DNA of 64,000 nt, taken from Physcomitrium patens. Taxonomy: Eukaryota > Streptophyta > Bryopsida > Funariales > Funariaceae. Position numbers and translations under genes: made by a program. Position 1 is the stretch's first letter. The number at the start of each line of letters is the position of its first letter. The notes below the pieces were generated by a model. That model ran no database searches and was not told the origin of the DNA. It was given only the letters and a program-made list of their open reading frames with translations. The stretch lies in contig NC_037260.1 in the NCBI RefSeq assembly GCF_000002425.4, forward strand, positions 12,519,516 through 12,583,515. The letters run 5' to 3'. Shown piece by piece: positions 1-64,000 of the stretch.

Positions 1-2801
1 TTGTTCCCCGCTCTTTAAGTCCCTGCAGTGGCAAATGACTTCCAGCTGAAATTTACAGCGTGTTAATTAGGTCCATGCAGGTCAGAGTTGCCTGAGTTTG
101 CTCTTTCGCATGCTTCGCGTCCATAGTCCATGCCGAATATTATGTCTGTCTGATCTCATGTGATTATTTATCTGAATTTCTTCTTTATGTGTTCTTTCAA
201 TATATGTGACCCCGTGGCATTCAGGTGCTTTGGTGGAGATAAATTGGTGAGATTGGTGACTTCAACAACGATGAATGATTTGCGGCTGCACAAGGGCGTA
301 GTGCCTAGGCATGAGAAATTCAAGGAAGCACGTAGGGTGGCACAAACTACGCGTCAGCGTGCCGCACGAAGTGGCCTTTTACAAAACTTGAGGAATTTTC
401 TAACATCGGATTCCTTTATGTATGGACCTCTTCTAGAGTCGCCACCACCCACAGTACTAAGAAGGGACGACTCAGAGCCTCACACTCCAGGTACTTGCTC
501 CGCTGCATCTACATGCATCCACATAAGCTCAAATTGTTCATAAAAACTTCATGTTTTGATGACAAACATCTCCAGGAAAGAGTGGTGATTGTCCATGTGG
601 GGAATGCTTTTCAGAGAGGGAGCATGAGGATGGTGATTTCGATGGCGGTTCAACACGGGACGATGCAAACGGTACAGAGAGGGGCGAAAGCCCAAAAGAG
701 CACGATAACGATCCCGAGGAAACTCCAATAAAGTTTCAAGAATCTCGCACTACTAGAACCACCCTGTCGGTCACGCGTGGTACGCCCCGTTCTGGACGAA
801 CCGTGGTGCCGCCTGCGGATGGAAGTCGGACTCTTAAAAGTACAGTCCCGGTAATGAAGCCGTCGCGAGATGGGCCATTAAGTTCCCCTTGATGTTCCAG
901 CACGATGACCTTAACTCGTTTGAGTCTGATTTATACACTGCCACGAGGCAGCATGTCATGAATGTTCTTGGTACCATATTTCACTGTGCAGTTCTGTAAA
1001 TGCTTAGCAAGCTTAGGTAGTCCAAAAGTAGGCCAGAGCGTGTTTCTGCCCAAGTATTCTTGGGGGTGGAAATTTTTTGATGCTTACGAAGCTCAATATG
1101 TACATGTCTTATCATTGAACCTGACATAACGATTGACCATATTCTTTTTACTCTTCTGGAAACTCAGTAATTCTGTGCAACTCGTGAAGTTATTGATTAA
1201 ATCTATGATTGAATCTTCCAAAATTTTATTGATCTCAGAAGGAGAGTTTAGAGTGAAAAACTCGATTATGTGCATGGATTGTTTTGAATCTTAAGTATCG
1301 GGCTTCAAGGAAGTTGTGGGTTAAATTGCTTGTCTCTCGGAGTATTTTTTTCTTATGTTTCTCGGCATTGGTATTGAATACTTGAAACAATTCCATCACA
1401 GGTGAGCATGAGCACGACCACGACCTTCTTAAAGATGCAAGTGAGGGGCAGTGAGGGAAGTCTTTTGTTCGATGATGGGGATCAAGGAACTTCTTCTATG
1501 ACCAGTTCTTACGATGATGATTTCACCCTCCTTGACAGTGAAATTGCTCGCAAGGTGGGTGCTGAATTAATCGTTTGTAGCTTTGTTATCTTTGAAATGG
1601 GAGTGAAGCGGCTGTTACTTTTCAGCCGATTTACGTCCAAACGTATTGTTGTTGTTCCCAATGCGCAGTTGTTCGATAATTTACCTGAATGTAGCAAGCA
1701 GATTTTGGCAGCTTAGAACGGTTTCAGATTAATTCTTTGCCTTGAGGGCCAGGTCGTTCATATGCTATTGAGCAAAGTGGGAGGGAGGTATTCAAAGGAG
1801 TTGGGTGTTAACGTGGATGCTGGAGAAGAAGAAGTGGAGAAATGGTTCTTAGCTGTTGCTCTTTTTCACCGGCACTTGACATTCGATGTTCTGAAGAAGA
1901 CCTTTCAGGTGGGTTCACTTGTTAATCGTGGAGCTTCTGAACTTTGTGCGTAACGAGCATTCATTATTACACGCGTCTATTGCTGTCTATCAAATGGGTG
2001 GTGATCAGTTCTTGATGTGCAGAAATTGATAGGTGCTGGAATTGTTAGTGTAAGGGGAATGCTGCATATGGAAGAAGAGGATATTGCTGATATTTTGGAA
2101 ACTGCTGGCTACACCACCTATAAGCACAGGTAAAATGAATTTGCCTCTTCTTTGAAATAAATTTGTTTAGAATAAGTTGGGCCTATAATACATAATGTTT
2201 TGTTAATGATCAGCGCTGTTATTATCTACCTGCAAGTATTATACAACAGCAAAATCCACAGCCAAGTGTTGATTGTTTTTATTATCATTGTTATTGTTTG
2301 CATCCAGAGCGGCTTCTCGTATTAGGAGGTTAGCGTTACAGCTGGAAGCAGAACACAAGGGCAAGGTGTCCACCTTGAAGCATATTCAAGATTCTCATGA
2401 GGTCTGCCGTCACATCAGCAACTTACATGGCCTCTCAACACACACTTGCAACATATTTTTGAGGTTAATTTTGATTCAACTTTCGACAGCTTTTCGTTGA
2501 TTTTACCAGCATCGTTACACAAGTATGGGCAACGGGCATCTACTATTGTTAATTGACTTGGAGTCGCCTGTGATGCATCATCGACTGTAGCGTGAATTAG
2601 CTGTTGAAACAATACGAACACGACAAGCTTCTTGATTGATATTACACATATTTTTGTAGTTCATATTTTAACGTGATTTCAAATACAACAGGGAGCTGCG
2701 AGGTGTTTGGCCAGGAGCGGCTACAGACTATGACAGGCGGACAAAGCGTGCTGCCATGCACTTACGAATTGCTGAATTCGATAAATCGGAGGAGTCCAAC
2801 A

Positions 2802-3087
2802 TGTTGAAGGAAAGAACTCATTTAGTTGTTGCTAATGGTCAATAGAGTATATGAGTAATGAGGGATATCCTACAAGGTTAGTTGCTGGTCTATAGTGCCT
2901 TAGAATACAAGGAGAGGGCTGGTCCTAAGAGATATCCCATATGGGTTGTAACACATGGTACCTTGGTACTAGTATATAAGAAAAGGGTTGGCATGGGAAG
3001 AATCATCTCATACCACATTCTATTTGTGAAGTGCAACCTTGCTGGTCCTAACTTGCTTGTGTGGAGTTTGCTTTCTATGTTTCAATA
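2802..3087 (+). repeat. 5' LTR of the Copia element
   Basis: 286 bp, starting TGTTGAAGG and ending TTTCAATA. A TATA-like TATATAAG lies at 2973-2980, a plausible U3 promoter. It matches 7599-7884 with no difference that I can find. Confidence 0.5.
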
Positions 3088-3101
3088 GGTTATGGGCCCA
3101 C
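3088..3101 (+). other. Primer-binding site resembling internal initiator tRNA-Met
   Basis: The sequence immediately after the LTR begins GGTTATGGGCCCAC. It is complementary to the anticodon stem-loop of eukaryotic initiator tRNA-Met (GUGGGCCCAUAACC), not to its 3' end, whose site would read TGGTATCAGAGC. Drosophila copia and some related elements prime from a cleaved half-tRNA at this region. The complementarity is read directly; the mechanism is inferred from those relatives. Confidence 0.5.
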
Positions 3102-3515
3102 ACTCTCTTACCAAGTAAGTTGTTCTTGCATTATTTTCTTTGTTGCTTACTTTGGTGGTTGGGATCTTATGGTAGAATGGTGCTAGTGTGTTGTTGAAGT
3201 CATTGCTCCTGGATTTGTGAGTATATGAGTTTTGTGCAAGACCTTGATAGTGTCTTTGCTGAAGTAACACTAGTGTTTGAAAGTTTCATGAGATAGTGAG
3301 TCATTTTGAGTGGAGTGACGTGAGGGAGACTTATGAGAGCCATAGAATTACTTTACAATTCATTCCCCACCATTTAGACGTGATTTGGACTCATAATTTA
3401 CAAAAAGTTGCAAAACAGCGAATTCTGGGTTTGTGGTTCAGCGATCTTTGAGTAGTGATATCTTCTCCATTACAACTCCAAATCAAGAGTTTTTTGGACC
3501 TACGTGTAGCTTGAG

Positions 3516-6500
3516 ATGGCATCTTTTGAGGGTGATAGCTTGAGAATGGTTGAAAAGTTCAAAGGTGACAACTTTCACCACTGGAAGGCCAAAATGGAGC
3601 TACTTTTGGCGTCATTGGATCTTTGGGAGATTGTATGTGAGGACGAAGAGGCACCTGGGGTAGAGGCAAGTATCAAGGAGCATAAGGAGTTCAAAAGACG
3701 AGAAAAGAAGGCTTTTGGCATAATTGCCACCAATTTAGATGAGAGCAACTTTGCTCATGTCATTTCTTGCAAAGGGGCAGCAGAGGCATGGAAGACTCTT
3801 TGCAACGTCTATGAGAGTAGAAATCTCTCCAATGTACTATGGTCAAGGCAAAAATTCTTCACCGTGAAGATGGAAGAAGGTGAAGATCTCATGGCTCATG
3901 TGAATAAGGTAAAAGCACTTGCAAACCAACTTGCTGTTATTGACAAGCCTTTACCTGAAGAAGATGTTGTGATGACATTGCTCTCAAGCCTTCCAGACTC
4001 CTATTCCTCCCTCATTGTGGCATTGGAGTCAATTTCAAGAAAAGATCTTACTTTGGACTATGTCACGGCAAGACTAGCCCATGAAGTGACCAAAAGAAAG
4101 CAAAAGGAGTCTATTGGAGAGCAATCAGCACTATTCACGAGACCAAGTAAGGCAAGTACTTCCATTCAACGTAATCTTCCCAAAACTTGTTATATTTGTG
4201 GAAAACCAGGGCATTTTGCTAGGAATTGTTTCAAGGCAAAGAGAGGAGAAAGAGAGAATGCCAATAATGCTTTTCATGACCATGGAGGTGATGACTTTGC
4301 ATTCATGGCAAAACAAACTTCTTCCATGCTTGATATGAGCAAATGGATCGTGGATTCTGGATGTACCAAACACATGACTCCATACAAGTGTTCATTTAAC
4401 ACTTATCAACCAATTCCAGCAACTAAGGTTTGGTTAGGTGATAATGGTATGGTACAAGCCATTGGAATGGGCACCATTGTAGTGGAAGTAGTGGTCAAGG
4501 GCATAAGCAAGAGGATCACACTCAAGGATGTGTTGCATGTGCCAAAGATGAAGAAGAACCTCCTTTCGGTGAGCAAACTTGTAAGTCATGGGTGCAAAGT
4601 GCAATTCAATATGAATGGATGTTTTGTGAGAACCATGGAAGGCAAAGAAGTAGCAAAAGGGATTAGAGATGGCAATCTCTATATTATCAATTGCAAGCGC
4701 ATCAATGGAGTAGAGGTTGCTGCTTTTGCTGAATTTCCATCAAATGAAGATAAGGTGGGCATTTGGCATCAAAGACTTGGACATTTGAATGCCAAAAGCA
4801 TGAAGGAGCTTCAATCCATGGTAAGTGGCTTAGACCTTGGCCATTCTACTATGAATCTATCTTGTGAAGGTTGCATTCAAAGCAAACAACATAGGACACC
4901 ATTTCCTAGTGGAATTGCAACAAGAGCAAATCAATTGCTGGAGCTTGTGCATTCGGATGTTTGTGGACCCATGAAAACAGCATCTATGAGTGGAGCAAGA
5001 TATTTTGTCACATTTATTGATGACTTTTCAAGGAAGGTATGGATTTATATCATCAAGGCCAAAAGTGAGTGTTTTGCTAAGTTTAAGGAGTGGAAAGCAC
5101 TTGTGGAGAAGCAATGTGAGCACAAGATTAAGGTGCTGCGATCGGACAATGGAGGTGAGTATTTGTCCAAAGACTTTGATGAGTTATTGAAGCATGAAGG
5201 CATTGCAAGACAAACCTCCACTCCCTATACCCCACAACAAAATGGAGTTGCTGAAAGAGCAAATCGCACCATTGTGGAGATGGCAAGGAGTATGATTCAT
5301 GCTCAAAAGCTTGGATATGAGTATTGGGCGGAAGCTGTGGTAAATGCCGTATATACAAGAAATAGGTGTCCCACAAGTGCACTTGAAGGAATGACTCCCG
5401 AAGAAGCTTGGACGGGTAAGAAACCTTGTTTATCTCATATGAGGATTTTTGGATGCATTGCATATGCTAAAGTTCCAGATAGTATGAGAGGCAAACTTGA
5501 TGCAAAGGGCACAAGATGTGCATTCCTTGGATATTGTGAAGGCACCAAGGCATATAGGCTCATGTGTTTAGACACCAAAAAGATCATCAAAAGTCGTGAT
5601 GTAGAGTTCTTAGAGTATAAGAGTGCAAGTGAAAAGTGGGAGATGTGTCCAAGTGGGAGTAGTGGTGTGTTTGTGGACACATCTTCAATTTCAGCAAACA
5701 AAGAAGAAGATGAAGAAGAGCATTCTCAAAGTGAAGATGAAAATGAAGATATCATTGAAGAAGAGCCCAACTCTATAAAGACTTCAATTCCAGCAAGATA
5801 CAACAAGGACAATGAAGAGAATGAAGATGAAGAATATCAACCAATGAATGAGAGAAAGAAGTGTATGAGCCATAGAAGGCAGCAAGAGGTGCATGAAGGC
5901 TCATCTTCTTTGCATGAAAGAAGATATCCAACACGTGAAAGAAGACCACAAGGTGAATGGTGGAAGAACCACATCTTTCCACAAGTAAGTGAAGATCAGG
6001 CCAATGTTGCTCTTCTTGATGATCCATTGACTTTGTGTGATGCAATGAGGTGTGGTGATGCAATAAAGTGGGAGATTGCTATGCAAGAAGAGTACAAATC
6101 TCTTATGGACAACAAGACATCGGAGTTGACTCCACTTCCACCAAATCGTTCAGCAATTGGATGTAAGTGGGTGTTTAGAACCAAGAGAGATGCTATAGGC
6201 AATGTTGTGAGGTACAAAGCAAGATTGGTTGCCAAAGGCTACTCACAAGTTGCTGGAGTAGATTTTAATGAGACATTTGCTCCAGTGGCCAAATTCACTA
6301 CCATTAGAACTATAGTAGCAATTGGAGCATCAATAGACTTGGAGATGCATCAAATGGACGTCAAGACAGCCTTCTTGAATGGAGAATTGGAAGAAGACAT
6401 CTACATGGAGCAACCTCAAGGATTTATTGATCAAGACAAACCCAACCTTGTATGCAAGTTGAAGAAGTCATTGTATGGACTCAAGCAATCACCAAGAGCA

Positions 6501-7580
6501 TGGTATCAACGCATTGACTCATTCTTTGTGAAGGAAGGTTTTATAAGAAGTGAAGCTGACCATTCTTTGTATGTGTTGCAAGCCAAGGACTTCTTGCTGG
6601 TTGTGATCCTCTATGTAGATGATTTAATCATCTTAAGCAACACCATGGTAAAATTAGATTGGTTGAAGAAGAAATTGGAGAAAGAGTTTGAAATGAGTGA
6701 TTTGGGAGAGCTTCATTATTGTTTGGGTGTGGAATTTACAAGGAATAGAGTATCAAAGACCATCACATTGAGTCAAAGCAAGTACATTGAAGAAGTATTG
6801 AAACGATTCAATATGCAAGATTGCAAGCCCATTGGAACTCCATTGGAAGCCAACTTGAAGTTGATGAAGCTCACGGATGAGGAATATGCTGAAGTTGAGC
6901 ATCAAATGCAAGGCATACCATACAAGGCAGCAGTAGGCTCACTCATGTATGCAATGGTGGGTACAAGGATGGATCTTGCATTTGCAGTAAGTGTTGTAAG
7001 TCAACACATGGCAAAACCAGGTCCTATGCATTGGGCAACCATCAAAAGAATCATGAGGTACTTGAAAGGCTCTTTGAACCATAAACTATGTCTTGGAGGA
7101 AATAACATTGCATTACATGGATATTGTGATGCGGATTGGGCTGGAGATACAAATGATAGAAGATCAACAACGGGCTATGTATTCTTTGTTGGAATGGGAG
7201 CCATATCTTGGAATTGTAAGAGACAACCAACCATTGCAAGGTCCACAATGGAGGCGGAGTATATGGCAGCAAGTCATGGAGCAATGGAGGCAATTTGGTT
7301 GAGGTTGTTGTTGGAAGACATTGGACTTGTGCAATTGGAAGCCACTCCATTGAGATGTGACAATCAAGGATGTTTGGCTTTTGCAAAGAATCCAAAGCAT
7401 CATGCAAGAACCAAGCACATTGATATTCAACACCACTTTATAAGAGAGAAGATAGAGATGGGAGTTATTGATATGATGTATTGTGAAACCAAATACATGT
7501 TGGCTGATTTGCTAACAAAAGCCTTGGTGAAAGAGAGACACAACATATTGAGTAAGGCATTAGGATTGATAGCTAATTGA
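3516..7580 (+). CDS. gag-pol: Copia gag-pol polyprotein
   Basis: A single 1354-residue ORF. The N-terminal gag part resembles the UBN2/gag family and ends in a CX2CX4HX4C zinc knuckle at about 225-238. Protease follows with D-S-G at about 280-282. Integrase shows the HX3H/CX2C pre-integrase motif from about 418, then catalytic Asp near 481, Asp near 544 and Glu near 580. A Glu/Asp-rich linker at about 730-790 separates integrase from reverse transcriptase, which carries YVDD at about 1033-1036. RNase H follows with D-A-D-W near 1204 and the conserved KHIDI block near 1305. All key residues are present and there is no break. Gag and pol share one frame, as in most plant Copia elements, so the Gag:Pol ratio must be set by processing or splicing. 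ATG 3516 is the first in the frame and lies 429 bp after the LTR. Confidence 0.5.
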   Translation: MASFEGDSLRMVEKFKGDNFHHWKAKMELLLASLDLWEIVCEDEEAPGVEASIKEHKEFKRREKKAFGIIATNLDESNFAHVISCKGAAEAWKTLCNVYESRNLSNVLWSRQKFFTVKMEEGEDLMAHVNKVKALANQLAVIDKPLPEEDVVMTLLSSLPDSYSSLIVALESISRKDLTLDYVTARLAHEVTKRKQKESIGEQSALFTRPSKASTSIQRNLPKTCYICGKPGHFARNCFKAKRGERENANNAFHDHGGDDFAFMAKQTSSMLDMSKWIVDSGCTKHMTPYKCSFNTYQPIPATKVWLGDNGMVQAIGMGTIVVEVVVKGISKRITLKDVLHVPKMKKNLLSVSKLVSHGCKVQFNMNGCFVRTMEGKEVAKGIRDGNLYIINCKRINGVEVAAFAEFPSNEDKVGIWHQRLGHLNAKSMKELQSMVSGLDLGHSTMNLSCEGCIQSKQHRTPFPSGIATRANQLLELVHSDVCGPMKTASMSGARYFVTFIDDFSRKVWIYIIKAKSECFAKFKEWKALVEKQCEHKIKVLRSDNGGEYLSKDFDELLKHEGIARQTSTPYTPQQNGVAERANRTIVEMARSMIHAQKLGYEYWAEAVVNAVYTRNRCPTSALEGMTPEEAWTGKKPCLSHMRIFGCIAYAKVPDSMRGKLDAKGTRCAFLGYCEGTKAYRLMCLDTKKIIKSRDVEFLEYKSASEKWEMCPSGSSGVFVDTSSISANKEEDEEEHSQSEDENEDIIEEEPNSIKTSIPARYNKDNEENEDEEYQPMNERKKCMSHRRQQEVHEGSSSLHERRYPTRERRPQGEWWKNHIFPQVSEDQANVALLDDPLTLCDAMRCGDAIKWEIAMQEEYKSLMDNKTSELTPLPPNRSAIGCKWVFRTKRDAIGNVVRYKARLVAKGYSQVAGVDFNETFAPVAKFTTIRTIVAIGASIDLEMHQMDVKTAFLNGELEEDIYMEQPQGFIDQDKPNLVCKLKKSLYGLKQSPRAWYQRIDSFFVKEGFIRSEADHSLYVLQAKDFLLVVILYVDDLIILSNTMVKLDWLKKKLEKEFEMSDLGELHYCLGVEFTRNRVSKTITLSQSKYIEEVLKRFNMQDCKPIGTPLEANLKLMKLTDEEYAEVEHQMQGIPYKAAVGSLMYAMVGTRMDLAFAVSVVSQHMAKPGPMHWATIKRIMRYLKGSLNHKLCLGGNNIALHGYCDADWAGDTNDRRSTTGYVFFVGMGAISWNCKRQPTIARSTMEAEYMAASHGAMEAIWLRLLLEDIGLVQLEATPLRCDNQGCLAFAKNPKHHARTKHIDIQHHFIREKIEMGVIDMMYCETKYMLADLLTKALVKERHNILSKALGLIAN

Positions 7581-7588
7581 CCAGTAGC

Positions 7589-7598
7589 AAAGTGGGAG
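7589..7598 (+). other. Polypurine tract of the Copia element
   Basis: AAAGTGGGAG lies directly before the 3' LTR, the expected place for the plus-strand primer. The single T is tolerated in many plant elements. Confidence 0.5.
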
Positions 7599-7884
7599 TG
7601 TTGAAGGAAAGAACTCATTTAGTTGTTGCTAATGGTCAATAGAGTATATGAGTAATGAGGGATATCCTACAAGGTTAGTTGCTGGTCTATAGTGCCTTAG
7701 AATACAAGGAGAGGGCTGGTCCTAAGAGATATCCCATATGGGTTGTAACACATGGTACCTTGGTACTAGTATATAAGAAAAGGGTTGGCATGGGAAGAAT
7801 CATCTCATACCACATTCTATTTGTGAAGTGCAACCTTGCTGGTCCTAACTTGCTTGTGTGGAGTTTGCTTTCTATGTTTCAATA
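7599..7884 (+). repeat. 3' LTR of the Copia element
   Basis: 286 bp, apparently identical to the 5' LTR; its TATA-like site falls at 7770-7777. It points into the last two host exons (7890-7943 and 8110-8261), so it could start a 5'-truncated host transcript; no direct evidence for that is visible. Confidence 0.5.
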
Positions 7885-8390
7885 CAACAAGCCGAGCATT
7901 TTCAACCCGTATACCTCGCTGAAACATCTTGCCGAGAGAATTGGTAAGCTCAGACAGATCACAAGGTGAATGGCCCCATTTTCTCTATAACAAATAGGTC
8001 ACTGATGTGCTATCACCTGGTGTTTGGAATGAACTTGAGTTCATAATTGATGGTAATGCCTGTCATCGCAAATTGTTATCATCGATATAAGCATCTTTTT
8101 CTGATGCAGGTGTGGATGAAAGGGACTTAGAGGTGGCTCTTGTCAAACTAGGACTCGCTCACGAGCGCCATTACCGTGAGTGTCCTGGTGGTCCTCTTTG
8201 CACCTTCCTCATCTCCTCTGATGAACAAGAAAATCCTGAAGGGCAAGACCTCACCGGTTGAGTAGCGATCTCAGCTTTTTCCCTTGGTCGTGAGTTGTAC
8301 TTAGTCTTACGTCAGGTGTGAGTCAATTTACCGAGTGTAAAGCGTACGAAGAATTGGTGTATATACTTAAACTGTGTACATAATTGTAGA

Positions 8391-8396
8391 AATAAA
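8391..8396 (+). terminator. Candidate polyadenylation signal of the interrupted gene
   Basis: AATAAA lies 130 bp after the stop codon at 8259-8261. Position and sequence fit a plant polyadenylation signal; plants use loose signals, so this is suggestive only. Confidence 0.5.
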
Positions 8397-8419
8397 AGTC
8401 GGTTCACTTGCATACTCGG

Positions 8420-9560
8420 TTTGTTAAGTTTGTGTATCCACTGGCATTTTACTGCAACCAACAAATTCTATTTAGGAGTGTTCATCCAAGTTATTGATGA
8501 CTTCATCAAAAAGCTTTCCTGTTGCACAAGTAACTGCCTCAACCATAACGGCAACTTGGTGTCATACCCTTTGAACCATTCAATTAGCTCATTTGCATCA
8601 TTCTCGTCTCCTACGAGAAAACAGCACGTACTGAAATCTGGGTTTGTAGGATTCCGTTGGACACACACTCGATTCAAGGGTGAGAATCACGTCGCCTTGG
8701 TCTGAATTGAATTCATAGGTAGGTTAGTGATGGTCACATGCACGGATTCACATGAAATTGGATGAGTAATGTGGTTTTTGGAAACATTTTTGAGAATCGA
8801 ATGGTCAAGATTCATAACCCAAGTACGAAGTGATAAAAAAATGTCTAGCTTCTTGAGAAGCACATCAGAAGCGTAACAGCAGATGTGAGGCTTCTGGAGA
8901 GGACCCCAAACCTCCCAACAACAAATACAACTGCGATGGCAAGAATCTCCACGCCTTTTGGCGGTTGCAGCACGCAGCAATTTATTTCACAAAATAGGAA
9001 ATTTGTTTCCTTTTCGATTCTTCCACCACTAAAATGGAAAGGACTTATATCGTCCGCCCCGGCATACGTCAAAAAAAACTAGATTTTTTATTTACCTTTT
9101 CTTCTCTTCGCCCTACATTTATTATTGGCTTTACGAAAGACTTTAGTCCCGGAAAACGTTGGCTTTCCGAAGAACAAATTTCTTAATGATGAGAAGAGCT
9201 CAGCGCCGTGGGAAGATCACATGAGAAAGCAAAAACAGAAAACAATCGTTAACTCGAGGAGAGAACGGTTATTGAAGACATGGACGTATTGACCATGGAT
9301 CCATCGGAAAGCTCACCAGATTCCAGATTTTCGTAGGGGTCGCGATTTTGTAACGAGATATAACCGTTTCAAACTTGACGCAAAACTGGGTGAACAGTGT
9401 GCTGCATAAATTCCGGATAAAACTGGGAGTTTCAGGGTTTGCAGGAATTAGGGATCAAGTGGGTTGGCAGTCTTCAGGTTTATGAGGCTCTCCATTGACG
9501 CAACAATGAAAGAAGGGTTCATGTTTGACCGCAATGGCCTAAAAGTACCAAAAGGTTGCA
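8420..9560. other. Region without a supported gene
   Basis: GC content is ordinary and the minus strand has two protein-like ORFs (8468-8677 and 8845-9072) with no recognisable motif and no clear splice connection. They could be exons of a small gene or chance ORFs. I see no repeat and no RNA gene. Confidence 0.5.
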
Positions 9561-9979
9561 TGTTGTTGTTGAGAGGTTCACAATTCAAATTATTTATGTG
9601 TGAAAGTAATTACCTGATCATATCAAAGTAATAATAATAGGACTATTATAATTATAATTATTTTAGGAGAATGTTAAATAGCCCTATGCTTTAAATACTA
9701 ATTAATTATTAAAAATATTAAAATTTTGTAAATAACATTAATATAGGTCACAAAGTTTGGTCTAAAAATTTTGAAGTATTTTGAAAATGCAAGATTTATT
9801 ATCAGTTGCAGATCTAACTTTTATCTCTGTATCAAAAATTTCAGTTGAAACTTTATAAATTTATATACCATGTATACTATAGAATATCACTTTTGAGTTA
9901 GCATTCTATTTTTAGTTTAATAACCTCTTTAGTTTTTAATTTTTAAAATAATATGAATCTTAATTAAAAAATATTAAGT

Positions 9980-10332
9980 ATGTGAAAGCAAAGGTGAAGC
10001 ATATGCTTTTATATATATATATTGTAACTATCAATGATAAAAAGTTTAATAAAATTGACATCAGTAGAATTTATCATAAGTTTTATTTTAAAAAATATAG
10101 ACTTAAAAATATATATCTTTTTAAATGAAATGGTCCAAGTTTCTAATTTTATTTTTTTAAAATAATTAAATTTATTTATCAGCACATTAAAATTATAAAA
10201 AATAATTTCAAAATAGCTTAAATACTTAGTATAATATTTTTTAAAAATCAATTATGTTTGCAATTTTCTTATTGTTAAAATAATGTCCCTTCAAGATTTC
10301 TATATAATGCTTCACCTTTGCTTTCACATATG
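9980..10332. repeat. Possible MITE bounded by inverted repeats
   Basis: The left end contains TATGTGAAAGCAAAGGTGAA near 9978-9998. The right end contains TTCACCTTTGCTTTCACATA near 10311-10330, an exact reverse complement over 20 bp. The interior is AT-rich and non-coding, about 310 bp, which fits a small non-autonomous DNA transposon. No target-site duplication was established. Confidence 0.5.
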
Positions 10333-10469
10333 CAAAGAGTGTATTAAAAAATATATATTAAGTTTATGCAACTTAAAGATTCTATAAGGAGTGTATAAAA
10401 GATAATGAAAATACATTGCTTTAAGAGGATGTTTATTGCTTGCAAAGCAATTTGAGTAAATCTTTTAAT

Positions 10470-10474
<5 letters not shown>

Positions 10475-10512
<38 letters not shown>
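10475..10512. repeat. AT dinucleotide microsatellite
   Basis: About 19 uninterrupted AT units. Confidence 0.5.
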
Positions 10513-10516
<4 letters not shown>

Positions 10517-11096
10517 TAGTAGTAATCACAATCCAGTTTTTGTATATTTTAATATTCTTTGTTTTAATTTCAAACATTAAAATAGTATGTATCAAGGTAT
10601 TTGCAATTTTTATCAACCAAACGAATACAAAGTCATTACTAGCTGGAATTGCATTGGATTTCTATCTAAATTATGTATTTATTTATGAAAATGTATAATT
10701 ATTAGTATATTCTAAGTTTTGTAAAAAATTATTAAGGGTTACATACAACCATTTTAAAATAATTTGACATGCAGGGAATCCTGATGCCACATTCATGTCC
10801 AGGATGATGATCAATATCTGGAGCAGTGTTTGATGCAAATGGGGATTAATTTTAATGCTCAGCCCTTTCGACAAGGTAGTCTTTGCTTGTGCTTCCAGCA
10901 GTTCATCATACTCAGAACGAAAAATTATTTTCAATTACTTTCTGATATTGACCACTTTGTTGTGGCATTAGAGAATTTAGGTGGTTTCGTATCTACTTGT
11001 TCAATTGGCCACGGTTGAAATGCAAGAGGCCCTCACTAAACTTTAGCAAGACTCCAATAGACTCGGAAATGCCAATGTAAGGGTAAGGATGGGACT

Positions 11097-12830
11097 GGCT
11101 TCGATCTGGTGGACTACAGACATGTTGCTTGCAAGATACGTAGGCTAAATGAGCAGTGGAGCAATGAGAAGACGCAAATGTCTGTAGCAAATGTCTGAAG
11201 CAAGTGTCGACATCCACACAGGAGTTTAACATCTGCAGGAGTTTTGTTCGGACATAAAGTGGCGTTGTGGAATATTTTCGAGATTGAATATCTTCCTCTA
11301 AAGTTTAGGGATGGTTTTGCTTATAGAGAAGTCATCTCGATACTCTAGGTTTCGAACTTTTAACTCTTGTCTCTTTGACATTGTGTGTAAATGTCTCAAT
11401 TACCTTTCTGACATATTTGGACGCATTGAGCTTGATATAATGAACATATTTTTGACATAGTCTGCGCACATATGTAATTTGCTCATGTTGCAGAAGATTG
11501 AAGCTCGGCATAACTTGTGCCTCTGTCTTAGGCAAAGATCTGGAAATCATTTTAAACGAGACTCTTGTTCAATCAGAAAGGGAGGCTAGCATGATTCTAG
11601 TGCAAATATCGTCTGGGATTGTGAAGTTGAATAAGTAGCTGCCGCGGATCATACACTATGTCTTAAAGCTCGAAAATATCCTCTTCATTTCAGGTGGCGT
11701 GGTGAAGATAACTGATTTTGGCCTTGGCAAAATCATAAAGGAAGAGCCCGAGCCTCAACGCATGGAATTGATGTCTCAAGTCGCAGAATTTTACTGGTAA
11801 AATGTGCAAAACAATCATAAAGGCAATGTTAACTTTGAATTCGGTACAATTACTGCGACTTTGCATAAAATCATTAAGCTTAATACTTATTAGCCACCAC
11901 TGATGGGCTTATTAATCGCAGGAGTGTGTCACTGTAGTTTGTCCATGTATTCTATGTATCTTCTCAGTGAACCAATGACAATGGTCCAGTTTCTAGGTGT
12001 AATCAATCGTAATAGTGGTGCGCAGGTACTCACCTCCTAAATGTTTGACCTGAACAAGATTCCGTTAATATCTTCTTAGGTATCCTAAGAAGATGACGCT
12101 ATTGATACTTTGATGCTCATTGCTGCAGCAATTTGCATATTCGAGTGTGGGGGAAGTTGACAAGTCCAGTGCGCTTGTTTCAGGTCGATGTGAGGTCAGT
12201 TGTTGTCATGTTGTAGTAGATGATCTTTGGAAATCGCCCCTCCGGCCACAACCAATGTCAAGAGCAGTTGATGCGAAAAGACACCAGAGTCAATGCCGCC
12301 AAAGTGGAGTTTCCAGCGCGGACATTTGTTTCCCTGGAGGCAAAGATCGTTACAGAATAAGACCTGCACAATAATGTTTCTCATTTCAATTCGAGAGGTT
12401 GGATTTCCATGTCAGTTGTGGTTTTTTGTGTTACCCAAGTCGTGCTACCAAAGTTACTTTGTTCATTTCTTCTCCTTCACAGATGGTATATAGTTGTGTA
12501 CTGTGTCACTCGACGTGGTGGCTTCATGACCTTTCTCTCGGTTGTGCGTATAGCACACTTGTTTGTTTGTGTGTTCTTATTTTTGGAATTTCAATGTTCT
12601 ACTCAGCTGATCGTTATTCAGATCCGTGAGGTTCGTCAATTTTCGCTTTGGTTAACGTAACACAGTTTCCATGATTGATGAAATCTGCTGATGATAGTCA
12701 AACTGGTTGTCATTTACTGCTCAGGGATTCTGAAGCGATGTCTTACCCACGACGAAGTGGATAGGCCAGATCCGCTGACCGCAGTTCAATATACTTACTT
12801 ATCATCTATGAAGAAAAAGCTCCAACACGC
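11097..12830 (+). pseudogene. TLK: Tousled-like kinase pseudogene, introns retained
   Basis: Separate blocks read in order along a Tousled-like Ser/Thr kinase domain. 11097-11193 contains DYRHVACKIRRLNEQWS (the VAxK lysine). 11249-11305 contains VALWNIFEIE. 11516-11797 is one frame with an in-frame TAG at 11636 and contains SEREAS, IIHYVLKLEN and ITDFGLGKI. 12140-12345 contains NRPSGHNQ and AAKVEFPA, after tandem TAG codons at 12214-12219. 12724-12820 contains LKRCLTHDEVDRPDPL. The catalytic-loop Asp of the TLK motif HYDLKPGN is replaced (HYVLKLEN); DFG is kept. Blocks are separated by intron-like spacers with AG acceptors, so this is a decayed duplicate gene rather than a retrocopy. Stops and a frame change show it cannot make a kinase. 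Assignment is from motif memory and is strong because many blocks agree in order. Confidence 0.5.
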
Positions 12831-13319
12831 GGTGATAAACTTCACCAGCACGAAATTGCAGTGGATGTCTTGAATGGTTGCCTTACTGAAAACTCATACT
12901 CCCGGTTCAAGTCTGGTAAATCATTAACATATTTTGATTTACATGACGTAATCTACCGATTCAAGGCAGTTGCATTTATCAAATCCCACGTTTCCAGCCA
13001 CGAACTTTAGGAGTAACGCAGTCAAACTTGTTTACCGATGTGCTTGGATGACTAGATCAGGGTTATCCAAGTGCAATCCTTGTGCACTAAGGCCCCAGAG
13101 ATTCATGAAGAGTGTGGGCTGTACATCAATGTAACAGAAGATTGGAAGAATTTTCAACTTTCTTGAACAAATTCCAACTGTCTACTTCTCTACTGATGGT
13201 AAACTTAAGTAGATAATTGCTTTCTTTTCAGAATCGTCTTCTATTTACTTCTGACAGAACACTTTCGGTCTTCCTGTAATATTGAAATGCGGTCTTTCTG
13301 GAAATAAATATATATAAAT

Positions 13320-13346
13320 AAATAATAATAATAATAATAATAATAA
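13320..13346. repeat. AAT trinucleotide microsatellite
   Basis: About eight AAT units after an imperfect AAAT stretch. Confidence 0.5.
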
Positions 13347-13711
13347 AACTATCTTCAAGAAAATGTGCCCAACGAGGCGACTCAGTCTGGGTTTTGACAC
13401 AGTGTTGCTGCTCTGATCTATCAAACTTGCCCACGTTGGAGAATTTCCTAAAGGAGGAGCGAAACGCTACTGCGTATCTTTAGATTATTGATCACTCAAT
13501 TCTTGGTCCAGAATCTATCTTCTACTGCTAACCCCATGTGGAGCTAGCTCTTTAAAGCTCTCTTGATAAAGTCTCGTGGTTCCAGAAGCGAAGGGTGGTG
13601 GGCTCAGTTTCCAAGTTCAATAGTCACGAAATTTTAACAGAGGTGGGCTGACAAGATGAGGCTGGTCGTGCTTGGAGACCAATGAAGCTGAAATCAAGGG
13701 GCCCCAGAATG

Positions 13712-13866
13712 ATTGGCCAGGACCTTGCCGACCTAACACTAAATGGGCAAGGGTCATGCTGACATTACTCGGGATGACATAGCTTTTCACCGACGTTGAA
13801 GGTCATCGACCAGGCTTCACCGACACTCACAGTGAGTGGTCAGGGTCCTACCGACACCGCTAGGGT
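13712..13866 (+). repeat. Five-unit 31-bp tandem repeat with DRE/CRT cores
   Basis: Five degenerate 31-bp units start at 13712, 13743, 13774, 13805 and 13836. Four contain RCCGAC, the core bound by plant DREB/CBF factors: GCCGAC at 13727, ACCGAC at 13789, 13819 and 13850. The second unit has GCTGAC at 13758. Spacings are 31, 31, 30 and 31 bp. The array lies about 2.1 kb upstream of the SMR gene start. Repeats and cores are read directly; any regulatory role is inference. Confidence 0.5.
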
Positions 13867-14359
13867 TGGGTTCCTGAAGGTCGACTTTGCTCTTCACACT
13901 TTCAATGTTGGAGAGAAGTCTTGTCATGTTATCCTACTACAGTAATGAGATGTATGACATAATCAATTATACGTTTTTTAAACAAAGCAAAACTATCTCA
14001 ATTTTTTCATGATAAATTAAAAAGTTTTCAATGAAAGTTTGACTTTTTTTAGTTTTGTAGGATAAAATCTCATGAAAATCAAGTTCGAAGTTGTTATTGT
14101 AATTTTGATAAGCTTTGCGTGTTAAAACTTCTCAATATTTTTCATGATAATTTAACACATATCATGTATATTTGATTAGATTAATATTGTTCAGTCCATA
14201 TTCATTGATATTCAGTGAAAATTCAATCTTTACTTTATTTTCCTCTGAGACGAAGTACATCACGCACATCATTGTGTACAGAAATCAAATGAACTCTACG
14301 TTTTCAAGGAGATAAAATTGTTTTGAAATGAGGAACTGGTGAATTTGAAGACGGAGTCA

Positions 14360-15968
14360 TAATCGAAAGTGCCACACTTTGACCATCAGCGTAATTGGCG
14401 GAAAAGCCCAAGTTTGACACACACACATACACAACTTGATCTGATCACCGCAACAAGAGCTAGCTCATCACAACACGACCTGAGACACAATCCCTCAAGT
14501 TCGCCATACATTTACTTACCTCAACAAAGAGAGAGACGCACACACACAAACACCAAGCACTCTTCAAACTAGGCAGTTTCCCAGACAGAAATCCACCACA
14601 GGGACGTGGGGAGCGAGGAGTTCGACACACCGGAGTGGACCCAGTCAACCTGGCAACTGCTCAAGAAGAAGAACCCTGACTACGTCTTGACTGATACAAA
14701 AGCTCGAGTTTCTATGGTCAGAAGGTTTCAGAGGCAACCACCGTCAAGCACAAGTAGCAAAATTTCAGAAGCATTCCGTTCTGCAGCTCCGGTCCCATTG
14801 CAGTCGTCACACACTTGATTCTCACAGGGTGCTGATCACCATCAATTCTGTACACCCAGTCCTTACCTCAGACTCATCACTATAGAACGAAAGAAAAAAA
14901 GTTAAGCTGTTAGTAAAATATATTACAATGGGTAGGACATATATTATAATGACTTTGTATATTATAGTAAAATGTATTATAATGTGTAGGATATAAATTT
15001 TATGTCATTTCCCATCCACGTCTTCATCATGCACCCACAGTTTTCTCACCATAAATGTGTGCCCCGAGGACGAGCATTTACTGGTGTGTAAATTTATGAA
15101 GAAGAGAGTGTATTTTTTATGCATAAATAAGGATTCTCATCATTAAATTTGTCACTACTCAGACGCACTTCATTTCCCTGGTGACACATACTTCGGCAAC
15201 GAAACTTCCATGAAACTTCCACGTAAAACAATCGAAACATCAGGAATTGGTTTTATAATGTCAATATGGACAGAATAAATGCGATTTAATGAATGAAACG
15301 AAGGTTTTCGTTCGACTACTCAACTCCCCTCAGACGTGTGGAGTTCGTGGACTGGAATGGATTGTACAGACGAAGTAGATATTATAGAATTCTTAGATTT
15401 TTGAGCTCAGCTACCGAGCCTCCTTTTCCCCTCCTCCTGAAGTGCTTTCCTTGCCTTGCTTGCTTTGCCTCGCACTACGTGTCGTGCAATTCATGCTGCC
15501 TCAATCGATTCTACGCAACGCGACATACATTACTTAGCGTTTTATGTGAAGCGTGTAGTCGTGTGAATTGGTTTCCGGCAGTGTGGTGGAGCTTTTCCGC
15601 TGCGTTTTTGGTTTTCTATTGCAGGAGAACGAGCTTTCAAGTCCAACTTCTCGTCGTTGAAGCGCTGTAGCAAAGTGGATCGTCGTGTGGCAATGGCAGC
15701 GATTTCTGACGTTTTAAGCGTGCTTTTCGTGGTGGTTTGCGTCTTCTAAATCGGTTTGGTGCGCGTTACGAGCTTCTGCGGTGTGGATTGACGTGGTGAA
15801 AAAGCGTTTTCAGGGGATATTGACATATTACCCTGGTTTTGGGCGCTGGGGTTTGATTGTGCGTGGACTAGGTTTTTAAGTGCTCACTTTCGAGGAGATT
15901 AGCGTGTGTGGTCTTTGGAATCAAGAATTTTGCGTGAAGGTTCGGGGAATTTGTGAAAAGGAGCGGAC
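14360..15968. promoter_or_regulatory. Upstream region of the SMR gene
   Basis: It contains CA-rich sequence at 14417-14435 and 14535-14555 and short ORFs at 14369-14572, 14606-14818 and 15293-15670 with no recognisable family. An AT-rich gap (about 14900-15010) holds two near-copies of ATATTATAATG. The later part (15290-15968) probably includes the promoter and 5' UTR of the downstream gene; no TATA box was fixed with confidence. Confidence 0.5.
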
Positions 15969-18900
15969 ATGTATGATCAGGGGTTTGAACGACATGTATG
16001 GCGAGGTGCACCGAGAATGGGCCACGGTGGTTGGAGCGTGGAATGCACTCCTGCGCACAAACCAAATGTGCACATTCCAGGGAATATTTTAAATTTTTTA
16101 AAGAACAGCAATATTCAGGAGCTGCTGAGTGCACCTCCGGTGATTTTCGGATGTGAAGACCTGTTGCTGGAAAAATATGGTAGTGCCATCGTAGGGATTA
16201 TTAATCGGTATCCACCAATTCAACATAATAGCCTTTTACATAATTCGCATGCAGCGCATGCGGGAGCGTCTACGCGACATCTGCACTTAAGTGATAGAAA
16301 ACCAGATAATATTGCATCTCGTCAAGCTGCTGAGGAGTGTTTGTTCTCTAGGTCTGGTGACAACTTCGAGGCCAGCATGGACGTTAGTGGCGACTTGGGT
16401 ACGTTCTCTTATGGCACTGATGTACGTAGTAGAGGAATGAGGAGAGATGGGATTGGAGGATTAAATTGTTCTACTCTACTGTTCAGTAACCTATGATCTG
16501 CTAAATTTCGTAGCATGCTTCTGGCTTCTCAAGAGAGTGATTCTAAATGACAGCTGCAGTTGATTGAAAATTACGTGACATTCATTGCGTTCCGTTTGTC
16601 TCAGATGATTTTGAGGACGACACCCAAAAGGTAAGTTTATTGTTTGCGGTTCTCAGCAATCATCTTTAATAGGGGAATGAATCATTTCGGAAGGTTTGTG
16701 ATCCTCATCTTTCCAGCGATTCATCTTTCAAAGTCCTGTTTTCTTTTCAAAAGTGGCAATCACCTCCCCCCAGAATAAATGCGGGCTATCCCATCTAAAC
16801 AAACATGGACAACTACTTTGTGTAGACCTTCATTTCTAGCTCGCGTAGAAATTTTCAATAGCCTCAGAGCAATCTCAATTGTAGAAATGGTTGTCCGCTC
16901 GATTTATTCTGAACTTTTATTGTCGATGGATTAAGTTTGTAGAGAAGTTTTTTGAGTGATATGGTTGTTATTATATTGTATGTTCTTAAATGAGGTGATA
17001 GGACGGTTGTGGTAAGAGTGTTTGATTGTCACTCTTGCGTGGTGCCTTTGTCACTTGAGCACACATGAAGTTTCAAGATTGCAGAGTCTGGAAGTATTAC
17101 TGCAATCTGCGTCGTCTTCTTCCTAACAATCACAGAACGTTGCCTCAACTAACAAAGTGGTACGGTATTCTTGTGAAAAACATCGAATGACAAGGTAAAT
17201 TCGTTTCATCAGATGAAGAAATTATCCATGGACAAATCTCCCGTAGAAATGGAATTGCAGGTAATGATCACATGAACCATGGTTACCTTGTGCAGGGCAC
17301 AAGGTAAAATCAAGTGGTTGCATTCAGTCAGTCTGTTAATCTATGTTCGTATTCTGGCAGAAACGTCGTGAGGATGTTCGGAACGGATCCAACGTGATAG
17401 TCAGGGCCGGGGCTAATCCAGTGGAAAAACTGCGCTCTTTGAATGAGCTGAGAGATTTTCGTTCTGACCGCAGATTCGAAAACAAAGGTTCACACACATC
17501 AAGGTGATTTCTGTAAATTCATTGCTGGCATTCGTAATCTGATTTTTCAAGGAAGTTGGCGGGCGGACTGCAATTTTCCAGTGTTTTCGTAGGCTGTCAT
17601 TTCTTTCACATATATGTAACAACAATTAACATAGAACGATAAATAGGTGACTAGTGCTCACCTGATTACTCTCTTCTGATCACTCTCTCATAGGCGCATG
17701 ATTATCTAATCAGTACTTTACAGTCGTGAAGTTTCTTTGGCTGACTTGTCAGCTGTTGGGGCTGCAGGGATGCAAAAAGATTTTGCTCGGATGCAACAAC
17801 TAATAATCACGGCGTAAGATTCTCTCCTGGGTCAAAAGTACACGGAAACCACCAGGATATACTTAAAATAAATGTATTCAAGAACAGTTGTGACAGACCT
17901 AATTCCTCACGGCCATTGAGGGCAGCGTGGGCGGACTTTAAAAACCCAGTGGTGCCGTTCAAACAGAGTCTGGCGGAAGCGTCCTTAAGAGATGGATCAT
18001 GTGGAAAACCTGTCTCTGAAAAAAGGAACACTTCTCACTTCCATTCACACGGTAAATACACAGTGGGGCCGTCAGTGTTTTGTAGGGTTTGGTAATTCTA
18101 ATTCTTTAGCTGTTGTGCATAAACTTGATGTGTTGCTTTTGATCTTCTGATTTATGAACATTTTCGGTTATTTTTGTGTAGTTTTTTTGTTTCTTTTTTT
18201 TTTTTTCAGGAAAGAAATTCAATGTGCTGATTATAATTATAGCCACATAGAAGGAATTTATCTGCATTTTTATGTTATTTCCTGAGAACGATCAGATATT
18301 ATGCCATAAATACTGACACGGAAGATGGATTTCAACTGTTAGGAAGAGTTGAAAATGATGAATATGGGCGCCACCGTCTCCTTGCTAATGCCCTTTGGCG
18401 CACGATGAATTATTATTTTAAAGAGGTGCATATTCTATTAGCTTAAATACGAACTCACCATGCATTTCCTGTAACAGGTATTGGCCCAAGTTGAATTGTG
18501 CTATCTTTACTGTCTTTATGAACGAATGTAGTGCTCTATTTTGTAATGCTGTACTAGGAACGGTTGGTTATGTTATTTATTTATGCTATTATGTTTATTA
18601 GGCTGCTGCAGCTTATGATCGTGGAGAGCACTGTCGTGCTGCCACTTTGTCTGGGAAGGTTGTATTTCAAAACTTGGTTCTAATTAACTGGAATGACATG
18701 TATCGTATTCAAGTTGTTTGTTGTAGAATTACTCATTATGGGAGCATCTTGTTCGTTATTTGCAACGCTAATTGGGTTTGTTAAGTGCTATAAACATATT
18801 CATGCATCAATAGTCCTATTTCATCTTCAAGTGTTTTGACTAACTAATCTCGTCCTTTTCAGGGAAAGGAATACAAATATCTTGCTCAACAAGCTGATGA

Positions 18901-19918
18901 ACTTGCCAGTCAGCTCATATTCCAGTCCAAGTATGTTGACGTAATTTCGAGAATCTGATCTTTGAGCATGTTTTAAGGAATTTGCGATCAACAAATTGGC
19001 TTGGATGGTATCAACATTGTGAGGATCTGATTGTTATTACTTGTTTACGTATTTTGTCAGGAACAAAGATATTGTAAACATTGTAAACATTGAGATCGAT
19101 CTGCACGCTTTGCATGTTGGTGAAGCACTTCGATTTTTGCAGCATCGCCTTCAAACGTTCATTTTCCTTCCTTGTATGTCACACGATTCCTTTCATCCCT
19201 CATGTGTTATTGGTCTGACAGCATGTGGCCTATCGTGATATTGTACTCACAGATGCTTTGACAGGTTCGTTTTTCAAAACCATTGTATGCAGTGGAAAAA
19301 AGGTTCTATCTTGGTGTTCGTAGATTTTCACTTCTGTGATTGCTTGTGCAGCGGTGAATATGCTCACTGTGATCACTGGATATGGCTCTCACAGTAGTAA
19401 TGGCTGTGCTAAAATCAAACCGGCGGTAAGTAGTTTTGAATTATTCCTGTTAACGCGATTGAAAACTTTCAACTCTTGTAAATCTGCTTGAAATTCGAGA
19501 TTGAGCTCATTAATTTGTTCAGCTCCTGCATATCTGTTCTACAATCGTAAGGGTGCTTCGAACCAACCGGGTTGTGTGTGCTTTGTCTTTGATAATTTTT
19601 ACCTCTCACTTGCACAAAATAACCAAAATTTAAGGGATGGCGGATAGTAATGTATCAGAGCATGGAAGTTCATGTGCTGAAAAGTCCGCGGATCGTTAAC
19701 CTCTTGCTCATTTGGGCGCTTTAATTTCGATTGTTCTTGCTGTGCATTTTATCAGTTTCTACAATCCCCTTATTTACACCTGTTCTATATTATATGTGCA
19801 GGTTACTGATTTTCTTGTCAGAAATGGGATACCTTGGGGAGAGCCAAATGAAGGTTGTCTGACCATCAAGTCGGTGGATGTTTGCAACAAAGAATTGAAT
19901 ATCACTGATGGTAATTAA
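15969..19918 (+). CDS. DUF1771 and SMR domain protein
   Basis: Model exons: 15969-16398, 16606-16631, 17213-17260, 17361-17503, 17768-18051, 18325-18425, 18602-18658, 18863-18930, 19061-19173, 19253-19264, 19352-19425, 19802-19918. Phases agree throughout; total 1473 nt, 490 aa. The N-terminal half is polar and unrecognised. Residues about 320-385 form a DUF1771 helical hairpin (NYYFKEAAAAYDRGEHCRAA, then GKEYKYLAQQADE). The C-terminus is a Small MutS-Related domain with IDLHALHVGEAL, the TGYGSHSSNG signature and a closing LVRNGIPW. Plant proteins with this pair include CID5-7-like proteins; SMR domains bind or cut nucleic acid in several families. No PAM2 motif was recognised. A strong acceptor at about 18210 suggests an alternative exon between 17768-18051 and 18325, so that junction is less certain. 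Start Met15969 is the first in its frame. Confidence 0.5.
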
Positions 19919-20880
19919 TTTTATTGCAAGAAAGTAGGTAATAGTTGGGTTGTGTATCTGTATAGGCAAAGATGGCTTCACATAATGCAGAATAGACAGA
20001 TTATGTTGGTCTGGATGATACTCGTATGCTAGTTTTGATTTATAATTCTATCTAATTACTCTTGCTCGTAGTTTTGAGGTGCTAGCAATAGCTTCTCGTC
20101 AAATAGTTTTGCTTTTTAAAGAGTTGGCGTTTGGCACAACTGAAATTATCGTAAATGAATCGTTTACATTGCGTTGTCAAGTCAATTCCATTGTATCATT
20201 CTTTTAAATCATATTTGTAAATACTATTACGAATCATTACTTTAAAATGGTTCACATCGTTCTCGATGATTGTTCAGTGTCACTTCACGAAGCGTAGGGA
20301 AGTTGAAAGAAAATACCACAGATGCATGAAAGAATTGGCAGGTCATTTCATGCTTCTAAGATTTACCGGTTTTATCGGCAAAGATGGTGAATATCACAGC
20401 TAATTTGTTGCTGGAGGTGACGCTTCCACGAATTTTGAACCTATATTCCGATAAGTGTGAGGCAACTAACCCTGGTGTCACGATGATGTAACAAATCATA
20501 ATTACAGTTTTTATATACAATTATTATTTATTAACTTTGATGTACCAGAAATGTAAAAGAGTGAGTTCATCAAAGCGGAGAGAAATACATTACTAAAGAG
20601 AAGGACTGGAAATTGACAAATAGAATCAACGATTTACTCGATGTGTTGTAGAAATTGCCTTTTCACTCTGGCTGTAGTAGTATTTTTTGCAACTCGGAAT
20701 TTCACTAGGTGTGCAATAAAGACTAATGCGTTAGTCACAGGCCTCAAAAAAGCCCTTTTTCATAATTTTAAACCTGTGGAACCCAGAGAATGAAATACTC
20801 GTATTTTCTCATGACAGGGTCCTGTGACCTTCGTTTTGAATCTATTGAAAAATGTACGTGATTTCGTCAGGTTTCACAAT
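19919..20880. other. Intergenic region between convergent SMR and MLO genes
   Basis: Tail-to-tail spacer about 960 bp long. It must hold both 3' UTRs. No ORF or repeat of note was found. Confidence 0.5.
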
Positions 20881-23800
20881 CTAGGGTGTACTATCATTTT
20901 GTGTACTTCCAGACTTTTTCTCTGCCATTTTTGCAGCAGCAATTTGGAAAATGTTGGGTACAGAAGACGCGTTCTCTGAATTTGTATTAGATGCAGAGCT
21001 TCGAATGTTCATGTCTGGTGCGTCATTAATCTCTACAACATGTGAACCCTCTGAAAAATTACACATCAGAACAGTCAACAATTAGTGAATGAAGCGATCC
21101 AACGATGGAAAAACTGTATACATCCGTGAAGGCAGGGTAGAGGAACCCAGAATCAACGAAGAGCTGAAATCCAACACCAGAAGGGATATTTATTTTAGGT
21201 GTAACTATTTAGGTTTTTGCTTTAAAATTTGCAAGATCAAGGTGGACTTTACTGTCAACATGTAACCTGCCTGTGAACGAAAAAGCATTAGAAGTATTGA
21301 AATCTACAGTTGCAGAAATTCGTAACAAGAACCACAAATAATTTTGAGTTATTACCATGATGAGGAGGATGTGGGTGCTGGTGATGACCGTGAGGGTGTG
21401 GATGTTGTTTGTGACCATGCTGAGTACCACGCTGAGGAAGCTCAATGCTCCTAGCGCGACCTTGCTCATCTACTTCCTTATTGATGCCTACAATGCCAGC
21501 CAATTGCCGTGGTTTCTCCTTAGGCTTGGAATGTAATTTTTCCTTGGGCTTGGGATGTGGTTTTGAACTCTTCACAGCTTTTTCACGCCACTTTGAAATG
21601 CCAGATCGTGTGGTTTCAGAGAAAGCATGCTGTAACTTGATGTTGGATCCCATCTGCCATAACAATGAAGAGATTAACTCTGGAGACACAAAACGAACAC
21701 TATTGTGCGTAGCTGCATGTTCAGATGGATAGAAGATTCATCAGAGCTTATCATTTAGTAAAGCTCAGTTTGCATAATGGAGGAGGATAACGACCCACAT
21801 AATCTATAAGATGAAGGCTTGCGAACTGTGTTCCTGGCACTTCTAGGGCCCCTGTTTTCATTGTTGTTAATGCTCACATTCATTTTATGAAGATATTGAG
21901 AGTAGGTTGTTCACCTGGCTGACCAGGGCATAAAGGGGTAAAGTACTCGCACTGCACAGAACCTGCACAAAAACGCTGAGCAATCATGCCAACCAACGCG
22001 CTTCTTTTAGTATTACAAAATTCGACGATTCAAATCACAGAGAAATGATTCAATAAGAAAAAAATTCAAGCAATTTTTTTTCTTATTTAGTTGTACGATA
22101 GTGAGGCAAAACAATAGGCAAAGACAGCCAGAGTTTATCTATTTTGGAAGCATACCCCATCCCAAGGCGAACGAGGATCATCCATCTTTTTCCTACTAGA
22201 CAGGAATTAAAACCAAACGTAAACTGCATCACATCGAGCACTCTGTACATGGTTAGAGGGCAAGGGAAATAAAGAAGAAAAAGAAATCTGTGCGAATGAA
22301 GTGAGTAAACTAAACCATTAGCTTAGTGCCTGAGTATCCAACGGCATCAAAAGCAGAACTATCATGCTAGAGTTTCCTTCTCTGCCTACGCACTCAGTTT
22401 AGCAGATACAGCCCAAGAATGTCTATTTCCTCACCATAGCCCAGAAGAAGAAGGCAAGCTCGAAGGCATTCTGCAGCGCAAAAGTGAGAAACACGTCATT
22501 GAATAGCACAGCGTAAAAATTGAAGCACAAATCTCCTGAAATTTTTTGTGCACATCTGAACTAGAAGTTGTTTTGATTTATTTAGCAATTCCATGTATAC
22601 CGGCATAGAGAATGTATAGAGTTCATAGAGTTTATCCAGATTGAAGATGACCAAGGTAGTAAGAAAGTCCCATGCAATAAGTACCGATTGCATACACGAG
22701 TAAGCAAAAACTAAAATCAATCTAACCTTCTTCCTTGAAGCTTTAGTACTGAGAAATTTTCATTGCACAACGAATAGCATCCAGTACAGAATCAAATACC
22801 TGAAAGAGAATGACGTGAATCAATTTCAGCAGAAGAGTGGGCCTGTCAAACCAAAATAAGTCATCCCGAATAACCGGTTTGACGATCTTGTCCAGTGTTT
22901 CTTCATCCTTGTGACTGTCATCAAGGTCATTTGCTGAATTCAGTTCAACCGTATTCACACCTCCTCGCACGTCAATTGCTAAAGTGAGAATGATATGCTG
23001 CAACTTTGCTCCAACGATCAGTACCAACTGCAACCACAGAACACATTTCGGTTATCACATTGAAGTAGTACAGGCAAGAATCCTCATTTCATACAGTTAC
23101 GCACTGGTATTTCCCCATCAGAGGCAAGGTTGCAGAAACTCACAATTGTAGGTATGAACGCTATCCAGAAATAAGTATACCAGCCTGCTCAAAAGAAATA
23201 CCAATGGCACAATGTAGGAATCAGGTGTCAAAGCAAGCACATACATACTAGAAGGTGTGCACATATACATTGCAAAGATCGAAAAACTCTCGCAGGGGAC
23301 TGGCATAAATCAAATAAGATTTCAGAGATGATAGGTGGAACAAACCGTCTAGATCCAAGAGGAGGAAAAGGCAGACAAACCCCCATAAGAAAATACTGTC
23401 AGAAACACAAGCCTTATTTAGCTGCCTGGTTAAAAAACTGGAATAGTGTATGAAGAGACACGGATAGAATTAAGTACGACACAAAAAAAACCAACTAAAG
23501 ACAAGATTACATCTATACATATATGCAAGTGAGAAGGACAAGTATGACCATGTGTCCGGCAGTTATTGAGAAGCCACATAGACAATATTTAAAGTACAGA
23601 GATGCTTTCACACCTAATGCCAACCACATGTTTGAAGTCGTCCTCCATAGCGCGTCCAATGTAACTGTGGAAATCGTAATCTACAGGAAGTCTGTGTTTC
23701 TGATGTCAAGCATGAGGTCTGATAATTAGAGATAGAGAACCAAAGACTTGAAATCTGCAGGAAACGACTCTCATGACAATTTTTCTAAATTCGTATACGT

Positions 23801-25812
23801 TCATAAGATTCATCTGGAATGTCAAGTAGACTATTTTAAACAATGACTGGAAAGATGAACACATGACTTACAGCAATGAAGCCCAAACGAAGACTTAAGT
23901 AGTCGGATCTATAGATAGGCTTTCCGAATTGCCTGAAGAAGCTGTACTGCACGCACATTCAGAGTTCTCAACCCATTAGTTTAAAACTTGGAAAGATAAT
24001 ACTCATATCCTGCGAGCCAAATAACGTTGACGAGTGTTCTTTGTAGAGCAGCTTGTGTAGCCAAACTTACGATGTAACTGTCGAGATTCAGGCCAGTTAC
24101 TGTCGTGTGGAGAAATTTGTATCTGACCCGGTCTTGAGCAAATTGGTGATGGGTGTGCTTCGTATCCAAGGCTGCCCACAACCAATCCTCATCTCATGAG
24201 ACTCCTTTTCATTAAATTTATTTTAGTTTTTATTTTATTTTATTGAAGGAGCTACTCTCTGGTGTCCACGGCAGAAATAAGTGACATACCGTCGTCTGCA
24301 GCTGAGAGTGCGTCTTTGTGGGAATCCAACTCCCACTTCTTCCAGCTGTGCACCTGATTTCATACCAAAGCGTTAGAAAAAACGCTCATATTCGAAACTG
24401 GTAGAACTCAAATGACGAATGAAAACAGTAAAAAAAGAAGTGTTCACGTGCTACTTACTTGCAACACGCCTACAAGAACGGTAATGCAGCTGTAAATAAC
24501 GTGAATGATAGCCAAGACGAAGATAAATATATGAAGCTGGTGGAGACCTTCCACAGAAATCACTGGCACAAAGCCCTGCAACGAGTAAATCCCCAAGCTC
24601 AGCAAAGACGTAGCATCTCAAGTCGCATTAAGAAAAAAAATCTCATAGTGAGTCAAACTACAACACGAATTGTTCAACACATAAAAATCTGGCTCTTTTG
24701 TGGTTCCAAGAACCACTCCGTAAAAAAACAGTTGCACCAGCAAACTTAAGGCTTACCGCTTTGCACCCAGTTTGAGAAACAGCCTCGGTTGCAAGTAATC
24801 GCCGACGCCGTGCAACTGGAGCCTCGGCCACAGGAGGTCTATATGGGCAAGGTAGCAGTTTGGAATTCAACGACTCCGAAATGCAAATGGAGGCTATTTT
24901 GTTTTGAAACACCGTAAGGAATAGGGAAATGAATCCCAGGATCATCAACTCTGCAAAACCAGTGCACCACGTTCATGTGCCCTCAAATTCATCTCATGAG
25001 GAAATTGTCCCAGGTAGTACTCGCATAGTGCTCTCTTGCATATACTTTAAACACAAGACTACAGTTGTGTTGAATGTTCAGCTTACCATTCTTGATCTGC
25101 TCAAGCGTATGGAACAGTTCTTTCTTCTTCGCCTTTTTGAAATTCTGCAAAAAGAACGCAAGAATGCACCGGAAACAGTAAAAAATAAAAATAAAAATAA
25201 AAATAAAAAAACTGCATAGATCCAGCTCTTTCAGGCAATTCCGCACTCAAATACCAGGCCAATGCTAGATTCTCACTCAGCAGTTCAAACGAATCATGTC
25301 GACACCACCGAACTGGATGAGCAGGTTCGATCAGATCCTACCACTAGATGGATGGTGTCACGCACTCTCACAAGACCAACATCAGAATTCTCATCTGACT
25401 CATGAATCGAGCTTCGAAGAACTCATCTAGCTCAATAAGAGTTCTCAGCACCGGTGCTCATCAACTTTCTGAACTCCTTTCCCAATTCCGATCCAATCAA
25501 CGATAACCCTGGACTCAAAAATCCGATTGACCAACCCTTACATACGTGGCGAAGCGCAGAAAGAAGGCAACTCTAGAAGACGGCGGCGACGGGAGGAACA
25601 AGTGGCTGGGACAATCGACACAATTTGTGAACATGGCGAACCGGTCCGGCACCGACGCACCGACGCGCAATTGAACAACGCAGTACCTGGCCAAGACGGT
25701 GAATTAATCGCTCCACCAAAAGGGACGCAATCACGAACACCGTGCACACCACTGCCACGGTCCATGTCGGCGTCTGCTCCAACGACTTCTGCTCTCCAGT
25801 TCCTCCCGCCAT
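20881..25812 (-). CDS. MLO: MLO-family seven-transmembrane protein
   Basis: Exons from 5' to 3' (high to low): 25687-25812, 25087-25144, 24757-24950, 24459-24575, 24290-24353, 24071-24192, 23872-23946, 23614-23699, 23346-23395, 23144-23184, 22800-23027, 22435-22470, 22156-22223, 21915-21975, 21356-21653, 21271-21303, 20881-21050. They sum to 1827 nt, 608 aa. Family landmarks in order: LEQTPTWTVAVVC, ELMILGFISLFLTV, ISVEGLHQLHIFIFVLA, WKKWE, FFRQFGKPI, LPVDYDFHSYIGRAMEDDF, GWYTYFWIAFIP, GAKLQHII, FWFDRP, TLPLYALVSQMGS and a basic KWREKA segment where the calmodulin-binding site lies in relatives. MLO proteins are plasma-membrane proteins linked to powdery mildew susceptibility and to calcium signalling. 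The cytosolic tail has a Lys-Pro stretch and a His-rich run. The penultimate intron needs a GC-AG donor; if it is retained, the protein ends about 20 residues later. Confidence 0.5.
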
Positions 25813-27480
25813 TGCTTCACTCGTTTCTTCCCCACCTCACAGCAGTATTACATAAACACTCTCTCCTTCTCCCCTCAAAGCCAAATCCAGTGGCCACGAC
25901 CGAAGCTGGGTCATGATCAAAACACAAAACGAAGTCTACCTATCTGACCCACACACTAAAACACATACACACAAACAAACAAACAAACAAACAAACAAAC
26001 GAGCAATCTACCACCTGGGAATGAGATCGGCCAACTGGGCCAAGGCTTGGGTTACTAGTCGTGCGTGCATACTGCACTACACTGAAGTGCGTGCACACTC
26101 AGATTGAGGACGTATTCCGATTTAGGGGGATACGATGGGCGGAGGAACTGTTTTCAAAAATCGGGGAATACAATTTGAATCGCACCGAGTGCTTGGCTGC
26201 GGAGACGCGAATTCCCCATATTTCACAGAAACCATTTGTGCGTTGTGGGTTAGGCGGAATAGTCGCGTCCCGACGAGGACGCCGCGATTTCTGCTACTGC
26301 TGCCGCCTCTTGTCGGATCCATCCATGGCCCCTCTCCCCCTCCCCTCTCCCCCCTCCCAGTCTCCACCCTTGCATGGGATCGTCAACTCTGCCTCGTAGA
26401 GGAAGACGAAGGGGACGAAAGTGGACGTAAGTAAAAATCGACAAAACGTTGGGAGGGGTTCCCAAAGTCGACAATAAAGTCGACGTAAACTTCAATACAA
26501 AAAATAAAAAGGTAACTCGGCCCCATTCGCTGCTGAACAAGTGGACACACCGAATCACGCTGTGACGCGAAAAAATAAATATGCGACTTCGGGTCGACTC
26601 TAAAAAGGTATGGTGCCGTTGGATTCGTTGCATTTGCCTTTCAGAGGTCCATTGTGAATGAAGGGGATTTCCCAATTGTGTCCCGGAATATTCCAACTTA
26701 CTTGCAGTTTATGATCGTTCCATATTGTGTCGATTTAGTGTGTTGAGAAAATATAGAGTTTACTTCTTATTTCCTTTATTATTAAAGTTTTTATGGTAGT
26801 ATGATCAATTAAGTGAATAAGCGACAATCCTTGTCACGTAATTATTATTATATCAAAGTATTAAAGAATCATTTAGAATATTCATATGTGTTAAGGATCG
26901 TGGGACCTCAAGACAGAAGAGTGGATGAGGATGAACAATACGCGGGGGAGATGGAAAGAGTCAAAACAGTGAATCATGGGGAGTCGCACTCGTGGATGAA
27001 CAAGTAGATGAAATTTTTGGTGAGCGAATGTAAAATTGAGGTACGGTCCACCCACGAACTTCACCTGTGGGGTAGCTTTAAGTTGACTGCGTAACAAACC
27101 TCCAATCCTTCTCACCAAGTGGGAACCGCGTTGAGAAAAATAATACAGTTGCAGAATCACTTATTAACTAGGTCGTGGTCCTTTCAAGTGGTCACCAACC
27201 CCAAATATCATTTATCTGCATATACACACTCAATTGTCGGTTTTTCTACATGTTTTGCATTGTTCGTCAATTACTACCTGCTCTTCCAGCAAATTATAAT
27301 GCAAAAAACTATAACTTGTTGTTGGGTTCTGCGAATTAAGAAGAATCTGACAGGAATGACAACACGTAAGCTTCTAACTTTCAGGCATGGCTCACAGATT
27401 GTGAGACAACACTCAAGCGAAGGAGCGAGTTTAGTGTGACCGTAGACCATAATTATTCAGCAGAAAAGTAGTCCCTAAAA
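25813..27480. promoter_or_regulatory. Upstream region of MLO and adjacent non-coding DNA
   Basis: It includes a CAAA-type microsatellite (about 25972-26000) and a pyrimidine run of C-tracts (26329-26358), G-rich on the MLO sense strand. No convincing gene was found; short ORFs on both strands overlap and have no family features. Confidence 0.5.
25972..26000. repeat. CAAA tetranucleotide microsatellite
   Basis: About seven ACAA/CAAA units, some 170 bp upstream of the MLO start on its 5' side. Confidence 0.5.
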
Positions 27481-27519
27481 AGAGACCCGAATCCAAAAGC
27501 CATTAGGGATGTGCCTTGC

Positions 27520-27690
27520 GAAGGACAGCGCACGCACCCAATCTACGAATATGTGGATGAACGTCGTTCATCCGTAATCGTCGTGACCTGATCGCGTAAG
27601 CAATAGCGCACATGTGCTGTTGGAGATCGGAGTCGTGGGGAGCTGTCCCCGGCCCGTCGAGGACGGGCCGGGTTTCTCGATTTATTGCGG
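27520..27690. other. Cluster of perfect inverted repeats
   Basis: Three perfect palindromes sit within 120 bp: GATGAAC-GTC-GTTCATC at 27556-27572, the 10-bp palindrome GCACATGTGC at 27608-27617, and an 11-bp GC-rich stem CCCGGCCCGTC with a 3-base loop at 27648-27672. It could be a structured RNA or the end of an old element; no tRNA or known RNA fold was recognised. Confidence 0.5.
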
Positions 27691-27913
27691 TGTTAAAGTC
27701 CGATGAACTTTGCAATTTCGTTATAATGGATGGATGCATTATGTTCAGTTCGTGTCATTGAAACTTTTGCATTTCTCTAACATTCTTTGACTTGAAATAC
27801 ATTTCTAAGATTGGTTCCATGTGATCATAAGTTATGTTTCATATGATTTCAAAAAGTAAGAAACACAAATAAGAGGTGCTTGCTGAACACGAGTGACAAA
27901 ATAGACAAAATAT

Positions 27914-27916
<3 letters not shown>

Positions 27917-27949
<33 letters not shown>

Positions 27950-27972
27950 TTTGTGTGTGTGTGTGTGTGTGT
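27917..27972. repeat. TA then GT microsatellite
   Basis: About 15 TA units (27917-27946) followed by about 10 GT units (27952-27972). Confidence 0.5.
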
Positions 27973-29426
27973 TTTTTAAAAATTTAATGCTATTCTTACA
28001 TAAGTTATTTTTAATCAATGGACAGTACACTTATGTAATGACAGTTAATAAGTATGGGATGAATTTGCAGACACCGTATTATGGGTTCAACCTTCAAACC
28101 GTGTTGCCAACTTCAAAAATGAAGCATTCTTTTATTAAAAAAATTGAGTTGTTGAGTTGTATTCCCAAGTATATAACCAACTTCGACACCAAACAAGTTT
28201 CTTGTGGTGTAGGGCTCAGTGGACAATAAGACTGTTAATATCTACTGTTTGTGTTGGTTTTGATAAATTGATAAAAATATCACAAATTTCATACATGATA
28301 CTGAGAAGTTTTCAACTGACCAGATTATGTAAAATAAAAACAATATGATGTTCAATACACATACATTATATAGAATGAAAATGTAGGTATTAGTTTAAAA
28401 TATGTTTAGTATCAATAAAAATATATAAACTAAATGAGATTTAGGTTATCATGTGTATGTATATGTGTACAATATATATATATATATATATATGGATGCA
28501 TAATATGTGTATTTGTAACAAGTATTATGAACAAAATAAAATAACACAATAAACCTGTTAATTCAAGTTGTTAAGACAAAATAATAAAGAGTATAGATTG
28601 ATACTGTGAAGGAACATGCTATGATATGTTTGTGTACAAAAATTGGTGGTTCTATATGCTTTGCAAATTTGGGAAGTCACTGCAGCCCTACAATGCTGCA
28701 ACCACATGTGCAACATAAACCACACCTTGTAACTTGCACACACACTTAGTAAATTGACTCAACTTGCATTACACCAAATAGACAGACTAAAACAGTTTAA
28801 ATAGATTTGTATTAGTTTTCTATGTTATATATTGTGGTTTGGCATGATTTGAACAAATGGCATATAATACAATGATCATGACTAACCATATTGTGCATAG
28901 ACTTTAGTGGACATGGGCTTACTTTATCATAATTCCATACTTTCAAAAACAATTACCTCTGCAACTACAAATAAAAACTCTTGTAGATCTGGTCCACTTT
29001 GGCAAAGCTAAATGCTTTACAGTTTGGGTAAAAATGGAGGGTCACTTTCTTCACTCAAAAAAGACAAGTCCAAGTGAATCCCTCCATTACATTTATTTTT
29101 GCAACTTCATAAGTTTGTTTATTTGTTCATCTATTTGTAGCAGTATTCATATACGGACATTTTATCAATGGCACATGGGTTGAGAGGAATATTGCTTGGT
29201 TTGAGTCTTTCTCTTCTGTCATCCCCTTCATTAGCAAACATCAATAAACACCGACATTTGTTGCATAGATCACACATTTGAAGGTATTGGTTTTCCTAGA
29301 AAAATCACAAAATACCAATCTTACAACCAAGGCTTCGAATATTGACAAGGAAATATGGTGGATAGAAGCTTCAAGGTAAGATGTGAATCTCCTTAAGTTC
29401 TAAATAAGATGTCTCTGTTTCTCACA

Positions 29427-29460
<34 letters not shown>

Positions 29461-31490
29461 AGTTGGAAGTATCCATTTTGACACAATATTACTACCTCAT
29501 TCATCCTTTGACACTTCTTTCAAACATTAGAATTCATACAAACACTATGCTCTTACTCTAACAATAACAATTATGCTAAAATTACTTCTAGGAAACTAAG
29601 ATATATGAAACCACTTAACAATCTTAATCAAAAAAATTAATCCTAATGCACCACTTGTTCTGGATTTGTTTTTGAACAGAAAATCATTAAATTAATATTT
29701 TAATTCTTTGCAATATCCGTATTAAAGACACTAGAACACCAAAAGTAGACTTTACCACAGTAAGAAACAACCTAGCTGATAATGAAAAGGTGACGTCATC
29801 AATGGGGGGGGAGGGCTGAATGGACCATGATTCTTAATATTAAAAGATTCCATAACCCAATAAAGAGAATTTGAGTATTGATTCTATTGCAACTAGTTCT
29901 AGTGGCATAATTTTACAATTTTTATTTCAAATCTTGTCCAAAAATCTTACTTCTTTGTCTTTGGTAAAAAAAAACAATAATAATTATAATTATAATTATT
30001 ATTATTATTAATCTTTTCATCATATTTTAACATTTGTGGAATTTTTCAACATCACAACAATAGCATAATGCTTCCTAACCAATAATTTATTTGTAACACA
30101 TGTTATGATGATGGTCACACAGATATTTCTTCTCACTTAAATCATTTTGTTTTCCAATCATTCTTAATTTTAAGTGTAAAATCTTCTATAAACCATGTTT
30201 TTCTATTGGGTTGTGTATTCCAATTCTTCAACATATTTTCTTAATATTGCATCAAAAAAATATTATTATATTACAACTTCTTAGTTTTTATATAATAAAT
30301 AGAAACAATAGAGATAATTAAAAGCATTGGTCATCTTTATACTTATGAGCTATTTTTCCTAGTCCAACTAGCAAAATCTTATGATTTATAGAATGTTCTT
30401 TAATTTATTCAGCTTGTATCATACAAAGTGTTCATATCAATTTGATTAATAGTGGAAGCAATTTAATCAGATTCTATTTTTAGAGAACAACTCTATTCTT
30501 GTAGAAAAGCCAATACATCTTTCTAAAATAATAGCCAAGATATCAATACATAGTCCAACAAGCATATCATTAGTTTGTCAGATTAAAAAAAAGCGCAATC
30601 TTGGAAATAAATAATTTAGAAGTAGAAGACAACAAAAGGCTTTAAGATTTTAGTTTTTAGTTTTCTAGAAATATATTATATTTTTTAAGAAAATATTTTA
30701 ATTTTTAAAAGCCTTACTTTTATATGTTTATGGCAGTTGAAACAGAATTTTTTCCAAAGAAGATCAACTCTGATTTTTATGAATTATTTTTGCATCTATT
30801 CACTAGTAAAAAAATAAAAAAGAGATCTAAAAGATGAATAAGAATAATATTATTTGATTTAATATAATATTCCTTTAACTGTTTTTAAAATTACTAATCT
30901 AAATAATAAAAAATATATATAATAATTTGTGATGTGGAAGAACTAAGAAAATATCTACATAGTGTTGTTTAATAATTATTTGTCATTGTATGAAAGACAA
31001 GGCAAAAAATAAAATAAATTGAAACTAGTATCCAATTTCTTGATCCAAAATAAAAATAAAAAAAATATATATCATTTTCTAAAACCATTTAATTAATATT
31101 GTAGTTATTCTATATAAAAACAGCCTATTAAAATAATCAGCCTTCTTGTTTAATATATCTTTTTATTTTTTTTCTTAATTTTTTTTAAAGTAATGAAACA
31201 TAAAAATGATTTACTATTTTTTTATAATAAATTAATGAAAATCCTATATTAAAATTTTATATGTATCTATGTATTTATTTATTTATTTATTTAATAATTA
31301 AAAATATTAATTAAAATAATTCTATTATTTTATTGATTTATATATTACATGCTATTAGACTTAGAAACAAAAATGTTTTCATAGTTTTATGGTAGAATTA
31401 AAGAAAATTTTCATCAAATGTATTTTTGATATATTTTTTTTAGCAATATTACATATTTTTAGTTATATTATTATATATGTAGTGATAAAT
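27973..31490. other. AT-rich non-coding block
   Basis: Stops are dense in all frames. TA microsatellites lie at 28472-28493 and 29430-29457, and a run of nine G at about 29804-29812 stands out. I cannot name an element here; heavily decayed transposons are likely. Confidence 0.5.
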
Positions 31491-31499
31491 TCTTGAATA

Positions 31500-32830
31500 T
31501 TTTGAAGTGTTCAAGCTTGTTATTATTGCCAAGTGAATTGGACAACATCACCTTTAACATAAGAAGGTGCTCAAAGTTAGCATTATTGCCAAATAAATAG
31601 AACAACTTCACATCCTTGAGTACTTTCAATATTAATTATTGCTTAAGCTTGATATCATTACCAAATGAATTGAGCAACTTCACATCTTTGACTACCTTAG
31701 ATATAAGTTGTTCAAACTTGACATTATTTCTAAATATATCAAATAACTTGTTATAATTATCTATAATATTTGAATAAATAGAAGCAAGTAGAAGTAGATA
31801 AAAACATGTCGGGAAGATAGTGCCTTCTTTAAAAAGCTTTAAGTAAGTTTCTTAGACATAGATTAGATATTTAGACTTTTGTAGATATGCCACCTAGCTA
31901 TTGAAACTTATGCCATATATTTCTTAGTTTTAAAAAATTGCACTCAAAGCTTGATGCTTGGGTGACAAGTCTTACAATTCTTATGAAGCTATTAGAAGAC
32001 ATTTCTCATAGCTAGTATATATATAAGAAAGAATAAAACCATTCGTAGTCTTGTTATTTTTATTTTATTTTATTTTATTTTTTTTATGTGTTTGCAATCT
32101 TAGTTTCAGATTCTTTAGTCACTTTGTATTTGCCATAGGCCATTTTAGTTATTTTCTTTCTTACAACTATATCTTTCTTTTTAACTTTTTTTTTCTTCTT
32201 CAAGAACACATGAATATGTTGTCTCTTGGATTTTATTGTGATTCATGTCATTGGTACAATCTTATATCTTTGACTACCTTTGATACTAATTATTATTTAG
32301 ACCCAATTTTATTGCCAAATAAACTAGAGAAGTTTACATATTTGACAACCTTAGATATAAAAAGGTACTTCAGATTAACATCATTGCTACATAAATTATG
32401 CAATTTCACAACTTTGACTATCTAGAATATCAAACATATTTAAGTTAAATTTTGTTGCCAAATAAACCAAACATCTCTAACTATAATTACAAAAAAAAAT
32501 ATGTTGAGGTTTGATAGTATTGACAAATGAATTGTACTATCTTGCATCTTTGAATATATTTTTTAATATAAAATAATACTAAATGTTGACATTATTATCA
32601 TATGAATTGGACAACTTCACATCTTTGACTATATTAAAGAAATAAGAATGTTCAAAATTGATATCTTTTACTATCTTTAATATAAACAAATTCTTAAATT
32701 TGATATTATTGCCAAATAATACAAAAATCTCATATATTTCACAGCTTTAGATATGACAAGATGCTTGAGCTTGTCTTCATGCCAAATATGTTGGAAGATC
32801 TGACAACTTTGACTACCTTTAATTAGAAGT
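31500..32830 (+). pseudogene. Decayed leucine-rich-repeat array
   Basis: On the plus strand, blocks with about 72-bp spacing encode a degenerate 24-residue LRR. 32281-32422 reads LTTFDTNYYLDPILLPNKLE, then LTTLDIKRYFRLTSLLHKL, then NFTTLTI. 31511-31560 reads SSLLLLPSELDNITF. The motif ATTGCC (Leu-Pro) recurs at 31525, 31585, 31657, 32311, 32383 and in altered form beyond. Spacing departs from 72 in places, showing indels, and stops are frequent. This resembles the near-identical LTSLPNELGNLTSL-type arrays known from moss LRR genes. About 31775-32090 looks like a later LTR-type insertion that splits the array. It is not expressed as one protein. Confidence 0.5.
31775..32090. repeat. LTR-like dispersed repeat, copy A
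   Basis: It contains a block resembling 51930-52180: 'gatatgccacctagctattgaaac', then 'ttacaattcttatgaagct', and ends in an A/T-rich simple repeat. Similarity is by eye across about 250 bp with many mismatches; ends are not fixed. Confidence 0.5.
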
Positions 32831-33790
32831 GTGGCAGGGATAGAAAGTGTGGGTCAATGCTTTCGGAGAGAGTATTGCCTGGACGTCGAGGGCTACAATT
32901 TCTACGATGAACCAAAGATGAAGGTTTGAAAGGCAACGATTCCTTAGAAGCGGCAGAACTTGAGGCCGAAGTTGAAATTAACCCTCAGGAGACTGTCCAG
33001 TCGAAGTAAGTGGAGTTTCACGTTTGACTTGTTTTTTCTTAAGTGACAAGTTGAGAAGAGCCAGGATCGGTCTGGAATGCTTTACCAAGGATACATCGAT
33101 GAAAGTGAAGAATATGAAGAACCGAGTTCAAACTGTGTTATTATGAGTTTTTAATACCTGAAGTTTGTTACAACTTAAATCTTGAGTATCCTTTTATATC
33201 CAAGGTTGTCAGCAAGCGTCCTTCTTCAATAAGGTATTGTATGTGAAGGTTAGCCTTTTACTAAAACCTTGATCATCTATTCAGACACAAATCAGGGTTG
33301 TGCCAAGTGTTCAAAATGCGTCAAATAAAACTGCACCCATTTTCAAAATCTAATTTATTGCTGAAACATTTACCTACGCTTTTAGCCAACAGAGTGAGCA
33401 GATTGACACATTGCGCACATCGATCTGAGAGTTATAATGCGTAAGCAAGAGAATTTGTATTCACATGGTGGGGGTCTCAACATATGTGTACATTTAGTAC
33501 TTTTTATAGCGCCATCACCTGAGTTATCCTAAAAGAATTGCCCAACTCTAAATTAAGAGGGGGAAACTCATAAATATCCTACGAAGAATGCAAAAACGGT
33601 AAGAGTAAAGATAAATAAATCATCTAGGGCAACTTCGATTCATGAAGAATTTTTGCTGTATAGATCCTAGGCAGCACTAGGAACCTTATCAAATAACGTG
33701 CAGCTTTCGGAAGAACTGGTGCTCACAATCGAGCACCTAACAGTAGCAGATTTCACCAATCTCTCGAGGGTGCTCTGTAATGTGCAATGT
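32831..33790. other. Non-coding region 3' of the small basic-protein gene
   Basis: Composition returns to ordinary GC at about 32825. A short open stretch near 32920-33006 ends in a donor-like CGAAGTAAGT, but no connected exon or family was found. The rest probably includes the 3' UTR of the minus-strand gene at 33791. Confidence 0.5.
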
Positions 33791-34441
33791 TTACGTGTGT
33801 TTGGCCATGTCCAAAGCGCGACGCTCACGCGCTACTGCACGCTTCCGAGCTGCAACATCCGATGCACGAGCCACCTTCTGGATTCTCCTCTCTGGCAACA
33901 GCATGGCAACATCAACCGTCATTTCTGGGATGCTTTAGGCCAATAGTGGTCTCTCTCACAAGCAGCAAAAATTTGATCAAGAAAGTTACTTAAGAAGATA
34001 GCGCGGTATAATCACTCCATCGATGCACTTCTGATCCCGAGCGTTACAACTATCTTCGGAACAGTCAAACTTCATACCGATTACAGGAGCTGAGGAGACC
34101 AAAATGAGCCACCAAGAAGGCGTTGGCCACAATGACAACAAACAAAATGCAGTGACTGCAGTCATGAAGGAGATGGTACCTGTAGCAGCTGCTTTCATCT
34201 CCTTGATGGACTCAGTGGCGGCCACTCGCTTCACCGGGTTCGCCGGATGTTTTAATCGGTACACCTTGAGCATGAGGTTGGCACGAATGAGCGTCATCTT
34301 CTCCGACATTTTTGCTCCAGCAACCGAAAAGCTCCGTCCTGCATTGGCCCTCATGTCCGCAAACTTTATCGCAGGGCTGACCTTGTTCTTCACCACAGCG
34401 CGTCCCGCTCCGTGAGTCTTCTTCCCCTTCGTTCTCGCCAT
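33791..34441 (-). CDS. Small basic protein of unknown function (two exons)
   Basis: Exon 1 is 34180-34441 and exon 2 is 33791-33924, joined by a GT-AG intron of 255 bp with matching phase; total 396 nt, 131 aa. An in-frame Met at 34463-34465 would add eight residues. The protein is very basic. It starts MARTKGKKTHGAGRAVVKNK, then has a helix-prone middle (MSEKMTLIRANLMLKVYRLK) and an Arg/Ala-rich tail (VARASDVAARKRAVARERRA). No membrane segment exists in the spliced form; reading through the intron would add a hydrophobic stretch. The opening MARTK matches the start of histone H3 but the rest does not, so this may be chance. Composition suggests a nucleic-acid-binding or ribosome-associated protein. 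I do not recognise the family. It sits alone between two transposon-rich blocks. Confidence 0.5.
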
Positions 34442-34746
34442 CCCCAAACTCTCTCCCACAACCACGAAGCCTCAAGACGTGGATCAAACACTTAACAACA
34501 AGCGGACTTATCGAGGCAAAGATGATGAGTCTCACAGAACTCTCAAACTCAGAGAAAAATTCAGAGGAATCGCAGAGCCAGTCTCGATCGAAAACGTACA
34601 CGACAGAATGCTGAGAAGTGCAGTTCGCATTGTGATATTTGAACTTCGATGGAAGCATACCATTTACATAGGACCCACACTACTTGACAGAGAGGACACT
34701 TGGCGGCACAACAGGAGCCGAAGCGTCGAAGAGAATCTCCAGCGCA

Positions 34747-34838
34747 GGCTTTCTGAACTTTGGCGCGAAGGATCGATGACGTGTCAGATATTATCTGTCA
34801 ACACGTCATCGCTGATTCGCGCCTTAGTTCAGGAAGCC
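34747..34838. ncRNA. Long imperfect hairpin, candidate small-RNA precursor
   Basis: The arms 34747-34784 and 34801-34838 pair over most of 38 positions. Perfect blocks are GATGACGTGT (34775-34784 with 34801-34810), GGCGCGAA (34762-34769 with 34816-34823) and CTGAACT (34753-34759 with 34826-34832). The 16-nt loop contains a smaller CAGATA/TATCTG pairing, and weaker pairing continues outward to about 34720 and 34865. Shape and length fit a plant MIRNA precursor or a short MITE. No known miRNA sequence was recognised; strand and expression are unknown. Confidence 0.5.
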
Positions 34839-34899
34839 CTCAAATGCTGGTATCTCTCTGATCCACGGTCATAGAGATGGGCTCCCTTCCCGACACGGT

Positions 34900-35239
34900 C
34901 ATCCGTCACCGGGAACCTTTGACTGGTTATCCAGGTGCTTATTGTATTGGATACGTTCAAATGATACTACAATACAATCCCAATTGTATTATTATGATTC
35001 CTGGTTTTTAATTGTACTTGATTTTCATTTAATATAATTAATAATGACCAAGAAAAATGAGTGAGTTTTTTTGGCTATATTTCTAATTTAGAATTATAAA
35101 ATTTATCTAATATTTAATTGTGGTAATTAGTGTCTTTATTCTATGTAATTAATGGATTTTATATTTATTTATTCAATGGGTTTTATCCTACTAGACTTAA
35201 TATATTTGAAGAATGATTAAAATAGAATTAACTCCTAAA

Positions 35240-35274
<35 letters not shown>

Positions 35275-35880
35275 TTAAAAATAAATCTATTCTAACTATT
35301 ATTATGAATTTTATACTAGAAGTTCTATCTACTTGTACTCCTTTCAGCAAAAAAATCCAATAGTTTCATCAATTGTTAAAGATCATGAATCTTTGTTGAC
35401 ATTAATTTCATGAATAACATACTTTTGTTATTTTAAAACATTTTAAAAATTGTGTGGCATATTGGTGTAATTTTTAATATTTATGATAAATTGGTACTCA
35501 ATTTATTCTTTTATAATGGTTTACTAAATCATATTGTAGTGTTTTTAGACTCTATTGTATTGATTAAAATTATCAAGGGTGTTATTTTTCAAAATTACTA
35601 ACTTCTATATGTTTCAAATGAAATAAATGACATCCTTTTATTGATCCATCTATCATGTATATTACTTTTTTCACTTTAGGATTTAGAATGAGAATAATAT
35701 TGCTTAGTACAATAGTTTCTTCTTTTTCTACCAAAGTTGTTTATAGGCAATTAGTTGACAAAAAAGACATTGCCAAAACTATTGAATTTTGTCTATTAAT
35801 GACATCGCTTTTATTTTACAAAGAGATTTTTTGATAGCAAAAATTCTATTATCCATCACATAAGTTAGTTTGATAAATTT
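34900..35880. other. AT-rich non-coding tract
   Basis: No ORF or element is recognisable. A TA microsatellite lies at 35242-35271. Confidence 0.5.
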
Positions 35881-36240
35881 GTATCAAGGACATGAATTTT
35901 GAAGAAAGAAATCTTCAATACACTCTTGTATATTATTGTGAGTAATAATAGTTTAATAATTATATAAGTATTTACTTCAAAATTCGTAATTTGTAATTTG
36001 TAGTAATTTAAGAACATGAATTTTGAAGAAAGAAATCTTACTTATGTAATTATTTATGAAAAAAGAAATATTACTTATATAAGTAAGATTAATTTGTAGT
36101 AATTTAAGGACATGAATTTTGAAGAAAGTTACCCTAATTACATAAGTTACCCTAATTATATAAATATTTACTAGAGTACCTATATATATCCATGACATTA
36201 TCCTCCTTCTAAAGACAAGTTCCACAAGGAGCAATCATCA
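35880..36240. repeat. Degenerate LTR end and short tandem repeat of the gypsy element
   Basis: The block CATGAATTTTGAAGAAAG occurs at 35891, 36015 and 36111 (spacings 124 and 96). A related copy starts near 40783 with the same continuation (AAATCCTCAATACACTCTTGT against AAATCTTCAATACACTCTTGT). This pairs the two ends of the gypsy relic and marks likely LTR borders. Confidence 0.5.
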
Positions 36241-39200
36241 TATGTTGATAAAATCCAAGATGCGATAAATTATATTTGCCACATATTTTGATCTTTGAAA
36301 AGCTTCAACTTTCTTTGCTGCATTTGCAAAATTATTTGTTGATTCCGATGTGCATTCATTAATATTACATATGACAAGAATGGATGTAATATCTTGTCAC
36401 CTATGTTGAATTGTGGTTGTTCCTTGAAATAAGCATCTGCATTAATCTTTTATCGTTCTTAAACTCTCTTTAACTATGCCTTCATTATTATACATAGCTC
36501 TCACAAACAATTTTCCAAATCTTCGATTACAAGATTATGAATTTTTGAAAAGTCAAAAATATTAAGTCATGGATGATAACCATAATTGACTAAGAAAGTT
36601 ATTTATTGAGTGAAAAAATATACCAAATTATTGTACGCAAACTCTACTAATGGTGAAAGAGTTGTCTAATCATCTTGAAGATAGTTCATGGTACACGTCA
36701 AATACTGCTCCAAAACTTGATTCATTCATTTTATTTGCCCATCAGTTTGAAGATGAAAAGCTAAAGAGAGCTTTATATCCACCTTTAAAATCTTAAAAAG
36801 GGTTCTCCAAAATCTTGATATAAATTGAGTCTTCCTATCCGATACAGTATCTTTAGGTAATCCGTGATAACATAAAGATACTCTTAGATATTCTTAAAAA
36901 AAAAACTTAGCGATTTCTTCACTTGTGATAGATTTTGTATATGGTACAAAATGTGCCATATTGGTGAAACAATCTACTACCATGAATATAGAATCATACA
37001 AACCTAAGAATGAAAGATTCATGATAAAACTTAGAGAAACGAAAGACTATGGTTGTTCTAAACTAAATAAAGGCTGAAGAAGTGCACAAGGTTGATGGCA
37101 ATGAGTTTTGGATCTTCAACAAATATCACATGATTGTACAATATCTTTGACTACCTTTCACATTTGAGGCCACCAAAAATCTCTCAATATTAGCTCCAAA
37201 GCCTTGTTATATCCAAAATATTCAACTGTTAGAAACTTATGATGAGTTTGAAGAATACATAATTATATTCCACTTATTGGAATGTATAATTGTTCCTTAA
37301 ATAGAGTAGATTTTTTTAAAACTTAAATTTAGAAGTATCATAATACTTAAAAGAATTATTCTTGATATCATAGATAAGAAGATCAAAAGATATACTTTAT
37401 TAAATTTGCTCAACAAAAGTTGAATCAACAACCAATATTGATTTTATTGCTCAAAGGTTAAAATACTCCGAAAAGAGAATTATTCTTTGTTGATCAAAAT
37501 ACGCATTTAATTTTTTTGGTACAAGATAAGAACATCAAGAAAAGGCGTCCAAAAAACCTTTTTGTTTTTTGGGTTGATAAGTGATCTTGAAATTAAATCT
37601 TAATAAAGACATACTTCAATGAATTTAGTGATAATTCAAAATATATGTTGACATGAAATACTTGAGACTCTTTTGATCTGTATACACTATGACTGAACTT
37701 GAGGCGTATTCTAAATAATGATGCCATTCTTAAAATGAATCTATGCTTGCAAGGAGCTCTTTGTCGTGGATCTCATAATAAACCTCTGCTATTAAAAAAC
37801 TTCTAGAATAAAAAGCTAATAGATAGAGTTTATCATTTGCTCGTATTTGTGGTAATAGTGCATCCAAGGCAAAATATAATACATTTGTTTCCATAAAAAA
37901 ATGCCTTGAAAAAATCAACACAATAGAAGATTAGTGTATTTTTTTTTTTTTTTTTTAAAGCATCAAATAATGCTTTGGCTTCTTTACTCCATTCAAGTTT
38001 GTCTTTACAAGTCAAACCTGTAAGTGGAGCTATAGCTTGAATTTTTTTTTTTGATGAAGATCCAATAGTAATTGATAAGTCTAAAAAGTATTGCACGTCT
38101 CTTATTGTTCTTGAAATCTTCTAATTTATGATATTCTAGACCTTCTTCAAATCCATGATTAGCCATTTTTTAAAAATGATGTATCCTAGGAAGTCAACTT
38201 AAGTAGTGTAGAATACACACTTTTTTAACTTGGCATATAATCCTACATCTCTAAGTTTTTGTAACAAATAATAAACATAAAATTCATGTTCTTTTGTATT
38301 CTTAAAGTAGATTAAGATGTCGTCTAAATAATAGATGATAAAATCATCAAGAAACTCATGAAAGATATCATTCATTAGATGTTAAAAATTAACTAGTATA
38401 TTTATGAGTCTAAAAGGTATTACATTATATTCAAAATACCCATACCTGGTTTAAAATGTAATTTTTCATTCATTTTATTTTTTAATACGTAATAGATTAT
38501 ATGCTTCTTGTAGATCTATTTTTATATAGATTTTAGCTTGATTCATTTGATTAAAAAGTCTTGAAATCAAAAGTAGAAGATACTTATTCTTAATGGTAAT
38601 CTTATTAAATCCTCGATAGTCCACACACATCCAAAAAGATATGTTATTTTTTTTCTTCACAAGTAAGATAGGAGTCTTGCCTAGAAATTTAAAATGATGT
38701 ATGAAAGTTTTAGCAAAATTGTCATCAATATATTTCTTGAGTGCATTCAACTTATTTTGTATAGGCTATAGATTGGTCTAAATGGTGGTTGAGTTTCTTC
38801 ATGAAGATCAATGGAATAATCATAACGACGATATTTTAGAAGAATATCTATATTTTTTTTTTCAAAAATATCCTAGAAATCTTAATACTAGTTGAGAATA
38901 CCACTTGACATCTTTTCAGCATCAAAAATGGGCATGGCATATAAAACAAAAGATAACCTTTCTTTTGTAGCATGCATTAAAGTTCTTATACTTAGCAATA
39001 AGAATTTGGATGTACTTGACTTATGAATTTTTATTTAACTAATGAGATTTTGGAGTAAAATTTCACAAAAATTAAGGTTACAAGAAATCCAACCTATCTG
39101 AGGATTATACTTTTCTAACCAAGATAATCCTAAAATAACTAGATTGAACAAAGATCTTATTATATTAAATATTGTTATATTATTATGATCTTTAATTGCT

Positions 39201-40760
39201 ACATCTAAAGGAATAGTCTCATGCGTAACACCTTCAAAAGATAATAAATGACCATATATGACTTCTACATGTACAAGTTTAGTTTTTTTAACTAATGATA
39301 TTTTTTATTTTTTAACAAAATCTTTGTGTATAAAATAGGCTGAGGTTCTTAAATCTAATAAAGCTAAGACTTTGTGATTTTTTGGTCCTAAATAAACTTC
39401 TATTATAAATCAAGGTGAAGGATCTAACCAGAGAATAAGACCTTTATTAGGAATTACATAAGATTTCAGCTGCTCGATCCCTAATGTAGTTGAAAAAACT
39501 CATTTTCTAATACATTTTCTTCTTTAGCAACTATACTTCTGATTTTGTGGTTGCATTGTTTCTTTGGACAATGTTGAGCAGTATGATTAGCTTCTCCATA
39601 ATATAAACATAAGTCCTCTTGACGTCATTGAGTCTTTATTACTTTATGAAAGATTTAAAACGTATAGTATCAACTTATATTGGTTTTGGCTTAGATAAAT
39701 GTGTTTTGGAAAACTTGAGAGTTGTCATTATTATTAAATTTATTCTTCTTCAATTAAGTCTTTGTTTTCGATGTCTTTTAAAGAATCGATTGTAGCATAC
39801 AATAGCTTGAGTAATAAATTATTTCAAAGATTTTGCCTTTGACATTGTTAATAACAAATCTTTGGCATTATCCTTCAATTCATATCAAAATTGATTAATA
39901 AGGGCTTTGTTATTCTAGTCCATGTCGCAAGCTAGTTTTTAGAATTCACTAGCATATATGGTGGCTGATTATCATTCTTGCCCAAAAAATAAGAGCTTCG
40001 TCTCTGCTATTCTTTTTCAATTATTTTTTCTAAATGTAGTCGTAAATATTTTTAAGAATGAATTCAAAACATAAAGAATTTAAAAATCATTTTCTATTAA
40101 AGGTGCAAACCAAGAGAGAGCACTTATTAATAGAAGTACATCTATGAATCCAATTTGAATAATCCATCAAGGTATTGGAAGTGATGCAACCTCAGATAGA
40201 GCTTGATTTGTTGTAGAAATCCTTAAAATTTTGATCTTCTTCCATCAAACTTCTCAGGCATATTAATTCTAGTTTTTATCATACTTGTAAAAGCAAAATT
40301 TTCTAGATTTGATTGTGAGGTTGATCTACTTGCTTCTTTCAATTGCAAAACTTCTTACTGTAGACTTTGAACTTCTTCCATAAGTGTAGGAATAGTACCT
40401 CTATGATTTATGTTGGAAATACATGAGATTTCTATTCTTAAAGTGTTGACAAGCTTATAAATAACTGCAATAATTGCAAATCTATTCTCACTTCCATTGA
40501 GAGTAGCATCGATAATCTTTCTTTCTATAAACAACTCACACAAGTTAAAAAAGTTAAATTAGAGGAAAATAATTTGCAACCTCTAAAATCAAATGAAAAT
40601 TTCTACAAAGAAGGATAATCTACTCTCTTCAAGGAAAAGATTAGTGTTAGAAAACAAGATTTTTTCTTTAAAGATGGGTACTCTACAACCTTCAAAATAC
40701 AACAATAGAAGTAGCATAATCCACTCACTTTTGAAAGAAGATAGAAACAACAAGTTAGTA
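36240..40760 (-). mobile_element. Decayed Ty3/gypsy retrotransposon
   Basis: On the minus strand, in element order: a gag-like region (40543 down to about 39500) with a zinc knuckle near 39550-39610 whose second Cys reads Tyr; RT at 38475-38750 with CVDYRGFNKITIKNKY and KIDLQEAYNLLRIKK; the RT/RNase H junction at 37833-38096 with APLTGLTCKDKLEWSKEA; RNase H at 37730-37921 with YEIHDKELLASI; integrase at about 37180-36600 with WWPQM, a VVDCFTNMAHFVPYTKS core and later NGQMK. Order RT, RNase H, integrase is typical of gypsy. Stops and frameshifts are many, so it is inactive. Many changes look like C-to-T or G-to-A, as expected after long cytosine methylation. LTR borders are only approximate. 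Confidence 0.5.
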
Positions 40761-40769
40761 CTCTTGTCA

Positions 40770-41460
40770 AACTATTAAGGACATGAATTTCAAAGAAAGA
40801 AATCCTCAATACACTCTTGTGACATTGAAAAGAAGTAGAAAGTCACTCAAAGATGGTACATAATTGAACTAAAATGGCTATTATTAAAAACAAAAAGACT
40901 AAAATGTTTTGAAACAAGACCAATGACTAAAAAGGCTTTAACAAGAGTGAAGAAGGTTTCACTCTTGCATCTATCTACTCTTAACTAGGAGCTACATGGC
41001 GATGTTCTATAAGACCTCCAAAATGTGCTGACTTTATAAGACATGTATCTTAACTTACAAGATAAGTTTTTTATATAAGTGCCGCATAGTTAGCTTGTTT
41101 CACAAGCTAACAATACGTGGTTAACTTATTGACTAAGTTTCTAACCTACAAATCAACTACAAACACATATAAAGTCGAAGTAGCATCTATAAAGCTTCTA
41201 CGAAGCTTTTCTAGAAGATATTAAGAAATTAACCTACTTTTATCTATTTTTACTTACTTCTACCTAATCATATAGGTATTTATTGGAATCCTTATGTATA
41301 TGTAAGACAATTCGTCTCTATTCCTTGATAGAAATTTTATTAGAAGTCTTGTAAGGTTTCATATTTTTATGCCAATTTTGTTGATAGTGCCTAGTTTGTA
41401 GACAAGCTTGGCACTATTGTTACATTTTTTTTTATTCAATTTATTTAACTTAAGTTGCAT
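40770..41460. repeat. Degenerate LTR at the 5' side of the gypsy relic
   Basis: It begins with the CATGAATTTCAAAGAAAG block shared with 35891. The segment 41030-41240 also shares short blocks (for example CTATAAAGCTTCTACGAAG) with the dispersed LTR-like copies near 32000, 50300 and 52100. Confidence 0.5.
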
Positions 41461-41497
<37 letters not shown>

Positions 41498-42700
41498 ATT
41501 GTAGATTATGATATATAAGACAATTGCTTTTGAATTGGAGTACATGTTAGTATTTCATTTATCTATAACTGTGATACTTGACTTATAAAAATAGTCTAGT
41601 TATTTTTTAGGTAGAAATATATTTATTTTATCATTCAAATTAAATTATTTAAGCTGATTAGAAATACATTTATAATACATTAGTTGCATAAGATTAATTT
41701 CCTATAAATTAAAAGTATTTATAAATGATTTTATAGAATAAAAATTATCTATAAACAAAAACTATACTATATTATTTTGATTCTTTTCAAGAATGAAATA
41801 CAAAAAAAAAACATGTATATATATAGTAGCTATCTTTGAATTTATAAATTAACTACAATATTAACCAATAAAGGCATAAAAAATATATAATAAAAACATA
41901 TTTTATATGTATTTTTAAAGAAATTATACATATTATTAAAAGAAAAAAAGTGACTTTAAATTTTTTTTTTTATAATTCTTAGTTAATTTATTTTTATTAT
42001 CATATTTGAAATATCTATTAAAATTTACATAATAATTAAATCACAATGGAATAGTTGAATATATTAATCAAAATGATACAAAGTAATATACATACTTTGA
42101 TATCTAAAACATCTTAAATATATATATATATATATATATATAGTATGTTAGAAAAGAATAATAAAAAAGAGTGGAAATGAAATAGGATGAATATTAATGA
42201 TTATAAATATTACTTCAAAACTACATATGCAATGTTATATAAGTCTTTTGAGTAAATTAAAAAAATATGTTATAGAATAAAACTAGTATTCAAATTTTAT
42301 AGTTAATAATTTATATTGCATATAATACATATAAGCTAATCAAACTTTACATTTATGTAATAATATTTTAATATTACATATAATACATATAAGCTAATCA
42401 AACTATACATTTATGTAATAATGTTTTAATATTACATAATATTATTGCATAATATCCAACTAAATCTTAAAATAAAATAATACTACTATTATACTCATAG
42501 CATAAATGAAGTTTTTAATCATATATTGTAATATGTGATATGAATAAATTAAAATATGTAATATATCACTTTATTATTGATCGTTAAAGTTTTGATATTG
42601 ATTGGGCACCAATACATTAATGAATGGAATTGTAACATATAAAACTTAAAAAAATTCTAATATACATTATACAAGTTTGTTAATGTTTTCATTACGTTTT
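41460..42700. other. AT-rich non-coding block
   Basis: TA microsatellites lie at 41467-41494 and 42117-42142. A 58-bp sequence is tandemly duplicated at about 42315-42430 (shared block TATAATACATATAAGCTAAT at 42321 and 42379). No coding signal was seen. Confidence 0.5.
42315..42430. repeat. 58-bp tandem duplication
   Basis: Two nearly identical 58-bp copies, differing at only a few positions. Confidence 0.5.
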
Positions 42701-43324
42701 TACGACAACTATTCAGCATCCTTGTTTAAAATTTCGACTCCTTGCTTTTCTCACTCTAAACTTTAATACAGACAGTTTTGTGGATGCTACCGACACGGTT
42801 GCTTAGCTACGGAGCTCAATTGAGAAGGCTTTGTGACGACGAAGCAGAGCATGAATCAAAAATTGTAAAGCTTGTGTCTCATATAGTGTACATTTTGAGA
42901 AGTTGGTGAATTAGACAGACGATGTATTGTTTCATTACTTTCAGACAACAATTTTCATAAACGACAGATTCGGTTACATTCGAGTATTATGGTCACTCCT
43001 CGACTGATCTCTACAATGTCGGTAAAACAAACAAGCGTCAACAACAGTAAATGAAAGAAGCGCGCCACGTCAACGATAAGTTTGTTTCGGCAAAATGTGA
43101 CCCAGTCTAGCATTCAGCATTCAAGGATGGATAACGCACTCTCTTGGTGAATGAGAAACGCACATTCGTTTTGCCAACTACTTATGATATTCAGCACCAC
43201 GACCAAAAAGAAATTTGACTGTCTGCGATGTGGGGGTGTGTTGCAAAGCATAGAGATTCAATTGGCTGAGCACTCAGCTCCGGAAAAGCATCATCAGCTC
43301 AGCATATGACTGATCGAGTACCTG
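42701..43324. other. 3' flank of the hexokinase gene
   Basis: Ordinary GC composition, no ORF of note. It probably includes the hexokinase 3' UTR near the stop. Confidence 0.5.
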
Positions 43325-46170
<2,846 letters not shown>

Positions 46171-47732
46171 CAGGGGATGTTCTCGACAAGCTATCCTGCA
46201 CAAGCTTGTTGCTCGCTAGAGGACCTCCATGTTCCTTTCCATAATTGAATCCTCCCTTCTTGATTTACTACTCTAGGACCGCAATCGTAACATCAGAATA
46301 TCGTCATAGTCCACCAGCCATTATCAAGAGCTGCCATTCTTGCTCTGCTTTTCCTTGCTCCGATTCGATTCAATACATCGTGACAATCTTGCTATTCTTT
46401 GGAGACGCTAGGTGCCCTAAAAGTGACGACGCCCTTCTCGGTCGATGCGCTAGAATTGATTCTAGTCTATGCGCATGTTGCAACTTTTCGAGCTCCATAA
46501 TACCTCATAGTCATCGCAAACTGTGATGCTTACGGGACAGGGAGAGTGTTCACCAAGAATAAAAAATAGGAGACACAGCAGATTTTCGTGACAAACCCTA
46601 TCATGCTCAAGAGTGCTCAGATTCGTATACGACCAGGCTCAGCACATTCACAGTCAAGTGAAAATCTTTCTTATCGTAGCCTTCGTCGACTCTCATATGC
46701 GTCCAGCTGCTAGAGTTCGCAAAGAAGCGTTGCCATGAAGTTCATCTCAGCCTACGTAACTGGAGCGCAGTTCTTGATACGCTTCCATTTTTAAGCATTC
46801 TTCCTACCAACATAAGAATCTGATGCGACAATTGGCGATCAACTGCAACCAAACTACGGCCAATTCATAAGCAGGAACATCCGATCATGCGAAGCGACTC
46901 TGCATTGAAATGCACAAGGCACCTATACGCCCAGCATTTCGCAAAGAGAAAGCACGGGATTGATTGAAACGAGCAGGGCCACACGCTCATTAAAACCAGA
47001 TCATCGGAATGCTACATACTCACTTCCGCCTTAGAGCACACGCCATCGATGCGCACGGTTGAGGACACCGGCGATGGTAGAGATGATGAAAAGAGTTGCA
47101 AGCTAATCGCGTGGGGACCCAAGGGTTGGACTGCGTCATAGCCCTTCCAATCCTCCTTCCCAAGAGTTAAGTTGCAGGACATCCCAATACCCTCCAACCT
47201 TGGATGTATGTAAATTGTTGGTTCTCGAATCTCCATGCCTACAGAACGCTCCTATCTACGACACAGGAAGCCAGTATTTCCTGCCGGTAACATCCAACTC
47301 ATACACAACCGATCGAGTAACCCACGGACTAAACCAATTCACTCCGGCGACAATTCCGAACTACTCAGTGCGAGCGTTTGAAATCTGAGTGGAGCCTTGG
47401 AGAAAGCTGTACACACAGCGTTAAATCTCTGGATACAATACATCTACGACTTATCTTTTCAGAATGAGAAACACCTTACTCTCGAAAAGTGAATGCTGTT
47501 ACGGCAGCGATATCGTTCGAAACGGCACACTGCATGGTACGATAAAAAATAAAAAATAAAAAATAAAAAAAGTTGGACATGAAAGCAAAATAGTTGGCTC
47601 TTCAACCTTATCATTCTCGGGTCTATTAGAAAGACAAAAGAAATTAGTGAGAGATTCACACTTAGGAAATGCTAATGAAAGTCGCTTCTCGTTGGCACCT
47701 GTAAATTACTACGACCAAAATATTCTAACAAA
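46171..47732. promoter_or_regulatory. Spacer between S10 and hexokinase genes
   Basis: About 1.56 kb, expected to contain the hexokinase promoter and the S10 3' UTR. A minus-strand ORF at 47012-47236 has no recognisable feature. An AAAAT repeat lies at about 47545-47570. No transposon was seen. Confidence 0.5.
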
Positions 47733-48960
47733 CTAACATAGCTTCACTTCAACGTCAACACCAGCCGGAAGATCCAGCTGCATCAAGGCGTCGATGGTTT
47801 GCGCATTGGGGTTCTCGAGATCGATGAGGCGCCTGTGCGTCCTAATTTCGAAATGCTCCCGAGAGTCCTTGTTGACATGAGGTGACCTCAAAACACAGTA
47901 CACCCTCTTCTTGGTAGGCAGAGGAACAGGACCCATGGTTTTGGCTTCCGAGCTGCGTGCAGCTTCCAAGATTTGCTGGCATGCTTGCTCAATCAAGTTG
48001 ACCCAGTATGAACGAAGCTTGATACGGATTTTTTGCTTCGTCGAAGTCTGATTAATAGCCACGAAGAAAATCAGAAGGATTCTATGGCAGAGGAATATGA
48101 TGACACACTGGGATATCAGGTTTTGACAGCAGGGAATAAGATAATGCAACGTACCAGAGGGGCTTCGGTAGCAACAGCAGCCCTCACTGAGAAACTGGGG
48201 TAACTGGGAGTAGAGGAAGAATAGGCAACAGATTGCCGCACCAAGTTCGAGCTGCTCACCAATCCCTCGGCCCTCAAACCCTCAAATGTCGACAGATGAA
48301 CCTACACAATAAGATTAGGGGTTAGAAAGACAATCAGCATCATTAAGAATAGACTTGAAGAGTAGAGCAAAATAGCGTGCCACCTAAATGTGCACCTTGG
48401 ACATGCCCTACTTAGAATCATCGTTTCTTCAAATGGAGCGTGCAGCTGAATTGGCTTCAATCCTATTACCATGCAACTTAACCCTCCACCACAAACTCTT
48501 AGATAAATCAATTCGCATTGCAGCTCTCTGACACAACAGAATTCTACAACTATCAAACCATCCCCTCCAACGAAACCAAACAGAAATAAGATGTCATGCA
48601 ACCAGAAACCCTACACCATACAGATGGTTCTCATAAACCTCCAAAAACCTTCTCCCACATCTGCATTATCAGCACCTCACGTAGCCTATTGGCTTCAACA
48701 CAACAGAGACACCGTGCCAGCCTTCGAAACTAACTTCCAAAATTAAAACACACACACAAACACAAATTCATAGGGAAAAGCTCCAAGAGCCAAACCCTAC
48801 GTGAATTGTGAGCAGGAAGTAAATGCTGAAGGCAAGACAACAAATAGCTCACCGCGAAAGACGAAGCTCGCAGAGTGGTAGCGCGGGAGGTGGCCGCGGA
48901 GGGCAAACCCACAGCAGCAGCAGCAGCAGCAGCAACTGTGAGAGTAGCCGAGGACGCCAT
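47733..48960 (-). CDS. PRPS10: Plastid ribosomal protein S10, nuclear encoded
   Basis: Exons: 48853-48960, 48155-48301, 47733-48047; all introns GT-AG in phase 0; 570 nt, 189 aa. The mature S10 domain starts in exon 3: [19 protein letters not shown], then [34 protein letters not shown] and the closing [11 protein letters not shown]. These are bacterial/plastid-type uS10 signatures, so this is the small-subunit protein that packs at the 30S head. Exon 1 starts [20 protein letters not shown] with an Ala run encoded by a GCT repeat, and exon 2 is Ser/Ala/Val-rich, together a typical chloroplast transit peptide. Met48960 is chosen because it begins this peptide; an in-frame Met 26 codons upstream would give a less typical leader. 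Confidence 0.5.
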
Positions 48961-49290
48961 TGCTGCGACAATCAGCCAGTCAGTCACCAAATTACTGCGC
49001 GAGTGAGGAGATCGTCTCTGTGCCCACACCAGCACCACATAGCACCACGCAGCAGCAGGAAGGAGGGAGGGAGAAGGGAGGGAGGGAGGTGCCCCGTTCC
49101 GCTCTCCGCCCGCTTGCTCTCTGGCCTTCTCTTCTCTGTGCCTGCCTCCGGATAAGAACCCCCCCCCTCCCCCCCAACGATGAATGGATTAAACATGGAT
49201 GGATGAACCTGTGGTGGATGAAACAAGGGGTGGATGGTTCTCGAGACGGTCAATCATCCTCTCTCAAAAATAAAAAAAAATAAAAAAATC
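48961..49290. promoter_or_regulatory. S10 upstream region with G-rich and C-rich tracts
   Basis: A run of GGGA repeats on the plus strand (49059-49089) and a run of 9 C + T + 7 C (49159-49175) lie 100-215 bp upstream of the S10 start. Both could form G-quadruplexes, on opposite strands. Their positions suggest promoter or 5' UTR elements. Confidence 0.5.
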
Positions 49291-49390
49291 ATTGTACGAA
49301 ATGTACACTTGGATTTATATCATTTTGTAAATTTCATTTTCAATTTTATGTTGATAATCATCTCATTTAAATTTAAATTTTTATTTATAT

Positions 49391-49422
<32 letters not shown>

Positions 49423-50179
49423 ATGTACAATACAATGACTTTGTGTTTTGATTTGTTTCTTAGTTCATTCTTCTTAATAGAATATATATATGTAAGTTTT
49501 GTATCTATTTACAATATATATATTGAACTTTTAAATAATAAGAAATATTTATAAAATTTTAAAGTATAAATCATTAATATTTGATTCGGAAAGAAGATCA
49601 ATCATTGTATTCAATTAGTAAAACCCATATTAAAACTGTGGTTCTCAAGTTTGTAAAGAAAAATTAAATAGCTTGTAAAGTATCCTTTTAATTTCTTTTA
49701 AGACAAAATTTGTTTGAAATAAATTTAAATAAAAACTAAAAATTAAAAACCATATATCCATATAATCATAAAAATTAATTAGATTTTCTATTTTATTATT
49801 AGATTATAATCTATATATGTATAAAATTTATAAAATAATACATATATATATTAATATAAAAATAATTTATTCAATTTTAATATATCTTTGTAAATGCTTT
49901 TGGATCTTTGTTTTGCAACAAAGAAAAAATAAAGAGATAATACTAAAAAGAAGCAAAACATTCTTTAATGTATTGTGATTTAATAATTGAGTGGTTAGCA
50001 ATAAATCAAGCTAAAAACTTAGTATATTAATGTCCAATGAAATCAAATATAAAAAATGGATATATTACTTAAGTATATAAATTAAGAAATAATTGATAGA
50101 AACATGTTAAATATATATTATCTTCCATAATAAATTTTGAGCAATTTTTTTTGATGCAAATTGGAATTTTAAATTTATT

Positions 50180-50427
50180 TTTATGTACCACATGAATATT
50201 AATATATTTATTATAAGTTTTCTACTTTTATGAAGTTAAATTGGAAGCAATCTACAACTTGGATTATTCGAGTAAAATTTATGTAATTCTTAAGAAGCTT
50301 CTATAAAGTCTTTTTAGTAGCTAGTTTATATAGAAACAAGACTATAGCCATCTTTAATCTTGTTAGTATCTTTTTTATATGTTGGTCTTGGTCTAATGTT
50401 ATTTAATTTCTTTATACTTGGCATTTA

Positions 50428-50464
<37 letters not shown>

Positions 50465-50470
50465 TTTTCT
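50180..50470. repeat. LTR-like dispersed repeat, copy B
   Basis: It shares with copy C the block TTGGAAGCAATCTACAACTT against TTGGAAGCAACATACAACTT, then the AGCTTCTATAAAGT-like segment, and ends in a microsatellite. Confidence 0.5.
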
Positions 50471-50495
50471 TTTCTTTTCTTTTCTTTTCTTTTTT
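50430..50495. repeat. AT then CTTTT microsatellites
   Basis: About 16 AT units followed by about five CTTTT units. Confidence 0.5.
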
Positions 50496-51879
50496 ATATT
50501 TTTTAAAGTAATATATAAATATATTAACTTTTTAGAAATTCGTTCAAATTGATACCATGTATATTATAACAAGATTAATATATGCAATAATAAATTTTGA
50601 TTTTTTTAATAAAGAGGGAATTTAATTTATTTAAAAATAAAAATAAAAAACATGATAGTGCTTTAGAGGTTTTAGATGAACTTTTCTTTTCATTATTTTT
50701 TTATAATAATATTTTATATTTTATATTTTAGGATTTAGGATTTAGGGTTTAGAAATTATTAAGTTTTTATAATTATGTCTAATTTAGTAGAATTAAAGAA
50801 TATCATTGAAAAAGTATTAAAATAAATAAAATATTTATTAGAAATTTTATATAAATATCATTATTTCATATAATCTTTTTTATTATGCCAAAAAATAAAA
50901 TAATATTATATATAATAATCAATATATTTTTCTTTTGAAACCAAAGCAATTACATCTTTGAAATATTAAATCAATAATTCTAATTGATATCACATTTTTT
51001 AATAAATATTTTTTAAATATCTTTTTATTAGTCTTTTTTTTAAAATTCTAAAAGATTAAGTACAACATGAATTTCTAATAGCAAGGCATTTCTTCATATA
51101 AAAAAGCTTTGGAGCTTACATTAAAAGATGTTCAATGGCTTATAATGTCAAAAGTTGTTAAAATACTTAATCAATCTTATGATACGTATTCTAATGCAAG
51201 AACCTAATATCATGAATTATTTAAATAATTTTGACCTTTACCTATTTGAAAACAACTTTGGCTAATTTTTTTAAATATAATTTTTTATAAATATTCTAAT
51301 CTTAAATTCTTATTATTTTATTTTTTTGGTGGTAGACAGCCTAATCTTAAAAATATTTATTAATATCACAAGAAACATAATAATGGGTCAATTTTTTAAA
51401 ACAATTTTGGAGGATAGAGAATAGTCAACAAATTCATTTTAAATGTTTTCATTTGGAGGATTAGTAGATGAAGTACTTAGGTTGTTTTAACCTTCACAAA
51501 GTCAAAATTGAAATGAAAAATCTTTAAAGTTACATATTATTTTGAAAAAATTAGCAAGATGCAAAATTCATGATATAATAATCTAAAAAGAGACCCTTGA
51601 TATTTATGATACTACTAAAAGTTGACACTATATCTAACAGTATTCAAAATATGTTTTTTAAAAGTATTTAAAACGGCTTTAATGATATTTAAATAACCTA
51701 GTATTTTTCTTATATTTGAATTAGACATTATTGATGGCTTAAGGAATCTATTGACTAACTTTGTGCAAAATATGGATTAAAAGTTGTTACTAATACTATC
51801 TTACAAATCTAAGTCTTTATCAACTTATAAAAAATCTTGACCCTAGAAAGAAGGTTCGTGTATTAAATGAAAATTATAT

Positions 51880-52260
51880 TTATATAAATAGAAATTAGCT
51901 AAATTAGGTAAAAATAAGTCAGGTAAATTATATCTTCTTTCAGAGATTTTAAAGAATTATTTTGAATACAAATTAGATTTTTAAATCCTTATAGATATGT
52001 CATGTGGCTATTCAAACTTATCTTACAAGTTTCTTACATTTTAAAAGTTGCATTGGAAGCAACATACAACTTAACCTTTGGACTATAAATCTTTTAACTC
52101 TTATAAAGTTTCTACAAGATTTTCTGGTACTTAGTATATACAATCAAGAATAAAACTATACTATTCATTTTCTTGTATTCTATTATTCATTCAAGTTTCT
52201 CTAGTTTCTTTATATTTGATAATATCCATTGTAGTTTATTTCTATCTTCAATTTATTTAT
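51880..52260. repeat. LTR-like dispersed repeat, copy C
   Basis: Resembles copies A and B; it contains TATGTCATGTGGCTATTCAA, close to TATGCCACCTAGCTATTGAA in copy A. It ends before a TTTA microsatellite (52252-52277). Confidence 0.5.
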
Positions 52261-52669
52261 TTATTTATTTATTTATTACTTTCTCATTTTTCAAGTGATA
52301 TATGATTGTATTGTCTTTTAGAATTTTTTCTAGATTTATGTCTTTAATAGATTTCCAAAAATCTAATCTTATAATTAGATAATTGACTTCAAAAGAAAAC
52401 TTAGTTACTATTTAGACTAGGTTACAACTTATTGCAAAATATATTGATGATTTAAAAAAAATATGTTGAGTAAAATCTTATTAAAAATTTATCTTTTGAT
52501 ACTTTCAATTATTTTTAAAATTTAGTCTTAAAGACCTCAAAATCAATGACTTTTATAATAACATCTTTTTCTCTTTTAATGACACGAGATTATGTTATTT
52601 TCTCAGAGTTATGTCTTGATTTATTTGCTTGACATTTGAAGCTTTAAAAAATTTATTGAAAATAAATCT

Positions 52670-52671
<2 letters not shown>

Positions 52672-52702
<31 letters not shown>
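52672..52702. repeat. Poly-T run of 31 bases
   Basis: Homopolymer; it could be the poly-A tail of a retroposed element on the minus strand, or simple slippage. Length may be unreliable in assembly. Confidence 0.5.
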
Positions 52703-52704
<2 letters not shown>

Positions 52705-52779
52705 TCAAATTATTGTGCTTTTGAGAGGTTATGTTGTGCTTAAATTTATGAAATAAATAAACGTATTTTATAATAGATT

Positions 52780-52819
<40 letters not shown>

Positions 52820-53499
52820 TTAAAGCTATTATGTTTGTTATTTTTATTAGTTAGAAAAAAAAAATATTGACCTACTTAAAGAGACTCTATTAAGAAAAAT
52901 ATTGTAATGTAGGATTTTTGACTTTATGATTTATAATTGTAATTGTTTTTTAATTAAAAAATAATCTATTATTGATTCTATTCAACATCTCATCTTTTTT
53001 CTACAAGGTAAATACATCTATACAAGACATTTGATAAGATTTTTTGTTTATTAAAAAAATATAATATTAATTAAAAATCATAACAAATACATGTTTCAAT
53101 AGACTTGACAACAATTTAAGATACATGCTGATATGTGATACGTAAGGGTCTTGTAATTAATAAATCGTACTTTTAGATGCATCCTTTAAATAAAGACATT
53201 ATTTTTAAATGAACCCATATTGCAAGAGATTCCTTGCTGTAGATTTTATAATTAATCTTGGTTCTTAAAAGAATTTATAATCCTCTATATTTTTGGAGTA
53301 GCAAAAATATTTTCAAAATACTTATGAAAAAAAATCTAAGAATTGAAAATATACATCATTTATAGAGTGCTAAAATAAAATTAGATTATTTGTAAGTTTA
53401 AAAAGCAAAATATACTGTTAAAAACATTTCGTTTGGATAGTTTTAAAAGAACCATATTTATTTTGAAATGCAATCTTTAATTTTTTAATATATAATAAA

Positions 53500-53500
53500 T

Positions 53501-53533
<33 letters not shown>

Positions 53534-53560
53534 GGTTCTATCTTTACTCAATTTTAAGAT

Positions 53561-53600
<40 letters not shown>

Positions 53601-53606
53601 TCTTAT
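53500..53606. repeat. Duplicated AT tract with a self-complementary hairpin
   Basis: TTTTTAATT followed by an AT run occurs twice (about 53499 and 53561). The second copy is followed by its reverse complement AATTAAAATCTT, giving a near-perfect hairpin at about 53556-53606. Confidence 0.5.
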
Positions 53607-53639
53607 TATTTTATCTTTTTATCTTTAATAAGGATTTTA

Positions 53640-55700
53640 TAATAATTTGCATGCTCATGTATAATTTATTGGTTTTTATTCCAAGAAATGATGATGCTAT
53701 TAAGTTATTGATATTTAATTACATCTTAAATAGATATATTAAAAAGATTATCCATCATAATAAAGAAATATGGTACCAATGGGCATTCTTGTTGCACACT
53801 TCTTTTAATTGGAAAATATTTGATAAATAAGTTGTTGATACCAATAAAAAAATTGGTACCTTACAAGAAAATTTTGATTACATGATGAACTAAGGCATTA
53901 AAATCAAAAACATTCAAAGCATAAAATTTAAAATTCTAAGATATTTTATCAAAGACTTTAAAAAAATCAAATTTTAAAGAGAGAATACATTGATTTGAAG
54001 CTTTAAGCCAATTTACGATTTCTTGTGTGATTGATACATTATCTAAGATGAATCTTAAAAGAAGATTGGTTATTTGGTTAAGAAGGTTTATTTTTATGAG
54101 TATTGATTGAACTAATTGTTGGAAGACTTTGGCATATAACTTATAAGAGGTTTTTATTAAGATTATAGGTCTTTAGTTATACAACATGGTTTTTTCTTTT
54201 CTTTTGTGGAGAAAGACCTGATGGCCTTTAATTAAACTTAAAAGAAAACAACAATTAACTAATATCAAATTAATCATTTGAATTTAGTCATTCCTAATGA
54301 TGTCTCAAAAGATCTCAAAGAATTTAATTCTAATAGCATCAAGACTTGGGGCCTTGTCTTTAGCTATTTCATCTAATTTTTTAAAAACATTTGACTAAAT
54401 TAATTAGAAGAGATAATTCAATGTTTTATCCTACCAATGACTTTGCAGGGAATATTGTTTTTTTTTTTTTAAAAGTTAAAAGCTTCTACTGTTTCTATAC
54501 ACTTATGTTGTTTTTTTTAGAAAGGTTTGAGTAGAAATCAAAACAAAATTCTCAATATTTTGGAAATTTTGTTGTAGATTATCCAAGAGATTCTTGAATT
54601 TAGTGATAATAGGTTTAGGATGAAAATTCTTTATGGTTTTAAATAATTCTTTGATTTATTATCTATCACATTAACAATCCTTAAACAAATTGAATTGGTC
54701 TTAAATACTTGTAATATGTATTTGTATATTATGATCTAAAACTTTTGCATGAAGATAGGTATAGGCATCTTGTAATTAATCTTAGAGTTTAGTGTATCAT
54801 CTTATTTTTAAGAATGCTTGTTCTTTACAAAAAGATCTATAAAAACATACAAAAACTCTTATTTAATGGACGAAAAATCTTCTACTACTTTGTTAAGTCC
54901 ATGTTTCTTTTTGATGTTAAAGAACATGAGGATCATTCATTTGAAGATATTTATTGTGTAGTATAAACGTCTTTGTTTAGATTTTTGAAGTTGGAGTGTA
55001 AACTCAACTGGAAGGTAGTCAAATAATACATTATCTCTTCTTATACAATTATCATGGATGTAGTCAATTAATAATGAGATAGCATTGATATAAAATCAAT
55101 CTATTTTGGTGAATACACAAACTGCATTTCTTTTATTGTTCTAAGAGTAATTCAATATATTTTCATATTTGAAGGAGTCCGCAAGAAGAAAGTGAGATTA
55201 AAATTAATTCTAATTAGTCTCCTTGTCTCTGATGAGAAGTCTTCTACAAAAATAGGATTTATTTTTTGCATCTTCAACCATATTCTAACCTCCTCCAAAA
55301 ATATAAGAGGTGCTAGGAGACAGTATATCTACTAAATCTAGCCACACATGGATTTTTTTTCTTGGTATTTATTAGAAGTATAAACTTTGACTATATTCAC
55401 ATAAAAAAAATTTAGAAATGTTATCAAGAGTAATCCAAAAAACTTTGTTGTGCATACAAGAACCAACATTGTGAGTTAAGCATTTGATTGAAGAAAAAAT
55501 GAAGGTACATATTCATCCTACTCCTACGCCATTGTCGACACAACTACATGCAGCTTCAAAAACAATGAAACCAGCATTAGACCAAAGTTTGTGATCCAAT
55601 TTTTGAGTCTTAGAGTCACAAAGTTTCTGTTCTTGAAGAAGGAGAATATCACATTTTGGAGAGATGTTCGAGATGTAACTTCTAAGTTTGAGAATAATAC
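53640..55700 (-). mobile_element. Decayed L1-type LINE
   Basis: The minus strand reads, in element order, an APE-type endonuclease start near 55660 (CDILLLQEQKL, then WSNAGFIVFEAA and GVGVG), later endonuclease blocks down to about 54800, then RT: LDEIAKDKAPSLDAIRIKFF near 54390, RPIILIKTSYKLYAKVFQQL near 54170, ILDNVSITQEIVNWLKASNQ near 54030, and KRSVQQECPLVPYFF near 53790. These correspond to the L1 landmarks in order (endonuclease QE, the KSPGLDG-like block, the SLLNTSYKI-like block, the RGVRQGCPLSP-like block). Stops and frameshifts break it in many places. The YADD region is too decayed to place. It is inactive. Confidence 0.5.
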
Positions 55701-57114
55701 GTAGATGGTTTAATCCACAGAGATATGACTTTCAACTTCATTGATTGATAATGGAGGAAGGTACACACAACTTCTCATCAAGTAATAATTGACGTGTGGG
55801 GGATCTAGTATGTTTCTAGTTGTGAAACCCAGCATGCAATCTCCATTCTGAAAACAAATAATTATGTAAACAGACAAATAGAGAATTTTAAGATTCATTA
55901 TATTGATGAGATTTTGCCGTACTCAAAAGCATTGAATGGCCTACTTTCACCGACAACGCAGATCCGCCAATCAATCACAGAGACATCAACTCGCTCCACA
56001 TTCTCCTCCACAAGAAATCGAAATGCGAAGGTCGCAGATTACGAACTCGCCGTTTTGGTGCCGAACGAGGGAAAACAATATCACTCAATCCATACCACTG
56101 ATTCTTTCACTCCCAAGTTATCCTCTCAAGTTCCTTCGTATCCCAATCATGCGAAAGAGATGTTTTTTTTTGTATTCATACCACTTGAAATATATGAAGG
56201 CACCTTTTAAGAAAAATTTCAATTTTATTTTTATAAAAACAAATACTTAAAAAAAACAAACATTTTCTTCTAAATATAATATTATTAAATTCCATATTAA
56301 AGAATAATATAAATTTTATAATTAAATATTTTATTTTTATTTTATTTTTTTTATTTTAAATTTTATCTATTCAAGTTACTTATACCAATATAATTTTAAA
56401 ACACTGAAATACTTTTATTAAAATTTAGTTAAATTTAGAAAATATTAATCAATTTACAACTAGAATGTTTTAAAATCATATTGGATAATAAATTTTAATA
56501 AAAATATTATAGTAGATTGATGTTCATCTCATATAAATGTAATGTGAATGAAAGTTGTGCACTTATTGCTTCTTCTTTCCTTTGTTGACTATTTGGCCAA
56601 CTTTCCATATTGTAAATATATTTTATTAGATAAGAATATTAATTAAGAACTTAGACTTACAAACTATAATAAATATAGTATATTATGTAATTATCTTTTG
56701 CTATTGGTAATTATTCATTACAATAATTATGTAATTCCATATTAAAGAATAATATGATTTATTTATTTATTTATTTACAAATATAGAGGGCTTAATTCTA
56801 CAAATTCTTAGTTTGAATGGCTTAGTTTGGCATGATAGAGAAAATTCAAAATTCAAAGTTCAAAAATAAAAAATAAAATCTTGATAGAGTATAAATTATA
56901 AATGAATAAATAAAATACTTTTTTTTTATTTATAGAATTCAATTTTATTTTTACTTTAAACAACTCTAATTGTAAAAATTAGTTAAATTTAGAAGAATGT
57001 TATAGTGTTTTAAAATTACATAATTTTAAAACACTCAAATTGTATAATTCAGAAGAATATTTTAAAATTTTGTATTTTCTCATAGATGGCTTAAATTTTT
57101 TTAAAAAAAATAGT

Positions 57115-57150
<36 letters not shown>

Positions 57151-57300
57151 TTGGCTCTATTATTATTCAAGTTGCTCGATGATTCATATTTATATTTCAT
57201 GGTAAAAATTATTATATATATTTTACTATGATATATATATATATATACTTTTATTTTTTTTTATAGTTTTTAATAGTTTTACAAACATTCCATTTATTCC
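55701..57300. other. AT-rich flank with an ordinary-GC island
   Basis: An island at about 55910-56160 has normal GC and overlapping ORFs (55914-56210, 55936-56250) with no recognisable family. The rest is AT-rich with a TA microsatellite at 57117-57148. Confidence 0.5.
57117..57148. repeat. AT dinucleotide microsatellite
   Basis: About 16 AT units at the edge of the AT-rich block. Confidence 0.5.
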
Positions 57301-57911
57301 AAGTAAAGAGAAAAGAAGAAAGAAGAGAAAGTACACCACCGAAGGAGGGAATTGCAAACCAAGACGAGGTGTCGGTGGAGGAGCGACGTGAAGCCCCTCG
57401 GGAGGGACGCGGCCACCCACTTACTCGGGCCCCAGTCCAGGAAAACGAAGAAAAAGGAGAAGCAAGCCGGAATCTGTGTCGACCACGATAGAAACGCAAC
57501 AAGTTTAACCGGAGTACATCTGTACAATATCGTGACGGGAATAGAGATTGGCTCATGTGCTACAGCAGGCACGATCCAGCTTACTAGAGAATCGTGCTTT
57601 GCAACATTATCCCACTCGCCGACGTAGCAGTAGTACCGTAGTAGATGTGACAAACCTGGAGGTGTTGACATGACAGGGCAGCAGAAATGGGGAATGAATC
57701 CTGGCGAGTAGGAGAGCGTAGTGTTGGTTGTGGAGTCTGGCACTAGGCGTGGTGCGATTGCTGCTAGGTTGTGGAGCTACCTCAAACAGGTCGAAGACTG
57801 TGTTTGTTCTCTTTCTTCTCGTGCTCTCTCAAGCGTCATGTGTTAGCGCGCAATGTGAGATCGTCGGTGAAGTAGCACCTGGGGTCGTGGATTCGAATTT
57901 AGCCTGGAGCG
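57301..57911 (+). promoter_or_regulatory. Upstream region of the amino-acid transporter gene
   Basis: Composition switches from AT-rich to normal GC at about 57300. It likely contains the promoter and 5' UTR. ORF 57728-58180 overlaps exon 1 in another frame and is probably a shadow. Confidence 0.5.
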
Positions 57912-60508
57912 ATGCGTGCTTTCGAGGTGATTGGGACGGGTTACAGCAGTTTGGTCAGAGATCGGTCTGCTGTGGAGGAGGAGGAGGGTTTCGAGGCGAA
58001 GGATGCAGGGGCGCTGTTCGTGCTCGAGTCCAAGGGTCTGTGTGCATTCAAACTCTTGGCCTTTCGTGTTTTGTTTTGTTTTGTTTTTCTCTTCGCTGGT
58101 GCTGCGTTACATCTCTTGGCAAGTGCTTCAGGGTCTGCTATTCGATGCCGAATGTTAGGTTTATGGTAGAATTTCAGTGAGCTTATACGGGGAATGTTTG
58201 TCTGTGTTGCCGTAGCATCATTCATGTCTTGCGTCTCTGTGGTGCTGTTTGAGCCCTGATTGATGTTAAGCCCTTGCAAATCAAAACTTTGTCTTGTCGA
58301 CTGTCGCTAGTCCTCATTTCCTGTAGTTCACCGGCCGTCAGTAGCGGTATAGCGTAGGAATCACGGCGTGCGTGGTTGTTGATAATGATAGATTCATATT
58401 TTTGGTGTTTCTATTGCAGGAACATGGTTTCATGCAGGGTATCATTTGACCACAGCTATAGCCGGGCCATCGTTGCTCACGTTGCCGTATGCTTTCCATT
58501 TCTTGGGGTGGGGCCCTGGATTATTCGCGCTCACCATTGCTGGGGCTGTATCAAGTTATGCGTACTGCTTGTTATCCAGGGTGTTGGAACATTATGCCTC
58601 TCAAGGGAAACGGTGCCTTCGGTTTCGAGATCTATCCGACGTTGTGATAGGTTCGTAACTGTTTACCTAGCTCGACCTAAAACGGCGTTTTTCATTGCCA
58701 AAGCAGAGTAAAATTGGTGAATTCTAAATTGCTTCTAAGCATGTATTGGCATGCAATTTAATCTACATAAACTCAGTTTCGAACCAAGTTTCAATGGCAC
58801 TACCTAACAGCACAATCCCGGTCTTATTTTGGGTTAAAGGAACGTAGTTCATGGCTAGATGTGAAGGTTCTGAATGACAAGTTTCCAAATCCTTTGCAGG
58901 GAAACGATGGACGATTTGGTTTGTCATACCCGTGCAGTTTGGAGTATGTTTTGTGACGCTAATCGGAGTTATCTTAACTGGTGGCTATGGTTGCAAGGTG
59001 AGAGGATCGAACTTGTATGCATGCATAGGCGGTTTAAGATCTCAACCGTTAGCAAAGATGATTCAAGAGTAGAGTCACATGTTGTAAAGCTGTTCTTTGT
59101 TTCAAAGCCGTTAACTAGGATACCTTTTTCTCAACTCTAAATATACTAAGATGCTTGGTGTGCGTGCCTTTGCAGCTCATCTATCTGGGACTAGTTCCGG
59201 ATGGCGCAATTCGCTTGTGGGTATTTGTAGCCTTATTTGGTGCAGTGATGATGATTCTTGCACAGCTGCCGTCTTTCCATTCACTGAGACACTTGAGTCT
59301 CTTCTCCCTCTTCTGCTGCTTAGCATACAGCGCATGCGCCGTGATCGGATCTATCATTGCAGGTATCACTCTAATACTTTCAAAAGAGCTGAAGTGGGTA
59401 CAAAACACTAATCAATGCATTGGGTATACCCCTTCTGTGTCAATTAAAACAAAAAAAAGAAAAAAGGAAAGAGCTGAAATGAGTTCATGCATTTCTGGAT
59501 AGAGATTACCAGTTAAATTGATAATGTCAAGTACTCCTTTTCAGGTCATAATCCAAATGTACCCCCGAAAAACTACAGCGTAACAGGTAGTCCTGTTCAG
59601 AAAGTGTTCGGAGTCTTCACAGCTATATCCATCATGGCTGGAGTATATGGTGTGGCTCTTATCCCTGAAATACAGGTAAACTTCATGACGCTGCATTTCT
59701 CCGGGTGTATAATATTCACCAAATTTGCCTATTCTAACAGCTTGTGAACTTGGACCTCTGCAGGCAACAGTGGCGCCTCCTGTAACAGGGAAGATGCAGA
59801 AAGGTATCGCCTTATGCTACACAGTTGTGTTGATCACCTTCTACCCTGTTGCAATCTCTGGCTACTGGGCATTTGGTAACCAAGCATCAGGCAACATCGT
59901 CGACAATCTCGCCCCTGACAAAGGTCCCGATCTCTTGCCGACATGGCTGTTGGGCATCTTAAGTATCGCCATTGTTGCACAGCTTCTCGCCATTGGTTTG
60001 GTAAGCCGTTATCCGCGCGTCATGGATGTTCTCGTTTGATGAATCATTCTCTACCCTTGCACCCTACACTTTTGTGCAATGCAGTCAAAATCTGGTGGTT
60101 TAACTGGTAATCGATTACTGGATGTAGGTGTATTTACAACCCATCTCTGAAGTGCTGGAAAGCAAAACTGGAGATGCAAAACAAGGGAAGTACAGTATCC
60201 GAAATGTAATGCCTCGTCTTGTCTTCCGGTCTCTTTACTTGGCAGTGGTAACGCTCTTGGCGGCGATGCTTCCATTCTTCGGAGACATCATCTCCCTGAT
60301 TGGAGCGTTTGGGTATACGCCGCTTGACTTCGTCCTGCCCATGCTGTTCTACCAGATTGTGTTCCAGCCATCGAGACAGAAACCAATCTTTTGGTTGAAT
60401 TGGACGATTATTATAGTGTTCACGGTCGTTGGGGTGATTGGGTGCATAGCTTCCTTCCGCAGCATCTACATGAATGTGCAAAAGTATCATTTGTTCGGGG
60501 ATGTATGA
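57912..60508 (+). CDS. Amino-acid permease of the AAAP family, GABA/proline transporter type
   Basis: Exons: 57912-58035, 58420-58650, 58900-58997, 59176-59362, 59545-59675, 59764-60000, 60128-60508; all GT-AG with matching phases; 1389 nt, 462 aa, the usual family length. After a short acidic cytosolic N-terminus (RSAVEEEEGFEAKDAGALF) come about ten hydrophobic segments. The first carries the AAAP hallmark HLTTAIAGPSLLTLPYAF, followed by GKRWTIWFVIPVQFGV, GGYGCK, LAQLPSFHSLR, PVTGKMQKGIALCYTV, ISGYWAFGNQASGNI, YLQPISEVLE, RLVFRSLYLAV and PFFGDIISLIGAFGYTPLDF. Members import GABA, proline or related amino acids by proton coupling, mostly at the plasma membrane; the exact substrate cannot be read from sequence. 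Met57912 gives the family-length N-terminus and joins exon 2 in phase as ESKG-TWFH. Confidence 0.5.
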
Positions 60509-61740
60509 AAAAAGGCCCAGGTTCACGCAAGCCAGATGAGAGAGAGAGAGAGAGAGAGATGAGAGATGAGAGAAAGCCATAGTTTAAATCAGCTGGTGAT
60601 CAAACTGCAATTGCAATTGCGAAAGCGTAGATCCGCACAGCTGCAGCCACCTGTTTAGGTTTCGTGAGAAGAGACAAGACCATTTCTTCCTAAAACAGGT
60701 GAAATCGCAGAAGAATCTACACAGCATTATTCCGAAAAGAGCACAAAGTCTTCACTAAAAACGTATTTTTTATTTTTTTTATTTTAGTTCAAATTGGATG
60801 CAGAAAATTTTGGAGAGCAGTTTTAGATAGAATGCATGACTTTTAGACTTATTCTTCATATTCTTGATTAATATTTTTCTAAAACTACCAGATCATCTTT
60901 TCCCTACACTACCAGAAAGTTGTATCTTTTAATGAATTCCATGTCGACCTTCTTTTTGACTTCTCTCCTCTCAAAACATTTTTCTCCTATCCTTTCTTTG
61001 ACTATGAGGTTCCCTAAAGATTTTAAACAAACAAAGAGAAAATAAAATCAAGATAATTCACTATCAAATGTGGGATTCGTAAAGGTGATGTGGTGCAAAC
61101 TTGATATTGATTTTGGGTTATTTTCATAGAACATATCAAGTAATAGAGGGTGGCAAAAAAAGAGGATGTAGAAAAAAAGTGTTTTGTTATATTAAAAGAC
61201 GAGAACCAGGTTGAATATAATTTTGAAAATTGACAGCTGCATGATTAATTTATTTGATTATTTGATTTATGTAGTATAATGATATTAAAAGCTGTGAAAA
61301 TACATTTCATTATTTTGATTTTTATATAGAATGAAAATTTTCAATGATTAAAATTAAATATGTCCTATTACAGTTAACAAGTGACACAATTCACATATTA
61401 AAAGAAATGATTTACAGTCTCTATATGCTTGTTTGTGCAGGAAATGTCTGTCATATCATAAAATTAAGAGTTTTTAATATATGTTATTTTTAAGTAAAAA
61501 GAAATAAAAAAAAAGTCTGTAGTTCATTAGGAACATGCTCTACTCTAATCTTCTTCCAAAAAACATTACAAAGACTTAATGGAAGGAACACATTGTTTCT
61601 AACTTTTAAAACAATTATTGTATTTTTCATTTTCCAAGTAGAATTAATGATCCTTTTCTGTTTTTAGCTATGATACATGGTTTAAAATATCTAAGTTTTG
61701 CTATTCTCTCACCCATACTAGCATTGTTGTCCATCGCTCA
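60509..61740. other. 3' flank of the transporter, then AT-rich DNA
   Basis: It includes a short GA microsatellite at 60539-60560 right after the stop, and the probable 3' UTR. From about 60780 the sequence is AT-rich and no gene was seen. Confidence 0.5.
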
Positions 61741-62280
61741 GTAATATTGCTTGTCAACAGCCACGCAAAAATGACCATCTGCAGCAATCTGCTTTTTTTT
61801 TTTTTTTTTTTTTTTTTTTTTCTGAACTGGGTTTTGGCCAGTGTCGGCGTGGGACGATGGAGCAACAACGGGGGTCGCATCCGCTACAAATCCCACGTAG
61901 ATGGGATCGCAAGACATTCGAAGCAATCACAAATCGCAGCTCCAAGCAAGTTGCAATCACATTCTCCACAAACCTGGTTTACCATGTTTTCTACATATAA
62001 AATCTCTCCACAATTCACACGACATTTGCAACGCTGTTGATGATTGCAGCCACAGAGTAAACTTTTATGTTCTTCACTAACAAGCTAGAGCTGAATCACA
62101 AGTTTTCTGCTGTATAACTCTCGTCGGTAGCGTCATTGTGCCTAACAATTTATGACAGCAAGCAAAGAGTTTTTATTTATAAGTTTCTATCCAGTTTCGG
62201 TGAGAGAATAGCAACAGCCTATCTACTTATTAAGGGAATTGTTAAATCCACCCACCCATCAGTATACACCCCCCACCTTT
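61741..62280. other. Ordinary-GC island around a long poly-T run
   Basis: A T-run (61793-61821) is followed by about 200 bp of normal-GC sequence with short ORFs on both strands and no recognisable family. It could be a retroposed fragment on the minus strand, with the T-run as its poly-A tail; the source gene is unknown. Confidence 0.5.
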
Positions 62281-64000
62281 GGCAGACAAATTCTTAAACT
62301 AAATCATTATTGTAGCAAATGAGTTGATTTAGCAAATTTACCCAATCTTTTTTATAAGTTGTTTTGTATTAGATTATATTATTTTATCTATTAGCAATAA
62401 AAACTTCTAACATTTTAAAAAAACATTCATGTCAACCTAGTTCTTAATCAAACTTAAAGGTGTTATTTTTAATGTCTATTTAATTTATTTTTGAATTACA
62501 TTCAAAAGAAATTATATATGTGTATATATAATATTATTATATATATTTTTAAATTGATCATTATCTTTTAAGAAATTTAAATCTCAATATAATTCTAACT
62601 ATATTTAGTATTACTAAAATATGATTAAATTTAGTAAACTATGAATATTTTTAAATAGTCTTTTATATTTATATTTTAAAATTTATATTTTTATATTTTT
62701 ATTATATAATTTTACCAATGAAGAAGAATTTATTTTTAAAAATTTAATATTAATTAATCTTATGTTAGATTATTTTGAGGTGGATAAAAGTATAATATAA
62801 TCAATTATAAAATATTTTAATATAGTAATATAAATATATTGATTGTAAATAAATATTTATCTATATTTTAAAATTACTAATTATATAAAAATTATTTTTA
62901 AAATTATAATTTTTTTTGGATACTAATAAAAATAAAATTATTATTATTATTATTGGACCATTTAATTTTTGGTCATTTTTTACAAGATAAATTTAACCAT
63001 TTAGAATTATTTTAGCTTTATTCCAAAGTTTTAAAAATATTTTATGGCTTTAAAAGTATTATTTTTTTTATACTCTGATTTATTAGCTACAATTTTAAAT
63101 ATTTTAAAAAAACTGATAGATTGTCACTCTCATTTTATTGAGTAGACATTCCTCCATACTACACAACTCAGCATACATACATTGAAACTCTCATTTATAC
63201 CAAAACAATTTAGAATAAATTCACAATAACAGATTTTTGTGCAATGGCATATGGCATTTTTTTTATTTTTTATTCTTTAAATTTTTTTATTATATATTTC
63301 ATTGACTTATTACTAAAAAATATGTATTTTACAATCTTAGAATCAAATCGTATTTGTAGCTTAGATTTTCTTATTGTTTATAATCACATCAATTTTTTTA
63401 ATATTAACAATTTTTTAACTTCTTTGAATTTTCATCTTACTAATTAGAGCTTTATTTAGACATGTTTGAAGAGCCATATCTATATTATTGATTTTTTATA
63501 TTTTTTAATATTTTTAGTATTAATCGATTGTAAAATAATCCTAAAGTTATAAATCATTAATTCATTCTTTGATAGGCCTTATATCCATGATTGTCACAAA
63601 ATCTTTGATAATAAATTCTAAAAAATTATAATAACCATTCTACTCCTAAAATAAGATTGTTCAAACATTTTGATTGTTGGTCTTATTGATTGTTTAAGTT
63701 GGTCAATACAAGTGAATAATTTATCACTTTCTTACATCATAAAATTAGAGAATTTGAATTGCAAAAATTATACATCAAAATATTTATTTTAGTAAATATT
63801 TTGAGAATCTTTCAAACTTTTATCAGTGTTGTGAATAAATATGTACAAATTGCAATTCTGCAAAATAGCTTGTCAATATTTTGCAAAGATATTCAGTTTT
63901 AAGGTTTTAATATATTATATATATATATATATATATATAGATATGTGTGTGTGTGTCAAAAAATTAAATATCACAAGTTTCAATTACCAGATCATTTATA
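62281..64000. other. AT-rich non-coding block at the right edge
   Basis: Dense stops and many AT microsatellites (one at about 63914-63939 followed by GT units). No gene or named element was recognised. Confidence 0.5.

Follow-up and report, generated by a model that had tools for sequence, protein, structure and literature searches.

A full-length Ty1/copia retrotransposon, most probably of the RLC5 family, has integrated into a nuclear gene of Physcomitrium patens, one that apparently occurs once in the genome; it struck exon 7 of the gene model and in doing so duplicated the five bases CAACA; we give this reading a probability of about 0.92. The element is complete, measures 5083 bp and occupies positions 2802-7884 of the window, by which we mean the whole stretch of DNA that was analysed (64,000 nucleotides). 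Its parts follow one another on the + strand:

2797..2801, + strand, target-site duplication CAACA, 5' copy
2802..3087, + strand, 5' LTR of 286 bp, starting with TGTTGA and ending with TCAATA
3088..3101, + strand, primer binding site of the half-tRNA type, 14 of 14 nucleotides complementary to the anticodon arm of tRNA-Met
3516..7580, + strand, gag-pol open reading frame, 1354 amino acids in a single frame
7589..7598, + strand, polypurine-tract-like stretch, 9 of 10 bases purines, adjoining the 3' LTR and assigned by reading only
7599..7884, + strand, 3' LTR, matching the 5' LTR at 286 of 286 bases
7885..7889, + strand, target-site duplication CAACA, 3' copy

The two LTRs do not differ at a single one of their 286 bases, and the match between them breaks off exactly at the LTR limits. 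A sequence-only reading of this DNA had proposed identical LTRs, a flanking CAACA duplication and an intact frame of 1354 residues, all of which we recover at the positions listed; it had also named an LTR divergence above about 2% as a result that would refute it, and the comparison, which returned 0 differences in 286 bp, did not do so. LTRs commonly begin with TG and end with CA, a rule that is not strictly defining. Here the ends are TG...TA, both in the window and in the six other full-length copies that we compared (7/7, one LTR read per copy), and these ends are a trait of the family, not damage in the window copy.

The gag-pol polyprotein displays the domain order of Copia elements in its profile matches, namely gag, zinc knuckle, pre-integrase, integrase core, an SH3-like domain and reverse transcriptase (RT), with Pfam E-values of 2.2e-77 for RVT_2, 4e-42 for Retrotran_gag_2 and 6.8e-13 for rve. 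The integrase precedes the reverse transcriptase within one polyprotein (rve at 476-573, RVT_2 at 866-1111); beyond the RT match, where RNase H is expected, no model matched. By its paired LTRs, its short target duplication and its integrase-before-RT order, the element is a Ty1/copia retrotransposon. Within the window we found no further LTR or element copies at an E-value of 1e-3, and neither tRNA genes (ARAGORN) nor Rfam families at gathering score. Far downstream of the element, an open stretch on the + strand from about position 58434 onward resembles, by eye, part of a plant amino-acid transporter.

The sequence following the 5' LTR points to how such an element would be copied. The anticodon-arm pattern of tRNA-Met complementary to the primer binding site occurs at 17 places in the same genome, and ARAGORN recognized 4 tRNA-Met genes in the three loci scanned (L025, L027 and L028), which are probably initiator tRNAs. 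The identical 14 nucleotides follow the LTR at all nine other distinct junctions (ten entries, the element on C24 being entered twice), some of which belong to internally deleted forms. In our reading the element was copied through RNA, with reverse transcription presumably starting from half of a tRNA-Met, probably the initiator, and its own integrase inserted the copy into exon 7, duplicating CAACA.

The priming of Drosophila copia and of yeast Ty5 serves here as general background. The primer site of Drosophila copia is of the half-tRNA type seen in the window element, and that of Ty5 is of a half-tRNA or anticodon-arm type (passages of PMC5371799), both in other hosts and other lineages. 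Among plants, passages of Neumann et al. 2019 (PMC6317226) describe the 1/2tRNA-Met primer site for the Copia lineages Osser, Bryco and part of Gymco-II, and half-tRNA priming as a novelty is therefore rejected. Bryco and Osser share with the window element this primer site, the 5-bp duplication and the Copia domain order (same source), traits that liken the element to both lineages and do not separate Bryco from Osser.

We searched 470,438,890 bases in 101 contigs for relatives of the element. With 40 of 623 candidates scored, the LTR gave 40 near-full-length matches at 99-100%, including the window's own two LTRs, and additionally five shorter matches at 86-99%. An 801-bp segment of the reverse transcriptase, with 40 of 2246 candidates scored, gave 40 full matches at 99-100%, the window's own included, plus one 50-base stretch at 86%. 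Seven full-length copies, the window's among them, were compared along their whole length; they were drawn from the best LTR matches, and the sample therefore leans to young copies. Each of the seven is flanked by a 5-bp duplication. Mismatches between the paired LTRs number 0 (window), 1, 0, 0, 0, 3 and 2, the last pair also differing by one gap, so that identical LTRs are found in four of the seven copies. The search for other full-length copies with identical LTRs, which the earlier reading had recommended, thus turned up three among the six others compared, and identical LTRs are common among full-length copies. The longest open frame spans 1356 residues in four of the seven and is shorter in three.

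This comparison also bears on whether the identity of the window's LTRs reflects the age of the insertion. Were the identity a product of assembly collapse or gene conversion, the insertion would be older than it appears, and the family is indeed abundant and its members very alike, so that repeats can be homogenised. Yet three of the seven copies compared do show LTR differences, each of the six others shows internal mismatches to the window element (between 20 and 68), and all seven have kept a 5-bp duplication of their own, which makes such an artefact or conversion very improbable. The nearest of the six departs from the window element at 20 of 4511 internal positions, and no immediate source copy is therefore seen among them.

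Taking the LTR identity at face value, as our reading of a recent insertion does, and applying a rate of 9e-9 per site per year (given in passages of PMC7466625), 0 differences in 286 bp limit the age of the insertion to at most about 0.58 Myr (95%). At this rate, an insertion 10 kyr old would show no LTR difference with a probability of 95%; the figure falls to 60% for an age of 100 kyr and to 50% for 135 kyr. The claim that the element arrived "very recently" therefore holds in the sense of recent, less than about 0.58 Myr ago, and does not extend to anything tighter. The data support an insertion that is recent in evolutionary terms; it may also be very recent when measured against the divergence of strains.

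Internally deleted relatives adjoin full-length copies at 11.04 Mb of C11 and at 14.97 Mb of C2. For the most part their identity is 88-94%, falling to near 82% in a few short segments, and they have two deletions in common; in form they resemble the truncated tRLC5:

L013:1846-7782, two deleted derivatives in a row, beside a full-length copy
L018:3-1660, deleted derivative, beside a full-length copy

At another locus (L006:1501-2255) we noticed two LTRs only 178 bp of internal sequence apart, a tandem or recombined structure.

The RLC5/tRLC5 family is reportedly also treated by Lang et al. 2018. Passages of Vendrell-Mir et al. 2020 (PMC7466625) describe RLC5 and the truncated tRLC5 of Physcomitrium patens as forming one cluster place per chromosome, and RLC5 clusters are also described for Sphagnum (in passages of PMC9946827). 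The presence of full-length copies beside deleted relatives fits RLC5/tRLC5, and the resemblance extends to membership of the Copia superfamily, the existence of full-length and truncated forms, copies both in clusters and elsewhere, and signs of recent activity. The assignment of the window element to the RLC5 family of Physcomitrium patens, made from these shared features, is most probable. Among the 40 RT copies scored of 2246 candidates, 19 have a neighbouring copy no more than 200 kb away, and the other 21, including the window's, have none; so many lone copies are less expected under RLC5, which is described as clustering. The window copy also departs from that description in that it sits in an exon of a gene model, with no neighbouring copy within 200 kb among those scored. 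According to the same account (PMC7466625), three accessions differ from the reference by 5, 17 and 21 RLC5 insertions; because these are absent from the reference, they have no direct bearing on the site in the window.

The gene that received the element can be modelled, with splice sites chosen by us, as eight exons:

271..490, + strand, host exon 1, with the ATG at 271 as the assumed start
576..850, + strand, host exon 2
1402..1554, + strand, host exon 3
1753..1908, + strand, host exon 4
2023..2129, + strand, host exon 5
2308..2463, + strand, host exon 6, with the donor at 2463 required for phase
2692..2801, + strand, host exon 7 before the element
7890..7943, + strand, host exon 7 after the element, the second CAACA being left out of the count
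8110..8261, + strand, host exon 8 with the stop codon

With the element and one CAACA removed, the eight exons add up to 1383 nt, that is 461 codons including the stop or 460 amino acids, and all phases agree. An alternative donor for exon 6 at 2401 was rejected, as it breaks the frame; the donor at 2463 works. The element, with its 5-bp duplication, thus lies inside a coding exon of the model, exon 7, in agreement with what had been proposed. The host gene had further been described as having exactly 461 codons with all junction phases correct. The open frame and the consistent phases stand, given the donor at 2463; "exactly" does not, because the ATG at 271 is assumed and the host frame is open upstream of it, past an acceptor-like site near 224, which makes 461 codons one model and not a measurement.

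With the element in place, the frame of the model keeps 392 host codons, gains 14 codons of the LTR and meets a stop, and the last 68 of the 460 residues are lost. Translation would accordingly run into the 5' LTR for 14 codons and end there, probably abolishing the function of the gene; as modelled, the interrupted allele cannot make the full protein. Two other views accept the insertion and differ from ours on its effect. According to the first, which we consider quite unlikely, the interrupted allele would still yield a useful protein of 392 host and 14 LTR-encoded residues: the frame does close after the 14 LTR codons, and the helical stretch weakly matched by HhH-GPD and by N-glycosylase/DNA lyase precedes the insertion, but the 68 C-terminal residues are gone.

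On the second view, the element landed in a gene that was dead or dispensable beforehand, so that nothing of consequence was broken. It draws on the presence of the insertion in the sequenced plant and on our finding no second copy: all six genomic matches to the host protein fall at its own locus, and neither a paralogue nor an empty-site duplicate turned up in the genome within the limits of the search tool. For one of the six matches the listing includes a TAA, whose coordinates put it in the intron immediately beyond exon 5. One scan of prokaryote genomes returned no relatives of the host protein. Speaking for a gene that was alive at the time, all eight exons of the model are open, the splice sites are usable and the phase is consistent. 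A frame that is still open after the insertion weighs little here, since less than 0.6 Myr leaves time for few mutations.

The same view gains further from the weakness of every family match, all of which stay below threshold and leave the gene a putative one, predicted by sequence alone. The sequence-only reading had assigned the host protein to a DNA-glycosylase fold, an assignment for which profile searches gave sub-threshold matches. Pfam HhH-GPD matched with E-values of 0.11-0.17 and 12.7-13.3 bits, where the cut-off is 26.2 bits, with nearly the same score for the long and the short exon 6 (13.3 and 13.2 bits), and it was absent from the Pfam listing for the 460-residue model. HhH-GPD was outranked by other matches that were themselves sub-threshold, by DUF1456 (E 0.042 for the 460-residue model and 0.01 for a 244-residue part) and, in a second search, by ARMH5 (E 0.013-0.046). 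DUF5661, DUF4250 and Bmt2 also matched weakly in Pfam. In NCBIfam the best match was DNA polymerase IV (E 0.0042 and 0.0028, with equal scores for the long and the short exon 6), and N-glycosylase/DNA lyase, ranked next, appeared (E 0.016) only with the longer exon 6. We judge the matches to DUF1456, ARMH5, DNA polymerase IV, DUF5661, DUF4250 and Bmt2 to be chance. The sole structure listed in a search of PDB sequences was a DltD-domain protein (E 0.065 and 0.55), and a genome search with PF00730 returned six matches, of which four exceed the cut-off; the host locus is not among the six. Endonuclease III carries a lysine in its HhH-GPD motif; in LHGLSTHTC, the motif-like stretch of the model, we see by eye, in unaligned sequence, no lysine at that place. 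As Pfam, NCBIfam, the PDB sequences and the PF00730 search yielded weak matches only, we rejected the host gene as a clear DNA glycosylase. A helix-hairpin-helix-like host protein is plausible from the sequence. Weighing both sides, we regard a gene that was already dead or dispensable as somewhat unlikely, and we retain the reading in which the insertion probably took away the function of an apparently single-copy gene.

Neither the element nor the way it inserted is out of the ordinary; this is one more insertion of what is most probably a known and active Copia family of the moss. A further-reaching interpretation, which we offer tentatively and hold to be rather unlikely, is that the window captures a natural, accession-specific knock-out, in which a still mobile, centromere-associated family disabled a single-copy HhH-GPD-like gene, with an intact empty-site allele segregating in other accessions of this haploid plant. 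Should another accession have the empty site, the two alleles together would offer a ready natural mutant for a putative single-copy gene of a haploid model plant, and a family known otherwise for its centromere clusters would gain an insertion event with a date.
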